A stretch of DNA of 64,000 nucleotides from Prochlorococcus sp. AG-418-C09 (GTDB taxonomy: Bacteria > Cyanobacteriota > Cyanobacteriia > PCC-6307 > Cyanobiaceae): positions 285,039-349,038 of the forward strand of contig QCLS01000001.1 in NCBI GenBank assembly GCA_003214355.1. The letters are read 5' to 3'. Each line of letters begins with the position of its first letter. Position 1 is the first letter of the stretch. The notes beneath the pieces are model-generated. The model was not told the origin of the DNA and searched no databases. It was given only the letters and a program-made list of their open reading frames with translations. This document shows positions 1-64,000 of this stretch, piece by piece. The position numbers and the translations under genes are program-made.

Positions 1-993
1 GATCAAGATGGAATACCTTATAGTTCTAGAAATAAACTTTTAAAAACAAAAGACAGAGAAAAATTGATATTCTTCTCACAAAAACTTAATGAAGCCAAAA
101 ATACTTTTTTAAAAGAAGATAGATTAGATTTAGTTGAGTTAACCAAGGAAATTGAAGGTAAAAACATAAACATTGAATATCTAAAAGTAGTAGATGCATT
201 TTCTCTTAAAGAAGCAATCCCTTCAGAAAAGATTTCAATGCTTGCAGGTGCTATAAAATGTGGGAATACAAGATTAATTGACCACGTTTTTCTAATGAAG
301 ACTCAACCAATTATTGCTATTGATGGCCCAGCTGGGTCTGGCAAAAGTACTGTAACTAAAGTATTGGCTAAAAAATTAAAACTTTTATACTTGGATACAG
401 GAGCTATGTATAGAGCTCTTAGCTGGTTTTTAATCAACGAAAATATAGATTATTCTAATAATGATCAATTGAAAAAAAGTTTAAAAGGCTTATCTATAGT
501 TTTTAAAACTGATGTTAATAGTAATCAAGATATTCTAATAAATGATATTTGTGTGACTAAATTAATTCGTACACAAGAAATTAACTCCATTGTTTCTAAA
601 ATAGCTTCTATTCCTGCAGTAAGAGAGTTCTTAGTCAATGAACAAAGACAAATCGGAGCTTCAGGAGGATTAGTCGCTGAGGGTAGAGATATTGGAACAA
701 AAGTCTTTCCTAACGCGACATTAAAAATATATTTAACAGCAAGCATTGATGAACGAGCAAAGCGAAGAAAATTAGAATTAGAAGATAATGAATATGGAAG
801 CATTGAACTTTCAATCATCAAAGAACAAATTAAACAAAGAGACCAAAATGACATGAATAGATCTCACTCTCCTCTCATAAAGGCAAAAGATGCAATCTTA
901 ATTGAATCTGACGGATTGTCAGTTGAAAAAATAGTTGAAAATATAATTGATATTTATAATGAAAAAATACCCCAAGAGCTTCAAACTGAATGA
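1..993 (+). CDS. panC/cmk: Bifunctional pantothenate synthetase/cytidylate kinase (PanC-Cmk), 5' end outside window
   Basis: The reading frame is open from base 1, so the gene starts upstream of the window; 330 residues are visible. The first ~98 are the C-terminal part of pantoate-beta-alanine ligase, beginning at the conserved DQDGIPYSSRN stretch and including the CGNTRLID end motif. From about residue 99 (MKTQPIIAIDGPAGSGKS) a complete CMP kinase follows, with its P-loop, the LDTGAMYRA segment and the AEGRDIGT motif. The fused product would make pantothenate for CoA and phosphorylate CMP/dCMP. This fusion is known in cyanobacteria. The 3' end overlaps the convergent phosphatase gene by 13 bp. 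Confidence 0.95.
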   Translation, partial: DQDGIPYSSRNKLLKTKDREKLIFFSQKLNEAKNTFLKEDRLDLVELTKEIEGKNINIEYLKVVDAFSLKEAIPSEKISMLAGAIKCGNTRLIDHVFLMKTQPIIAIDGPAGSGKSTVTKVLAKKLKLLYLDTGAMYRALSWFLINENIDYSNNDQLKKSLKGLSIVFKTDVNSNQDILINDICVTKLIRTQEINSIVSKIASIPAVREFLVNEQRQIGASGGLVAEGRDIGTKVFPNATLKIYLTASIDERAKRRKLELEDNEYGSIELSIIKEQIKQRDQNDMNRSHSPLIKAKDAILIESDGLSVEKIVENIIDIYNEKIPQELQTE

Positions 994-1463
994 ATACTTT
1001 TTAAAAACCCTTCTACAGAATCCTCCAAAATATCAAGAACATTATCAAATCCATCTTCTCCTCCAAAGTAAGGATCTGGAACTTCCTTATGAAATTTAAA
1101 ACGAGATGTGAATGATTGCATTTTTATTATTTTAGAATTACCTTTTGAAGATTCTCTATTTCTTAAACTAGAAACATTATTAAAATTGGAATTATCCATA
1201 GTTATTATAAAATCAAATTCTTCAAAATCCTTTTTATTAATTTGTCTCGCAATACTTTCTATATTAATTCCTCTGTGTTTTGCAGCAATTCGCATTCTTT
1301 GATCAGCTTTCTTACCCACATGCCAGCTCCCTGTGCCTGCAGAATCTACAATGAATTCATCTTGAAGACCCCTTTTAGAAATAAGTTTTAAGAATATTGC
1401 CTCTGCTGCAGGAGACCTGCATATATTACCTAAACATACAAAAAGAACTTTGATTCTTGCCAT
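981..1463 (-). CDS. Low-molecular-weight protein-tyrosine phosphatase family
   Basis: 160 residues, a normal length for the family. The N-terminus carries the signature VCLGNICRS, with nucleophile Cys10 and phosphate-binding Arg16. The general-acid Asp is in a DPY motif at 130-132. These residues show a cytosolic cysteine phosphatase that acts through a phosphocysteine intermediate; its physiological substrate cannot be told from sequence. It lies convergent to panC/cmk, overlapping it by 13 bp, and just downstream of the pebB cluster on the same strand. A role as arsenate reductase is possible for this fold, but there are no ars neighbours. Confidence 0.88.
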   Translation of the reverse strand: MARIKVLFVCLGNICRSPAAEAIFLKLISKRGLQDEFIVDSAGTGSWHVGKKADQRMRIAAKHRGINIESIARQINKKDFEEFDFIITMDNSNFNNVSSLRNRESSKGNSKIIKMQSFTSRFKFHKEVPDPYFGGEDGFDNVLDILEDSVEGFLKSIHSV

Positions 1464-1494
1464 TATTTTATTTATAATCTTTTTGATTATAAAA

Positions 1495-2256
1495 CTACTT
1501 TATTGTAAATAAAACATTATTAATTAAGGACTCACAAAACTCATCGCCAAATAAACTCCTTAACATTGGTCTTGCTGGATCATTATCCTTTCTAAATTGC
1601 AAATAAGCATTCTGACCATTAATTATCTCTCTTTCTAAATTCACTTCAACAGGATTACTTTGAAAAAGAACTTCTAAATATAAATCCAAATAAGATTTAA
1701 AGGAAGAGAAGAGTTGGGTAGAAATCAAAAAATCACTGGAATCCTCTTTGGGTAATTTAGACCAAATCAAACCAGGAGAGAAAAATGAAGATAGTTGGCT
1801 AGAAAATTCTTCTGCTATGGGAATTTTTCTATGACAATTACTTCTTAGAGTCAAAAGTCTTTCTAACAATTTTTTATCAAATTGTTTTTCTATTTTTAAA
1901 GAAGGCTGAAAATCTAAAACCAATAAATGCATTTTTGGAAGAGTAACAAAATCTACTCCCAAAAAAGGAAAATTGTAAATTTGATTAGGTATTATTAGAA
2001 AATTAAGAACAGAATAATTTGGGCTATTAATACATACTGCTCGAGCGAGTTTAATTCTGTGATGATATACAGCCCATGTCAAAAGAGAGACATTATGTTT
2101 ATTTTTCTTTGAACCAAAGGTGGATTCTTTATATGAATATTTCGAGGGAATGAAATATTCAGAACAATTATATTTTTCCAATTTATCAAGAGCATATTTA
2201 AGAAAAGGTGACCATCTCCATGACTCCTGAAAAAAAACAGTTTCTTCAATTTGCAT
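1495..2256 (-). CDS. pebB: Phycoerythrobilin:ferredoxin oxidoreductase PebB
   Basis: 253-residue ferredoxin-dependent bilin reductase. PebB reduces 15,16-dihydrobiliverdin to phycoerythrobilin with electrons from ferredoxin. The family core is visible in the [10 protein letters not shown] strand; its Asp (about residue 102) matches the catalytic Asp of the family. The following LLVLDFQP segment and the C-terminal [14 protein letters not shown] motif are also typical. It lies 9 bp downstream of pebA, and ho1 is next, so the three genes form a complete haem-to-phycoerythrobilin route. PebB rather than PcyA is chosen from its order after pebA and the overall pattern. Confidence 0.9.
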
Positions 2257-2265
2257 TGTATTAAT

Positions 2266-2967
2266 TTAACCTGAACTCAGTGTGAAAAGGTAATTCTTAA
2301 TAAATTGATTTGTCCATTTTTCGCCAAAAAAGGATTTAAATAATTTGCCAGCAGGATCTTTCTCAGAACTATAAATATCATATTCAATATGTTTTTCTTC
2401 TATATCCTGTGAATTTAAAAAAATATTATCGGAATTAGATTCATACATGTTTAAATATTTATTCAAAAATAAATCAAATACTGTATTTAGATACTTGTCT
2501 AAATGATTATTATCTCCTCTGCAAATGATTACCCAAGGAGAAAAAAAACGATTTGACTCATAAACCTTTTTCATTTTTGTATTATCAAATTCACTGTATT
2601 TTTTTTTTATTAAATTAATGCTCTTACAATACTTATCAAGATAATCTTTATCTTGTATTAAGGGTTGATAATCTAAAACAGCTAAAAGTTTTTTTGAGGT
2701 ACCAAACCATAAAATGTCTACTCCAAAAATAGGCAACTCTGAATTAAATGATGGATAACCAACTGTATTAAAAACCTGGATTTTATCTCCTCCATCTAAT
2801 TTAGTAATTCTCCATTTTCGATATTGTGGAGATGTAAAAAGCCAATTTTTGATAGTATAAGATGAATTTTCGTTATGGTGTTCCTCTAAATCATTTGATA
2901 ATTTGACTCTTTTACTTTTTATCTTTTCTAAATTAGTAACTAAGATATCGAATAATGAATCAAACAT
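2266..2967 (-). CDS. pebA: 15,16-dihydrobiliverdin:ferredoxin oxidoreductase PebA
   Basis: 233 residues. PebA reduces biliverdin IX-alpha at C15-C16 and passes the product to PebB. The FGVDILWFG strand places an Asp at residue 84, the position of the essential Asp in characterised PebA enzymes, followed by the [10 protein letters not shown] strand. The C-terminus has the [15 protein letters not shown] motif of the family. The start is 5 bp downstream of the haem oxygenase stop and the stop is 9 bp before pebB, so the three genes are very likely cotranscribed. Confidence 0.9.
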
Positions 2968-2972
2968 AATAA

Positions 2973-3683
2973 TTAAGTTTCGGTACTCCCTTTTCTAACT
3001 TTCCTAGTAAGGTAATTGAAAACAATCTTGCCTAACACAGCAATTAAATTACCTTCTAATTCTTTAAACATTTTCATATTATAGATAAATGCTTGATTAG
3101 CCTCATCAATGATTTTATTAGCAATATCCTGATTGATTGGCAGATTATTTAATATATCCGAATAAGACTTCTTAAATTTCTTTTCATCGTCAATCATTGA
3201 AAATTCATAAAAGTCTAGACCCTGATTACCATCTATATTTAAAGCCTTTTTAGCAATTTTTTTTAAAATCTGTCCACCTGAAAGATCCCCTATATATCGA
3301 GTGTAATGATGACCAACTAATAGTTCCGGTGATTCTTTAGCAACATATCTGATTCTATCTACATAAGATTGAGCAGAATCTGAAATCTGAATTTGTTTTA
3401 TCCAATTATCGCCATAGTAGTATTTGAGATCATTCTCAAGAGTTTCTTTCCTAAATAACTCTTTGAATCCAATAAACTTAACAACGGGGTGATTATCTAA
3501 AACTAATCTTTCTATCTCTTCTTCCATAGCAGAATAGACAAAATACAAATCACTTATTAATTTTCTATAAGATTTCTTCTCTACAACACCTTTAAGAAAA
3601 CAGGCCACAAAACCTGTATTTTCTGCCATTGTATGGGATTTCTTTGTCCCTTCTCTTAATTGTCCCGCTAGAGCAACTGCCAT
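2973..3683 (-). CDS. ho1: Haem oxygenase (biliverdin-producing)
   Basis: 236 residues, typical of cyanobacterial HO1. The proximal haem ligand is His17 in [11 protein letters not shown], and the distal helix is seen as GDLSGGQ (about 132-138). The enzyme opens haem to biliverdin, CO and iron with reduced ferredoxin. It is the first gene of ho1-pebA-pebB, so its biliverdin feeds PebA directly. The cluster is preceded by a ~60-bp spacer that could hold its promoter. Confidence 0.93.
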
Positions 3684-3743
3684 TAATAAATTTCAATTTA
3701 TATTAAATATATATTTAATCTACTAACAAAATACAAAAAACAG

Positions 3744-4175
3744 CTAATTTTTGTTACTTGAAGATGTTGTAGAGAATAACTTGTAAAGTTCTTTGCAAAC
3801 TAAAAAGAGATTATCCTTTTGTGCCTTTTGAGGTAAATGAGTACCAGTCATTTCCCATTCCCCAATTGTGGCAACTCTCCATCTCTCTTTAGGAATAATC
3901 ATTCCTCTCATAACAATGCCTATTAATCTAGGCACTCCTCCTTCATTATTATTCTCAATTCTTAACTGTAGCAAAATTGCTCTACACTCAATACTGGGAC
4001 TCCATCCTGGAAAATGAAACGAGAAATCGATAGTATCAAACCATTCTTGCTCGTTATTACTATCCCAAGGGCTAAAATTGACTATCGCATCGGGAAAGTA
4101 TTTGCGAAATAAAGATGCTGTTGATGCAACTTTATTCGCTACTAAAATATTCCTGACCTTTGAACTCGCATTCAT
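3744..4175 (-). CDS. Conserved cyanobacterial hypothetical protein
   Basis: 143 residues with an ATG start. I do not recognise a named domain. The sequence is a mixed alpha/beta soluble protein without signal peptide or membrane segment. It has a Trp-rich middle (FSPWDSNNEQEWFD, FHFPGWSPS) and a conserved-looking IPKERWRVATIGEWEMTG stretch. The end is Ser/Asn-rich. It lies 60 bp upstream of ho1 on the same strand, so a link to bilin metabolism is possible but unproven. Confidence 0.7.
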   Translation of the reverse strand: MNASSKVRNILVANKVASTASLFRKYFPDAIVNFSPWDSNNEQEWFDTIDFSFHFPGWSPSIECRAILLQLRIENNNEGGVPRLIGIVMRGMIIPKERWRVATIGEWEMTGTHLPQKAQKDNLFLVCKELYKLFSTTSSSNKN

Positions 4176-4390
4176 AATTCAACAATTGTTTGATTGAAAA
4201 ATGACATACCTTAAGGATACTTGCTAAACAATCTACATTTTCTTTTAACAAAAATGTTGAAATGAACATCATTGCTTAAGTACTAATTTAAAAAATAATT
4301 GCTATGAATTTGTTTAAATCTAATAAATAAATTAGACTTTAAGTTAAATTTTAAAATTTCCATAAGAATTACTCTTAATAAATTAAATTG

Positions 4391-5815
4391 ATGCCTAATT
4401 TTGAAAAACTTAGCCTACCTAAAGAAGGTTCTTTAATAACATTTAATAATGGGATTCCATCAGTTCCAAACGATCCTATAGTTCCTTTTATTAGGGGAGA
4501 TGGCACGGGAGTAGATATTTGGCCTGCAACTCAAAACGTTATTGATGCAGCAATACAAAAAAGCTATGGTAATCAAAGAAAGATTAATTGGTTTAAAGTG
4601 TATGCTGGCGATGAAGCATGTGAGATATATGGGACTTACAATTACCTTCCAAACGATACAATCGAAGCTATCAGACACTTCGGTGTTGCAATAAAGGGTC
4701 CATTAACCACTCCAATTGGCGGGGGTATAAGATCACTAAATGTTGCTTTAAGACAGATATTTGATCTATATAGCTGCGTAAGACCCTGTAAGTACTATTC
4801 TGGAACCCCAAGTCCTCATAAGAATCCTCAAAAGCTTGACATTATTGTTTATAGAGAAAATACAGAAGATATTTACATGGGCATAGAATGGGAGGCTGAA
4901 GATAAAAATTGTATTAATTTAATTGATCATTTAAATAAAAATGTTATTCCTATAAGTGAAAAAATTAAAAATAGAATCATCCCAGATGGATCAGGTATTG
5001 GCATTAAACCAGTAAGCAAGAAAGGAAGCCAAAGGCATATTCGTAAAGCTATAGAACATGCCAAAAGACTAGAAGGAAATAAGAAACATGTAACTCTCGT
5101 ACACAAAGGTAATATCATGAAATACACTGAGGGGGCCTTTAGAGATTGGGGTTATGAATTAGCAATTAATGAATTCAGAAAAGATTGTATAACTGAAAGA
5201 GAAAGTTGGATTTTAGATAATATTGAGAACAACCCCGATATCAATGTTGAGAATAATGCAAGACTCATTGAACCAGGTTTTGATAAGTTAACACCAAATA
5301 AAAGAGCATTTATTTGTGAAGAAATAAAAGAAGTAATTAAATCTATTGCCCAATCGCATGGAAGTAATAAATGGAAGAACTTAGTTCTGATTGATGATCG
5401 AATTGCTGATAGTATTTTCCAACAAATACAAACGAGGCCCCAAGAATACTCTATTCTTGCAACGCTAAATCTTAATGGCGATTATGTCTCCGACGCTGCT
5501 GCTGCAATTGTTGGCGGTTTAGGAATGGCGCCTGGAGCAAATATTGGTGATAATGCTGCCATCTTCGAAGCAACTCATGGCACAGCTCCAAAACATGCAG
5601 GTCTTAACAAAATAAATCCAGGTTCCGTAATATTAAGCGGAGTTATGATGCTCGAATATTTTGGTTGGACGGAAGCAGCTAATTTAATAACAAAAGGCAT
5701 AAGTAAATCTATTGAAGATAAAAAAGTAACATATGATTTAGCTAGATTGATGGAACCTAAAGTTGATCCCTTATCTTGTAGTGGATTTGCCGAAGAAATA
5801 ATATCTAATTTTTAA
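4391..5815 (+). CDS. icd: Isocitrate dehydrogenase (NADP+)
   Basis: 474 residues from the ATG at 4391; an in-frame TTG one codon upstream is less likely. It converts isocitrate to 2-oxoglutarate, the carbon skeleton for ammonium assimilation in cyanobacteria. Visible motifs are the substrate loop SLNVALRQ, YRENTEDIY, the metal site around DRIADSIFQ and GDYVSDAAAA, and the cofactor segment HGTAPKHAG. The last has His where E. coli Icd has Tyr, as I recall for other cyanobacterial enzymes. The gene has the longest spacer in the region upstream (~215 bp), probably containing its own promoter. Confidence 0.95.
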   Translation: MPNFEKLSLPKEGSLITFNNGIPSVPNDPIVPFIRGDGTGVDIWPATQNVIDAAIQKSYGNQRKINWFKVYAGDEACEIYGTYNYLPNDTIEAIRHFGVAIKGPLTTPIGGGIRSLNVALRQIFDLYSCVRPCKYYSGTPSPHKNPQKLDIIVYRENTEDIYMGIEWEAEDKNCINLIDHLNKNVIPISEKIKNRIIPDGSGIGIKPVSKKGSQRHIRKAIEHAKRLEGNKKHVTLVHKGNIMKYTEGAFRDWGYELAINEFRKDCITERESWILDNIENNPDINVENNARLIEPGFDKLTPNKRAFICEEIKEVIKSIAQSHGSNKWKNLVLIDDRIADSIFQQIQTRPQEYSILATLNLNGDYVSDAAAAIVGGLGMAPGANIGDNAAIFEATHGTAPKHAGLNKINPGSVILSGVMMLEYFGWTEAANLITKGISKSIEDKKVTYDLARLMEPKVDPLSCSGFAEEIISNF

Positions 5816-5820
5816 ATAAT

Positions 5821-7173
5821 TTAGTTTATTTCCTCTAATAGTTGCCAAACCTTTATTAGGCTATCTTTATTTCCAATATTTCCTGGGAAAGTTACTATCG
5901 ATATAATTTTCTCAGTATCTCTGATCCTAGCCTCCACCAATGAAATCCCTTTCAGTATTTGTCCTTTTAAATAAACTGAATCTAATTTTAGACCATGGCT
6001 TAAAATATTGTTTGAAGTAATTCCTCCTTTAGAAATTAGATAGTTAATCTCATAGCATATGTCCCCAACTATTTCTGCAATAAATTTTGAAAGGGAATTA
6101 TAAAAACAGATCTGATCAGTATCATTATCCAATAATAATTCATTTCTAGAAGTGAATAATACTGGTGTTATAGAAACTTTTAAAGACTTCCTAATTTCTT
6201 TAATAATTAAACTCTTAAATATTTTCAGATCTTTATTACTTTCTTTTAAAGAAATAATTCTATAAAATTCTGAGACGTTTAGTTCGATAGCCTTACATGA
6301 ATTAATCTTTAAAAGTTGATATAATTGATCATTTGTAGTAGATACAAATGATCCAACAACAATTAATCCTTTTATTAATTGATTCTTGCTATTCATACTT
6401 TTCATATTTAATAAAAGTTCATTATTTATCGTATTAACTTTAACTGCAGAGATTGCGGTTAAAAAGCTTGCTGCAGTCCTAAAAAGAAATCGTTTCTTTC
6501 CCATAGCAGATTTAACAAGAGAAGAGATTTTCTCTAAATGTTTATATTCTTTTGCATCCACAATTACTTGAATATTATTTTTAAGACTATAAATTCTTTT
6601 GAAAACCTTATTACTTTCCGTCATCTCGAGATCATTTAAATCAGAAAGCAATAAATTTTGAATTTCTTTGAAAAGAATCATAGAATTACTCTTTTTATAT
6701 AAAATTGTTTTTATATCACTAGTTTCATATCCGAAGATTTTATCTCTCGCATATATAGTCTCATGAGCAGGGACATTATCAACAAAATGTTTGCCATCTA
6801 TTGTTACTCTGTTTGCCTCTATAAAGGCAGGAATATGAAAAGTTGCATCAAATGGCCCAAGCATATCGTTAAGTAAATTAGCCTCTAAGTAATTATGTCC
6901 TCTTAATGTAGAGTCGCCTCTACTTACAAAAATAAAATCTTCCTTATTATATCCTTCTTTAGAAAATACATTTAATAGAGATTCACAAATCTCTTTTAAT
7001 CTTGCCTTTACTTCAATTTCTGAAAGCGATCTTGTATTTGCAAGAATAAAGAAAATATTCGATCTACTTTGCAATCCTTTAAGTAAAGTTTCATAATCCC
7101 ATTTCAATAACAATAAGCAATTATTTAGGGTTTGCGAGCCTGTTGGGTCATCATCAAAAACTATAATTTTCAT
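5821..7173 (-). CDS. Four-carbon acid sugar kinase family (DUF1537) protein
   Basis: About 450 residues from the ATG at 7173; a TTG at 7191 would add six residues and overlap the next gene. The N-terminus has the DDDPTGSQT motif that defines this family, once labelled Hrp-dependent effector-like. Characterised members (OtnK, DtnK) phosphorylate four-carbon sugar acids such as D-threonate. The C-terminal half contains SKGGITSNNIL, matching the family's nucleotide-binding domain. The usual partners (class II aldolase, PdxA-like dehydrogenase) are absent nearby; a mutarotase-like gene lies immediately upstream. The substrate here is unknown. Confidence 0.8.
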   Translation of the reverse strand: MKIIVFDDDPTGSQTLNNCLLLLKWDYETLLKGLQSRSNIFFILANTRSLSEIEVKARLKEICESLLNVFSKEGYNKEDFIFVSRGDSTLRGHNYLEANLLNDMLGPFDATFHIPAFIEANRVTIDGKHFVDNVPAHETIYARDKIFGYETSDIKTILYKKSNSMILFKEIQNLLLSDLNDLEMTESNKVFKRIYSLKNNIQVIVDAKEYKHLEKISSLVKSAMGKKRFLFRTAASFLTAISAVKVNTINNELLLNMKSMNSKNQLIKGLIVVGSFVSTTNDQLYQLLKINSCKAIELNVSEFYRIISLKESNKDLKIFKSLIIKEIRKSLKVSITPVLFTSRNELLLDNDTDQICFYNSLSKFIAEIVGDICYEINYLISKGGITSNNILSHGLKLDSVYLKGQILKGISLVEARIRDTEKIISIVTFPGNIGNKDSLIKVWQLLEEIN

Positions 7174-7183
7174 AAATTTTTCT

Positions 7184-8038
7184 TCAATCAAATTTTTTTA
7201 TGTTTATTGAAGTAAACAATCTTTGTAAAGCGCATGGTGGAATCTCTATTCTTCTAAATCCATCTTTCAACGAATTTCTTGGACTTGTCCATGGTTCCAT
7301 ACAAACCATTTTCCTTGGGGGATCACTCCAAATAACATTAATATCAAATGGGAAGGGATGAGATACTGTAATTTCTCTATTTAATCCATAATCCCTAAAT
7401 GAACTTTGACCAGAAGAATACACCAACATATCTATTCCTTTATCAAGATTATCTAATAAACCTAATGTTTTCTCCAAAGTATTATTAGTTTGATTTTGGC
7501 AAATCAAGGGATAATCAGAGAAGCTAATATTCTTAAAATCTGAAATATTAAAGTATGGATGCAATCCAAAATTAATTGGCATAAATTTATTGCTTTTATT
7601 TTTAATTGTTATTTCTAAATCTAAATTATGGATTCCTAAAATCACATCAATTTTCACTGCAAACTCATATGGATAATATTTCTTAGTAGTTAAATTTTCT
7701 TCAAGCAAAAAAGTTAAGCAATCTCTATTCTTATTATGTTCATATTCCCATCTTAGGTTTCTAGCAAATCCATGCTGAGGCAATGATTCTAAATCTTTTC
7801 CAAATATTGATTCATTTGTATTAAGGTTTCCGCAAATAGGGAATAAAATTGGTATTCCTCCTCTTACACTTTTTGTCTTATCTAAAAATCTGTTTTTATC
7901 AAAATATAAAATAGGCTCAGAATCGCAAACCCAATCAGTTATTAAACCACCTCTTTTAGGGCAAAATTTAATATAGTTTTTTTTATCTAGATAAAAAATA
8001 TAAGTATCTTCACTTTTATTGTCTAAATTAATTTCCAC
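7184..8038 (-). CDS. Galactose mutarotase-like / aldose epimerase family protein
   Basis: 284 residues, apparently from a GTG start. The beta-rich sequence fits the aldose 1-epimerase superfold. It shows RGGIPILFP (59-67), LPQHGFAR (His about 89) and NFGLHPYF (His about 160), the pattern of the glucose-6-phosphate 1-epimerase-like branch. Such enzymes interconvert alpha and beta anomers of a sugar or sugar phosphate. It lies 10 bp from both the upstream hydrolase and the downstream kinase, suggesting a small carbohydrate-related unit. The substrate is not determined. Confidence 0.8.
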   Translation of the reverse strand: MEINLDNKSEDTYIFYLDKKNYIKFCPKRGGLITDWVCDSEPILYFDKNRFLDKTKSVRGGIPILFPICGNLNTNESIFGKDLESLPQHGFARNLRWEYEHNKNRDCLTFLLEENLTTKKYYPYEFAVKIDVILGIHNLDLEITIKNKSNKFMPINFGLHPYFNISDFKNISFSDYPLICQNQTNNTLEKTLGLLDNLDKGIDMLVYSSGQSSFRDYGLNREITVSHPFPFDINVIWSDPPRKMVCMEPWTSPRNSLKDGFRRIEIPPCALQRLFTSINIKKFD

Positions 8039-8047
8039 AAGAAATAT

Positions 8048-8953
8048 TTACAGAGAATCAACCCAGTCCAATATATGCTGATTAACTAATTCCGGTATTT
8101 CATCATGAGGGCAGTGTCCAGCTTCTAAAATAATTTCTGTTGTATTTTTTGGTGTAAATTTTTTATATAGATTTCGTTTTTTTGGAGTATTCATCCATGG
8201 ATCTTTACCTCCCCAAAGCAATAATAAAGGTGAATCAAGTTCTGCAAATAACTTATCTAAAGGTAGTCCCTGGGGACCTGATGGGTTAAATACACTTCTA
8301 AAAACATTAAAAGCACCATACTCTAAAGATGGATTTCTTATTGAATCCACTAAAAAATCATCGACATTCTTTTTATCTAAATAAACTTGATTCAAGGTTT
8401 TTTTTATATTTCGTGGATTTCTCATATTTTCGAAAATTATACGTTGTAGAACAATATTCTTCAAAAAGATTCCGACAAAAGTCTCAATTGAGGTCTGGAT
8501 CATATTCTTTTTAATTGTTTTTTCTTCACTAAAATAACCTGCCGCATTTAATAAAATTACTCCTGCACTCAATTCATTTAATTCGGCTCCAGCAGCCAAA
8601 GCTGCATATCCACCTAATGAGTTGCCAACAATAATTGTAGGTTTGTTAATTTCTTCTTTTACATAAGCAATAACTTGATCTTTCCATAGAGATCCTGAGT
8701 AATTCACATCTTCCGGCTTAGGGCTTTTCCCAAAGCCCAAAAGATCTATTGCATGAACTTCGTATTTATTACTCAAAACAGGAATATTAAAACGCCAATG
8801 ATCAGTGGACGCTCCAAAACCATGTATTAATAAAATCGCAAAATCTTTATGTGAAGATTTTTCCTTTGGCTTAGCAGAAACACTATGAATTGGATAATTT
8901 AAAAAATTCCAGGAGTAGTTCGCTTCATTTTTTATTAATACGGATTTTTCCAT
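8048..8953 (-). CDS. Alpha/beta hydrolase
   Basis: 301 residues. The fold is shown by the oxyanion motif HGFGAS (44-49), the nucleophile elbow GNSLGG with Ser112, an acid in GGKDPW (Asp251) and the catalytic His in EAGHCPHDE (His280). All parts of the triad are present. Its substrate is unknown. It is a close relative of the hydrolase at 36512-37423, sharing the HGFGAS, IDLLGFG and AGHCPHDE blocks. It is first in a run of three same-strand genes with short spacers. Confidence 0.85.
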   Translation of the reverse strand: MEKSVLIKNEANYSWNFLNYPIHSVSAKPKEKSSHKDFAILLIHGFGASTDHWRFNIPVLSNKYEVHAIDLLGFGKSPKPEDVNYSGSLWKDQVIAYVKEEINKPTIIVGNSLGGYAALAAGAELNELSAGVILLNAAGYFSEEKTIKKNMIQTSIETFVGIFLKNIVLQRIIFENMRNPRNIKKTLNQVYLDKKNVDDFLVDSIRNPSLEYGAFNVFRSVFNPSGPQGLPLDKLFAELDSPLLLLWGGKDPWMNTPKKRNLYKKFTPKNTTEIILEAGHCPHDEIPELVNQHILDWVDSL

Positions 8954-8999
8954 TTCATCGAATGATTATATATATCAATTATTCTAATAAAATTATTTC

Positions 9000-10367
9000 T
9001 TAAAGAAGACCAACAGGATCTGCTGCAACATCATCTGAAATTTTATTATCACCTCCAGGAGGCTTATCCTTCAAAACAATTCTCAAAAGAACTGGAGCAA
9101 GGAATGTTGTGCCGATAACCATTAAAAGAATGGCCGCCTCTAAAGAGGGAGTTAAAAGGCCAGCACTGGTACCTAAACCAAGAAAAATCAACCCCACTTC
9201 TCCTCTAGGCATCATCCCCAGACCTACAACTAGCCTATTTGTAGGCTTATCACTGGAAAAAACCCATCCAGCAGCAATCTTTCCAATAATTGCCACAACT
9301 AATAAAAATCCTGCAACGATAAGTGCAGATCTACTTGCTGGATCCAATGGATTTATTACTGATAAATCCATACCTGCCCCTACTAATACAAAGAAGATAG
9401 TCGCAAATAATGAAACCAATGGTAAAACTGATTGTTGAATTGCATGGTTGTTTTTGGAACTACTAAGAATTAATCCAGCTGCAAAAGCACCTAAAGCTGC
9501 TTCTAGTCCTATCGCTGTCGCCACAAAACAGCATAAAACTAGTATCACAAAAGATGCTACAACAACTGCTCCAGGAGCTTTCAACCTATCAAGAAGCCAA
9601 TCAAATCCAGGAGCTGCTGTTCGGCTTAATGCAATAGCAGCAATTACAAATACAACTGCTGCAGCAACTAATTTGACTATTGGAGCGATTTCTAAAGAAC
9701 CTCCTGCAGCAAGAGCCACAACTACTGCAAGAATAACAATGCCTAAGATATCATCTAAAACTGCTGCACCGATAACAATTTGACCCTCTCTCGTTTTCAA
9801 ATATCCCAATTCGCCAAACACACTTGCTGTAATACCTATGCTTGTGGCAGTCATAGATGCTCCAGCAAATACTGCAGGAATTAGATCTACCTGGAAAATA
9901 AACATTAACCCAAAAGTTCCAAAAGCAAAAGGCAAAATTACTCCTGCCATAGCAACTGTAAAAGCTTGAGCACCAACTGCAACTAATTCTTCTAGTTCAC
10001 TTTCTAAACCTGTCAAGAAAAGAAGTGCATACAATCCAAGTGTTGCAACTGCTTGAAGAGAAGGAAAACTTTCAAAATAAACGTCAGGAACAGCTTCGGG
10101 AGGGATTGATGCTAACGAACTTATTACATTCACTAATCCTTGATTTAATTCTGTATGAGCCGAAGGTGGTATTAGTAAATGGAAGCCAGATGCACCAATA
10201 ACAACCCCTGCTAAAAGCTCTCCAACAATAGTAGGCAAACTTAATCTGACCAGTACCTCAGCAAGTGCCCTAGCAGCTAAAAATATTAATAGGAATCTTA
10301 TAACTCCTATTAGAGTCTCCGCTACTTCTAAGTCATGTGTACTAAGTTCAGCGAGCAAATAATACAT
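9000..10367 (-). CDS. Cation:proton antiporter, CPA2/NapA-type
   Basis: 455 residues, nearly all hydrophobic, with about 12-13 membrane segments. The first carries RALAEVLVRLSLPTIVGELLAGVVIG, the conserved start of CPA2 exchangers. The core has the charged pair region AAVLDDILGIVILA, whose adjacent Asp residues are the ion-binding site in NapA-type proteins. It is expected in the cytoplasmic or thylakoid membrane exchanging Na+ or K+ for H+. No C-terminal RCK/TrkA domain is present. It is divergent from glgP across ~150 bp. Confidence 0.87.
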   Translation of the reverse strand: MYYLLAELSTHDLEVAETLIGVIRFLLIFLAARALAEVLVRLSLPTIVGELLAGVVIGASGFHLLIPPSAHTELNQGLVNVISSLASIPPEAVPDVYFESFPSLQAVATLGLYALLFLTGLESELEELVAVGAQAFTVAMAGVILPFAFGTFGLMFIFQVDLIPAVFAGASMTATSIGITASVFGELGYLKTREGQIVIGAAVLDDILGIVILAVVVALAAGGSLEIAPIVKLVAAAVVFVIAAIALSRTAAPGFDWLLDRLKAPGAVVVASFVILVLCCFVATAIGLEAALGAFAAGLILSSSKNNHAIQQSVLPLVSLFATIFFVLVGAGMDLSVINPLDPASRSALIVAGFLLVVAIIGKIAAGWVFSSDKPTNRLVVGLGMMPRGEVGLIFLGLGTSAGLLTPSLEAAILLMVIGTTFLAPVLLRIVLKDKPPGGDNKISDDVAADPVGLL

Positions 10368-10518
10368 CTTTTTTGCTTAAAAATTAATAATCCTTATTGG
10401 AACATAGTTGATTACATGCCCTCTTTCTTCAATATGTCAAAAAATAAAAAAAATATAAACAAGTGTGGATCTGCAGTTAAAAACAGAATAATTGGTAAAT
10501 ATCGCTATTGTCAGTTAT

Positions 10519-13065
10519 ATGGCCAAGGAAATGAACAGTAAAGAACCTTTCGATTTAAGACTTCCAACTCCTGGATGTTACTTAGATTCAGAAAAGGCTG
10601 GTATGGATTCAGATGCTGTTTTCAAAGGCATGACATCTCATTTGTTCTTTACCCTTGGCAAACTAGCCACTTCAGCTAGTCCTCATGATCTTTACATGGC
10701 GTTGAGTTACGCAGTTAAAGATAGGTTAATGACAAGATATTTAGCTAGTCAAGAATTAATAAGAAAAAAACCTCAAAAGACAGTTGCATATTTATCAGCA
10801 GAGTTCTTAATTGGGCCTCAATTAAGTAATAATCTTTTAAATCTTGGAATTACACATGAAGCCGAAAAAGCTCTTAAGAGATTTGGTATTGAATCATTAA
10901 ATCAGATACTCGAAGTAGAAGAAGAGCCTGGACTTGGGAATGGAGGTCTAGGTAGATTAGCTGCTTGTTATATGGAATCTTTAGCCTCATTACAAGTTCC
11001 TGCTGTTGGTTATGGAATAAGATATGAATTTGGTATCTTTAATCAATTAATTAGAGATGGTTGGCAAGTAGAAGTTACTGATAAATGGTTAAAGGGAGGA
11101 TGGCCTTGGGAATTACCACAGCCTGATGAATCTTGTTTTGTTGGCTTTGGAGGGCGAACAGAGAGTTATAGAGACGACAAAGGTAACTACAGATCCAGAT
11201 GGATACCTTATGAACATGCCATTGGTGTACCACATGATGTACCAGTACTGGGTTATAGAGTTAATACTTGCGATAGATTAAGACTATGGCGCGCAGATGC
11301 TACCGAAAGTTTTGACTTTTATGCCTTTAATATTGGCGATTATTATGGTGCAGTAGAAGAAAAAGTTGCATCTGAAACATTATCTAAAGTCTTATACCCC
11401 AATGATGGTACTGATGAAGGGAGGAGATTGAGATTAAAACAACAACATTTCTTTGTAAGTTGTTCACTTCAAGATATGTTGAGAAGTTTAGAAAAAAGAT
11501 CTATTCCTATTACTGAATTTGCTAAACATTGGACTGTTCAACTTAATGATACCCATCCAGCAATTGCCGTAGCTGAATTAATGCGTTTATTAATTGACCA
11601 ATACCATATTGATTGGGACACTGCATGGAGCATAACAACTCAATCAGTAGCTTATACGAATCACACACTTTTACCTGAGGCTCTTGAAAAATGGGATCTT
11701 CATTTGTTCAATGATCTATTACCTCGTCATCTTGAAATTATATATGAAATCAATTGGAGATTTTTACAGCAACTACGACTTCGCTATCCAGGTGACGATA
11801 AAATACTCAGAAAGTTATCTATCATTGATGAAGATGGATCAAAGTCAGTAAGAATGGCTCATTTAGCCACAATTGGTGCTCATCACATCAATGGAGTTGC
11901 TGCACTCCATTCAGATCTAATAAAAAGACAACTTTTACCAGAATTTGCAGAGTTATGGCCTGAAAAATTTACAAATGTGACGAATGGAGTTACTCCCAGA
12001 AGATGGGTAGCTTTAGCTAATCCTGGGCTAGCAGATTTACTGGAAAAAGAACTTGGGTCTCATTGGATAACAGATATGAAGCTTTTAAGAAATCTAGAAA
12101 AGAAACAAAATGACTCTTCTTTCTTAGAGAAGTTAGAAAACACAAAACTATTAGGTAAGAGAAAATTATCCAACTATATTCACTCAAAAACTGGAATTTT
12201 AGTTGATCCATCAAGCTTATTTGATGTCCAGGTAAAAAGAATTCATCAATATAAAAGACAGCATTTAAATGCTCTTCAGATAATTGCCCAATATCTAAGA
12301 ATAAAAAATAATATTAATAAAAATACGGCTCCTAGGACAATAATCTTTGGAGGAAAAGCAGCTCCTGGATACTTTATGGCAAAATTAATGATTAGGTTTA
12401 TCAACGGTATCGCTGATGTTGTGAACTCTGATCCTGATATGGATGGACTTTTAAGAGTAGTATTTTTGCCCGATTATAATGTCAAATTAGGTGAGATTGT
12501 TTATCCTGCAACTGATTTATCAGAACAAATATCAACTGCAGGAAAAGAAGCATCTGGGACAGGAAATATGAAATTTGCCATGAATGGAGCACTGACAATA
12601 GGGACTTTAGATGGAGCTAATGTCGAATTAAGAGATTTAGTTAAACCAGAAAATTTCTTTCTTTTTGGAAAAACAGAAAGCGAGATAATGAATTTAAAGA
12701 ATCAAGGATATTCTCCCAAAACATATATTAAGAATTCAGAAGAATTATCTGAGGTAATACATTTAATTGAAATAGGTCATTTCAGTAACGGTGATAAAGA
12801 TTTATTCAAACCACTTTTAAATAGTCTTACCGGCAGTGATCCTTTTTTTGTGATGGCTGATTTTGAAGATTATTTAAATAAGCAAGATATTGTTAGTGAA
12901 GCATGGAATGATAAAAAGAAATGGAATAAAATGGCTTTATTAAACATTGCGAGATCAGGATATTTCTCTTCAGATAGATCAATAAGAGAATATTGTGACT
13001 CTATCTGGAAGGTTTCACCAATGCCAGTGGAAATAACTTGTGATATTGAAGAGGTTTCTAGTTAG
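10519..13065 (+). CDS. glgP: Glycogen/starch phosphorylase
   Basis: About 848 residues. The start is either ATG 10519 or ATG 10531; homologues begin close to the FDLRLPTPGCYLD stretch. The enzyme releases glucose 1-phosphate from glycogen with pyridoxal phosphate. The PLP lysine lies in SGTGNMKFAMNG (about residue 685), and the active-site block GNGGLGRLAACY and NDTHPA motif are present. It is the only glycogen gene here and provides night-time mobilisation of stored carbon. The 3' end overlaps the convergent hypothetical gene by 8 bp. Confidence 0.95.
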   Translation: MAKEMNSKEPFDLRLPTPGCYLDSEKAGMDSDAVFKGMTSHLFFTLGKLATSASPHDLYMALSYAVKDRLMTRYLASQELIRKKPQKTVAYLSAEFLIGPQLSNNLLNLGITHEAEKALKRFGIESLNQILEVEEEPGLGNGGLGRLAACYMESLASLQVPAVGYGIRYEFGIFNQLIRDGWQVEVTDKWLKGGWPWELPQPDESCFVGFGGRTESYRDDKGNYRSRWIPYEHAIGVPHDVPVLGYRVNTCDRLRLWRADATESFDFYAFNIGDYYGAVEEKVASETLSKVLYPNDGTDEGRRLRLKQQHFFVSCSLQDMLRSLEKRSIPITEFAKHWTVQLNDTHPAIAVAELMRLLIDQYHIDWDTAWSITTQSVAYTNHTLLPEALEKWDLHLFNDLLPRHLEIIYEINWRFLQQLRLRYPGDDKILRKLSIIDEDGSKSVRMAHLATIGAHHINGVAALHSDLIKRQLLPEFAELWPEKFTNVTNGVTPRRWVALANPGLADLLEKELGSHWITDMKLLRNLEKKQNDSSFLEKLENTKLLGKRKLSNYIHSKTGILVDPSSLFDVQVKRIHQYKRQHLNALQIIAQYLRIKNNINKNTAPRTIIFGGKAAPGYFMAKLMIRFINGIADVVNSDPDMDGLLRVVFLPDYNVKLGEIVYPATDLSEQISTAGKEASGTGNMKFAMNGALTIGTLDGANVELRDLVKPENFFLFGKTESEIMNLKNQGYSPKTYIKNSEELSEVIHLIEIGHFSNGDKDLFKPLLNSLTGSDPFFVMADFEDYLNKQDIVSEAWNDKKKWNKMALLNIARSGYFSSDRSIREYCDSIWKVSPMPVEITCDIEEVSS

Positions 13066-13516
13066 AATTTGTCTCTTTATCTGGCTTATCTGAAGCTTGA
13101 TGAAATAATCTATTCAAAATTAATCTATCTATATTTAGAGGATCTGGGGCAATTTCTCCTGCAACTTCTCTGAATTTTGATTCTATCTGTTCAGAGACCT
13201 TAACTTCAAATATTCTCTCCATCAGAGCTTCTATTGAATATAAATATGCATTTATGTTCTCTATTTCAGATAAAGCTTCTGTAATTTGTGAGTGATTTAC
13301 ATGATTATTAATTTCTGAATCTTTATTGTCTGTCTCTAATTCTGTAATCTTCTTTTGTAATTCTTCAGACACCTTTCCACAAAGAGTTCTAAAAGATTGT
13401 AAAGAGGCCCAATTCAGTTCTTGTTGTTCTTTTAAAGTAGGAAACTCCCGAATTAGTCGATCATGTTCACGATAAAATCTCTGGCAATCAGAGCATTGAC
13501 AAGGTTCTTCCGTCAA
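13058..13516 (-). CDS. Hypothetical protein with N-terminal Cys cluster and coiled coil
   Basis: 152 residues, apparently from a TTG; no ATG precedes the conserved-looking start. The first ten residues hold three Cys in CQCSDC, which could bind metal. The middle (about 45-105) is heptad-like and charged, compatible with a coiled coil. The end is Asn/Lys-rich. I do not recognise the family. It lies 36 bp downstream of the next hypothetical gene on the same strand, so they may be cotranscribed. Confidence 0.65.
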   Translation of the reverse strand: MTEEPCQCSDCQRFYREHDRLIREFPTLKEQQELNWASLQSFRTLCGKVSEELQKKITELETDNKDSEINNHVNHSQITEALSEIENINAYLYSIEALMERIFEVKVSEQIESKFREVAGEIAPDPLNIDRLILNRLFHQASDKPDKETNSN

Positions 13517-13552
13517 TTTAATAACTTGTTGCTATTAATATAATTACATTAA

Positions 13553-13882
13553 TTAGGCATTAATAGTTGGGTCATTATATAAATCGTCATTTTCATCAGT
13601 TGCATCTGGACTATCAGGCAAAGGTATTTCAATACTAGTTACTAAATGAATAACATCTCTCAAACGCATTGAATCAGCAAACCAACCCATGGCTTGTTCA
13701 GCATCCCCCCTTTTTTCTGCATCATTCGCTTGGTCTTCATGAGCTTCTGCTAACAAAGCCAACCAACATAGGCATCTTGCTTGAACTATTGATAGATCCA
13801 AATCGCCAGGTTGGGACTTTGCAATACGTTCATGTTCTTGCTGTACCAAGAGTTTTAAACGCATGTCATGTAGCTTTGCCAT
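13553..13882 (-). CDS. Conserved hypothetical helical protein
   Basis: 109 residues with an ATG start. The protein is mostly alpha-helical (QARCLCWLALLAEAHEDQA, AEQAMGWFADSMRLRDVI), somewhat like a single TPR-type helical pair, with an acidic Pro/Asp-rich tail. No signal peptide, membrane segment or catalytic motif is visible. Function is unknown. It lies between a tRNA gene and the coiled-coil hypothetical gene, same strand as both. Confidence 0.68.
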   Translation of the reverse strand: MAKLHDMRLKLLVQQEHERIAKSQPGDLDLSIVQARCLCWLALLAEAHEDQANDAEKRGDAEQAMGWFADSMRLRDVIHLVTSIEIPLPDSPDATDENDDLYNDPTINA

Positions 13883-13964
13883 AAAAGCCTTATTACTCTA
13901 TTTACACGCTAGCTACAGAGTAGCAAGTTTGCACGCATACTAAATATAGTTTAGTAATTTTTTA

Positions 13965-14038
<74 letters not shown>

Positions 14039-14062
14039 ACACACTTTTTTTTTTTAATGATA

Positions 14063-14073
14063 AGCATTATGCT
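14063..14073. promoter_or_regulatory. Palindromic element, candidate shared -10 for rnpB and tRNA-Arg
   Basis: AGCATTATGCT is an odd-length palindrome. Read on the plus strand it gives CATTAT about 7 nt before the rnpB 5' end; on the minus strand it gives CATAAT about 28 nt before tRNA-Arg. No clear -35 was seen. The promoter role is inferred from position only. Confidence 0.45.
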
Positions 14074-14076
14074 AAG

Positions 14077-14460
14077 TGAAGCAGGAGAGGTAATCGCAAA
14101 AAAGTTTTATTTTGGAAACGAAATAAAACTTTTTTGAGGAAAGTCCGGGCTCCCATATGGCCAGGCTTGCTGGGTAATTCCCAGTGCGGGAAACCGTGAG
14201 GACAGTGCCACAGAAACATACCGCCTAATACTTTTGAAGTATGGCAAGGGTGCAAAGGTGCGGTAAGAGCGCACCAGCAATATCGAGAGGTATTGGCTAG
14301 GTAAACCCCAGCTGGGAGCAAGGCTAGGTAGATTAATGCCATTAGATAATCTACTTTAATATGCGCCGCTCGAGGCTGTGAAGTAATTCCAGTCCCAGAT
14401 AGATGATTACCCATCTTATTTTATAAGGTGAACAGAACCCGGCTTATGCCCTGCTTCCTT
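14077..14460 (+). ncRNA. rnpB: RNase P RNA (bacterial type A-like)
   Basis: The two universal blocks are present: GAGGAAAGTCCGGGCTCCC near 14136 and ACAGAACCCGGCTTATG near 14432, together with GGGTGCAAAGGTGCGGTAAGAGCGC features in the middle. The ends pair as P1 (GAAGCAGG with CCTGCTTC). The 5' region contains an AU-rich hairpin of 15 bp (14098-14135) in the P3 position. The P15-like stem has no obvious GGU loop. It is the catalytic RNA for tRNA 5' maturation, with rnc directly downstream. Ends are approximate to a few bases. Confidence 0.96.
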
Positions 14461-14483
14461 TTACAGTCCATTCATTAATATCA

Positions 14484-15248
14484 ATGAAATCAGCAATAGA
14501 TAATCAAAGAATTTCATCATTAATTTGTTTCTTAAAAAATCTAGATATTAAATCCGAAAGATTCGATAAAGCCATAAGGAACAAAGATGAAGAAATGCTC
14601 ATTTACGTTAATGAATCATTAACGCATTCATCAGCAGATAAAAATAAAAATCACGAAAAACTGGAATTCTTTGGAGACGCAGTTCTCCGATTAGCAGCAT
14701 CTGAATTCATAGATCAGAACTATAGCCAGATAGATGTAGGGCAGAGGTCCGAACTGCGTGCACAGATAGTAAGCGATGAATGGTTAACAAAATTAGGTAA
14801 AGATATCAATCTAGAAAAAATAATACTTGTTGGTTCGAAAGCTCTAAGAGATGATTATTCTAGAGATACAATAATTGCCGAAACTACGGAAGCTTTAATT
14901 GGAGCATTATATAAAAGCTTTAATTCAATTTGGGAAATTAATTTATGGCTTGATAAGTACTGGGTAATTGATTCGCAATTAATTTTAGCATCACCTCATT
15001 TATATAACGCCAAGTCCTCCCTACAAGAATGGTGTCAAGAAAAGAAAATCGATCTTCCACAATATAAAATCAAAGAGGTGTCAACGAATCATGGTGACCC
15101 CAAAAGATTCTTATGTGAACTTTTCATACTTGAACAATTAGTATCTACATCTTTTGGAAAGTCACATAAAAAAGCAGAAAAAAATGCCGCTTATTTGGCG
15201 CTAGAAAAGATGACAAAGGGAGGAAAACATTTTTTAAACCAAATATAA
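14484..15248 (+). CDS. rnc: Ribonuclease III
   Basis: 254 residues. The N-terminal domain has the RNase III signature HEKLEFFGDAVL (about 52-63) with its metal-binding acidic residues and the second acidic site ETTEALIGALY. The C-terminal double-stranded-RNA-binding domain starts near residue 172 (AKSSLQEWCQ) and ends with GKSHKKAEKNAAYLAL. It processes rRNA precursors and structured RNAs. It lies just after rnpB, grouping two RNA-processing genes. Its 3' end overlaps ndhS on the other strand by 15 bp. Confidence 0.95.
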   Translation: MKSAIDNQRISSLICFLKNLDIKSERFDKAIRNKDEEMLIYVNESLTHSSADKNKNHEKLEFFGDAVLRLAASEFIDQNYSQIDVGQRSELRAQIVSDEWLTKLGKDINLEKIILVGSKALRDDYSRDTIIAETTEALIGALYKSFNSIWEINLWLDKYWVIDSQLILASPHLYNAKSSLQEWCQEKKIDLPQYKIKEVSTNHGDPKRFLCELFILEQLVSTSFGKSHKKAEKNAAYLALEKMTKGGKHFLNQI

Positions 15249-15419
15249 ATCACTCAAAGAGAAAGTAACTAGCTTATCCCAATTACCACCTTCAAAAAGC
15301 ACAGCTGCTTTGTTAGCTGTGACACGTTGAACAAAACCTTTATATCCTTTATAAATAGAGTTATTATCCCTAACACAAACTACAGAACCAGGAAGAATTG
15401 GCTTTGCTGGGTTTTTCAT
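15234..15419 (-). CDS. ndhS: NAD(P)H dehydrogenase (NDH-1) subunit S
   Basis: 61 residues. The block KGFVQRVTANKAAVLFEGG followed by NWDKLVTF matches NdhS, the SH3-like peripheral subunit that docks ferredoxin on cyanobacterial and chloroplast NDH-1 for cyclic electron flow. NdhO was considered but its charged N-terminal pattern is absent. The protein has no membrane segment, as expected. It is a small gene wedged between rnc (15-bp overlap of 3' ends) and divergent rimM (30 bp away). Confidence 0.82.
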   Translation of the reverse strand: MKNPAKPILPGSVVCVRDNNSIYKGYKGFVQRVTANKAAVLFEGGNWDKLVTFSLSDLYLV

Positions 15420-15449
15420 AATATCCTTAAAAGATAAGTTAACAATACA

Positions 15450-15989
15450 ATGGTAAACAACAATGAGTGGCTAATTATTGGAGAAATAACATCACCACAT
15501 GGAATAGATGGTAAATTAAAAGTAAAATCACTTAGTGACTTTCCAGAAAGATTTACTAAACCGGGTCAAAGATGGCTGCAAGTAAACATGGAAGAGCCAA
15601 TATCCTATGAATTAGTATCAGGGATACAAAAACCAGGCACAAACACTTTTATTATATCCTTAAGAAACATAGACAATAGAAATAAAGCCGAAGGCTTGAG
15701 AAAGCATAAATTATTAGTTCAAAGTAACGATATGCCAGATCTCAAACCAGGAGAATTCCATATAAATGAACTTAAAAAATTAAAGGTAAAAGAAATAGTA
15801 AATAAAAAGGAGAATATAATAGGTGAAGTCTGCGATCTATTAAATGAAAGAAATAATTTACTGTTGATAAAGCTATACTCAAGCAATAAAAAAGTTCTTG
15901 TTCCTTTTGTAGAAGAAATTATTACTTGTATAGATCTTAAAAAAGGTTTTCTAATAATAGATCCCCCAAAGGGATTATTTGATCTCTAA
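15450..15989 (+). CDS. rimM: Ribosome maturation factor RimM
   Basis: 179 residues. It begins with IGEITSPHGIDGKLKVKSLSDFPERF, the standard RimM N-terminal domain, and ends with the PRC-barrel part containing LVPFVEEIITCIDLKKGFLIIDPPKGL. RimM helps mature the 30S head region of 16S rRNA. It follows the rnpB-rnc group on the same strand, separated by the inverted ndhS, and is convergent with glmS with only 6 bp between stops. Confidence 0.95.
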   Translation: MVNNNEWLIIGEITSPHGIDGKLKVKSLSDFPERFTKPGQRWLQVNMEEPISYELVSGIQKPGTNTFIISLRNIDNRNKAEGLRKHKLLVQSNDMPDLKPGEFHINELKKLKVKEIVNKKENIIGEVCDLLNERNNLLLIKLYSSNKKVLVPFVEEIITCIDLKKGFLIIDPPKGLFDL

Positions 15990-15995
15990 AAAACT

Positions 15996-17891
15996 TTATT
16001 CAACAGTTACACTCTTTGCAAGATTCCTTGGTTGGTCAACATCTAAACCTCTATGAGCTGCAATATGATAACTAAGTAATTGCAGTGGAATAACTGCTAA
16101 TAATGGTGAAAGCCATTCATCCGCTGTGGGTAAAGGCATCAAATAATCAAAAATTTCAGTGCCTTCACATTTTGGAGCAATTCCTATTAAATAAGAATCC
16201 CTTGCCTTGGCCTCTTGCGCATTACTAATAACTTTTTCAAATACCTTTCCTGGAGTTGCTATAGATATGACTGGCACTTTCTTTTCTAACAAAGCTATTG
16301 GACCATGCTTCATCTCGCCAGCTGGGTAACCAGCGGCATGAATGTAACTTATTTCTTTTAATTTCAGTGCTCCCTCAAGTGCAATTGGGTAGTTTATCCC
16401 TCTTCCAAGAAAAATTACATCTTTTATCTCTGAGAATTCATGGGCAAGTTTCTCAGATATTTCATTATGTTGAATAACGAGATCTTCTAGTAGTGATGGC
16501 AAGTTTTCAAGGCTAGAAATTAATTTATTAATTTCATTATCAGTTTTACTTTGCTTGATTTGAGCAAAAGTAATTGCCAACCCATAAAAAGACAATAATT
16601 GACCAAAAAATGTCTTAGTAGCAGCCACTCCAATCTCTATACCCGCTGAAATATCAATAATGTTTGGAATTTGTCTACCTATTGAACTATCAAGTCTATT
16701 TGTAATGGCAATTAAATTTGGCTTACACAATTTATTTTCTAATGATTCCCTTCTCTTAATCTCCATACTTAATGCTGCAAGAGTATCAGCTGTTTCACCA
16801 GACTGAGTAACACCAATAGTTAAGGTATTTGGAAGTACAGGTGGAGGTGAATATCGAAATTCACTCGCATAAAAAACATCTGTAGGTACACCAGAAAATT
16901 GTTCTAATAAATAACTCCCAACCATGGAAGCATGCCTACTTGTTCCACATGCAAGTATTTGAATTCTTTCTATATCCTCAAGGAAATTTGTATCAAAACT
17001 GTAATTTACTCTAATATTATTTGAATCATTATTTCTAGTCAAATATTTTTCTATCCAGTTCTTAGTAAGACTAGGTTGCTCATAAATCTCTTTATGCATA
17101 TAGTGTCTAAAATTCATCTTATCAACGACTTGTTCAGAACATTTTAAAGAAGTAGGATTTCGGTATTGTCTCTCATTATTCGAATCATAGAGTTCAATAC
17201 CAAGTGGTGTTAATAAACCAATCTCTTCATCTTCCATAGGTAAAATAGTTTGAGTCAGATTAGCAATTGCTGGAGTGTCACTGGCACAAATAAATTCTCC
17301 TTCTCCTAGTCCAATGATTAACGGTGCTTGTCGTCTTGCTACTACTAGAGAATCTGGAGCATCCGCCCACAATACGGCAAGGGCATACGTTCCCTCTAGG
17401 TCTGCAATTACATTCCTCACGGCTACTAAAAGTGTAGAACCATTATCTTCAAGGTTAAGCTTCTTTAAATTATTCAACTCTTTTTTTATGAGATGAGGGA
17501 TAACTTCAGTATCCGTATCAGACTGAAAAGATACCCCTTCTTGTTCTAATTTATTTCTTAAATCTAAAAAGTTTTCAATTATCCCGTTTTGAACAACTGC
17601 TACTTTGCCGGTACTATCCAAATGAGGATGTGCGTTTTTTACTTCAGGTTTCCCATGAGTAGCCCATCTAGTATGACCAATTCCAACAGTCCCTATGATT
17701 TCTTGTTGACTTAAATTATTTTTTAATTTAATTAATTTACCCTCAGATTTGTTACAAATTAAATTATTTTCTTCAGGATTTACGATTGCAATTCCAGCTG
17801 AATCATAACCCCTATATTCGAGTTTCTCTAACCCATTTATAAGAAGAGGCAGAGCATTTCTATAACCTGTAACAGCAACTATTCCACACAT
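15996..17891 (-). CDS. glmS: Glutamine-fructose-6-phosphate aminotransferase (isomerising)
   Basis: 631 residues, the normal length. Cys2 directly after the initiator Met is the nucleophile of the class II glutaminase domain (MCGIVA), with HTRWATHG at about 73-80. Two SIS sugar-isomerase domains follow; visible landmarks are ACGTSRHAS, TQSGETADT, LGRGINYPIALEGALKLKEISYIHA and the C-terminal PRNLAKSVTVE. It makes glucosamine 6-phosphate for peptidoglycan and lipid A. It lies 82 bp downstream of psaC. Confidence 0.97.
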   Translation of the reverse strand: MCGIVAVTGYRNALPLLINGLEKLEYRGYDSAGIAIVNPEENNLICNKSEGKLIKLKNNLSQQEIIGTVGIGHTRWATHGKPEVKNAHPHLDSTGKVAVVQNGIIENFLDLRNKLEQEGVSFQSDTDTEVIPHLIKKELNNLKKLNLEDNGSTLLVAVRNVIADLEGTYALAVLWADAPDSLVVARRQAPLIIGLGEGEFICASDTPAIANLTQTILPMEDEEIGLLTPLGIELYDSNNERQYRNPTSLKCSEQVVDKMNFRHYMHKEIYEQPSLTKNWIEKYLTRNNDSNNIRVNYSFDTNFLEDIERIQILACGTSRHASMVGSYLLEQFSGVPTDVFYASEFRYSPPPVLPNTLTIGVTQSGETADTLAALSMEIKRRESLENKLCKPNLIAITNRLDSSIGRQIPNIIDISAGIEIGVAATKTFFGQLLSFYGLAITFAQIKQSKTDNEINKLISSLENLPSLLEDLVIQHNEISEKLAHEFSEIKDVIFLGRGINYPIALEGALKLKEISYIHAAGYPAGEMKHGPIALLEKKVPVISIATPGKVFEKVISNAQEAKARDSYLIGIAPKCEGTEIFDYLMPLPTADEWLSPLLAVIPLQLLSYHIAAHRGLDVDQPRNLAKSVTVE

Positions 17892-17973
17892 ATTTTTCTA
17901 TTTTTTCCTAAGTTAATAGAAAAATTGAAATATAATTCTAAACGTGGACTCTAATAAAACTGCCCTATATCAA

Positions 17974-18273
<300 letters not shown>

Positions 18274-18352
18274 TTAAAAAAATTAAGATATGCTTCACTC
18301 TTGTTAACTCTAGGGCATAAAATCTTATAGATAATTAGTAATTTTCATAACT

Positions 18353-18595
18353 ATGTCACAAGAAGAAACCTTCCAAAAAGTCCGCTCAATAGTTTCAGAG
18401 CAATTGAGCGTCGAGTCTGAAGAAGTAAAAACTGACTCAAACTTCCAGAATGATTTAGGTGCAGATTCTCTGGATACTGTTGAATTAGTAATGGCTCTTG
18501 AAGAGGCATTCGATATTGAAATACCTGATGAAGCTGCTGAAGGTATTACAACAGTAGGAGATGCTGTAAAATTTATCGAAGAAAAAAAAGGTTAG
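18353..18595 (+). CDS. acpP: Acyl carrier protein
   Basis: 80 residues, acidic and helical. The phosphopantetheine attachment serine is Ser39 in [10 protein letters not shown]. It carries growing fatty acyl chains for type II fatty acid synthesis. fabF starts 7 bp after its stop, and tkt follows, so the three are likely one transcript. The ~133-bp region shared with psaC holds the promoter. Confidence 0.98.
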
Positions 18596-18602
18596 TTAAG
18601 TG

Positions 18603-19847
18603 ATGGCAAATTTCCATCGAGTTGTTATTACAGGAATTGGAGCTGTAACTCCAATCGGTAATAATGTTGATGAATATTTAATCGGCCTTCAAAAAGGATC
18701 TAATGGTGTATCAGGGATCACTCTCTTTAACCCTGAACAACATCCTTGCAAATTTGCTGCAGAAGTTAAAAATCTTCATCCAGAAGAATTTATCGAACCA
18801 AAAGAATCAAAAAGATGGGATAGATTTTCTCAGCTTGGCGTTATAGCAGCAAAACAGGCATTTAAAGATTCCGGAATAGAGATCACTGAAAAAAATGCAT
18901 CAAGAATTGGTGTAATTATTGGCTCCGGGGTAGGAGGCTTGTTAACTATGGAAAGTCAAGCTCAAACTTTAAATCTAAAGGGACCTAAACGAGTAAGTCC
19001 CTTTACCGTACCAATGATGATCCCCAATATGGCTACTGGCCTAGCGGCGATTGCATTAGGTGCAAAAGGGCCAAGTTCATCGGTATCAACAGCTTGTGCA
19101 GCAGGGTCAAATGCCATTGGAGATGCATTCAGATTGTTACAATTAGGCAAAGCAGATGCAATGGTTTGTGGAGGTGCAGAAGCGAGCATAACTCCTCTGG
19201 GAGTAGCCGGTTTTGCAAGTGCCAAGGCCCTTTCCTTTCGAAATGACAGTCCCTCAACAGCCAGCAGGCCTTTTGATGCCGAAAGAGATGGATTTGTAAT
19301 TGGAGAAGGATCAGGAATTTTAGTTTTAGAAACTCTTGAAAGTGCTAAGCAAAGAGACGCACGAATCTATGCTGAAATTATTGGATATGGATCGACATGC
19401 GATGCTCATCACATAACTTCACCAGCACCTGGGGGCAAAGGTGGAGCTGAGGCAATTAAGCTCGCCATAGAGGATGCATCATTGAGTCTCAATGAAATTG
19501 ATTACATAAACGCCCATGGTACAAGTACATCGGCAAATGACAGTAATGAAACTGCTGCAATAAAGTCAATTTTTAAAGACAGATCTTACCTCATTCCTGT
19601 AAGCTCAACTAAGTCGATGACTGGTCATCTTCTGGGAGGTTCTGGAGGTATAGAAGCTGTGGCTTGTATACTATCTTTGACACATAATTTCCTTCCACCT
19701 ACAATCAACTACGTCAATCCTGATCCTGAATGTGATCTTGATTATGTACCAAATACTGCTAGAGACACTCAAATCAAAGTAGCTCTATCAAACTCCTTCG
19801 GCTTTGGGGGTCATAATGTTTGTTTAGCATTTAGCAAACTTTTATAA
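18603..19847 (+). CDS. fabF: 3-oxoacyl-[acyl-carrier-protein] synthase II
   Basis: 414 residues from the ATG at 18603; an in-frame GTG one codon earlier is unlikely. The nucleophile is Cys in STACAAGSNA (about 165), with the two catalytic His in NAHGTSTSAND (about 304) and TGHLLGGSGG (about 341). It elongates acyl-ACP with malonyl-ACP. The pairing with acpP 7 bp upstream is a standard bacterial arrangement. Confidence 0.97.
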   Translation: MANFHRVVITGIGAVTPIGNNVDEYLIGLQKGSNGVSGITLFNPEQHPCKFAAEVKNLHPEEFIEPKESKRWDRFSQLGVIAAKQAFKDSGIEITEKNASRIGVIIGSGVGGLLTMESQAQTLNLKGPKRVSPFTVPMMIPNMATGLAAIALGAKGPSSSVSTACAAGSNAIGDAFRLLQLGKADAMVCGGAEASITPLGVAGFASAKALSFRNDSPSTASRPFDAERDGFVIGEGSGILVLETLESAKQRDARIYAEIIGYGSTCDAHHITSPAPGGKGGAEAIKLAIEDASLSLNEIDYINAHGTSTSANDSNETAAIKSIFKDRSYLIPVSSTKSMTGHLLGGSGGIEAVACILSLTHNFLPPTINYVNPDPECDLDYVPNTARDTQIKVALSNSFGFGGHNVCLAFSKLL

Positions 19848-19889
19848 TGACACTCAATTCTAAATATCCAACCTATCTTTTTTAATACA

Positions 19890-21896
19890 ATGGTCGCTGC
19901 AACCGTTTCTTTGGAATCACTCTGTGTAAATAGTATAAGAATGTTAGCTGTAGATGCCGTCAATAAATCTAACAGTGGACATCCAGGCCTTCCTATGGGA
20001 TGTGCACCCATGGGTTATGCATTATGGCAAAATATACTCAACCATAATCCTAGCAACCCAAAATGGTTCAACAGAGATAGATTTGTATTATCTGCTGGCC
20101 ATGGATGCATGTTGTTATATTCATTGCTGCATTTAACTGGTTATAAATCAGTTTCTATTGAAGACATTAAAGAATTTCGTCAATGGGGATCAAAGACACC
20201 AGGCCATCCTGAAACTTTTGAAACTGAAGGGGTAGAAGTTACCGCTGGTCCCCTTGGAGCAGGAATTTCTAATGCTGTCGGGTTAGCAATAGCAGAGTCT
20301 CATTTAGCAGCTAAATTTAATAAACCAAGCCATGAAATAGTTGATCATTATACATATGTAATTATGGGTGATGGTTGCAATCAAGAGGGGATAGCTTCTG
20401 AAGCCTGTTCACTTGCAGGACATCTAAAACTAGGAAAATTAATTGCACTTTATGATGACAATCAAATTACAATTGATGGAAGAACAGATGTTTCCTTTAC
20501 TGAAGATGTTTTAAAAAGATATGAAGCTTATGGATGGCACATACAACATGTTGCAGATGGTAATCATGATGTGAATGGGATTACCAAAGCAATTGAAAAT
20601 GCAAAATCCGTAAAAGACAAACCATCAATAATAAAAATTTCTACAACAATAGGTTATGGTTCTCCCAATAAGTCTGATACCGCAGGTATTCACGGAGCTG
20701 CAGTAGGAGAAGAAGAAGCTAAGTTAACAAGAGAGTTTTTAAATTGGGAATATCCGCCATTTGAAATACCAAATGAAGTATATGGTCAATTTAGAAAAGC
20801 TATTACGAAAGGTGAAGAATCTGAGAAAAAGTGGAATTTAAAATTTGAAGAATATCGAAGAGCATATCCTGCTGAAGGCGAAGAATTTAAAAGAATGATG
20901 GAAGGTGAATTACCAAAGAACTGGTCCTCAGATCTTCCTACATATACTCCAAATGATAATGGTTTAGCAACGAGAAAACATTCTCAAATATGCCTAGGTG
21001 CTCTTGGACCTAATTTACCTGAATTAATTGGAGGATCTGCTGATTTAACTCACTCTAATTACACAGATATAAAAGGAGAAAGTGGATCATTTCAAGCACA
21101 TTCCCCAGAAAAAAGGTACTTGCATTTTGGAGTAAGAGAACATGCTATGGCTGCGATATTAAATGGGATTGCTTATCACGATAGCGGGCTAATCCCATAT
21201 GGAGGAACTTTTCTCGTTTTTGCAGATTATATGAGGGGTTCTATGAGACTATCAGCTCTAAGCGAGCTAGGTGTCATTTATGTATTAACTCATGATTCAA
21301 TTGGTGTAGGAGAAGACGGTCCAACTCATCAACCTATTGAAACTATTCCTTCTCTTCGCGCAATGCCAAATATGCTCGTTTTTCGACCTGGAGATGGAAA
21401 TGAGACAAGCGGAGCTTATAAGCTTGCTATTGAAAATCGGAAAAGACCTTCTGCACTTTGTTTAAGTAGGCAAGGAATGCCCAATCAAGAGAATACTTCC
21501 ATTGAAAAAGTTGCATTAGGTGGTTATATAGTTTCAGATTGCGAAGGTACTCCTGATTTAATATTTATTGGTACAGGCAGTGAACTAAATCTCTGCATTG
21601 AAGCTAGTAAAGAAATCTCAAAATTAGGCAAGAAAACTAGAGTAATCTCTATGCCCTGCGTAGAACTTTTTGAGGAGCAAGATGAATCATACAGAGAAAG
21701 TATTTTACCTAGTACAGTCCGAAAAAGAGTTGTAGTTGAGGCTGCACATTCATTTGGATGGCACAAATATATTGGCCTTGATGGGATTTGTATTACTATG
21801 GACAGATTTGGAGCTTCTGCCCCTGGAGGCAAATGTATGACTAATTTTGGATTTACAGTTGAAAATGTAGTTAAAAGAACAAAAGAAATATTATAA
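19890..21896 (+). CDS. tkt: Transketolase
   Basis: 668 residues. The thiamine-diphosphate domain is seen in [13 protein letters not shown] and the following DDNQITIDG; further motifs are [27 protein letters not shown], the [10 protein letters not shown] loop and the pyrimidine-domain block [14 protein letters not shown]. It transfers two-carbon ketol units in the Calvin cycle and pentose phosphate pathway. It follows fabF by 42 bp and is convergent with thiC, whose product helps make its cofactor. Confidence 0.97.
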
Positions 21897-21911
21897 AATT
21901 CTTTCTTAAGC

Positions 21912-23321
<1,410 letters not shown>

Positions 23322-23324
23322 TTA

Positions 23325-23425
23325 AAACCTGCCTTCCTAAATCAGAGTTAACTGAATCAGGTGAAAGATTATGTTCTCATAGAGAATTTTTAACTTAATA
23401 CCCAAAGTAATAACTAAAAAATAGC
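23325..23425 (-). promoter_or_regulatory. Candidate TPP (thi-box) riboswitch of thiC
   Basis: Reading the minus strand towards thiC: a TGAGA block (23375-23379), then CACCTGAT (around 23355-23363), a small stem TCAG/CTGA closing a 6-nt loop (23342-23355), and TTAGGAAGG (23332-23340). This order and spacing match the CUGAGA, ACCUGAUC, P5 and GUAGGGAA core of TPP aptamers. P1 and P2 are not clear by eye, so the aptamer may be divergent. It ends about 45 nt before the start codon, leaving room for an expression platform. Confidence 0.6.
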
Positions 23426-23479
23426 TCTTTTTAAAAGTTAAGTCATCAAAATTATTAATAAAATCAATAAAAAAAGATT

Positions 23480-23695
23480 TTATTTATCTTTTTGAATGGA
23501 TTGAATCTTTTTTAAAATTGATTGTCTTGAATTTCTTCTCTTAAGATCTCTGCTAATTATTGAATATAAACCAATTGAACCAATAGGTAAATAGAAGATT
23601 TTTTTTCTTTCACTTTCAAATGAAGCCCCCAATATTGCAATAATCAACATCAAAGGAGCTACTAAACTATATTGATTTATGATGCGTAATTTCAT
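23480..23695 (-). CDS. Small membrane protein, hypothetical
   Basis: 71 residues from an ATG. There are one or two hydrophobic segments (about 10-25, SLVAPLMLIIAILGAS, and about 34-46) followed by a strongly basic tail with DLKRRNSRQSILKK. No family is recognised. It lies 17 bp downstream of the M20 hydrolase gene on the same strand and upstream of the thiC leader. It may be cotranscribed with the hydrolase. Confidence 0.55.
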   Translation of the reverse strand: MKLRIINQYSLVAPLMLIIAILGASFESERKKIFYLPIGSIGLYSIISRDLKRRNSRQSILKKIQSIQKDK

Positions 23696-23712
23696 TTGTA
23701 TATATTAGTTAA

Positions 23713-24873
23713 TCAACTACCTAATTTTATAATAGTTTGAGTAATTAATTTAACAGCCAATTTTATCGCTCCTTCATCTGGATTAAACTCAGCAGTATGT
23801 AATGGGGCGCATCCCCTTTTATTAGCTACACCTAATCTAAACATTGCACCAGGAACATAATTTAAAAATTCAGCGAAATCTTCAGCACCCATAGAGGGTT
23901 TCTGTAATTCCACAATGTTTTCATAACCAAATAATTCAATTGCACTATCTCTTATAGCTTTATTCACTTCAAGATCATTATTAACTGGAGGTGTAATTGG
24001 TCTAAATTTGACTATTGCTTCAGCACCACAACTTGTCGCTATTTCTGATATTGTTTTTTTTAACCATTCTCCCAGAAAATCGAAGGTAGTTAAATCTGTA
24101 CATCTAGCAGTTCCTAAAATATTAACTTTTTCAGAAATTATATTATAAGCCTTACCTCCGTTAATCTTTCCAAATGTAATGACCACTGGATTTAAAGAAT
24201 CTAATTTTCGTGTTATGGATTCTTGCACGCCTGAAATTACTTTTGCCGCAACCCAAATCGCATCAACTCCCTGATGTGGTCTTGCTCCATGGCCTGATTT
24301 ACCAATAATTTCTACAGAGATTTCTGCAGCTGCTGCTGTCATACCTCCTTCTTTAATACCTATTTTTCCTAATGGTAAATCAGGATATACATGGACACCA
24401 ATAATCTGATTTAATCCTTGTGTCACTCCATCATCAATCATCCATTTAGCACCAGACGCGATTTCTTCAGCAGGTTGAAAAATAATTCTTGTACCAATAT
24501 TTAAATTTAAAGTCTTGATTAATTTAGCCACACCTAAACCTATGCAAGTATGAATATCGTGCCCACAAGCATGCATTATTCCATCAATTTTAGAAGAAAA
24601 AGTTAAATTTGTTTTTTCATCAATTGGCAATGCATCCATATCTACTCTTAATCCTATAAAACCATTCTGACTTGGACCAAATTCTGCAGTAACTCCTGTT
24701 CTACCAATAGATTCTGAAACAGTCCAACCAATTTCTTTCAAATAACCTGCTATTAAAACTGCTGTTTGATGTTCTAAACCACTCAGTTCAGGATGGGAAT
24801 GTATATGTCTTCTTAATTCAAGAATTTCCTCTATGAAAGAGTCAATTTTTTCATCAAAGATTAAATGCTGCAT
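23713..24873 (-). CDS. M20 family amidohydrolase
   Basis: 386 residues. The dinuclear metal site is visible: HACGHD (101-106, giving Cys103 and His105), the catalytic RVDMDALP (76-83), QPAEE (about 140) and the late HTAEFNPDEGA. The GAEDFAEF block is typical of the amino-acid amidohydrolase branch (N-acyl-amino-acid, hippurate or IAA-amino-acid hydrolases). The natural substrate cannot be assigned. It is cytosolic and lies 3 bp after the TPR gene, suggesting coexpression. Confidence 0.88.
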   Translation of the reverse strand: MQHLIFDEKIDSFIEEILELRRHIHSHPELSGLEHQTAVLIAGYLKEIGWTVSESIGRTGVTAEFGPSQNGFIGLRVDMDALPIDEKTNLTFSSKIDGIMHACGHDIHTCIGLGVAKLIKTLNLNIGTRIIFQPAEEIASGAKWMIDDGVTQGLNQIIGVHVYPDLPLGKIGIKEGGMTAAAAEISVEIIGKSGHGARPHQGVDAIWVAAKVISGVQESITRKLDSLNPVVITFGKINGGKAYNIISEKVNILGTARCTDLTTFDFLGEWLKKTISEIATSCGAEAIVKFRPITPPVNNDLEVNKAIRDSAIELFGYENIVELQKPSMGAEDFAEFLNYVPGAMFRLGVANKRGCAPLHTAEFNPDEGAIKLAVKLITQTIIKLGS

Positions 24874-24876
24874 TAT

Positions 24877-25680
24877 TTATTTTAAAGAAAGAAATTTCAT
24901 TAGGTCACTTGTAGGGCTGGGAGGCCATCTTCTAATATTTAAAAGCCAATCCTCTTGAGAATACCTGGCATCCAATTCTATAGCAGCGATCCAATTACTT
25001 TCAGCTTCGCCAGATTTACCTTTTGACCATTGCAAAGCAGTTAGAGCAGCCCTCGCATCTGCAAACGTTGGATATTTTCTAATTAATTTCCTCAATTCAT
25101 CTTCAGCATTGTCTAAATTTCCTAATTGATAATCAGCCAAAGCTAAGCTAGATCGTGCAATTGGAAATGCTGTATTATTTTCGGAAGCCCTATTGAATAA
25201 TTCTTTTGCTTCTTCCCAATTAGATAAGGATCCTTCTACATTAGCCAGGTTATATAAAGCTGAAAAGTTCTCATGATCTTTTGAAATAACATATGAGTAG
25301 TCAGTTCTTGCCTCTTCCCATAGACTAAGTGCTTCAAATGCTATTCCTCTATTAATATATGGATCTAATTCATCAGGATTTATCTTGATAGAAAAGTTTT
25401 GATCTTCTATTGAACCTCTAGGATCACCTAAAATCAGTCTAACGTTACCTCTGTTACTTAAAGCTGCAGGGTCATTAGGATAAATCTCCAAATATCTATT
25501 CCATTTCTCGATAGCAATAATAAATTCACCTTTTGAACTCATATCCAAAGCTTCTCTGAAGAATTCTTCTCTATTTTCCAAAGAATATATTGGTAATATA
25601 TTCAAGCAATAAACTATCACAAAAGATATAAAGTAAATTTTTTTCAAACTTATAAATTTAAATATCTTTTTGCAATTCAT
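24877..25680 (-). CDS. TPR-repeat protein with signal peptide
   Basis: 267 residues. The N-terminus has Lys-rich start plus hydrophobic stretch (about 15-32), consistent with a signal peptide or anchor. From about residue 40 to 245 there are tandem 34-residue TPR units, for example [17 protein letters not shown] and [21 protein letters not shown]. It likely acts as an extracytoplasmic or membrane-linked protein scaffold; partners unknown. Its start overlaps the end of ruvB by 23 bp, indicating translational coupling. Confidence 0.8.
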
Positions 25681-26716
25681 TGCAGTATTGCTCTCCTAGT
25701 GAAGAAAGTTTCCTTCCCCTGGGCGTTCTGACAATAAATCCCAGTTGAAGTAAATATGGTTCTACAACAAATTCTAACATTGATGAATCTTCTCCTAAAG
25801 CTGCTGCAATAGCATCCAATCCAATTGGACCACTATTATTTTCAAATAAAAAATTTATAAACCTTCTGTCGGTTTGATCCAAACCTTTGTTATCTATTCT
25901 TTGATAATTCAATGCAGATTTGACTACATCTTTAGAGATAGTATTGCTATTTTTCATTACTTGGGCAAAATCTCTTGATCTTTTTAATAGTCGAAGTGCA
26001 ATTCTTGGGGTACCTCTTGAACTATTTGCCAAAATAGAGTTTGCTTCTTTTTCTATTTTTAAGCCTAAACAATTTGCGTAATATGAAATAATTGATTCCA
26101 AATCAGTAACCGAATATAATTCAATCTTTTGACAAATACCAAATCTATCTCTCATCGGATTACTAATAGAAGCGAGTTTGGTTGTAGCCCCGATTAATGT
26201 AAATTTTTTAATATTGATACTTCTCAACCTAGTACCTCTATTCGCTCCAACAGTTAAATCCAATTTAAAGTCTTCCATAGCAGAATACAAAATTTCTTGC
26301 GTTAAATTATTTAATCTATGGATTTCATCGATAAACAGAATTTCATTAGATTTTAAACCCAAAAGTAATCCAACTATGTCTCGAGGCCTTTCTATCAGTG
26401 ATGCATTAGTGACCTTGCATGTAGTCTTCATTTCATTAGCGATTAGTAGAGCCAAAGTTGTCTTACCTAAACCAGGCTGACCATACAAAAGAATATGCTC
26501 AAGACATTCTTCCCTATAAAGTGATGCATCTATAGCTAATCTTATTGATTGCTTTAATTCCTCATGACCAATAAATTCTGTTAGAGTTTCTGGACGGTTA
26601 AATCTACCCTTTTTATTTTCTGTATCTTCTGGAAGAATTTCCGATCCTACAATTCTAAGCCCTTTTTTAGGGCGAGAAGAATCAGATTCATTTAAACTTG
26701 AGGATATAATTGCCAT
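25658..26716 (-). CDS. ruvB: Holliday junction branch migration helicase RuvB
   Basis: 352 residues. The AAA+ motor is complete: Walker [10 protein letters not shown] (79-87), Walker B LFIDEIHR (127-134), sensor GATTK and arginine finger MRDRFG. The C-terminal winged helix begins near [21 protein letters not shown]. It drives RuvA-bound Holliday junction migration. It is divergent from smpB over 52 bp and is followed by the TPR gene in an overlapping frame. Confidence 0.97.
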
Positions 26717-26768
26717 AATGCAACATTAATAGTATTTCTCCATAGGAGAAACTTTCTTTAAAAAGAAA

Positions 26769-27242
26769 ATGCAAAAAAAATCATCCAGTAATATTCAAAT
26801 CAAGATGCTTGCACAAAATAAATATGCAAGATTTCAATATGAAATAATGGATACAATTGAAGCAGGTATTGAGCTTTTAGGCACTGAAGTTAAGTCAATT
26901 AGAAATGGAAAAGTAAACCTTAGAGATGGTTATTGCTCATTTAACAATTATGAAATCTTACTGAAGAATGTTCACATTTCACCACATACAAATGTAGGAG
27001 CCTTCTTTAATCACGAACCTTTACGAGAGAGAAGATTACTAATCCACAAGAAAGAGATTATCAAACTAAAGTCTAGAATTGAAAAAAAAGGACTGACTAT
27101 AGTTCCTCTATCAATTTATCTTAAAGGATCTTGGATAAAACTAAAAATAGGTGTCGGGAAAGGTAAAAGATTACACGATAAGCGTCAAACAGAGAAAAAG
27201 AATGACATAAATAAAGAAATACGCTCTGCTCTTGTTAGATAA
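26769..27242 (+). CDS. smpB: SsrA-binding protein SmpB
   Basis: 157 residues. Typical features are [28 protein letters not shown], the RDGYCSF segment and the C-terminal basic [22 protein letters not shown] tail. SmpB binds tmRNA and places it in stalled ribosomes to tag and release the product. The tmRNA gene itself is not seen in this window. Convergent with the next hypothetical gene. Confidence 0.96.
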
Positions 27243-27255
27243 CCATCCAAAAATA

Positions 27256-27504
27256 TTAATCTACCAAGCTCACATCTTCGGGTGGAGGAGAGGGGTCTGG
27301 ATCGGCAATTAACATATGTTGCAAAACTATCTCAGGTCTCTCGCTATCTCTCCATCGAATTTTATAGGCAGGCATTTTAGTACCCCTACTAGTAGTTTGC
27401 TCGACAGGTTCCATGACCCACCCCCTTCTTGATCGGCCTTGAGGATTTCTTTTAACAATTGCATCTGTGTGCTTGAAGCGGAAGCCAACACGTTCACCAC
27501 TCAT
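27256..27504 (-). CDS. Conserved hypothetical small basic protein
   Basis: 82 residues from an ATG. It is rich in basic and aromatic residues early (GERVGFRFKHTDAIVKRNPQGRSRRGW) and ends with an acidic Pro-rich tail (PDPSPPPEDVSLVD). The pattern KxPAYKIRWRDSERPEIV suggests a small SH3-like beta barrel. No named family is recognised. It sits between smpB and lysS, both strongly conserved. Confidence 0.68.
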   Translation of the reverse strand: MSGERVGFRFKHTDAIVKRNPQGRSRRGWVMEPVEQTTSRGTKMPAYKIRWRDSERPEIVLQHMLIADPDPSPPPEDVSLVD

Positions 27505-27558
27505 TTAAAAAATTCCGTATTGGGTTATTTACTATTTTACTTCATTCAAGGTAATATT

Positions 27559-29070
27559 TTAAGATTTATTCAAAGTAAATTCTGGTTTCAATAAAGGGAA
27601 TGGAATAACGTCTCTAATTGATCCGCTATCAGTAATTAACATAATTAATCTATCAATTCCGATTCCCAATCCTCCAGTCGGAGGCATTCCTATCTCTAAT
27701 GCCGTCAAGAAATCCTCATCAACACAATGAGCTTCAAGGTCACCAGCATCTCTAAGGGATTGCTGCAACTCTAATCTCTCCCTTTGATCAATAGGGTCTA
27801 TCAATTCACTAAAAGCGTTTGCAATTTCACGTCCAGCTATGAACAATTCAAAACGCTGAACAAAATTCTTATCTATTGGGTTTCGCCTTGCCAAAGGAGA
27901 TACTTCAACTGGATAATCTATGACGAAAGTTGGCTGTATCAGCTGGGATTCAACTTTTTGTTCAAAAACTTCATTCAACAATTTACCAAAAGAATCAATT
28001 GAAGGTGGCACTTCAATATCATTTGATTCAGCCATAGATTTAGCATAAATCAAATCTCCATTAAAAGAATCAAAATCTATACCAGTATATTTTTTAACTA
28101 CATTTTTCATTGTAATTCTTTGCCAAGGCTTAGAAAAATGAATATTTTGTCCTTGATATTGAATATCTAAAGTTTTACAAATACTTAAAAGAATATCATT
28201 AATCAATTCTTCAGTTAAGTTCATCATATCAATATGATTTGAGTAAGCTTTATAAATTTCAACAGAAGTAAATTCTGGATTATGTTTTGTGCTAATACCT
28301 TCGTTACGAAAAATTCTTCCTAATTCATAAACTCTTTCAAAACCACCAACCACCATTCTTTTAAGATGTAATTCAGTAGCAATCCGTAAGTAAAGCGGAA
28401 TGTCTAAAGTATTATGGTGAGTTATAAATGGTCTAGCTTCGGCACCACCTGCATCTGATTGGAGAATTGGTGTCTCTATTTCTAGAAACTTCCTATCGTC
28501 CAACCATCTTCTTATAAAACTTATACAAGCAGCTCTGATTTTAAACACATTTTTTGATTGCGGATTAACTATTAAATCAAGATATCTTTGCCTATATCTC
28601 TTTTCTATATCAGTTAAACCATGCCATTTATCAGGTAAAGGTTGTAATGATTTAGATAGCATCTCCCAGCTTATAACCTTAATAGATAATTCTCCTTTAT
28701 TAGTTTTCTTTATAGTCCCACTAACTCCTATCCAATCTCCAATATCTACCAACTCTTTTAAATCCACAAAAGAAAGAAATTTGTCAGAAGGCTGGTGATT
28801 ATCAATCATTAACTTATCTAAATACAGTTGAATTAATCCTTCCTGATCACAAATACTAAAAAAAGCGATCTTACCCATTATTCTCTTAGCTAGGACTCTT
28901 CCTGCAATTGAAACATGAAAATCACATTCTTCTCCATTATCCAAATAACTATATTTTTCAAGTAAAAACTTTGATGTATGAGTTACTTTAAAACTCTCAT
29001 TATAGGGTTCAAATCCCTTATCGATTAATGCTTTAGCCTTATTTAATCGAGCTTCTCTAAATTCAGACAA
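27559..29070 (-). CDS. lysS: Lysyl-tRNA synthetase (class II)
   Basis: 503 residues, apparently from TTG 29070, since the [22 protein letters not shown] start fits the family and no ATG lies near. Anticodon-binding OB fold at about 55-150 ([13 protein letters not shown]), then the class II core: motif 1 around [17 protein letters not shown], motif 2 [14 protein letters not shown] and motif 3 [13 protein letters not shown]. It charges tRNA-Lys. It is 48 bp from rpaB, same strand. Confidence 0.96.
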
Positions 29071-29118
29071 AATTAAAAAAATCAGTGGTTTTATTTAATT
29101 AAGTTATCAGAATAAGTC

Positions 29119-29865
29119 TCAACTTGCCAAAGAAGTTGCGGTTTCGCCAACCCTTTGAGAAGCATACCCAATTCCCCTAACAGTAAGAATCAATTCGGGA
29201 TTTCTTGGGTCAGGTTCTAATTTACCTCTCAATCTTGCGACATAGACATCAACAACTCTTAAGTCAGCAGCTCTACGAGGAGGATAGCCCCACAGCTGCT
29301 CTAGTATTTCTGCTCTAGGAACAACTTTGCCTGGCTCATCAAATAAAAGCTCAAGAAGGCTAAATTCAGTATAAGTGAGACTAATTCTATCTCCTGCTCT
29401 AGAAACCTGTCTTCTGTTTGTATCCACCACTAAATTACCAAACTTCATTACCCCTTTACCAGAAGGCACTTCCTTTGTCTCAGCAACAGTAATGGTTGGA
29501 CCCATTCGTCTTAAAATTGTTGCAATGCGGGCTTCCAATTCTTTAGGGCTAAATGGTTTAGATAAGTAATCATCAGCACCAAGATCGAGACCAGCAACTC
29601 TCTCTGAAATAGCTTCTAAAGCTGTTAGAAATATTATTGGCACAACTGATTCAGCTCTAATTCTTCTACAAACTGCAAATCCATCCATTTTTGGAAGCAT
29701 AACGTCAAGAACTATCAAATCAGGAGATTCCTTATGAAAAACCTCTATAGCTTCTTCACCGTTGGTCGCAGAAAAAACATCATAACCTGCTAATTGAAGT
29801 CTTGTAACTAAAACTTTTAATACAGCTGGTTCATCATCAACTACTAAAATACTTGCTTTTGACAT
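29119..29865 (-). CDS. rpaB: OmpR/PhoB-type response regulator RpaB
   Basis: 248 residues. Receiver domain with acidic pocket VVDDEP (9-13), phosphoacceptor Asp54 in LIVLDVMLPK and the PFSPKELEAR end. The C-terminal winged-helix has EILEQLWGY and DVYVARLRGKLEPDP. The receiver text (ALEAISERVAGLDLGADDY) and C-terminal ILTVRGIGY match RpaB rather than RpaA. RpaB controls high-light and PSI genes through HLR1 sites. A 10-bp inverted repeat lies about 50-80 bp upstream of the start. Confidence 0.92.
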   Translation of the reverse strand: MSKASILVVDDEPAVLKVLVTRLQLAGYDVFSATNGEEAIEVFHKESPDLIVLDVMLPKMDGFAVCRRIRAESVVPIIFLTALEAISERVAGLDLGADDYLSKPFSPKELEARIATILRRMGPTITVAETKEVPSGKGVMKFGNLVVDTNRRQVSRAGDRISLTYTEFSLLELLFDEPGKVVPRAEILEQLWGYPPRRAADLRVVDVYVARLRGKLEPDPRNPELILTVRGIGYASQRVGETATSLAS

Positions 29866-29914
29866 CGATAAAAAAAGATTACTTGATTAAAACAAGGCAA
29901 ATTTGTCTTGAATG

Positions 29915-29943
29915 TTTACTTGTTTATTAATCTAACAAGTAAA
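29915..29943. repeat. 10-bp perfect inverted repeat upstream of rpaB
   Basis: TTTACTTGTT (29915-29924) and AACAAGTAAA (29934-29943) are exact reverse complements separated by 9 nt. The repeat is 50-78 bp before the rpaB start. It could be an operator for a dimeric regulator or a stem-loop in the rpaB leader RNA. Confidence 0.7.
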
Positions 29944-30004
29944 AATATAACATTAAGAACCCTCAAAGATATATTTTTCATATCTACAAATTTTTTTTAT
30001 TATT

Positions 30005-30028
30005 CAAAAACATCAGCAAATTCTGATT
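30005..30028 (-). terminator. Weak terminator-like hairpin after mreD
   Basis: On the minus strand, ATCAG-AATTTG-CTGAT (5-bp stem) is followed by a GTTTTT run shortly after the mreD stop. The stem is short, so this is only a possible intrinsic terminator. Confidence 0.3.
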
Positions 30029-30036
30029 TTTCTCCA

Positions 30037-30573
30037 CTAAGTTGATGTTGGGTTTCTAAATTTATTCACCTCTAATTTTCTGTTATCAAATAGTAAGAAC
30101 AGCCAAGAACAAAATATTGGGGCTAATATACCAGTTAAAAAGACTTGAGAAAAGATATTCTTTATTGCAAATGAAAATAAATAAAAACTTTTAAGATTTG
30201 AACTGAATAAAATAATTTGAGAAAAATAAACTAATCCGCAAATTAATGTACCCATAGATGTTAATAGTCCAAATTTAAATTTATTGATCGAATCCCTAGA
30301 TACACTTAATCTCCCAAACCAAATTCCACAAATTACTAAACCTGGAATTTGAGAGTGATAATCATTATTTAATGCATCTAAAACCAAACCTAAAAAAATT
30401 CCCGAAAAAAGTCCATTCATAGGGCCATAAATAATAGCCCAAGGCAATAACCAAAATAATGGCCAATAGGGTTGCACTCCCATTAATGATAAAAATTGGG
30501 GGTTCCAGAAAATCATTATTGGAATTATCAAAAAAGATAATACCGAAAAGTTCAGTTTCGAACGTAATCTCAT
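30037..30573 (-). CDS. mreD: Rod shape-determining protein MreD-like
   Basis: 178 residues with about five membrane segments and no long soluble part, as for MreD. It begins immediately at the mreC stop, sharing one base (TAATG), so the two are translationally coupled. Sequence conservation of MreD is low in general, and the call depends strongly on its position after mreB and mreC. It should be a cytoplasmic-membrane partner in the elongation machinery. Confidence 0.82.
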   Translation of the reverse strand: MRLRSKLNFSVLSFLIIPIMIFWNPQFLSLMGVQPYWPLFWLLPWAIIYGPMNGLFSGIFLGLVLDALNNDYHSQIPGLVICGIWFGRLSVSRDSINKFKFGLLTSMGTLICGLVYFSQIILFSSNLKSFYLFSFAIKNIFSQVFLTGILAPIFCSWLFLLFDNRKLEVNKFRNPTST

Positions 30574-31322
30574 TAAATTCTCATTTTTAAGATTTGTACC
30601 CAGTCAATAGCATGCGGGTTAGCTAACAACTTTACAGATGCAATTACTGAGGGACTGGATTCTTTATCAATTGTTTCAATAATGCCTATAGGCAAATTCG
30701 CAGGTAGCAAAGTACTGGCTGGTGAAGAGAATACAAAATCACCTACTTTTACATCAATTTCCTTGAGATAAAATGTCAAGAGTGGAGAATCATTACCTTG
30801 TCCAATTAATAATCCATGAATATTCTCTCTCTGAGTCCATACTCCTAACTTACTATCAGTAGATGTGATTAATTTAACCGAGGATGTTAAAAAAGAAATA
30901 TTATCTATCACTCCTAACAATCCTCCAGGCCCTACAACAACATCGCCAATTTCAACTCCATCTCTTGAACCTTTGTTTAAAATTAATATTCTCCACCAGC
31001 TGCCTGTTTGTCTGGAGATTACAGAAGCATTGATTTTATCCTCCTGAGATACTCGTTGGAGAGATAAAAGTTCTCTAAGCCTTTGATTATCCTTTTCTAA
31101 TTGACTAAGTGTTGCAAATAGTTCTTGCTCATAACTTTTTAATAAAATCTCCTTTTGAGATTGACCTGGCCAAAAAGGTGTTGATAAAAAATAATAAATA
31201 TCTCTGTAAAAAGAACCTTTTGAGATTCGAACGAGGATAAGAAAAATTGAAAAAGATAATAATATCCATAATTTTTTTTTATTCCACCAACGTTCAGAAT
31301 ATATTCGTCTTTTACCGAGCAT
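30573..31322 (-). CDS. mreC: Rod shape-determining protein MreC
   Basis: 249 residues. One N-terminal membrane anchor (about 15-31, KLWILLSFSIFLILVRI), a short coiled coil (about 62-90, EQELFATLSQLEKDNQRLRE) and a beta-rich periplasmic domain with GSRDGVEIGDVVVGPGGLLGVI. MreC scaffolds cell-wall synthesis enzymes in the periplasm. It lies 3 bp after mreB and overlaps mreD by one base. Confidence 0.92.
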   Translation of the reverse strand: MLGKRRIYSERWWNKKKLWILLSFSIFLILVRISKGSFYRDIYYFLSTPFWPGQSQKEILLKSYEQELFATLSQLEKDNQRLRELLSLQRVSQEDKINASVISRQTGSWWRILILNKGSRDGVEIGDVVVGPGGLLGVIDNISFLTSSVKLITSTDSKLGVWTQRENIHGLLIGQGNDSPLLTFYLKEIDVKVGDFVFSSPASTLLPANLPIGIIETIDKESSPSVIASVKLLANPHAIDWVQILKMRI

Positions 31323-31325
31323 AAA

Positions 31326-32381
31326 CTAGTCTCTCACAGCATTTCTTGCAAAATCTGGTGTATCAACAACTCTTTTTAATTTTTTAAAATCATCTAACAC
31401 TTCTCCACAGCCGTTTACAACACAAAATAAGGGATCCTCAGCAATATGTGTGAATATACCTGTCTCGTGGCTAAGTAAATCGCTTATGCCTCGAACTAGT
31501 GCTCCACCACCAGCAAGCATAATTCCTCGATCAACAATATCAGCAGCAAGTTCTGGTGGAGTTCTTTCAAGAGTTCTTTTGACTGCATCAACAATTTTGT
31601 TTAAGGGGTCAGCCATAGCCTCTCTTATTTCTCCAGAGCTCAAATTAATACAACGTGGTAATCCTGACAATAAATGTAAGCCCCTTACTTCCATAGTTGT
31701 TTGATCAAATTCATCATTTGGGAAAGCTGATCCAATTTTTATTTTTATTTCTTCTGCAGTTCTTTCTCCAACTGCTAAATTGTGAATTTTCTTGAGATAC
31801 ATAGTGATGGAATCATTAATTTCATCCCCTGCCACCCTGACTGATTCGCTTAATACTGTTCCTCCTAAACTTAGAACTGCAACTTCTGTTGTTCCGCCTC
31901 CAATATCAACAATCATTGTCCCAATTGGCTCCGTAACAGGAAGTGACGCTCCTATTGCAGCAGCAACAGGTTCATCTATCAAATAAACTTCTCTTGCTCC
32001 AGCTAAGCCTGCTTCACGTACAGCTCTTCGTTCAACACTTGTTACCCCACTAGGTATTCCTATGATTAATCTAGGTGCGAGGATTCCTCTGCCTTCATTA
32101 GACTTTTGTATGAACATTTTTAACATTTGTTCAGCAGCATCAAAATCTGCTATCACTCCATCTTTCAGAGGTCTGACTGCTCGAATATTACCTGGTGTCC
32201 TACCAAGCATTAATTTTGCATCTTGACCAACAGCTAAAGGGACTCCCTCTTCAAGGTCCATTGCTACAACAGATGGTTCTTGAAGAACAACTCCCTTCCC
32301 AGAAACATGGATAAGCGTGTTAGCAGTACCCAAATCAATTCCGATATCACGGGAAAATTTTAATCGATTGAAGAAAAACAC
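31326..32381 (-). CDS. mreB: Rod shape-determining protein MreB (actin-like)
   Basis: About 351 residues from GTG 32381, which gives the usual [23 protein letters not shown] start; a TTG at 32402 would add seven residues. Actin-family ATP-binding motifs are visible: [33 protein letters not shown] and [12 protein letters not shown]. It forms membrane-bound filaments that guide wall growth. Retention of mreBCD in a near-spherical cell is notable. It is divergent from ssb. Confidence 0.95.
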
Positions 32382-32425
32382 AATAATTCTACAGTTTTCC
32401 AAATAATAGATGTTTTTTGAGACTT

Positions 32426-32466
32426 GCTAGCAAAAATTCTTATTTAGTCATGAATAGCTAGCAAAA
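32426..32466. repeat. Two direct repeats GCTAGCAAAA between mreB and ssb
   Basis: Copies at 32426-32435 and 32457-32466 are identical and have a 31-bp period, close to three helical turns. Each contains the palindrome GCTAGC; the first extends to TTGCTAGCAA, a perfect 10-bp palindrome. Located in the only spacer serving both mreBCD and ssb. Confidence 0.65.
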
Positions 32467-32513
32467 CATCAAGCAAAAACGATAAAAATGTGTATTATAA
32501 AAAAAAATTACTT

Positions 32514-32882
32514 ATGGAAATTAACACAATTAATTTAGTAGGACGAGCAGGAAGGGAACCTGATGTCAGATATTTTGAGTCAGGTAGTATTGTTGCTAAC
32601 TTTACTATGGCAGTAAACAGAAGAAGTAGAGATGAAGAACCTGACTGGTTTAACCTAGAAATCTGGGGTAAACAAGCTCAAATCGCAGCTGATTATGTAA
32701 GAAAAGGTTCTTTGATTGGAATTACTGGTAGCTTTAAAGTTGATACTTGGAAAGATAAAAGTTCAGGGGAAGACAGATACAAACCAGTTATTAGAGTAGA
32801 TAGATTAAACTTACTGGGCTCAAAAAAGGACTCAGACAATAATTTCTCTAACACTAACAACTCCAACGAAATACCTTTCTAA
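32514..32882 (+). CDS. ssb: Single-stranded DNA-binding protein
   Basis: 122 residues from ATG 32514, which gives the expected MEINTINLVGRAGREPDVRYF start; an earlier GTG at 32490 would add eight unconserved residues. One OB fold with IVANFTMAVNR, WFNLEIWGKQA and GSLIGITGSFKVDTW. The tail is short, Asn-rich and ends EIPF, resembling the acidic/hydrophobic end that recruits partners (DDDIPF in E. coli). It coats single-stranded DNA in replication and repair. Confidence 0.95.
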   Translation: MEINTINLVGRAGREPDVRYFESGSIVANFTMAVNRRSRDEEPDWFNLEIWGKQAQIAADYVRKGSLIGITGSFKVDTWKDKSSGEDRYKPVIRVDRLNLLGSKKDSDNNFSNTNNSNEIPF

Positions 32883-33527
32883 TTAATTTTTCTTTTTAAT
32901 ATTGTTCATTAATTTTACAAAAAGAAATAATGCACAAAGTATTAAAAAAGGTTTGAAGAAAATCTCAAATTTATCTAAATATATAACTATTTCCTGGTAA
33001 TTCTCTCCGAATAAGTAGCCTGCAAAAGTCAATAAAAATACCCATATAAGACTGCCTAAACTGGTCCAAACAAAGAATTTACCAAATGGCATTAATTCAA
33101 TACCGGCTGGTATTGAAATTAGAGTCCTTATACCAGGTACTAACCTTCCCCAAAAAACCAGTGATGTGCCATATTTATCAAACCAAAAACTACTTTTTTC
33201 TATATCCCTTTTATTAATCCCCAGGAATCTGCCTTTTTTTTGAATAAAATGTGAAATTTTTTTTTGATTCAATAATTTACCAAGATAGTACCAAGGTATT
33301 GCCCCTGCTACTGTACCTAAAAGACCAGCAAAGGTAACAACAACAAAATTTAAATTTCCCTGATAAACAAAAAACCCCCCAAGAGGCATAATAATTTCAG
33401 AAGGTATTGGTGGAATAATGTTTTCCAAAAACATTGCAAAACATATTAAAAGATAAGCAAGATTGGTATTTTCCTCGACAGCATTGGAAATTAATTCAGG
33501 TATGGAGTTAAAAGTAATTATTAACAA
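32883..33527 (-). CDS. DedA family membrane protein
   Basis: 214 residues with about five hydrophobic segments. It carries the family core ENIIPPIPSEIIMPLGGFF, GTVAGAIPWYYLGKLLN, FWGRLVPGIRTLISIPAGIELMPFGKF and a final segment. DedA proteins are lipid-flippase-like (undecaprenyl phosphate or phospholipids); the exact cargo here is unknown. The start is probably TTG 33527. Its stop abuts the ssb stop with no gap. Confidence 0.85.
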   Translation of the reverse strand: MLIITFNSIPELISNAVEENTNLAYLLICFAMFLENIIPPIPSEIIMPLGGFFVYQGNLNFVVVTFAGLLGTVAGAIPWYYLGKLLNQKKISHFIQKKGRFLGINKRDIEKSSFWFDKYGTSLVFWGRLVPGIRTLISIPAGIELMPFGKFFVWTSLGSLIWVFLLTFAGYLFGENYQEIVIYLDKFEIFFKPFLILCALFLFVKLMNNIKKKN

Positions 33528-33538
33528 AAGGCTAAAGT

Positions 33539-34957
33539 TTAGTATCTATATAATTCTGATTTGTAAGGTCCTTCAACAGGTACATTGATGTATTTAGCCT
33601 GCTCTTTAGTTAATAAAGTCAGCTTTGCACCAATTTTATCAAGATGCAATCTAGCTACCATCTCATCTAAATGCTTAGGCAGAACATAAACTTCGTTGAG
33701 GTAACCAGCACCTTTACTAAAAAGTTCGATTTGGGCTAAGACTTGATTTGTAAAAGAATTACTCATTACAAAACTTGGATGACCAGTCGCACAACCTAAG
33801 TTAACTAATCTTCCTTCCGCTAAAAGAATTATTTTATTCCCATTTGAAAGAGTAATATGATCTACTTGCGGTTTAATATTATCCCATTGGTATTGTTTTA
33901 AAGATGCAACATCTATTTCATTATCAAAATGTCCGATATTACATACGATTGCCTCGTCTTTCATTTTTAAAAGATGATCATGCTTAATAACTCTAAAGTT
34001 ACCTGTAGCAGTTACAAAAATATCAATATCTCGAACTACATCATCTAGTGTTACTACACTAAAACCTTCCATAGCTGCCTGTAAAGCACAGATAGGATCT
34101 ACTTCTGCAATTTTTACAATAGCTCCTAAACCTCTAAGAGATTGGGCGGAGCCTTTACCTACATCGCCAAAACCTATTACTAAAGCAACTTTTCCAGCAA
34201 TCATAACGTCTGTTGCGCGCTTGATACTATCAACTAAAGATTCTCTACATCCATAAAGATTATCAAACTTACTTTTGGTTACCGAATCATTAACATTTAT
34301 TGCAGGGAATGGTAATTCACCGTCTTTTTGTAATTGGTATAATCGAGCAACACCGGTTGTGGTTTCTTCAGTTACTCCTTTAATACTAGTTTTAATATCT
34401 GAATAAAACGTAGAATTTGTGTTTAATTTATTTTTAATAGAATTAAACAGAGCTATTTCTTCTTCATTGTTCGGAGAATCTAATACTGAGATATCCTCTT
34501 CTGCTTTACTTCCCAAAATCAATAATCCGGTAGCATCTCCTCCATCATCAAGAATCATATTTGGATTATCATTTCCCCAATCCAAAATATTATGAGTAAA
34601 TTGCCAATATTCATCAAGGGTCTCACCTTTCTTTGCATAAACTGAAATACCTTTTAGTGCTATGGCTGCTGCTGCATGATCTTGTGTAGAAAAAATATTA
34701 CATGATGCCCACTTCACTTCAGCTCCAAGATCAATTAAAGTTTCTATTAAAACTGCAGTTTGAATTGTCATATGCAAACTCCCAGCTATTTTAGCCCCTT
34801 TAAGAGGTTTTGTTTTACAAAATCTTTCTCTTAATGCCATAAGTCCTGGCATCTCAGTTTCAGCAATATTTATTTCTTTTCTACCGAATTCAGCTAAAGA
34901 AATGTCAGCGATTTCGTAATTACTTGTCTTAGTATTATTAGAATTGGTAACAACCAT
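33539..34957 (-). CDS. ahcY: S-adenosylhomocysteine hydrolase
   Basis: 472 residues. Typical motifs are [29 protein letters not shown], the NAD-binding [18 protein letters not shown] and the C-terminal [19 protein letters not shown]. It splits S-adenosylhomocysteine to adenosine and homocysteine, keeping methylation reactions running. Divergent from tsaE over about 34 bp. Confidence 0.97.
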
Positions 34958-34991
34958 ATCGTTTAGTGATTATCATTTATTATAAGTTATT

Positions 34992-35438
34992 TTGTGTATA
35001 TTTGTGTTTTTGAAAAGTGAAGAAGAAACCAAATGCCTAGGTAAAAATATTGCAAAAGAGTTGATACCGAATTCACTGCTTCTTTTAAAAGGACCTATTG
35101 GTTCTGGAAAAACTTCTATTGTTAAAGGAATTGCAGAAGGTCTTTGTGTTAAAGAAAATATTACTAGCCCAACTTTTGCACTATCCCATCATTATTACTC
35201 AGGTTTAATTCCAATAATCCATATGGATTTATATAGACTTGAAGCAGAAATATCAGCTAAAGAACTTTTTTTGGAAGAAGAAGAGGAAGCGAAAGAGAAT
35301 GGAGCTATTTTGATTATTGAGTGGCCTGAATTAATTCTGTCTACCGTTAAGTCTTTTTGGCTAATTGAAATAGAATATGCCAAAGATTTTGGAAGGGAAT
35401 ATAAACTTCACAAACCATTAGATTTTAAAAAAGTTTGA
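34992..35438 (+). CDS. tsaE: tRNA t6A synthesis ATPase TsaE
   Basis: About 148 residues; the start is uncertain (TTG 34992, GTG 35004 or TTG 35010, none being ATG). The Walker A is GPIGSGKTS, then TSPTFALSHHYY, the HMDLYRL block and a final IIEWPE. TsaE works with TsaB and TsaD in threonylcarbamoyladenosine modification of tRNA. The last 31 bp overlap the convergent sugar kinase gene, the longest tail-to-tail overlap in the window. Confidence 0.9.
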   Translation: MCIFVFLKSEEETKCLGKNIAKELIPNSLLLLKGPIGSGKTSIVKGIAEGLCVKENITSPTFALSHHYYSGLIPIIHMDLYRLEAEISAKELFLEEEEEAKENGAILIIEWPELILSTVKSFWLIEIEYAKDFGREYKLHKPLDFKKV

Positions 35439-36406
35439 ATCTTTTCATTATCTGGTAAATTTTCTATTGCACCTTGACCTAAACAATTCAAAAAACCGCA
35501 AGCACTAGCATAGGTAATGGCTTTCTCTATTTTCTCTTTGCTAACTACCTCATTAAAATTAAGTAATTGAGAAATTAAACCTCCTAAGAAAGCATCTCCA
35601 GCACCTGTAGTATCCACTATTTGACCCGCAGTAGATATATTTGTTGTTCCAATATGTCCAGCAAAATACCACAATATTGGTTGAGCTCCATCTGTAATAA
35701 TCACAGATGGTTGCTTAGGTAAAACTTTTGAAATAATGAGAGGATCACTGGTTTGAAAAAAAAGTAATGCCTCTTCTTTTGAAAGTTTTAAGATATCTGC
35801 ATAAAACAAGAAATCAAGAATAATATGCTTTTGCTCTGTTCTTGTTTTATGTTTCGTTGATAATGAGTGATCCCAAAAAATATCACGCCAATTTAAATCA
35901 ATTATTATTTGAATATTAAATTGCTTTGCATAATTCAATAAAAAAGACATTGATTCTGAAGTTTTAATTGCAGACAAGCATAATGTTCCAGTTACTATAT
36001 ATTTTGTTTGACGATAAATTTCTTCTAAATTATGGATATTATTTCTTAATTCATGTAAATCTAACATTTCATCAGCAAAACTAATATTAATATCATCCTG
36101 AAATCCCACAAAAACACGATCTCCTTCTTTATTCTTTTCAACCTTTACAATTCTTGTCGGAAAGTTTTTGTTAAATTGAAGAAAATTAAGATTAATTTTT
36201 AGCTTTGTAAATTGCTCTATAAAAGATTCACCATATTTGTCTTGGCCAATACAACCTATGAAATTAGTATCTACATGTAATTTGCCTAACATACATGCAA
36301 CGTTTGCTGGTGCACCACCTAGATAGTTAGTATAATGGCCTGTTGATTGATGAATAATTTGGTCTATTAAAGCCTCGCCAATACAAATAACTTTAGATTT
36401 AGACAT
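35408..36406 (-). CDS. PfkB family carbohydrate kinase, probably fructokinase
   Basis: 332 residues. N-terminal GEALIDQI and GGAPANVACMLGKL, and the C-terminal anion-hole/catalytic motif DTTGAGDAFLGGLISQLL identify a PfkB (ribokinase-like) kinase. The GAPANVA form is commonly seen in fructokinases. It would phosphorylate fructose or another sugar with ATP. Overlaps the end of tsaE by 31 bp; divergent from the hydrolase gene. Confidence 0.85.
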   Translation of the reverse strand: MSKSKVICIGEALIDQIIHQSTGHYTNYLGGAPANVACMLGKLHVDTNFIGCIGQDKYGESFIEQFTKLKINLNFLQFNKNFPTRIVKVEKNKEGDRVFVGFQDDINISFADEMLDLHELRNNIHNLEEIYRQTKYIVTGTLCLSAIKTSESMSFLLNYAKQFNIQIIIDLNWRDIFWDHSLSTKHKTRTEQKHIILDFLFYADILKLSKEEALLFFQTSDPLIISKVLPKQPSVIITDGAQPILWYFAGHIGTTNISTAGQIVDTTGAGDAFLGGLISQLLNFNEVVSKEKIEKAITYASACGFLNCLGQGAIENLPDNEKIQTFLKSNGL

Positions 36407-36511
36407 ATTTGGAATATTTATATAGTGGGTAATAAATAAAAACTACAATAAAATTGGCTAAACAAAAATAAAATTTTGCATTTAAAATAAATTATTAATA
36501 ATTACTAAATC

Positions 36512-37423
36512 TTGAGCATAAACAGCAGTTTTTGGAAATGGAAAGAATGGGATATTTCATGGAGTATCAGCAAAAATTCTAGTTGCACATCAAATATAAA
36601 TATCTTACTAATACATGGATTTGGGGCATCCAAGAGACATTGGAGAAACAATCAAAACATACTAGGTCATTCATTCAATTGCTTTGCGATTGATTTACTT
36701 GGTTTTGGCGAGAGTAGTCAACCTTATGCAAAGTTAGACTACGAAAAAGGCGGGAATTATAGGGTGAAATATTGCTTCGACCTGTGGGGTGAGCAAATTG
36801 CAGATTTTTGTACGCAAAAAATTAATGGGCCTATTTTCTTAATTGGTAATTCAATAGGAGGTATTGTTGCTCTCAAAGCAGCTCAAATCTTAAAGGGAAA
36901 TTGTCAAGGATTGATATTACTTGATTGTGCTCAGAGAAAAATGGACGACAAACGATTAAAAAGTAATGATGTGCTCATGAATTTTATAAGACCTATTTTA
37001 AAGACCCTTGTGAGGCAAAGAATCATTAGTAATTCTCTTTTCAAAAGAGCTGCAAATAGAAAGATTATTGAACAAATTCTTAAAAAAGCATACCCATCAG
37101 GAAAAAATATTGATGAAGAATTAATAGAGATTCTATATAAACCATCTCAAAGAAGAAATTCTGCAGAAGCTTTTAGAGGTTTTATTAATCTTTTTGATGA
37201 TTATTTAGCTACAGATCTTTTTGATCAAGTGCAATGCAATATTCATTTAATATGGGGAGAAAAAGATCCATGGGAATCTTTAAATGAAGCTAAAGAATGG
37301 GAAAAGAAATATAGCAATATTAAATCGCTGGACGTAATTAAAGAAGCAGGACATTGCCCTCATGATGAGAATCCTGAGGAAACAAATAATTTTATATTAA
37401 AAATAATTCAAGAAACAAAATAA
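36512..37423 (+). CDS. Alpha/beta hydrolase (second paralogue)
   Basis: 303 residues, start TTG 36512; a stop codon lies two codons upstream and no ATG follows until deep in the fold. Triad: Ser114 in GNSIGG, Asp252 in GEKDPW and His281 in EAGHCPHDE, with HGFGAS at 35-40. It is similar in layout to the hydrolase at 8048-8953. Substrate unknown. It overlaps the sigma factor gene by 16 bp, tail to tail. Confidence 0.83.
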   Translation: MSINSSFWKWKEWDISWSISKNSSCTSNINILLIHGFGASKRHWRNNQNILGHSFNCFAIDLLGFGESSQPYAKLDYEKGGNYRVKYCFDLWGEQIADFCTQKINGPIFLIGNSIGGIVALKAAQILKGNCQGLILLDCAQRKMDDKRLKSNDVLMNFIRPILKTLVRQRIISNSLFKRAANRKIIEQILKKAYPSGKNIDEELIEILYKPSQRRNSAEAFRGFINLFDDYLATDLFDQVQCNIHLIWGEKDPWESLNEAKEWEKKYSNIKSLDVIKEAGHCPHDENPEETNNFILKIIQETK

Positions 37424-38409
37424 GCCTCTACATTTTCACTTAGTCTCCTAAGACCTCTTAGGCCATCTCTCTCTAGATTTCTTACTCTATCTCTACTAAT
37501 CCCCAAGACTCTACCAATACCAGTTAAAGACATTGGTTCATCTCCGTCCATTCCATATCTCATCCTCAAAACCCTACATTGCAAATCAGGAAGCTGATGC
37601 AAAAGAGAATGTAAATCTCCTCTCATGCAATCCATTTCAATTTGCTCATCTGGTAGATCTTCTCCACCAGCAAGTAAATCCAATAAAACTGTATCCTCAC
37701 CGTCCCCAACTTTGGTTTCAAGACTTACTGGTTGGCCAGCTTTACACATTAAATCTTTAACATCTTCTTCTGGTAAGTCTACATATTTTGCCAATTCACT
37801 CACTGATGGCGTTCTTGACATTTCTTGACTAAGTTCTCTTTGTCCTTTTTTTAGTTTATTTAACATTTCTGTAATATGAATAGGAAGCCTGATCGCTCTA
37901 CTTTTTTCAGCTATTGCTCTAGTAATTCCCTGCCTAATCCACCAATATGCATAAGTTGAAAATTTATAACCTCTGGCCGGATCAAATTTCTCAACACCTC
38001 GAACTAAGCCGATAGTCCCCTCTTGAATTAAATCTAACAATTCCATGTTTCTCTTTGTATATTTTTTTGCAACACTAACAACTAATCTTAAATTGGCTGC
38101 AACCATTCTTTCTTTTGCTCTCTGTCCAGCTCTAAATCTTTTTTTAATTTGGGATACAGATAGATTTAATTTTTCTGCCAATTCTTCAAAAGAAGGTTTT
38201 TCGCCTGTCATTTCTATAATTTCAAGTTCAAGCCTTTCAACCTGCATTAATTCCTGAACTTGCCTACCTAATGTAATTTCTTGTTCATGGGTTAAAAGTG
38301 GAACCCTCCCAATATCCCTCAAATATGATCTGACTAGATCAACTTCATTTCCTGGTTTGAGAGTAGAAATGGATGTAATTTTATTAGCGGTCAAAGAGTC
38401 AGGAGACAT
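37408..38409 (-). CDS. RNA polymerase sigma-70 family factor, group 2 type
   Basis: 333 residues. It lacks the long N-terminal region of the principal SigA but has region 1.2 (DLVRSYLRDIGRVPLLTHEQEI), region 2 with DLIQEGTIGLVRGVEKFDP and the KFSTYAYWWIRQGITRAI melting/-10 block, region 3 and a region 4 with MSLTGIGRVLGISRDRVRNLERDGLR. This is the form of cyanobacterial group 2 factors used under stress or diel change. Which one (SigB, SigC and so on) is not assigned. Confidence 0.9.
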   Translation of the reverse strand: MSPDSLTANKITSISTLKPGNEVDLVRSYLRDIGRVPLLTHEQEITLGRQVQELMQVERLELEIIEMTGEKPSFEELAEKLNLSVSQIKKRFRAGQRAKERMVAANLRLVVSVAKKYTKRNMELLDLIQEGTIGLVRGVEKFDPARGYKFSTYAYWWIRQGITRAIAEKSRAIRLPIHITEMLNKLKKGQRELSQEMSRTPSVSELAKYVDLPEEDVKDLMCKAGQPVSLETKVGDGEDTVLLDLLAGGEDLPDEQIEMDCMRGDLHSLLHQLPDLQCRVLRMRYGMDGDEPMSLTGIGRVLGISRDRVRNLERDGLRGLRRLSENVEAYFVS

Positions 38410-38524
38410 AAATCAAAAATATTCTTTTGTAAACAATACCATTAAGAATTGTAAAGTTAAACCTTAAAATCCACAAATTTACATTTTTGAGTATATTTAC
38501 TCATTCACTAATCTTAAAATCAGA

Positions 38525-39925
38525 TTAACGGAGTAGCCACGATGCAGTACTTAGATAAATGTATACTCCCGCTATATCTGTAGCAGTTGTAATAAAAGGA
38601 GAGGACATTAAAGCAGGATCCAATCCCATCTTATCGAAAAGCAATGGCAGAGAAGCCCCAGCAGTGGAAGCTAAAGTTGTTATTGATATCAGGCTTATAC
38701 CTACTGCTAATCCAATCAAAGGGCTCTCCCCCTGCCACCAGGCAAATGGTATTACAACAATTAACATTAGTATTCCCAGCATTGCTCCTGCTAATGATTC
38801 TTTCAATATTGCCTTTAAAGGACCTATAGTTTTTATTTTTTGAGTACTCAAACCACGAATAACTACTGTTGAACTTTGAGCACCAACATTACCTCCTGTG
38901 CCGATAAGTAACGGAATAAACGCTGCCAAAATAACAACTTTACTCAATATTTCATCATTCATTGCGATGACCTTAGTTGTGATTCCATTAGCCAAAACTA
39001 AAATTAGAAGCCATACAATACGTCTTCTAGCTATTGTAAAAAGGCCACTTTGGAAATAATCATCTTCATCTCCTGGTTGAACTGCCCCTGCAGCATAAAT
39101 ATCCCTTGTAGCTTCTTGTTCAATAACATCTATCAGATCATCAACAGTTACTATCCCAACAAGCCTCTTTTCCTTATCAACAACTGGTAACGCCAAAAAA
39201 TCATACCTTTGAATAGCTCGAGCCACTTCTTCTTGATTGGTATTAGTGGAAATATTTACCACGTCTCTTGTCATTACCTCTCCTATTGGCTTTTGAGGTT
39301 CAGCAGTCACTAAATCTCTTAGGGACAAAATACCTGTCAAATGTCTTTCTTTATCTGTAACGTACAAACTGTAAATTGTCTCTGTAAAAGGGGCTCTTTT
39401 ACGCACAAGAGATAAAGCTTCTTCTGCGGTTTGCATTTCCTTAAGATCAATGAATTCTGTAGTCATTAACCTACCAGCTGTTTCTGGTTCATATCCCAAT
39501 AATTCTGCAGTAACTTTGCGTTCACCAGGGCTAAGTGCTGATAAAAATTTACGAACTACTTTTGCTGGTAACTCATCAAATAATTGAACCCGATCATCTG
39601 GCGACATTTTCTCTACTATTTCCAAAACCTCACCTGATCTCAATCGATCTAAAAGTGTCTGTTGAACTAATGGATCAAGATATTCATAAACTTCAATAGC
39701 TTCGTTTTTCTTGAGTAGTCTAAATGCAAGAGCCTGTAATATCTGAGGTAAACTTCCAATAGCCTCAGCAATATCAACTGGCTGAGAGGGTTCAAGAATA
39801 AGCTTTGCAGAATCGTAATTACCTGCTACTAAAAGCTCCTCCAATTCGAAAGCTATTGCCTCACTTGATGTAAGTTCAACAGACGATGAAGAAAAATTAT
39901 TATGAGCATTTTGTTGATCAATCAT
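38525..39925 (-). CDS. mgtE: Magnesium transporter MgtE
   Basis: 466 residues. N-terminal helical superhelix (about 20-150, including LLDRLRSGEVLEIVEKMSPDDRVQLFDELP), two CBS domains (about 155-280, with VMTRDVVNISTNT and LALPVVDKEKRLVGIVTVDDLIDVI) and five membrane segments with the pore motif GTGGNVGAQSSTVVIRGL. The CBS and N domains sense Mg2+ and gate the channel. No leader long enough for an Mg riboswitch precedes it (about 44 bp). Confidence 0.95.
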   Translation of the reverse strand: MIDQQNAHNNFSSSSVELTSSEAIAFELEELLVAGNYDSAKLILEPSQPVDIAEAIGSLPQILQALAFRLLKKNEAIEVYEYLDPLVQQTLLDRLRSGEVLEIVEKMSPDDRVQLFDELPAKVVRKFLSALSPGERKVTAELLGYEPETAGRLMTTEFIDLKEMQTAEEALSLVRKRAPFTETIYSLYVTDKERHLTGILSLRDLVTAEPQKPIGEVMTRDVVNISTNTNQEEVARAIQRYDFLALPVVDKEKRLVGIVTVDDLIDVIEQEATRDIYAAGAVQPGDEDDYFQSGLFTIARRRIVWLLILVLANGITTKVIAMNDEILSKVVILAAFIPLLIGTGGNVGAQSSTVVIRGLSTQKIKTIGPLKAILKESLAGAMLGILMLIVVIPFAWWQGESPLIGLAVGISLISITTLASTAGASLPLLFDKMGLDPALMSSPFITTATDIAGVYIYLSTASWLLR

Positions 39926-39969
39926 AATTAATTCTTCTTCAGAGATTCTTTATAGTTCCATTATATTTA

Positions 39970-40302
39970 TTAAGTTTTATTTTTTCCAAATATAAATCCG
40001 CAATATATGAAAAAAATATTCAAAATTATTATCAAATTCAAATAAACAAAGAAAGTTAAATAATTACCTTCAATAACAAGTTCAGCCAAATATGGTATGA
40101 AACCACTAAATGTAGTAAATGATGATAAAAAATAAATGAATATTAGATTTTCCAAAAAACTGTTTTTTATTTTGAGAGATAAACAAAACCCATATATGAA
40201 TGAGGCTATTAATGAAACTAAAAGAATATTATTAAAATATAATCTTAATAAAGCAGAAGAATAACTGACTATAATTAATAAACAAATTCTTAAAAAATTC
40301 AT
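39970..40302 (-). CDS. crcB: CrcB/Fluc fluoride channel-like subunit (second)
   Basis: 110 residues, four predicted membrane segments. The helix-break motif FTTFSGF near residue 62 corresponds to the (S/T)TFSTF motif of CrcB, which lines the fluoride pore. The rest is diverged. It overlaps the first crcB by 4 bp, so the pair would form a heterodimer rather than a homodimer. Expected in the cytoplasmic membrane. Confidence 0.72.
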   Translation of the reverse strand: MNFLRICLLIIVSYSSALLRLYFNNILLVSLIASFIYGFCLSLKIKNSFLENLIFIYFLSSFTTFSGFIPYLAELVIEGNYLTFFVYLNLIIILNIFFIYCGFIFGKNKT

Positions 40303-40670
40303 TTTAAAAATAAATTAGTAGTCCAAAAACCAAAAATAAAAATTAAAATAGAAAATAAAATAACCTCAGCATAGTGTTGAATAAATATGACATATTTTTT
40401 TTCTTGTAAGTAATTAAATAATTGATATATAAATGATGAAAAAGTACTAAAACATCCCAAGAAACCAATTGATAAAAGGAAATATAAATTCCCTTGCTTA
40501 ATATCTAATGCTAATAATATTCCTGTGATTAATGATGAGATTATATTAATTAATGCAATATTATTTACAGTCAAGCATATTTTTGTTTTAAATTTCTTAA
40601 GTATAAATAATCTGAGACTTAATCCAAATAAACTTCCACATAATACAAGCAGAAAAAGATCTAAATTCAA
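40299..40670 (-). CDS. crcB: CrcB/Fluc fluoride channel-like subunit (first)
   Basis: 123 residues, likely from TTG 40668-40670. Four membrane segments; GFLGCFSTFSSF (about 73-84) is the conserved CrcB block and LCGSLFGLSLRLFI resembles the N-terminal GGxxGAxxRY motif, though degenerate. It would export fluoride as a dimer with its neighbour. It starts 2 bp after the SH3-like gene and continues the gyrB-led unit. Confidence 0.78.
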   Translation of the reverse strand: MNLDLFLLVLCGSLFGLSLRLFILKKFKTKICLTVNNIALINIISSLITGILLALDIKQGNLYFLLSIGFLGCFSTFSSFIYQLFNYLQEKKYVIFIQHYAEVILFSILIFIFGFWTTNLFLK

Positions 40671-40672
40671 AA

Positions 40673-42966
<2,294 letters not shown>

Positions 42967-42988
42967 TTAGGCTAAAAATAATACAAAC

Positions 42989-43019
42989 AAACCTTTAAAC
43001 TATTAATTATTGAAGGTTT
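42989..43019. repeat. Inverted repeat upstream of gyrB
   Basis: AAACCTT (42989-42995) and AAGGTTT (43013-43019) are exact reverse complements with a 17-nt AT-rich spacer, 22-53 bp before the gyrB start. It could be an operator or a leader stem-loop; either use is unproven. Confidence 0.45.
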
Positions 43020-43120
43020 CAGATTTAATCTAACACTGGTATTCTGTAAAGGCTTCAAATACATGCATAATTTAACTTCTTACTAACAATACTGAGAAAA
43101 TCTTTTTATAAAGTTTAAAT

Positions 43121-44020
43121 ATGTCTCCATCAAAACCATTAGTAATATCTTTGATTGGACCCACAGCATCGGGGAAAACAGATTTATCAATCAAAATTGC
43201 AAAATATTTTGGAATCAATATTCATAACATTGACTCAAGACAAATTTATAGAGAAATGGATATTGGAACAGCAAAACCAACGCGATTACAACAAAAAGAG
43301 ATTCAACATTTTCTAATTGATATAGAAAAACCAAATATGCAAATTAATGTTAAAGAATTTCAAGAGATCGCTAAAGAATCAATAAATAATGAACTAAAGC
43401 AGCACAAAACTCCATTTCTTGTTGGAGGTAGTGGTTTATATATGAACTCAATCACAAAAGGATTCGTCACTCCTGAAGCATCACCTGTAGGAGCACTTAG
43501 AAAGCAATTGAATAAACTAGGACAAGAAGAATGCTGGGGTTTACTAAAATTATGTGATCCTAAGGCTACACAAAAAATTAATTTTGCTGACAGTATCAGA
43601 ACAATAAGAGCTCTTGAAGTATTTTATTCAACTGGTGTACCCATATCATCTCAGCAATATAAAGATCCGCCTCCTTGGAAAGTTTTGGAATTAGGATTAG
43701 ATAGAGAAAATCTTAGTGAAAGAATTCTTTTCAGAACAAAAAAAATGTTTAAAGAAGGAATAATTGATGAAACACAAAATCTTATTGATCAATATGGTAT
43801 TGATCTTCCATTATTAAAAACTATTGGATATCAACAAACTTGTGAAATACTAACAAACAAATTAGATATTGAAAATGCTATTCAACTGACAGCAAAGAAA
43901 ACAAAAAACTTTGCTAAAAGACAACGAACATGGTTTCGTAATAAAAATAATCCAATATGGCTTGATCCCAAAAACCCTCTAAAAGATGCAATAATTAGAA
44001 TAGAGTCTGAATTAAGCTAA
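43121..44020 (+). CDS. miaA: tRNA dimethylallyltransferase MiaA
   Basis: 299 residues. P-loop GPTASGKT (13-20), [26 protein letters not shown], and the C-terminal [11 protein letters not shown] typical of MiaA. It adds a dimethylallyl group to A37 of tRNAs that read codons starting with U. Divergent from gyrB over about 150 bp. It precedes infC by 50 bp on the same strand. Confidence 0.96.
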
Positions 44021-44070
44021 ATTTTGTCTATGAAGACTTTTCTCGAACCAATTCCATTAAACAAATCTGA

Positions 44071-44643
44071 ATGCCACCACGTCCACGCTTTGATCGTCGC
44101 GCTCCTGTAAGAGAGCTTCCAAATATTAATGAAAGAATCAAGTATCCAGAACTAAGGGTGGTTGACTCAGACGGACAACAACTTGGTGTTATTGATCGAG
44201 TACAAGCATTAGAAATTGCCGCTAAAAGAGAATTAGATTTAGTACTTGTTAGCGAAAAAGCTAAACCCCCCGTTTGTAGAATCATGGATTATGGAAAATA
44301 TAAATTTGAACAAGAAAAAAAAGCGAAAGAGGCTCGAAAGAAATCACATCAAACTGAAGTTAAAGAGGTTAAGATGCGCTACAAAATTGACAAACATGAT
44401 TATGATGTCCGTATCGGACAAGCACTCAGATTCCTTAAAGCAGGGGATAAAGTAAAATGCACTGTTATTTTCAGAGGAAGGGAAATTCAACATTCCAACC
44501 TAGCTGAGACACTTCTTCATAAAATGGCAAATGATTTGGAAGAGCAATCAGAAGTTCAACAGTCCCCTAAAAGAGAAGGTAGAAATATGATTATGTTCCT
44601 TAGTCCCAGAAAGACTCCGTTAATCAAAAAAGAAGATGTCTAA
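44071..44643 (+). CDS. infC: Translation initiation factor IF-3
   Basis: 190 residues from an ATG (not the AUU start used in E. coli). N-terminal domain has [21 protein letters not shown] and the linker [26 protein letters not shown]; the C-terminal domain has [31 protein letters not shown]. It prevents subunit association and checks initiator tRNA pairing. Same strand as miaA. Confidence 0.97.
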
Positions 44644-44743
44644 AACAGAATTTTTAATTTTTGAAAAAAATATCATATTAAGTTTATGCCGAATGTTAAA
44701 GTGGCACTAGAAAATCAACTTAGTCAATAAGGTTTCGAAAAGC

Positions 44744-45733
44744 GTGAAATTCCATATACAGCAAGAAAGCGATATATCCGCTTCAACGCAACTCTATAAC
44801 CAAATTTGTTTTGCAATCGCAGCCAGATACTATCCACCCGGCCACAGGCTTCCCAGCACAAGACAACTTGCCATGCAAACTGGTCTTCACCGTAATACAA
44901 TAAGTAAAGTATATAGACAACTAGAAACTGACGGAGTAGTAGAGGCAATAGCAGGATCTGGGATTTACGTAAGAGATCAAGTTAAGAAACGCGAATTCAA
45001 TGATTCCTTCCAGAGAAAGATTCGGCTTTCTAATGATCCTTCACAGGAAGCTAAAAAAGCTATTGATCAACTTATTAAATTAGGATCAACCCTTCAGGAG
45101 GCTAGAGATATATTCACTAATGAAATTGATTGGCGGATAAAGTGTGGTTCAAGAGTACTTGTCAGCACTCCAAGAGAAGATATTGGAGCTTCAATGTTAA
45201 TCGCAGAAGACTTATCACCAAGGCTAAACATCCCAGTTGAAGTTGTACCAATGGAAGAACTTGATAAAGTCTTACGTAATTCACGTAATGGAACAATAGT
45301 AACAAGTAGATATTTTTTACAGCCTTTAGAAGAACTAGCAAAAAAATATGGAGTGAGAGCAATTGCAGTAGATCTCAGTGACTTTCAAAAAGAGTTAAAA
45401 ATGCTCAAAGAATTAAGACCTGGCAGTTGCGTAGGAATTGTGAGTATAAGTCCTGGATTACTTAGAGCGGCAGAAGTAATCCTCCATAGCATTAGAGGTA
45501 ATGATATACTTCTTATGACAGCTAATACAGAAAACAATAGTCGCTTAGTCGCTCTTCTTAGAGCATCGAATCATGTACTGTGTGATGGACCAAGTTTATC
45601 AGTAGTTGAAAGTACATTAACCAATCACAGATCACAATTAATGAGACTTCCATCCTTACATTGTGCGGCAAATTATTTAAGTAAAGAAACTATTGATCAA
45701 CTCAAAAAAGAAATTGGAATATCAGACTCATAA
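44744..45733 (+). CDS. GntR-family transcriptional regulator with atypical effector domain
   Basis: 329 residues from GTG 44744, with AAGG about 11 nt upstream. Residues ~10-80 form a GntR winged helix (GHRLPSTRQLAMQTGLHRNTISKVYRQLETDGVVEAI). Residues ~95-329 contain alternating strands and helices (VLVSTPREDIGASMLIAEDL, GVRAIAVDLSDF, CVGIVSISPGLLRAAEVI) but no PLP-lysine aminotransferase block, so it is not MocR. cysE begins 2 bp after its stop. The target and ligand are unknown. Confidence 0.82.
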   Translation: MKFHIQQESDISASTQLYNQICFAIAARYYPPGHRLPSTRQLAMQTGLHRNTISKVYRQLETDGVVEAIAGSGIYVRDQVKKREFNDSFQRKIRLSNDPSQEAKKAIDQLIKLGSTLQEARDIFTNEIDWRIKCGSRVLVSTPREDIGASMLIAEDLSPRLNIPVEVVPMEELDKVLRNSRNGTIVTSRYFLQPLEELAKKYGVRAIAVDLSDFQKELKMLKELRPGSCVGIVSISPGLLRAAEVILHSIRGNDILLMTANTENNSRLVALLRASNHVLCDGPSLSVVESTLTNHRSQLMRLPSLHCAANYLSKETIDQLKKEIGISDS

Positions 45734-45735
45734 TT

Positions 45736-46476
45736 ATGTTAAATTTCATCAAATCTGACATAGAAATAATAAAAGAAAGAGATCCTGCAGCAAGAGGATT
45801 ACTTGAAATTTGGTTATGTTATCCAGGATTTCAAGCAATTTTTATTCACAGAATTACTCACAAACTTTGGAGACTAAAATTACCTCTTATTCCACGAGTA
45901 ATAAGCCAGATTAATAGAGCACTCACAGGTATAGAGATTCATCCTGGTGCAAAAATTGGAAAGAAAGTTTTTATCGATCACGGGATGGGAGTAGTTATTG
46001 GAGAAACTGCAGAAATAGGCAATAATTGTCTTCTTTACCAAGGAGTGACATTAGGTGGTACTGGGAAAAGTCATGGCAAAAGGCATCCTACATTAAAAGA
46101 AAATGTTGTAGTTGGAGCAGGTGCAAAGGTTTTAGGATCAATCACAGTTGGAGCTAATACTAGAATAGGGGCTGGGTCTGTTGTAGTTAGAAGTGTTGCG
46201 GGGAATAGTACTGTGGTAGGTGTTCCAGGAAGAGTAGTACATCAGAGTGGGGTAAAAATTAATCCTCTTGCTCATTCCGCCTTACCTGATGCCGAAGCCA
46301 ATGTAATAAGAAATCTAATGGATAGAATAGATCAGCTGGAAAATCAAATCTCTAAATTGCAAAATATTGTGCGAAGTATCGCTAAAGATGAGGTTATTGA
46401 CGTTTCAAAACTTGGAGATGCACAAAACCTACGAGATAAAGAAATTATTGAATTTCTTGGTGATGATGAATCTTAA
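45736..46476 (+). CDS. cysE: Serine O-acetyltransferase
   Basis: 246 residues. N-terminal helical part, then left-handed beta-helix hexapeptide repeats ([30 protein letters not shown], active-site region near His82) and a C-terminal tail with a coiled-coil-like [17 protein letters not shown]. It makes O-acetylserine for cysteine. It is coupled to the GntR gene (2-bp gap) and overlaps secA by 4 bp at the 3' end. Confidence 0.95.
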
Positions 46477-49316
46477 GTTGTCTTTTGAGTTTCTTTTTCA
46501 ATTTTAGGTTGGAACATAAACATTGAATAAATAACATTTCTTCTCATATTCGTCATCATTTCAAGAAACATATCATAACCTTCATTTTTGTATTCAATTA
46601 GAGGATCTTTCTGACCATAACCTCTTAATCCAACAGATTCTCGCAAAGAATCCATCGCCTGCAAATGTTCTCTCCATAAATTATCAATTTGTTGAAGTAT
46701 AAAAAACCTTTCAGCATCTCTCATCAAACCAGGTTTATACTTCTCAATTTGAGATTCCTTAAGATCATATGCATTTCGGAGTTGCTCTTGAAGATAATTC
46801 TTTAATTCTGTTACTGTCAACGAAAATATATCTTCGGTTTTTAAATCAGCCAAGAGATAGATAAACTCTTTAACTTTTGAAATTAATTGATCTAAATCCC
46901 ATTCTTCAGGGGGTAAATCGGGATTTACATAAGCTTCTACAATTTCTTCCATTGTAATTTCTCCATACCCAATAACTTGTCTTTTTAGGTCAACTCCTCT
47001 TAAAACTCTCAACCTTTCAGTATAAACAGCCTTTCTTTGGTTATTCATAACTTCATCATATTCAAATACTTGCTTACGAATATCATAATAATATGTCTCA
47101 ACTTTCTTCTGAGCGCCCTCTAGAGACCTAGTTAACATTCCTGATTCTATTGGCATATCTTCATCTACTCTGAAAGCATTCATCAGATTAGCAACCCTTT
47201 CACCACCAAATATTCTCAATAAATTATCCTCTAAGGATAAGAAAAATCTTGTACTTCCAAGATCACCCTGTCTTCCAGATCTTCCCCTAAGCTGGTTATC
47301 AACTCTTCTGGACTCATGTCTTTCTGTACCGATTACATGCAAACCACCTGCTAATCTAACATTCTCTTCCTCTTTGATTAGTACTTGCTCGTATTCTTGC
47401 TTAACCGAAGCTAAAGACTTTCGGAGAGATTGAATTGAAACATCATCAGTAGGTGCCTTTTCGGCAGCTGTCGCTATTAAATCCTCTAGTTGAATAACAC
47501 TTATATTCCTCTCCCCCCAAACATCTACAAGTTTTTTAGATAAATCTATTAATTCAGACTCAGTTTGCTCATCAAGATTACATGGAAAAAGACTTTTGAT
47601 ACCACTATTTTCAATGCTATAAAGATTTTTCGAATCAGTTTTTATTTTAGAAAAACCACCGCCAGATTTTGAATTCCTTTGTTGAGGTATTGGCGGTTTA
47701 TGCTCATTATCAGGCTTAACTAGCAAAGGCATCAAAGTCTCTTTCAGTTTAAGCCTGGCCATATAATCACTATTCCCTCCAAGGATTATGTCGGTGCCTC
47801 GTCCAGCCATGTTAGTGGCTATTGTAACTGCTCCTGATCTACCAGCTTGAGCAACAATTTCAGCTTCACGTTCAACATTTTCTGGTTTAGCATTTAATAA
47901 ATTATGAGGGATTTGCTGCTCCGACAATAAAGAACTAAGTAATTCACTTTTTTCTACACTCGTAGTACCTACTAACACAGGTCTACCTTCTTTATGTATT
48001 TGTGCTGTTTCATTAGCCACTGCTTTCCATTTTCCTGCTTCAGTTTTAAAAACCTGGTCAGGCCAATCTTTCCTTTTTCTTATTTTGTTAGTTGGAACGA
48101 CAGTAGCCTGTAATTTATATGTTTTCTCAAATTCAACTTCTTCAGTCTTAGCAGTTCCAGTCATTCCTGCTAAACCAGGATATAAAAGAAAGAAATTCTG
48201 ATAAGTTATTGATGCCAAGGTTTGTGTTTCTGGTTGTATTTTTAAACCTTCTTTAGCTTCAATTGCTTGATGTTGTCCATCACTCCACCTTCTTCCTGGC
48301 ATGACTCTACCTGTAAATTCATCTACTATGACAGCTTCTCCATTTCTTATGATGTAGTTAACATCCTTAACAAACAACTCCTTAGCTTTTAATCCATTTG
48401 TCACGAAATGTGCCCAGGGATTTTGAGGATCATACAAATCATTCACTTTTAAATATTCTTCGCATTTTGCAAATCCTTGGTCTGTCAAAATACAACTTCT
48501 TTGTTTCTCATCAACCTCATAGTCACCTTCAGGGTCAATTCCGTCTTTACTCATTTCTTTTGCTCGCTCAAGTGTTAGAGATAATTCCGCTGCCTTTTGA
48601 TATTTTTCTTGGGGACGCTCAATTTGACCAGAAATTATTAAAGGTGTTCTCGCTTCATCTATTAATATTGAGTCGACTTCATCAATAACACAATAATTAA
48701 AATTTCGTTGTACGACTTCTTCAATACTTGTTGCCATATTATCTCTTAAATAATCAAAACCCAACTCAGAATTTGTAGCATAAGTAATATCACAAGCATA
48801 ATTCTTCTTCCTTTCAGATGGACTCATATCTTGTTGAATGAGGCCAACTGACAAGCCAAGAAATTTATGTACTTGACCCATCCATTCAGCATCACGACGA
48901 GCTAAATAATCATTGACAGTAACAACATGAACTCCTTTACCAGACAATGCATTTAAATAACAAGGTAATGTTGCTACGAGAGTCTTCCCTTCACCAGTCT
49001 TCATTTCTGCAATTTGGCCTTCATGCAATACCATGCCGCCAATTAACTGAACATCAAAATGTCTCATTCCAAGAACTCGCTTACTAGCTTCTCTTACAAT
49101 CGAGAATGCTTTTGGCAAAGATTCATTTAACAAATCTTTCTCTATCACAACATCTTTCTCTGCTGAGATTATTTGTTTAAGTTTATTAGTTTCATCCCTC
49201 AATCCTTGATCAGTAAGTTTTGATACTTCTTCCTCCAAAAGATTTATCTCTTCAACCAATGGCTGATATCTCTTTAACTTTCTTGCATTAGGATCACCCA
49301 ATAAAAGCTTGAGCAT
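46473..49316 (-). CDS. secA: Preprotein translocase ATPase SecA
   Basis: 947 residues. Walker A MKTGEGKT (105-112), [15 protein letters not shown], the [14 protein letters not shown] and [31 protein letters not shown] helicase motifs are all present. Between these last two blocks there is an insertion of over 100 residues with a Ser/Lys/Gly-rich part, as in other cyanobacterial SecA as far as I know. The C-terminal zinc-binding Cys motif is absent; the protein ends [13 protein letters not shown]. It drives proteins through SecYEG. Confidence 0.97.
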
Positions 49317-49353
49317 AATTTTTTTTACCTCAATAGATTACAACTATCATCCC

Positions 49354-49359
49354 ATTATA
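49354..49359 (-). promoter_or_regulatory. Candidate -10 element of secA
   Basis: On the minus strand this reads TATAAT, 37 bp upstream of the secA ATG, predicting a leader of about 30 nt. No convincing -35. Inferred from position. Confidence 0.4.
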
Positions 49360-49477
49360 AATTAATGAGTAAAAACTAGTTGATTTAAATAAAGTAAATT
49401 TATGTAGAGGAAATAGACTAAAATAAATATTTAATTTTTCACTAACAATTTCTCGCTTATTGATCATTTATTCAAAC

Positions 49478-49939
49478 ATGGCCGAACTTAAACTGATCAA
49501 ACATTTACAAGGTGCTCCAGGCCTAAGATTATTTGGACTTGGGCCTAATTTATTACCCTGTGGAGGATTGAGAAAGCTACAACTCTTTCTCAATAAGAAT
49601 GCTTTCTGGGCTAGTAATAGAAAAATAAATGATTTAAAAGAATGTCTTGCTAATAGTGATGTCATAGTAAGTCTTTGGCTTGATAAAGAGATGGTAGGGT
49701 TTGGGAGAGCATTATCAGATAATGTATATCGAGGAGTACTTTGGGATATTGTTATTGATAAAAGATTTCAAGGGAAAGGTTATGGAAAAGTAGTGGTAAA
49801 CTCAATTTTAAATTCAGAAGAGATGAAAAGAGTTCAAAAAATTTACTTAATGACCACAAATAAAAAAGATTTTTACTCCCAATTAGATTTTAAAGATGTC
49901 AATTCTCAAGATTTACTAATTAATGAAAAAACTCTCTGA
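49478..49939 (+). CDS. GNAT acetyltransferase, Ycf52/NSI-like
   Basis: About 153 residues from ATG 49478; a TTG at 49460 is less likely. The acetyl-CoA site is RFQGKGYGK, preceded by VGFGRALSDNVYRGVLWDIVID, a pattern shared with plastid Ycf52 and plant NSI/SNAT-type acetyltransferases. It should acetylate a small amine or lysine; the substrate is not known. Convergent with the NTF2-like gene, 3 bp apart. Confidence 0.82.
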   Translation: MAELKLIKHLQGAPGLRLFGLGPNLLPCGGLRKLQLFLNKNAFWASNRKINDLKECLANSDVIVSLWLDKEMVGFGRALSDNVYRGVLWDIVIDKRFQGKGYGKVVVNSILNSEEMKRVQKIYLMTTNKKDFYSQLDFKDVNSQDLLINEKTL

Positions 49940-49942
49940 TTT

Positions 49943-50374
49943 TTAAGATACAAAAAGTTTATAAACCCATTTTATAAACCCCCCTAATATTGGAATGGGG
50001 GCAAAAGTAGGTCCACAAAAGTCAAAATAATCTCTATGTTCTTTGATTTTACCTTTACTACTAAAAATCAATCTTGTTGTGCCTGGATATATAAATTCTT
50101 GACCCATAATTTTTAAAACCATGGTCCACTCAACAAACCCCACATCATCGTTTATTGATGATGAATGTGTTTCTAAAGAAATATCATCACATCTCCTCAC
50201 TAAATTATTTTGAGCTTGAATATAAGATTTCAATCCTATGCGTTTTTGTGTTGGGTCAATAAAAATAACATTCTCATCATAAAATTCTGACCAGTTTTGT
50301 TCAGAAGGTGGTTCCTCCCCATAATTTTTTGTGAACAAGGTTTCTAAATCCTTTTGGGAAATTTTAATTGACAT
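49943..50374 (-). CDS. NTF2/SnoaL-like domain protein
   Basis: 143 residues from an ATG. The sequence WSEFYDENVIFIDPTQKRIGLKSYIQAQNNLVRRC followed by VEWTMVLKIMGQEFIYPGTTRLIF and HRDYFDF fits the cone-shaped NTF2-like fold found in SnoaL and ketosteroid-isomerase-like proteins. It has no signal peptide; the end (FIKWVYKLFVS) is hydrophobic. A small-molecule ligand is likely but unknown. Confidence 0.72.
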   Translation of the reverse strand: MSIKISQKDLETLFTKNYGEEPPSEQNWSEFYDENVIFIDPTQKRIGLKSYIQAQNNLVRRCDDISLETHSSSINDDVGFVEWTMVLKIMGQEFIYPGTTRLIFSSKGKIKEHRDYFDFCGPTFAPIPILGGFIKWVYKLFVS

Positions 50375-50474
50375 ATAGTTACTAAGCGAAATGTTTGAGG
50401 TAGTTATTTAAATTTAAGAATAATTTTTTAAAAGTGAGTAAATTGAATCCTATCTTTCAAAGTAGCAATTAAAA

Positions 50475-50546
50475 AGCGGATGAAGAGATTCGAACTCTCG
50501 ACATTCTCCTTGGCAAGGAGATGCTCTACCACTGAGCTACATCCGC
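50475..50546 (-). tRNA. tRNA-Gly (anticodon GCC)
   Basis: Minus strand gives acceptor GCGGATG/CATCCGC, D arm GCTC/GAGC, anticodon loop with GCC and T arm GAGAG-TTCGAAT-CTCTT (one mismatch-tolerant pair). Discriminator U. No encoded CCA. It reads GGC and GGU. No integrase or repeat suggests use as an attachment site. Confidence 0.97.
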
Positions 50547-50598
50547 ATATTGTTATCTTATATTAACATTGGGCATAAAATGACTTAAAAGTAATCAT

Positions 50599-51075
50599 TT
50601 ATTTTAGTTTTTTCATCAAGTTTCCCATTTCAATAGCTTGCAATCCGTAATTCCAACCTAGATTATTCTTGATGCCTGCTCTTTCCAAAGCTTGTTGCAT
50701 ATTGTCAGTAGTTAAAACTCCGAAAATTATAGGAATTTCACTTTTATTAGCAACGTTTGAAATACCTTTGCTTGCTTCAGAAATAACTACATCATAGTGT
50801 GTTGTTTCTCCTCTTATAACTGCACCCAAAGCAATCAAAACATCATAACGAGACTTATTTAGTAAGGCTTTAGCAGCTATTGGCAGTTCAAACGATCCCG
50901 GCACCCAAACTATATCAAGATTTTTACTATTTTCTGAGACATCTATTCCATGCCTTTTCAGGCAATCTAGACATCCAGATAAAATCTTTGTAGTAATTAA
51001 ATCATTAAATCTTGCAATCACTATACCAACTTTTAAGGATGAAGCATCAGTAAAAGAACCTTCATAGTTAATCAT
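50599..51075 (-). CDS. ribH: 6,7-dimethyl-8-ribityllumazine synthase
   Basis: 158 residues. Conserved blocks [40 protein letters not shown] and [11 protein letters not shown] define lumazine synthase. It forms the penultimate compound of riboflavin synthesis, and assembles as pentamers or 60-mers in the cytosol. The gene lies 49 bp from psbZ, an adjacency also known in Synechocystis. Confidence 0.96.
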
Positions 51076-51124
51076 CTAATTTTTATATATGTATATATAG
51101 ACTCGCACGTTAAGGGTATTTTTT

Positions 51125-51322
51125 TCAAATCAAATTAGCAATAACTCCCTCAATTAATACTAAATGGAACCAGACACCTCCAATTATTTCAACTTTTTTA
51201 ATCTCGGGATTACGTCTATCAGATGGATCAGATTGAGTCATATAAAAATATGGAACACCTACAACAGCAATTAAAGAAGAAAATAAAAGAGCATTAATGA
51301 AGAAGAAGTTTACAGCCTGCAT
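51125..51322 (-). CDS. psbZ: Photosystem II protein PsbZ (Ycf9)
   Basis: 65 residues with two membrane segments (about 8-27 and 48-64) and a short loop, as for PsbZ. The VVGVPYF turn after the first helix and GVWFHLVLIEGV in the second match the family; the loop is more charged than usual. It is a small peripheral PSII subunit involved in supercomplex stability. The neighbouring ribH supports the call. Confidence 0.8.
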   Translation of the reverse strand: MQAVNFFFINALLFSSLIAVVGVPYFYMTQSDPSDRRNPEIKKVEIIGGVWFHLVLIEGVIANLI

Positions 51323-51352
51323 GATTTAAATGATTTTTAACTGGTACGAACT

Positions 51353-51358
51353 ATTATA
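51353..51358 (-). promoter_or_regulatory. Candidate -10 element of psbZ
   Basis: Reads TATAAT on the minus strand, 30 bp upstream of the psbZ ATG, predicting a leader of about 24 nt. No strong -35. Confidence 0.42.
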
Positions 51359-51463
51359 TTCCCATAAAAATGCTTTTTATGTGAAAACGTTACATAGTCG
51401 TAGTGAGTTGTAAGATGCAAAAAAAAAATTATTCCCTAATATCTAATAAGTATTCAAAAAAAT

Positions 51464-54220
51464 ATGTCGTCTGACGATTTAATCCAAAAGAATTTATTTG
51501 GTAATGATAGTGATACTGAAATACTGAAAAGTAAGCAAATTGAAAATCCAATATTAAATGACGATGATTTAGAAAAGAGTGCAAGAGAAAGACCCAGAAC
51601 AAGGCAAAAATCAGCTAAAAATACAAACAATATTAATACATCAAATTGCGGAAAAAATGTTAATGATGAATCATATAGTTTCAGAAAGGTTGAAAAAAAT
51701 AAGTTATCTCCTGTGCTTCTCCATTATGTACAACTGAAAGAGGAACATCCTAATCATTTGCTCCTTTATAGATTAGGAGATTTCTTTGAGTGCTTCTTTG
51801 AGGACGCTATACTTATATCCCAAGCACTTGAAATAGCTCTAACGAGCAAAGAAGGAGGCAAAGAAATAGGAAGAGTTCCAATGGCTGGTATTCCATACCA
51901 CGCTTTAGAAAGATATTCTGCAGAATTAATAAAACAAAATTACTCGATTGTCATTTGTGATCAATTAGAAAAAAGTTCAGGTAAATATGGCACTCCAATA
52001 AAAAGAGGAATAACAAGAATAATAACTCCAGGTACTGTAATAGAGGAAGGAATGTTAGTAGCAAAAAAGAACAACTGGATAACAGCAATTTATATTGAAG
52101 AGAATCAATCCAAAAATGAATATGCTTGGGGAATTTCTAGAGCTGATGTAAGTACTGGCGAATTAATAACCTTAGAAGGAATATCTATTACACAACTATG
52201 TGAGGAACTTATTAGACTTGATGCCTCGGAGTTAATTATTGGATCAGAAGAAGAAGAAAGTTTATTGATTAAACATAACAAACAAATTAAATGCACAGTC
52301 ACAAGAAAGACATTTTTTGCTCTAGCAGAGGCAACTAAAGCTATCAAAGAATATTATAAAATTGGCACACTTGAAGGCTTGGGTTTAAAAAACTATCAAT
52401 ACTCAACTCAATCATGTGGAGGCCTACTAGCTTATATAAAACAAATCAATCCTTCTGAATTTGATAATGATTCATCAGTTAAGCTTTCTTTAAGCATACC
52501 CCAAATTAAGTTTCCTTATGAAAGTCTAATAATTGACTACCAAACAAAAAAGAATTTAGAAATTACACAAACACAAAGGGAAAATAATTATGTTGGTTCA
52601 CTTCTTTGGAGTATAGATAGAACTTTCACCAGCATGGGTGCAAGATGTTTAAGAAGGTGGATTGAATCCCCATTAATCAAAATTAATGAAATCCGTAAAA
52701 GGCAGAATTTAATACAAAATTTTGTGGAATCTAAAGAATTAAGAATTAATGCACAAAATTTACTCAGAGCTATGGGGGATCTTGAGAGACTTGCAGGAAG
52801 AGCATGCGCAGGACAAGCAAGTGCAAGAGATCTAATTGCAATTTCCGAAGGTTTAAAAAAACTACCAAAGTTACAAATCATCGTTGATTCATTGAATTAT
52901 GATCTCCCTGATTGGATTAATAAATTAAAAAACAAAAATACTGAATTATTAGATTTAGCGGACATTATTAGCGACACAATTATAGAAAACCCCCCTCTTA
53001 ATGTAAGTGAAGGAGGACTAATTCATGATGGTGTTGATACTATTTTAGATGGGTTAAGAAATATAATTGATGACTATCATAGTTGGTTGAAAACAGAAGA
53101 AACAAAAGAAAGAAAGATTAGTAAAATCTCTAACCTTAAAATTCAATTTCATAGAACTTTCGGTTATTACATCTCAATTAATAAATCAAAAATAAACCTA
53201 GCTCCAAATCATTGGACAAAAAGACAAACTCTAACTAATGAAGAAAGATATATTACTAGCTCAATTAAATCTCAAGAAAATAAAATATTCCAAGTAAAAA
53301 ATCGTCTGGCAGCTAGAGAATATGAACTTTTTGTTGAGATTAGAAATATAGTAGCCCAAAAGACAGAAGAAATTAGAGCAATAGCAAAAGCTATTGCAAG
53401 TCTTGATGCATTACTAGGTCTATCTTTAGCTTCCTTAGAAAATACTTTTATTAAACCAAATATAATTCCACTTAATGAATCATCCTCTAATGACCATACA
53501 ACGATTATCGCCGGGCGGCACCCTATTGTTGAACAACTTTTAGATGATAAAGATTTTATCCCAAATGATATTGAATTCAACGATAATCAAAAACTCATAA
53601 TACTTACGGGTCCAAATGCAAGTGGCAAAAGCTGCTATATCAGACAAATTGGTTTAATACAAATACTCGCACAAATAGGGTCCTATGTACCTGCAACTAA
53701 AGCTGTTATTAGGTTAGTAGATCGCGTCTTCACAAGAGTTGGTGCAGTAGATGATCAATCGACTGGTCAATCTACTTTTATGGTAGAAATGTCTGAAACC
53801 GCACTAATTCTTAATCAAGCCACTCGTAATTCGTTGGTATTACTAGATGAGATAGGAAGGGGTACCTCAACTTTTGATGGATTATCAATAGCATGGTCAG
53901 TAAGCGAGTATCTTGCTAAAGAAATTAAATGCAATACAATTTTTGCTACCCATTATCATGAATTAAATTTTTTAAAGAAATCATTAAATAACGTAGCTAA
54001 CTTCCAAGTTACTGTAAAAAAGTCAAAAGATGCTTTGGATTTCTGTCATCAAATCAAAGAAGGTGGTTCGAATAAGAGTTATGGAATAGAAGTTGCTAAA
54101 TTGGCAGGTGTTCCTAAAGAAGTAGTGAACAAAGCAACAATAATTCTAAATCATCTTGAAGAAAGTAATAATTTCTACAATCAAATAAGCTATGAATCTT
54201 TAGAAGATAAAGCTGTCTAA
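51464..54220 (+). CDS. mutS: DNA mismatch repair protein MutS
   Basis: 918 residues, longer than E. coli MutS because of a ~80-residue charged N-terminal extension. The mismatch-binding domain then starts with [21 protein letters not shown] (the Phe and Glu for the mismatch wedge). ATPase: Walker A GPNASGKS (about 716-723), [21 protein letters not shown] and FATHYHEL. The extension includes QKNLF at residues 8-12, which fits the beta-clamp-binding consensus QxxLF. Whether it is used is unknown. Confidence 0.95.
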
Positions 54221-54227
54221 GATTCCT

Positions 54228-54851
54228 CTAAATTGAAGCTCTTAATAATGCATTCATTGTTGCTGCCGCCATGGCTGCGCCTCCTCTAGTGGATTCTAAA
54301 ACTATATATGAGTATCGACTTTCCATTAATTTGCGTTTAGATCTCTCAACGCCAATAAATCCTACTGGCATCCCAATAATTAATGATGGTTCAAGCTTAC
54401 CATCATCCAAAATTTCTAAAAGTTTCTCTAAAGCAGTTGGAGAACTTCCAAAAATTACAATAGGTGATGAATATCCATAATATTTTTTTGATAACTCTAA
54501 CCAAGCTTTTTCTATACCATATGCAGTTTTTGTAGGGATATATTCCTTTTTATCATTTACCCAATTTTTAGCTGAAAAAACAAGATTACCATGTGCATTT
54601 TTTGCCATAGATTTAATAGCTACCGCTGCCATATCAGTATCTGTTAAAACTGGTGCACCAGATACAATAGCTTTTATTGCATCCTCACAAGCAAATTTGC
54701 TGAATTTCAGCAAGCTTTGTATAGAGAAATCACCAGAAGTATGAACTAATCTTTCTAAAACATTCGTTTCTAGTTGATTTAAATTATGAGTAGGTAATTG
54801 AGATTTTATAAAATTAATACTTTCTATAAAAATAGGATGATCTTTAATCAT
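54228..54851 (-). CDS. cbiC: Precorrin-8X methylmutase
   Basis: 207 residues. The catalytic His is His37 in ERLVHTSGDF; further conserved parts are SGAPVLTDTDMAA, GSSPTALEKLLE and IIGMPVGFIGVERSKRKLMES. It moves a methyl group from C11 to C12 in cobalamin synthesis. It stands alone, unlike in genomes with clustered cob genes. Convergent with mutS, 7 bp apart. Confidence 0.95.
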   Translation of the reverse strand: MIKDHPIFIESINFIKSQLPTHNLNQLETNVLERLVHTSGDFSIQSLLKFSKFACEDAIKAIVSGAPVLTDTDMAAVAIKSMAKNAHGNLVFSAKNWVNDKKEYIPTKTAYGIEKAWLELSKKYYGYSSPIVIFGSSPTALEKLLEILDDGKLEPSLIIGMPVGFIGVERSKRKLMESRYSYIVLESTRGGAAMAAATMNALLRASI

Positions 54852-54891
54852 GGAATTTTTTATTTATAGAAAAAAAGGTCATAATTAAGTA

Positions 54892-55911
54892 ATGCTTACT
54901 TTTTTTAATAATATGCCAATACACATTATATGGGGCAATGATATAGACACATGCAACAAAGAAATAGAAAAAATAATTGATATCAATGTTTCTGAGATAT
55001 GGAAATCTTTAAATATATCAAGATTTACCGGTGAAGATCATAATCAGGTACTTTATGCCCTAGAAGAAGCTCAATCGCCTCCTATGGGAGATGGATCTAG
55101 AGTTATTATTCTCAAAAACAATCCAATTTTCAACGTCAAGAATGAGGAATTAACAACCAAATTTGAATTTATTACCCATTCAATGCCTGAGTCTTCTTAT
55201 TTTATATTACAGAATTCTACTCGACCTGATTCAAGAATAAAATCTAGCAAAATTTTAAAGAAGCTATTAAGTGAAGGTAAAGCAATTGAATCAAGCCATA
55301 ATATTCCAGACATTTGGAACAAAGAAGAACAAACCCGTTACGTAGAAGAAATCGCAAAAGAAATAAATATAAAAATAGATAAAAATGGAATTATGAAATT
55401 AATCGATTCGTTAGGCTTAGATAGTTCTAAATTAAGAAATGGATTAAAAAAAGCAAAGCTTTACTTAAATGCTAAAAACAAAACATCTGATTCTGAATTA
55501 CTCTTAACGGAAAAGGACATAAAAAATATATTTCATGACAATAATTCAAATATTTTTAAGATTTTGGACTTTATATTAGAAATGAAGATTGCTGAAAGTC
55601 TATTTGAAATTCATACAATAATAAACCAAGGGGAACCACCATTAAGGTTAACAGCTGGTTTAATAAGTCAAATTAGAATGTACACTATAGTTTTGTTATT
55701 AGAAAAAGAAAAAGATACTGCAAAAATATGTTCTCTTGCAAATATATCCAATCCAAAAAGAATTTTCTTTATTAAGAAGAAAGTTAGATATTGCTCACCC
55801 AAATACTTAATTAATGTAATGATTAAATTATTAAATATTGAGTCATTAATAAAAAAAGGTAATAATCCTAAAAACGTTTTTACAGAAAACTTCATTACCC
55901 TATCTTCTTAA
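54892..55911 (+). CDS. holA: DNA polymerase III subunit delta
   Basis: 339 residues from ATG 54892; ATG 54913 (MPIHIIWGND) is an equally good start. HolA opens the sliding clamp as part of the clamp loader. The weakly conserved family is recognised from the N-terminal LIWGND-like strand, SRFTGED, the FILQNSTRPDSRIKSSKILKKLL block and the C-terminal LRLTAGLISQIRM. The AAA+ core has no Walker A, as expected for delta. Confidence 0.86.
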   Translation: MLTFFNNMPIHIIWGNDIDTCNKEIEKIIDINVSEIWKSLNISRFTGEDHNQVLYALEEAQSPPMGDGSRVIILKNNPIFNVKNEELTTKFEFITHSMPESSYFILQNSTRPDSRIKSSKILKKLLSEGKAIESSHNIPDIWNKEEQTRYVEEIAKEINIKIDKNGIMKLIDSLGLDSSKLRNGLKKAKLYLNAKNKTSDSELLLTEKDIKNIFHDNNSNIFKILDFILEMKIAESLFEIHTIINQGEPPLRLTAGLISQIRMYTIVLLLEKEKDTAKICSLANISNPKRIFFIKKKVRYCSPKYLINVMIKLLNIESLIKKGNNPKNVFTENFITLSS

Positions 55912-55947
55912 TTCCAAATTCAATCAAATTATTTAATCATTTTAATC

Positions 55948-57711
55948 ATGTCTTTATTAATCAAAAAATTTGGAGGAACTTCCGTTGGTGATATAGATAA
56001 AATAAAAAATATAGCGCGGCAAATAAGTATTAGCAAAGAAGTTGGAAATGACATAGTCATCGTTGTTTCAGCGATGGGTGACTCAACTGATCAACTTAGT
56101 TCATTAGCTAAATCAATCAGCATTAATCCTTCTAAAAGAGATTTAGATATGCTTTTGTCTACTGGAGAGCAAGTTACTATTGCTTTATTATCAATGGCAT
56201 TAAACGAATATGGAGTAGCTGCTGTATCAATGACAGGAAGTCAAGTAGGAATAATTACAGAATCCGTACATGGTAAAGCTAGAATTCTTGATATAAAAAC
56301 AGAGAGAATTAAAGACTATATTGATCAGGGATATGTTGTCGTTGTAGCAGGTTTTCAAGGAGCAAGCCTCAGTCATAATGGATCGATGGAAATTACCACT
56401 TTAGGAAGAGGTGGATCAGATACTTCAGCTGTAGCTTTAGCAACAGCCTTATCTGCAGAATCCTGCGAAATATACACTGATGTTTGTGGAGTACTCACTA
56501 CGGATCCAAGAATTGTAAAAAATGCAAAATTACTTGACCTTATAAGTTGTGAAGAAATGCTTGAGCTGGCTAGCGTAGGAGCATCAGTACTACATCCTAG
56601 GGCAGTCGAAATAGCGAGAAATTATGGAATCAAATTATATGTAAAGTCAAGTGATAATGATAAATCAGGTACTTTGCTTCAGAGCAAAATTGAGCCACTT
56701 AAATTAACCCGAGGTAGTTTGGAACTAACAAAAACAGTTAATAGTCTAGAAATAGTTGAGCAACAAGTTGTGGTTGCTTTATCAAATCTACCTGACAAAC
56801 CTGGAATCGCCGCAAAAATTTTTGAGAAACTATCGGAAGCAGAAATCAATGTAGATTTAATTATTCAAGCCACACATGAAGGCAAAAGAAATGACATAAC
56901 TTTTACAATTTCAAAGGACAAATTACAAGAAACTATAAAACAATGTGAGCTAATTATTTCTGAACTAGGAGGTGCTTATAGTTTTACTAATGATATGAGC
57001 AAATTGAGTATTCAAGGTGCTGGCATCATGGGGAGACCAAGCGTCTCGGCAGAATTATTTGAGACTCTATCAAAAGCAAATATAAATGTTAACTTAATAG
57101 CTACTAGCGAGATTAAAGTTAGTTGTGTAATAGATATTAAAGATGTTAATAAAGCCATTAGATGTGTTGGAGAAAAATTCAAATTAAATTCAACTCAAAT
57201 CTATATAAATCCATCATCAAAGGTCAAAAAAGAAGAGCCAGAAGTTAGAGGGATTGCACTGGATAAAAATCAAGTTCAAGTTAGTTTTCTTAATCTGCCA
57301 GACAAACCAGGTGTAGCAGCCTCAATTTGTCTATCATTAGCAGAAGCAAATTTAATTTTTGATACAATTGTACAATCTGAAAGAACTACAAAAATAAATA
57401 AAAAAGATATTAGTTTCACAATGAGCAAAGATGACAGAATAAATGCAGATTGTGTATTCGAATCAATCATCAAAAAATTGCCTGGATCTAAAGTAGAGGA
57501 TGGTCCTTCCATTGCCAAAGTAAGTGCAGTAGGGGCAGGCATGGCATTTAAAGTAGGAACTGCAGGCAAAATATTTAGAGCACTTGCAAATCAACAGATT
57601 AACATCGAGATGATTGCTACCAGTGAAATAAGAACTTCATGCATTGTTTTGGAAAAAGACTGTGACAAAGCAGTTAAAGCAATTCACGATCATTTTGAAT
57701 TATATAAATGA
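55948..57711 (+). CDS. lysC: Aspartate kinase with four ACT domains
   Basis: 587 residues. The kinase domain has KFGGTSVGD (7-15), STGEQVT, TLGRGGSDTSAVALA and YTDVCGVLTTDPR. After about residue 265 there are four ACT units in two similar pairs, each introduced by SNLPDKPGIAAKIF- or LNLPDKPGVAASIC-type sequence. Cyanobacterial aspartokinases have this four-ACT layout. It starts the aspartate family of amino acids and is presumably inhibited by lysine and threonine. Confidence 0.96.
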   Translation: MSLLIKKFGGTSVGDIDKIKNIARQISISKEVGNDIVIVVSAMGDSTDQLSSLAKSISINPSKRDLDMLLSTGEQVTIALLSMALNEYGVAAVSMTGSQVGIITESVHGKARILDIKTERIKDYIDQGYVVVVAGFQGASLSHNGSMEITTLGRGGSDTSAVALATALSAESCEIYTDVCGVLTTDPRIVKNAKLLDLISCEEMLELASVGASVLHPRAVEIARNYGIKLYVKSSDNDKSGTLLQSKIEPLKLTRGSLELTKTVNSLEIVEQQVVVALSNLPDKPGIAAKIFEKLSEAEINVDLIIQATHEGKRNDITFTISKDKLQETIKQCELIISELGGAYSFTNDMSKLSIQGAGIMGRPSVSAELFETLSKANINVNLIATSEIKVSCVIDIKDVNKAIRCVGEKFKLNSTQIYINPSSKVKKEEPEVRGIALDKNQVQVSFLNLPDKPGVAASICLSLAEANLIFDTIVQSERTTKINKKDISFTMSKDDRINADCVFESIIKKLPGSKVEDGPSIAKVSAVGAGMAFKVGTAGKIFRALANQQINIEMIATSEIRTSCIVLEKDCDKAVKAIHDHFELYK

Positions 57712-57712
57712 T

Positions 57713-59752
57713 TTAAGTATTTCTTGATAACTTTTGTCTTAATTTCTTTATTCTATCTCTAAGATTTGCAGCCTCTTCAAAATTTAGTTCTGATGCAGCA
57801 TCTTTCATTTTCGTTTCTAATCGTTCAATCAATTCGGGCATTTCTTCAAATAATAATTGATCATCATTGGAGCTTAATATTTCATCAGTTTTATTATTTA
57901 CAATATTGATTAGATCCTTTGAAAAACCACCACTCTCTAATTTTCTTGATAACTCAAGAAAAGATAATATGGAGTTTTCAGTTCTCTTTCCAGCTGGCTG
58001 TGGTGTAATCCCGTTGTTAAGATTAAATTCCTTTTGAATTTCTCTTCTTCTTTCAGTTTCATATATTGCACGTTTCATCGAATCTGTATAATTATCTGCA
58101 TACAACAAGGCAACGCCCTCAATATGCCTGGCAGCTCTGCCAATAGTTTGAATCAAAGAACGCTCTGCCCTTAAAAAACCTTCTTTATCAGCATCTAAAA
58201 TTGCGACTAAAGATACTTCAGGCAGATCAAGTCCTTCTCTTAATAAGTTTACTCCTACTAATACATCATATTCTCCTAATCTTAGATCCTGAATAATTTC
58301 TATCCTTTCTATCGAATGAATTTCGGAATGGAGATATCTCACTCTAACTTTATTTTCTGATAAGAAGTCTGTTAAATCTTCTGCCATTCTTTTAGTTAAA
58401 GTGGTTACTAAAACCCTTTGATTTTTGTCTGCTCGCAATCTTATTTCAGACAAAAGATCATCAATTTGGCCTTCACTTGGACGAACATCAATAATAGGAT
58501 CGAGGACACCTGTTGGCCTTATTACTTGCTCAACAAATTCTCCATCACACTGATCTAATTCCCAATTCCCAGGAGTTGCACTAATAAATAGAGTTTGCCC
58601 TGATTTTTCCCAGAATTCCTCACATTTAAGAGGTCTATTATCAGCTGCACTAGGTAATCTAAAGCCATGGTCAATTAAAACTTTTTTTCTTGATTGATCT
58701 CCGTTATACATTGCATGAAGTTGAGGACAAGTGACATGACTTTCATCAACCAGTAACAACCAATCATCAGGGAAATAATCTATTAAACATTCTGGAGGGG
58801 TTCCTTCTTCTCTGCCTGCTAGATGTCTCGCATAATTCTCTACCCCATTACAATAGCCTACCTCCTTCAACATTTCCAGATCATACTTTGTTCTCTGTTC
58901 AAGCCTTTGAGCCTCGAGTAATTTGCCCTCATTTGTGAACTTATCCAGTTGACTTTTTAACTCATTTTTTATCGCAGAAATAGCGCTGTCTAATCTATCT
59001 TTTGGAGTAACAAAATGTTTTGCTGGATATACACTTATTTGCTCCAGGATTTCTAAAATTTCTCCCGTAATTGGATCTATATACCTAATAGATTCTATTT
59101 CATCTCCAAAGAATTCCACTCTTATAATTCTATCTTCATAGGCTGGGCCAATTTCCAAAACATCGCCTTTAATTCTGAATCTGCCTCTATTAATTTCCAC
59201 ATCGTTTCGAGTATATTGATTATTTACTAATTCCCTTAAAGCCAATCTTAAATTAATATTCTCGCCAACTTTAAATTTTACCGCAGCCTTTAAATATTCA
59301 CTCGGTATACCTAAACCATATATACAACTAATAGATGCGACAACTATTACATCTCTTCTTTCAAATAATGATCTTGTTGCAGAATGTCTTAACATGTCAA
59401 TTTCCTCGTTAATAGAGGCAGTCTTTGCAATATAAGTGTCACTTACTGGAACATATGCTTCTGGTTGATAGTAGTCATAATATGAGATGAAATATTCAAC
59501 AGCATTTTTTGGAAAGAATTGCCTTAATTCATTACATAATTGTGCTGCGAGAGTTTTATTATGCGCAAGGACTAAAGCTGGTCTGCCCGTCTGGGCAATA
59601 ACATTAGCAATAGTAAAGGTCTTACCAGTGCCAGTAGCTCCCAATAACGTTTGAAATTTTTTACCTTGATTTACTCCTCGTACTAAGCTTTTAATTGCAC
59701 TTGGTTGATCACCCCTAGGCTCATAAGGTGCGTCTAGCTGGTAATCTTTCAT
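57713..59752 (-). CDS. uvrB: Excinuclease ABC subunit B
   Basis: 679 residues. Walker A GATGTGKT (38-45), the damage-binding hairpin [12 protein letters not shown], and helicase motifs including [14 protein letters not shown] and [13 protein letters not shown]. The C-terminal UVR domain (about 640-675) with [18 protein letters not shown] binds UvrC. It functions in UV damage repair, relevant for a surface-ocean phototroph. Convergent with lysC, 1 bp apart. Confidence 0.97.
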
Positions 59753-59780
59753 TTAATACCAATTGAAAATAAATTTTATC

Positions 59781-60557
59781 TTAAGTGATTTTTTGAGGAT
59801 TTACTGAATTAACTAAAGATTCCTTTAAAGCTCTTATCACAGCAACCATAGATACTAAATTATCTAATTTATTGATAACTGATCCAACACCCACACCCGA
59901 TGCTCCACAAGTGATAGCTAATGGACAAGTAACTTGACTTAGACCTGAAGCAGACATTATTGGATTTTCTATATTATTCTTTTCGAACTCTTGCTTTATT
60001 GCATATGTTGCAGAGAGTGTTGGTACAGATTTCTCTAAATATCCTTGAATACCTGCAGTATATGGTTTAGCACTAGTACCTCCCTCAGTTTGAATAATAT
60101 CTGCTCCCTCTTCAACAAGATGAAGCGCAAGATTGACCTGAAGATCTAGTGAAATATTATGTGGGACTGTTACCGAAATAGGAACATTAGGTAAGAGTTG
60201 TTTAGTATCCCTGGTAATTTGCAGTACTTTCTCAGGAGAAAAGGTAATTCCCTTAGTATAAAATGAATCAAAGTTTCCAATCTCTATGATTGTTGCTCCT
60301 GCCTTCACACAATCAATAAATAAGCTAGGCTCCACAGCACTTACGCAAATAGGAATATTAGAAATTTGCTTAACTTGCTCAACTAAATATGGGTCAGCTG
60401 CTAAATCAATCAGATCCGCTCCTCCAAGACTTGCAGCTTTAGAAATCATTCTTACAGAATTAATATTGAAGTTATTTAAACCAGATATTACTTTTAGAAA
60501 TGATTGAGCTTTCAATTCTTTTTGAATTGTTTGTGGCAATTGATTAATCAGACTCAT
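59781..60557 (-). CDS. ycf23: Ycf23/DUF561 family protein
   Basis: 258 residues forming a predicted TIM barrel: LKVISGLNNFNINSVRMISKAASLGGADLIDLAADPYLV, then VGVGSVINKLDNL-type phosphate-binding end. Ycf23 is found in cyanobacteria and red-lineage plastids; its function is not established. It lies 28 bp upstream of uvrB on the same strand and is divergent from tilS. Confidence 0.85.
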   Translation of the reverse strand: MSLINQLPQTIQKELKAQSFLKVISGLNNFNINSVRMISKAASLGGADLIDLAADPYLVEQVKQISNIPICVSAVEPSLFIDCVKAGATIIEIGNFDSFYTKGITFSPEKVLQITRDTKQLLPNVPISVTVPHNISLDLQVNLALHLVEEGADIIQTEGGTSAKPYTAGIQGYLEKSVPTLSATYAIKQEFEKNNIENPIMSASGLSQVTCPLAITCGASGVGVGSVINKLDNLVSMVAVIRALKESLVNSVNPQKIT

Positions 60558-60641
60558 TTAATTAGTGTATTTACTAATTGATTGTGACATTGTTTTATTA
60601 AAAGAGTGCATTTTTTCAAAAATATTATTTGAGTTAAACAA

Positions 60642-61646
60642 ATGTCAAAAGAGAAATCAAAAACACATTGGACAAATTGGCATCATAAATTGCACAAGGA
60701 CTTATTAAATAACAAAGAATTAATTCCAAATGAAAGTAATTTGTTGATTGCAGTATCTGGCGGTCAAGACTCCATGGCATTATTGGCTATATTTAACGAT
60801 CTTAGAGCTCTCCATAGTTGGGAAATAGATGTTTGGCATGGAAATCATAATTGGCATAAAAAATCAAGTATTTATGCACAAGAATTAAAGGATTTCTGTG
60901 AAGCAAGTCAAATACATTTTCATCTGGATATCGCAAACTCAATAGATGTTTCTTCAGAAGATAAATCACGTCAATGGAGATATTTAAAATTAGAACAAAA
61001 AGCTAAAGAATTAAAATTAAAAAGAAAATTAGAAAATAATCTTTCCATACTCACAGCACATACCAGCACAGATAACGCAGAAACATTTTTCTTAAATTTA
61101 GCCCGAGGAAGCAGTTATAATGGTTTAGGAGGTATTAAGAAAAAAAGTTTTTTAAATAATAATTATTCATTAATTAGACCATTTTTAATTTTTAATAGAG
61201 AAGATACGTCTGCTATATGCAGATCTTTAGGTGTTCCTATTTGGGAAGACCCAACCAATTCGGATACAACAATAAAAAGAAATCTTATCAGGCATGAAAT
61301 CATACCTAAGTTAGAAACAATCTATCCAGGTTGTACATGTAGGATCAACAACTTTATTGAAAAGATGAACAAATTCAGCAATGAACAATCAGATTTATCA
61401 AAATTGGCTTTACTTGCATGCAAAGAGAAGAATCATATTAATCGAACTATTTTCAACAGATTATGTGAAGAAGCAAGGTCAACTATTTTAAACCAAGCAA
61501 TCAAGGAAAATTGCATTAAACAAATTAGTTCAATAAATCTAAAAATTATTTGCCAAAAGATTTACCAGAAAAAAATAGGATCAATAGATTTACCAGATGG
61601 TTTAAAACTAACCTGGACAAATCATTTAATATCATTTGAGAACTAA
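60642..61646 (+). CDS. tilS: tRNA-Ile lysidine synthetase
   Basis: 334 residues. The PP-loop is SGGQDSMALL (39-48), followed by HGNHNWHKKSSIYAQELKDFC, AHTSTDNAETFFLNLARGSSYNGL and the specificity block WEDPTNSDTTIKRNLIRHEIIPKL. It lacks the large extra C-terminal domains of E. coli TilS. It converts C34 of tRNA-Ile(CAU) to lysidine. Overlaps rnj by 4 bp. Confidence 0.95.
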   Translation: MSKEKSKTHWTNWHHKLHKDLLNNKELIPNESNLLIAVSGGQDSMALLAIFNDLRALHSWEIDVWHGNHNWHKKSSIYAQELKDFCEASQIHFHLDIANSIDVSSEDKSRQWRYLKLEQKAKELKLKRKLENNLSILTAHTSTDNAETFFLNLARGSSYNGLGGIKKKSFLNNNYSLIRPFLIFNREDTSAICRSLGVPIWEDPTNSDTTIKRNLIRHEIIPKLETIYPGCTCRINNFIEKMNKFSNEQSDLSKLALLACKEKNHINRTIFNRLCEEARSTILNQAIKENCIKQISSINLKIICQKIYQKKIGSIDLPDGLKLTWTNHLISFEN

Positions 61647-63592
61647 TTTGCTAAGGCAGATCTTCTTCTACGAGTTCGACCTGATAAAGAATCATTATTA
61701 TTAGAGGTTTCAGAATTAATTTGATTTTTACTATTATTTTTTGCAGCAATTTGCTTATTAAAATTATTATTTTGTTTATTATTATTGTTTTGAGGAGATT
61801 TATCTTCAAGAGCCCTTGGTTTATAAGCAGGAGTTCCACTCGGTGCAGGTTGAACCAAACATAGAATTAATGGCTCAACCTGTAATTCACGTCTCATTCT
61901 TCTGCTTAATCCAGACTCAATCTCTCTTTGGACACCTATCCAATCAACTTCAAAATTTTTAGGACCAGTTTGCCTAGATAATTGTTTCCATCTATTTTCT
62001 AAAACCCAATTAATTTCTCTTTCAGTCCACATTGACATTTTTCGAGGATCGGCAGTAGTTACAACTCCCCTTAAATTAACTCTCGGAGGAGCTACCATTT
62101 TCCCATCAGTACTTATGGGAGTAAGAACTGTGACAACTCCATCATCAGCTAACTGCTGTCTTTCCTTTAAAACGCGAGCATCTACAATACCATTTCTAGA
62201 CGCATCTAACAATTCAATTCCAGCTTTAACAGGATCACCTTTTTTAATAGAATTTGAAGTTAATTCAACAACATCTCCATTTTCAATAATCAAAATATTT
62301 TCTTTAGGTACTCCCATTGTTTGAGCACTCTTGCTATGACAAACCAACATTCTATGCTCTCCATGCACAGGAACAAAAAACTTCGGCTTGGCAAGAGCCA
62401 ACATTAATTTCTGATCCATCTGAAATCCATGACCTGAAACATGAATATTTTCCCCTTTTCCATATACAACTTTTGCACCCATTTTCATTAATCTATCTAT
62501 GGTATTAACTACAGAAATAGTATTACCAGGTATTGGACTAGCTGAGAAAATGACTGTATCTGTGGTTTTTAGTTGTACATGTTGATGTTCTCCTCGAGAT
62601 ATTCTGCTTAAAGCAGCTAGTGGTTCGCCCTGACTACCAGTCATCAATAATAAAGTTTCTCTGTCAGGTAAATCTCTTATTTGCTTGATTGGAACAAAAA
62701 GGTCATCAGGACATTTCATATATCCTATCTCTCTAGCTTTGGCAATAACATTGATCATAGATCTACCCAATAAGCCAACCTTTCTTCCATGTTTCATTGC
62801 AAGTTCAAGGCACATTGTCACTCTGTGTACTGAGCTCGCAAAAGTGGTTATTATGACCCTGCCTTTTGCTTCTTCTACATGTTTATCTAAATAGGGAAAT
62901 ATAGTTTTTTCGGAAGGACAGAAACCTGGTACTTCTGCATTAGTAGAATCACTAAACATACACAAAATGCCCTTCTCGCCATATTGGGCCATCCTTTCTA
63001 TATCAAACTGTTCTCCATCTATTGGAGTATGATCAAATTTAAAATCACCAGTAAATATTACTGTTCCAACAGGAGTGGTAATTGCCAATGAAAAACTATC
63101 ACATATTGAATGAGTGTTACGAATAAATTCGACTGAAAAATGTTGTCCCACTTTTACAACATCTCTTGGATTAACTGTCTGTATTGTGGTTCTATCAGCA
63201 ACGCCTGCTTCCTCCATTTTTCCTCGCAGCATAGACATAGCTAATCTTGGTCCATGAATAATAGGAATATTGAAATGTTTTAAGTGATGTGAGATACCTC
63301 CAATATGATCTTCGTGGCCATGAGTAACTATCATGCCCTTTATTCTCCGCTGATTTTCTTTTAAAAAAGTGGTATCTGGCATTACTACATTTACTCCATG
63401 CATCCCATCAGATGGAAATGCTAAACCAGCATCAACAAGCATCAATTCATCTTGATACTCAAATACACAAGTATTCTTTCCAATTTCGTGTAATCCTCCC
63501 AATGGAATAACTCTAAGAGTATTTGTATTTTCATGAGATGATGAAATGCGATGATTAGAATCACCTTTTACTGAATTTAATCTTGATTGCAT
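61643..63592 (-). CDS. rnj: Ribonuclease J
   Basis: 649 residues. Beta-lactamase fold with metal-binding HGHEDHIGG (91-99), GDFKFDHTP, and the beta-CASP part with VHGEHRMLV. The C-terminal ~60 residues are Asn/Lys/Gln-rich with runs of Asn, ending SGRTRRRRSALAN. RNase J degrades and matures RNA as an endo- and 5' exonuclease. It is downstream of dapA, a common pairing. Confidence 0.95.
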   Translation of the reverse strand: MQSRLNSVKGDSNHRISSSHENTNTLRVIPLGGLHEIGKNTCVFEYQDELMLVDAGLAFPSDGMHGVNVVMPDTTFLKENQRRIKGMIVTHGHEDHIGGISHHLKHFNIPIIHGPRLAMSMLRGKMEEAGVADRTTIQTVNPRDVVKVGQHFSVEFIRNTHSICDSFSLAITTPVGTVIFTGDFKFDHTPIDGEQFDIERMAQYGEKGILCMFSDSTNAEVPGFCPSEKTIFPYLDKHVEEAKGRVIITTFASSVHRVTMCLELAMKHGRKVGLLGRSMINVIAKAREIGYMKCPDDLFVPIKQIRDLPDRETLLLMTGSQGEPLAALSRISRGEHQHVQLKTTDTVIFSASPIPGNTISVVNTIDRLMKMGAKVVYGKGENIHVSGHGFQMDQKLMLALAKPKFFVPVHGEHRMLVCHSKSAQTMGVPKENILIIENGDVVELTSNSIKKGDPVKAGIELLDASRNGIVDARVLKERQQLADDGVVTVLTPISTDGKMVAPPRVNLRGVVTTADPRKMSMWTEREINWVLENRWKQLSRQTGPKNFEVDWIGVQREIESGLSRRMRRELQVEPLILCLVQPAPSGTPAYKPRALEDKSPQNNNNKQNNNFNKQIAAKNNSKNQINSETSNNNDSLSGRTRRRRSALAN

Positions 63593-63669
63593 GTTTTTAA
63601 TTTTTATAAAGAAACTTATTGAGAATTAAAGATTTTTAATTAATTTAACTCTCAGATTTTAGAAAATTC

Positions 63670-64000
63670 CTATTGTAAGGATTTGAGGACAACAGAAAGT
63701 TTTTCCCTCATTTCTAAATTTAGTGAAGTTAAAGGACTCCTTGGTGAACCTACTTCCCATCCTTTAAGTTGAAGGGCAGCCTTAACTGGTATTGGATTAG
63801 TTGTCATAAAAAGTGCTTTAAATAGTGGTTGAAGTTTTTCGTGGATATTGAGAGCTCTATTGACATCTCTAGTAAAAAAACAATCAATCATTTCTTTTAA
63901 TTGCAAACCCACTATGTGACTTGCAACACTTACTACACCAACCGCGCCTACTGATAACATCGGCAATAGCAATGAATCATCACCACTATATATAGAAAGT
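63670..64000 (-). CDS. dapA: 4-hydroxy-tetrahydrodipicolinate synthase, start outside window
   Basis: Only the C-terminal ~110 residues are visible; the frame is open to base 64000. The start of the visible part reads [25 protein letters not shown], the strand-turn motif of DapA, and the rest is the C-terminal helical region with [14 protein letters not shown]. DapA condenses pyruvate and aspartate semialdehyde for lysine and diaminopimelate synthesis. rnj follows 77 bp downstream on the same strand. Confidence 0.93.

Follow-up and report, generated by a model that had tools for sequence, protein, structure and literature searches.

The 64,000-nucleotide stretch of Prochlorococcus sp. AG-418-C09 analysed here (hereafter the window) carries, in front of thiC, an element that belongs by descent to the TPP (THI-box) riboswitch family and that occupies the position at which relatives carry a canonical aptamer. 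With good confidence we regard this element as a decaying relic of the family's ordinary thiC TPP riboswitch, and thiC in this genome as probably independent of TPP. The original prediction had assigned the site to this family and placed it before thiC, and on both counts it holds.

Every block named in that prediction lies on the minus strand and in the order given: TGAGA, CACCTGAT, a TCAG/CTGA stem with a six-base loop, and TTAGGAAGG (Table 1). The pattern TGAGA-N(8-24)-ACCTGAT-N(8-24)-TAGGAAG, which was picked post hoc, occurs once in the 64 kb and in none of 100 dinucleotide shuffles; the blocks are real, ordered and not a product of chance. The neighbouring tkt had been placed outside the thiC unit and is so found, the two genes being convergent. 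The names thiC (which we take to encode HMP-P synthase) and tkt follow the original prediction and the known gene families.

Table 1. Features of the thiC leader and its neighbourhood (positions in the window)
Feature	Position	Strand	Basis and remarks
TGAGA block	23379-23375	-	read from letters
CACCTGAT block	23363-23356	-	read from letters
TCAG stem strand	23355-23352	-	followed by the six-base loop TTAACT
CTGA stem strand	23345-23342	-	read from letters
TTAGGAAGG block	23340-23332	-	read from letters
Probable eroded TPP aptamer	23316..23413	-	RF00059 full-length match; match of the family-built model at 23317-23415
J3-2 pyrimidine-sensor motif TGAGA (U39-A43, E. coli numbering), kept	23375..23379	-	alignment
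Remnant of P1 5' strand and P2 5' strand	23399..23408	-	alignments: ACTTTGGGTA replaces ACTAGGGGTG
Remnant of P2 3' strand	23366..23374	-	alignments: ACATAATCT replaces TCATACCCT
P4-P5 arm CCTGATTCAGTTAACTCTGATTTAGG, pairing kept, nearly zipped to one hairpin	23336..23361	-	fold and alignment
C77 and G78 positions (pyrophosphate site), both T	23340..23341	-	alignments
Presumed anti-aptamer element, lost	23319..23326	-	alignment: TTTAATTT replaces TTTGATCG/TTTGATCA
Upstream block AAAAGAGCTATTTTTTAG, kept in eroded lineages, presumed promoter region	23414..23431	-	alignment; promoter role putative
thiC, 456 aa, intact, preceded by the element	21912..23282	-	ORF
tkt	19890-21896	+	ORF

RF00059 aligns over its full length at the site with 23.0 bits, the best match in the genome (E 0.014 when a 251-base stretch was compared with all Rfam families and E 0.0218 over the whole 1.6 Mb genome). 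The gathering cut-off of RF00059 is 54.3 bits, and an Rfam scan at the gathering threshold did not report the window site; intact members of the genus often fall below the cut-off too, with matches above 54.3 bits in at least 72 of 266 genomes. A permissive Rfam scan of the site gave six matches, among which TPP was the sole riboswitch family. The second and third RF00059 matches in this genome reach 21.4 and 12.5 bits, and we rejected the former as a second TPP element: it sits inside a coding stretch, presumably LepA-like. By itself the RF00059 score is too weak to carry a claim of homology. The homology is settled because the thiC leaders of relatives, read at their own loci, have canonical TPP aptamers at the same position, exactly where the window's element sits. 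With a model built from 30 of these relatives the site reaches 29.0 bits (E 3.4e-5 over 149,460 bases), and the next match of that model in the window has 14.8 bits (E 0.3).

It is hardly conceivable, in our judgement, that the resemblance arose by chance or that the site suffers from an assembly error. The 21.4-bit match elsewhere in the genome would speak for chance, but the position is orthologous to a canonical aptamer, the flanks and thiC are intact and the block pattern is absent from the shuffles; moreover, the nearest relative (G265), which was assembled separately, is eroded as well. By score and by conservation the original prediction fares unevenly: the RF00059 score falls short of the curated threshold, and conservation of the core blocks is strong across the wider genus but is not seen within the two-genome clade to which the window belongs.

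RF00059 matched in 55 of 61 sampled genomes of the genus. Scores were 43.5-70.3 bits in 52 of these and lower in G056, the window and G048. Under stricter filters and a looser E-value at least 217 of 266 genus genomes had a match, as did 82 of the 91 genomes of a family sample in which three of the genus were included; these tallies include a few weak chance matches, for example that in G048. Aptamer erosion in G048 was considered and rejected: its 18-bit match falls inside a gene, which we take to be DnaK-like, and G048 is not among the genomes matching thiC. Homologues of thiC were found in 225 of the 266 genomes and are 93-95% identical among the matches listed. By hand count, ten thiC-bearing genomes (G265, G146, G129, G056, G084, G104, G152, G010, G170 and G223) had no RF00059 match among those listed. 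In four of them the thiC match starts at residue 16 (G084), 265 (G104), 48 (G152) or 5 (G010), and the leaders of G170 and G223 comprise 2 and 82 bases; these six genomes hold little or no information. The family model gives 75.9 bits for G129 and 64.0 for G056, and the losses in G265 and G146 are real. For the remaining genomes an intact leader was assumed from the RF00059 match (the thiC TPP match of G015, L007, has 69.2 bits). Of 252 loci with a thiC start we kept 194 that were distinct and had at least 200 bases of leader and at least 1300 of coding sequence.

In 30 diverse relatives the canonical structure has 93.3% of its cells paired, against 85.2% in shuffles, and two-sided changes occur in 12 of 23 pairs, against a shuffled mean of 6.6, so that covariation supports the canonical fold. 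The five P2 pairs are invariant in all 30. Under the model built from these relatives, 21 other thiC leaders score 64.0-98.5 bits, well apart from the window (see above) and from G146 (22.9 bits); the leader of G265 was not listed and gave 6-7 bits when unfiltered.

For a position-by-position comparison we used the 35 positions with at least 98% fixation in a set of 166 distinct intact aptamers, aligned with six damaged ones (L197, unparsed, was left out); the damaged leaders were set aside after inspection and the 166 'intact' rows were thus not chosen blind. At these positions 155 of the 166 intact aptamers have no change, ten have one and one has three. The window has 12 changes and G265 has 18, in an automatic alignment where one gap of the window row is possibly misplaced. 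As read from the alignments, the window retains two of the five P2 pairs (one Watson-Crick, one G-U) and, in the canonical register, two of the six P3 pairs (again one of each kind); a P3 register shifted by one base would form four of six pairs but would consume U39. Two or three P1 pairs are possible, depending on where the gap is placed. The highly conserved residues of the TPP aptamer are named in PMC3764141 as U39-A43, U59, G60, C77, G78 and A80, and eight of these ten (U39-A43, U59, G60 and A80) are kept in the window, where the P4-P5 arm with U59, G60 and A80 is present and pairable. C77 and G78 are both U, at positions that read CG in 65 of 71 parsed leaders outside the group that we call HLII-like (see below). 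Among the residues near the pyrophosphate, PMC3764141 describes G78 alone as being in direct contact, and pyrophosphate recognition is given in PMC4112796 as required for switching.

In the predicted minimum-free-energy structure of the window RNA the UGAGA is paired within a small hairpin (TTCTC-TAT-GAGAA), P4-P5 is almost zipped shut and P2-P3 is absent, whereas both P2-P3 and P4-P5 are predicted to form in two intact relatives. Folding energy itself does not separate the three and, compared with shuffles, is unremarkable in all of them (z of -0.58 for the window and -1.79 and -0.37 for the relatives).

The original prediction had suggested a reduced variant that lacks the outer helices. This is not supported: P1, P2 and P3 are present in the 30 relatives, P2 and P3 of the window are broken by scattered substitutions that do not compensate one another, both pyrophosphate-site residues are gone, and in the nearest genome, G265, the remainder is lost as well. 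The related reading that the window holds a divergent but working TPP riboswitch, with UGAGA and P4-P5 binding TPP weakly and other pairings standing in for P2 and P3, we consider improbable. The UGAGA, CCTGA and AGG blocks are intact, the P4-P5 arm pairs and the site is the genome's best RF00059 match, all of which favour it; set against this are the near-absence of a P2 helix that is invariant in 30 relatives, the missing C77 and G78, the predicted base-pairing of UGAGA, an aptamer less conserved in its clade than the rest of the leader (see below) and the description, in a figure legend of PMC4112796, of a P2-altered E. coli thiM variant as non-binding.

Were 12 changes scattered at random over the 35 positions, the chance of all of TGAGA surviving would be 0.10, that of TGAGA surviving together with two CCTGA-block positions 0.036, and that of an unchanged run matching the longest one observed (six) 0.68. 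The clustering of kept blocks is therefore not striking, and as evidence of some residual constraint it is equivocal. Re-purposing of the remnant, with the zipped P4-P5 hairpin or the whole leader serving in another role (mRNA stability, protein binding or another ligand), would fit the smaller number of changes seen by eye in the P4-P5 half than in the P2-P3 half and the persistence of a hairpin of -7.3 kcal/mol (23360-23330). Still, 9 of 200 shuffles fold as well as that hairpin and G265 lacks it, and we hold re-purposing to be very improbable.

G265 is the one further genome recovered for the window's clade. In a thiC tree built quickly from 69 rows, the two form a clade (SH-aLRT 99) that joins eight rows with intact aptamers (98). 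Within this clade conservation is inverted, and the aptamer is the least conserved leader segment: the two sequences are identical at 50 of 83 aptamer positions (60%), 39 of 42 upstream positions (93%) and 34 of 45 downstream positions (76%), with thiC itself 85.3% identical at the DNA level. In five intact pairs whose thiC genes are more diverged (80-84%) the aptamers are 78-90% identical, and in four of the five the aptamer is the best conserved leader segment (the downstream part is better in the fifth). We rejected a compact, lineage-specific new class of aptamer because such a class should be conserved within its lineage, and the opposite is seen.

In the automatic alignment the window and G265 share six changed fixed positions, at two of which the new base is identical. 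When neutral evolution at the fourfold-site base composition is taken as the model, the maximum-likelihood change at the 35 positions is 0.36 substitutions per site for the window and 0.57 for G265. The fourfold-site path between the two is 1.44, which is near saturation and exceeds the summed change at the fixed positions; thus a release from selection dating from before the split of the window and G265 is not required, and the release need have been neither complete nor early. On the stem branch the fourfold sites are saturated, with a length at the program's limit of 10. Between the window and G265 thiC has a dN of 0.02 and a dS of 1.28, which indicates purifying selection. Genes of the TMP-synthase and ThiG families are retained in the window's genome and in G265; neither was seen in the assembly of G056, which is 52% complete.

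Erosion is not confined to this clade. Changes at the fixed positions number 10 in G146 (L164), 5 in G056 (L159/L089), 4 in G110 (L266) and 3 in G129 (L158). The eroded leaders of G146 and G056 lie elsewhere on the thiC tree, where a minimum of three state changes is needed to account for the four rows scored as eroded, and the G146 lineage decayed separately from the window's clade.

The complement of the invariant aptamer sequence GATCA occurs within 45 bases downstream of P1 in 172 of 187 relatives' leaders; the chance of this five-mer is about 0.04 in each leader, and the leaders share ancestry. Of the 15 leaders without it, three carry GTGATT, for which pairing with G-U would remain possible, and the rest, all from other genera, lack the element. 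The downstream TGATC of relatives is plausibly the anti-aptamer arm of an expression platform. By alignment the window has GAACA and TTTAATTT at the two partner sites, so that the presumed switch has lost both its sides. No terminator was found in the window's thiC leader, and a promoter consensus scan of the leader returned one match where 1.3 were expected, nothing above chance. Farther upstream, on the same strand as thiC, lies an ORF of 71 aa (23480-23695, minus strand), and a similar ORF is seen by eye in G265 (L144).

Taken as the history of a relic, these observations suggest the following course. In the ancestor TPP would have kept the P1-P5 aptamer closed, and the downstream TGATC, complementary to the aptamer's GATCA, presumably reported the bound state and lowered thiC expression. 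In the clade of the window and G265 TPP control was probably released from selection, and P2, P3, part of P1, C77-G78 and the downstream partner were lost by ordinary substitutions, with thiC and the sequence upstream of the aptamer staying under selection. The leader is probably still transcribed but has probably ceased to sense TPP, so that thiC would be expressed at any TPP level. It is because the aptamer has decayed while thiC stays under selection that we think thiC independent of TPP; loss of TPP binding together with TPP-independent expression is the most likely outcome as judged from sequence comparison.

A separate alteration is seen in many leaders that are otherwise intact. We use HLI-like and HLII-like as labels of our own, assigned partly from leader sequence (the leader of MIT 9302, L060, falls within the HLII-like group). 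In HLII-like leaders (e.g. L011 1501-1599 and L018 1501-1599) the aptamer core is otherwise fixed and the pyrophosphate pocket, C77-G78, is altered. With four unparsed rows left out of the pocket count, CG is found in 1 of 113 HLII-like leaders, C77 in 2 and G78 in 85, so that C77 is replaced in 111 and G78 in 28, whereas nearly all parsed leaders of the other groups retain CG (HLI-like 19 of 20, sister 8 of 8, other genera 38 of 43). UGAGA is intact in all 113 HLII-like leaders parsed, with an anchor that permitted two mismatches. The state of G78 changes at least 14 times on the HLII thiC tree, and seven HLII-like leaders can pair right through J4-5, which would close the pocket. The sole HLI-like exception, that of G119 (L265 1369-1467), has UU at the pocket in an aptamer that scores 79.5 bits with the family model and neighbours the eroded G146 on the thiC tree (support 89); its UU is possibly a first step of decay. 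An altered ligand or specificity is a possible meaning of the HLII-like pocket change. A broader scheme, in which thiC leaders of high-light Prochlorococcus shift the sensed ligand stepwise starting from the pyrophosphate pocket, HLII-like leaders read a pyrophosphate-free ligand such as thiamin or HMP, G119 is an intermediate and the window's lineage then lost its sensor, seems to us unlikely.

The intact form of the element has been described before. According to PMC3766115, thiC is the single gene of each genome under TPP-riboswitch control in all the Cyanobacteria examined there, and PMC2662882 describes a thiC thiamin riboswitch in model cyanobacteria. In Prochlorococcus and its relatives, Table 1 of Axmann et al. 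2005 (PMC1242208) lists as cluster 2 a putative thiC TPP riboswitch, as a prediction only, in SS120, MIT 9313 and WH 8102, with the row blank for MED4; cluster 2 corresponds to the intact ortholog of the element that is eroded in the window. With the cyanobacterial thiC riboswitch (RF00059) the window shares the place before thiC, the block order, UGAGA, U59/G60/A80 and the P4-P5 arm, and differs from it in lacking P2, P3, much of P1, C77, G78 and the presumed downstream partner and in scoring below the cut-off.

Two further systems invite comparison. The predicted aptamers of diatom THIC genes (PMC9544697) are likewise TPP-like, lie beside THIC and are reported without thiamine regulation, but they are eukaryotic, sit in the 3'UTR and are described as highly conserved, whereas the window's sequence is itself decayed. 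The HMP-PP riboswitch (thiS motif, PMC6478431) is also an RNA sensor of thiamin metabolism but is presented as a separate class. Riboswitch loss as such is known, gene or riboswitch losses being marked on a yeast phylogeny in PMC5997356. In a literature search that lay mostly outside subscription journals we found no account of a loss of the Prochlorococcus thiC TPP riboswitch. Read as a relic, the window's element is a clear natural case of a riboswitch part-way to loss in a free-living, streamlined ocean bacterium, within a genus in which intact, pocket-altered, partly eroded and erased versions of the thiC aptamer are found. If feedback on thiC is lost, constitutive production of the pyrimidine precursor and of vitamin B1 is possible, which would bear on the supply of B1 in the surface ocean.

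Elsewhere in the window the structured RNAs are of ordinary appearance: an RNase P RNA at 14078-14461 on the plus strand (264 bits) and two tRNA genes on the minus strand, at 50475-50546 and 13965-14038.
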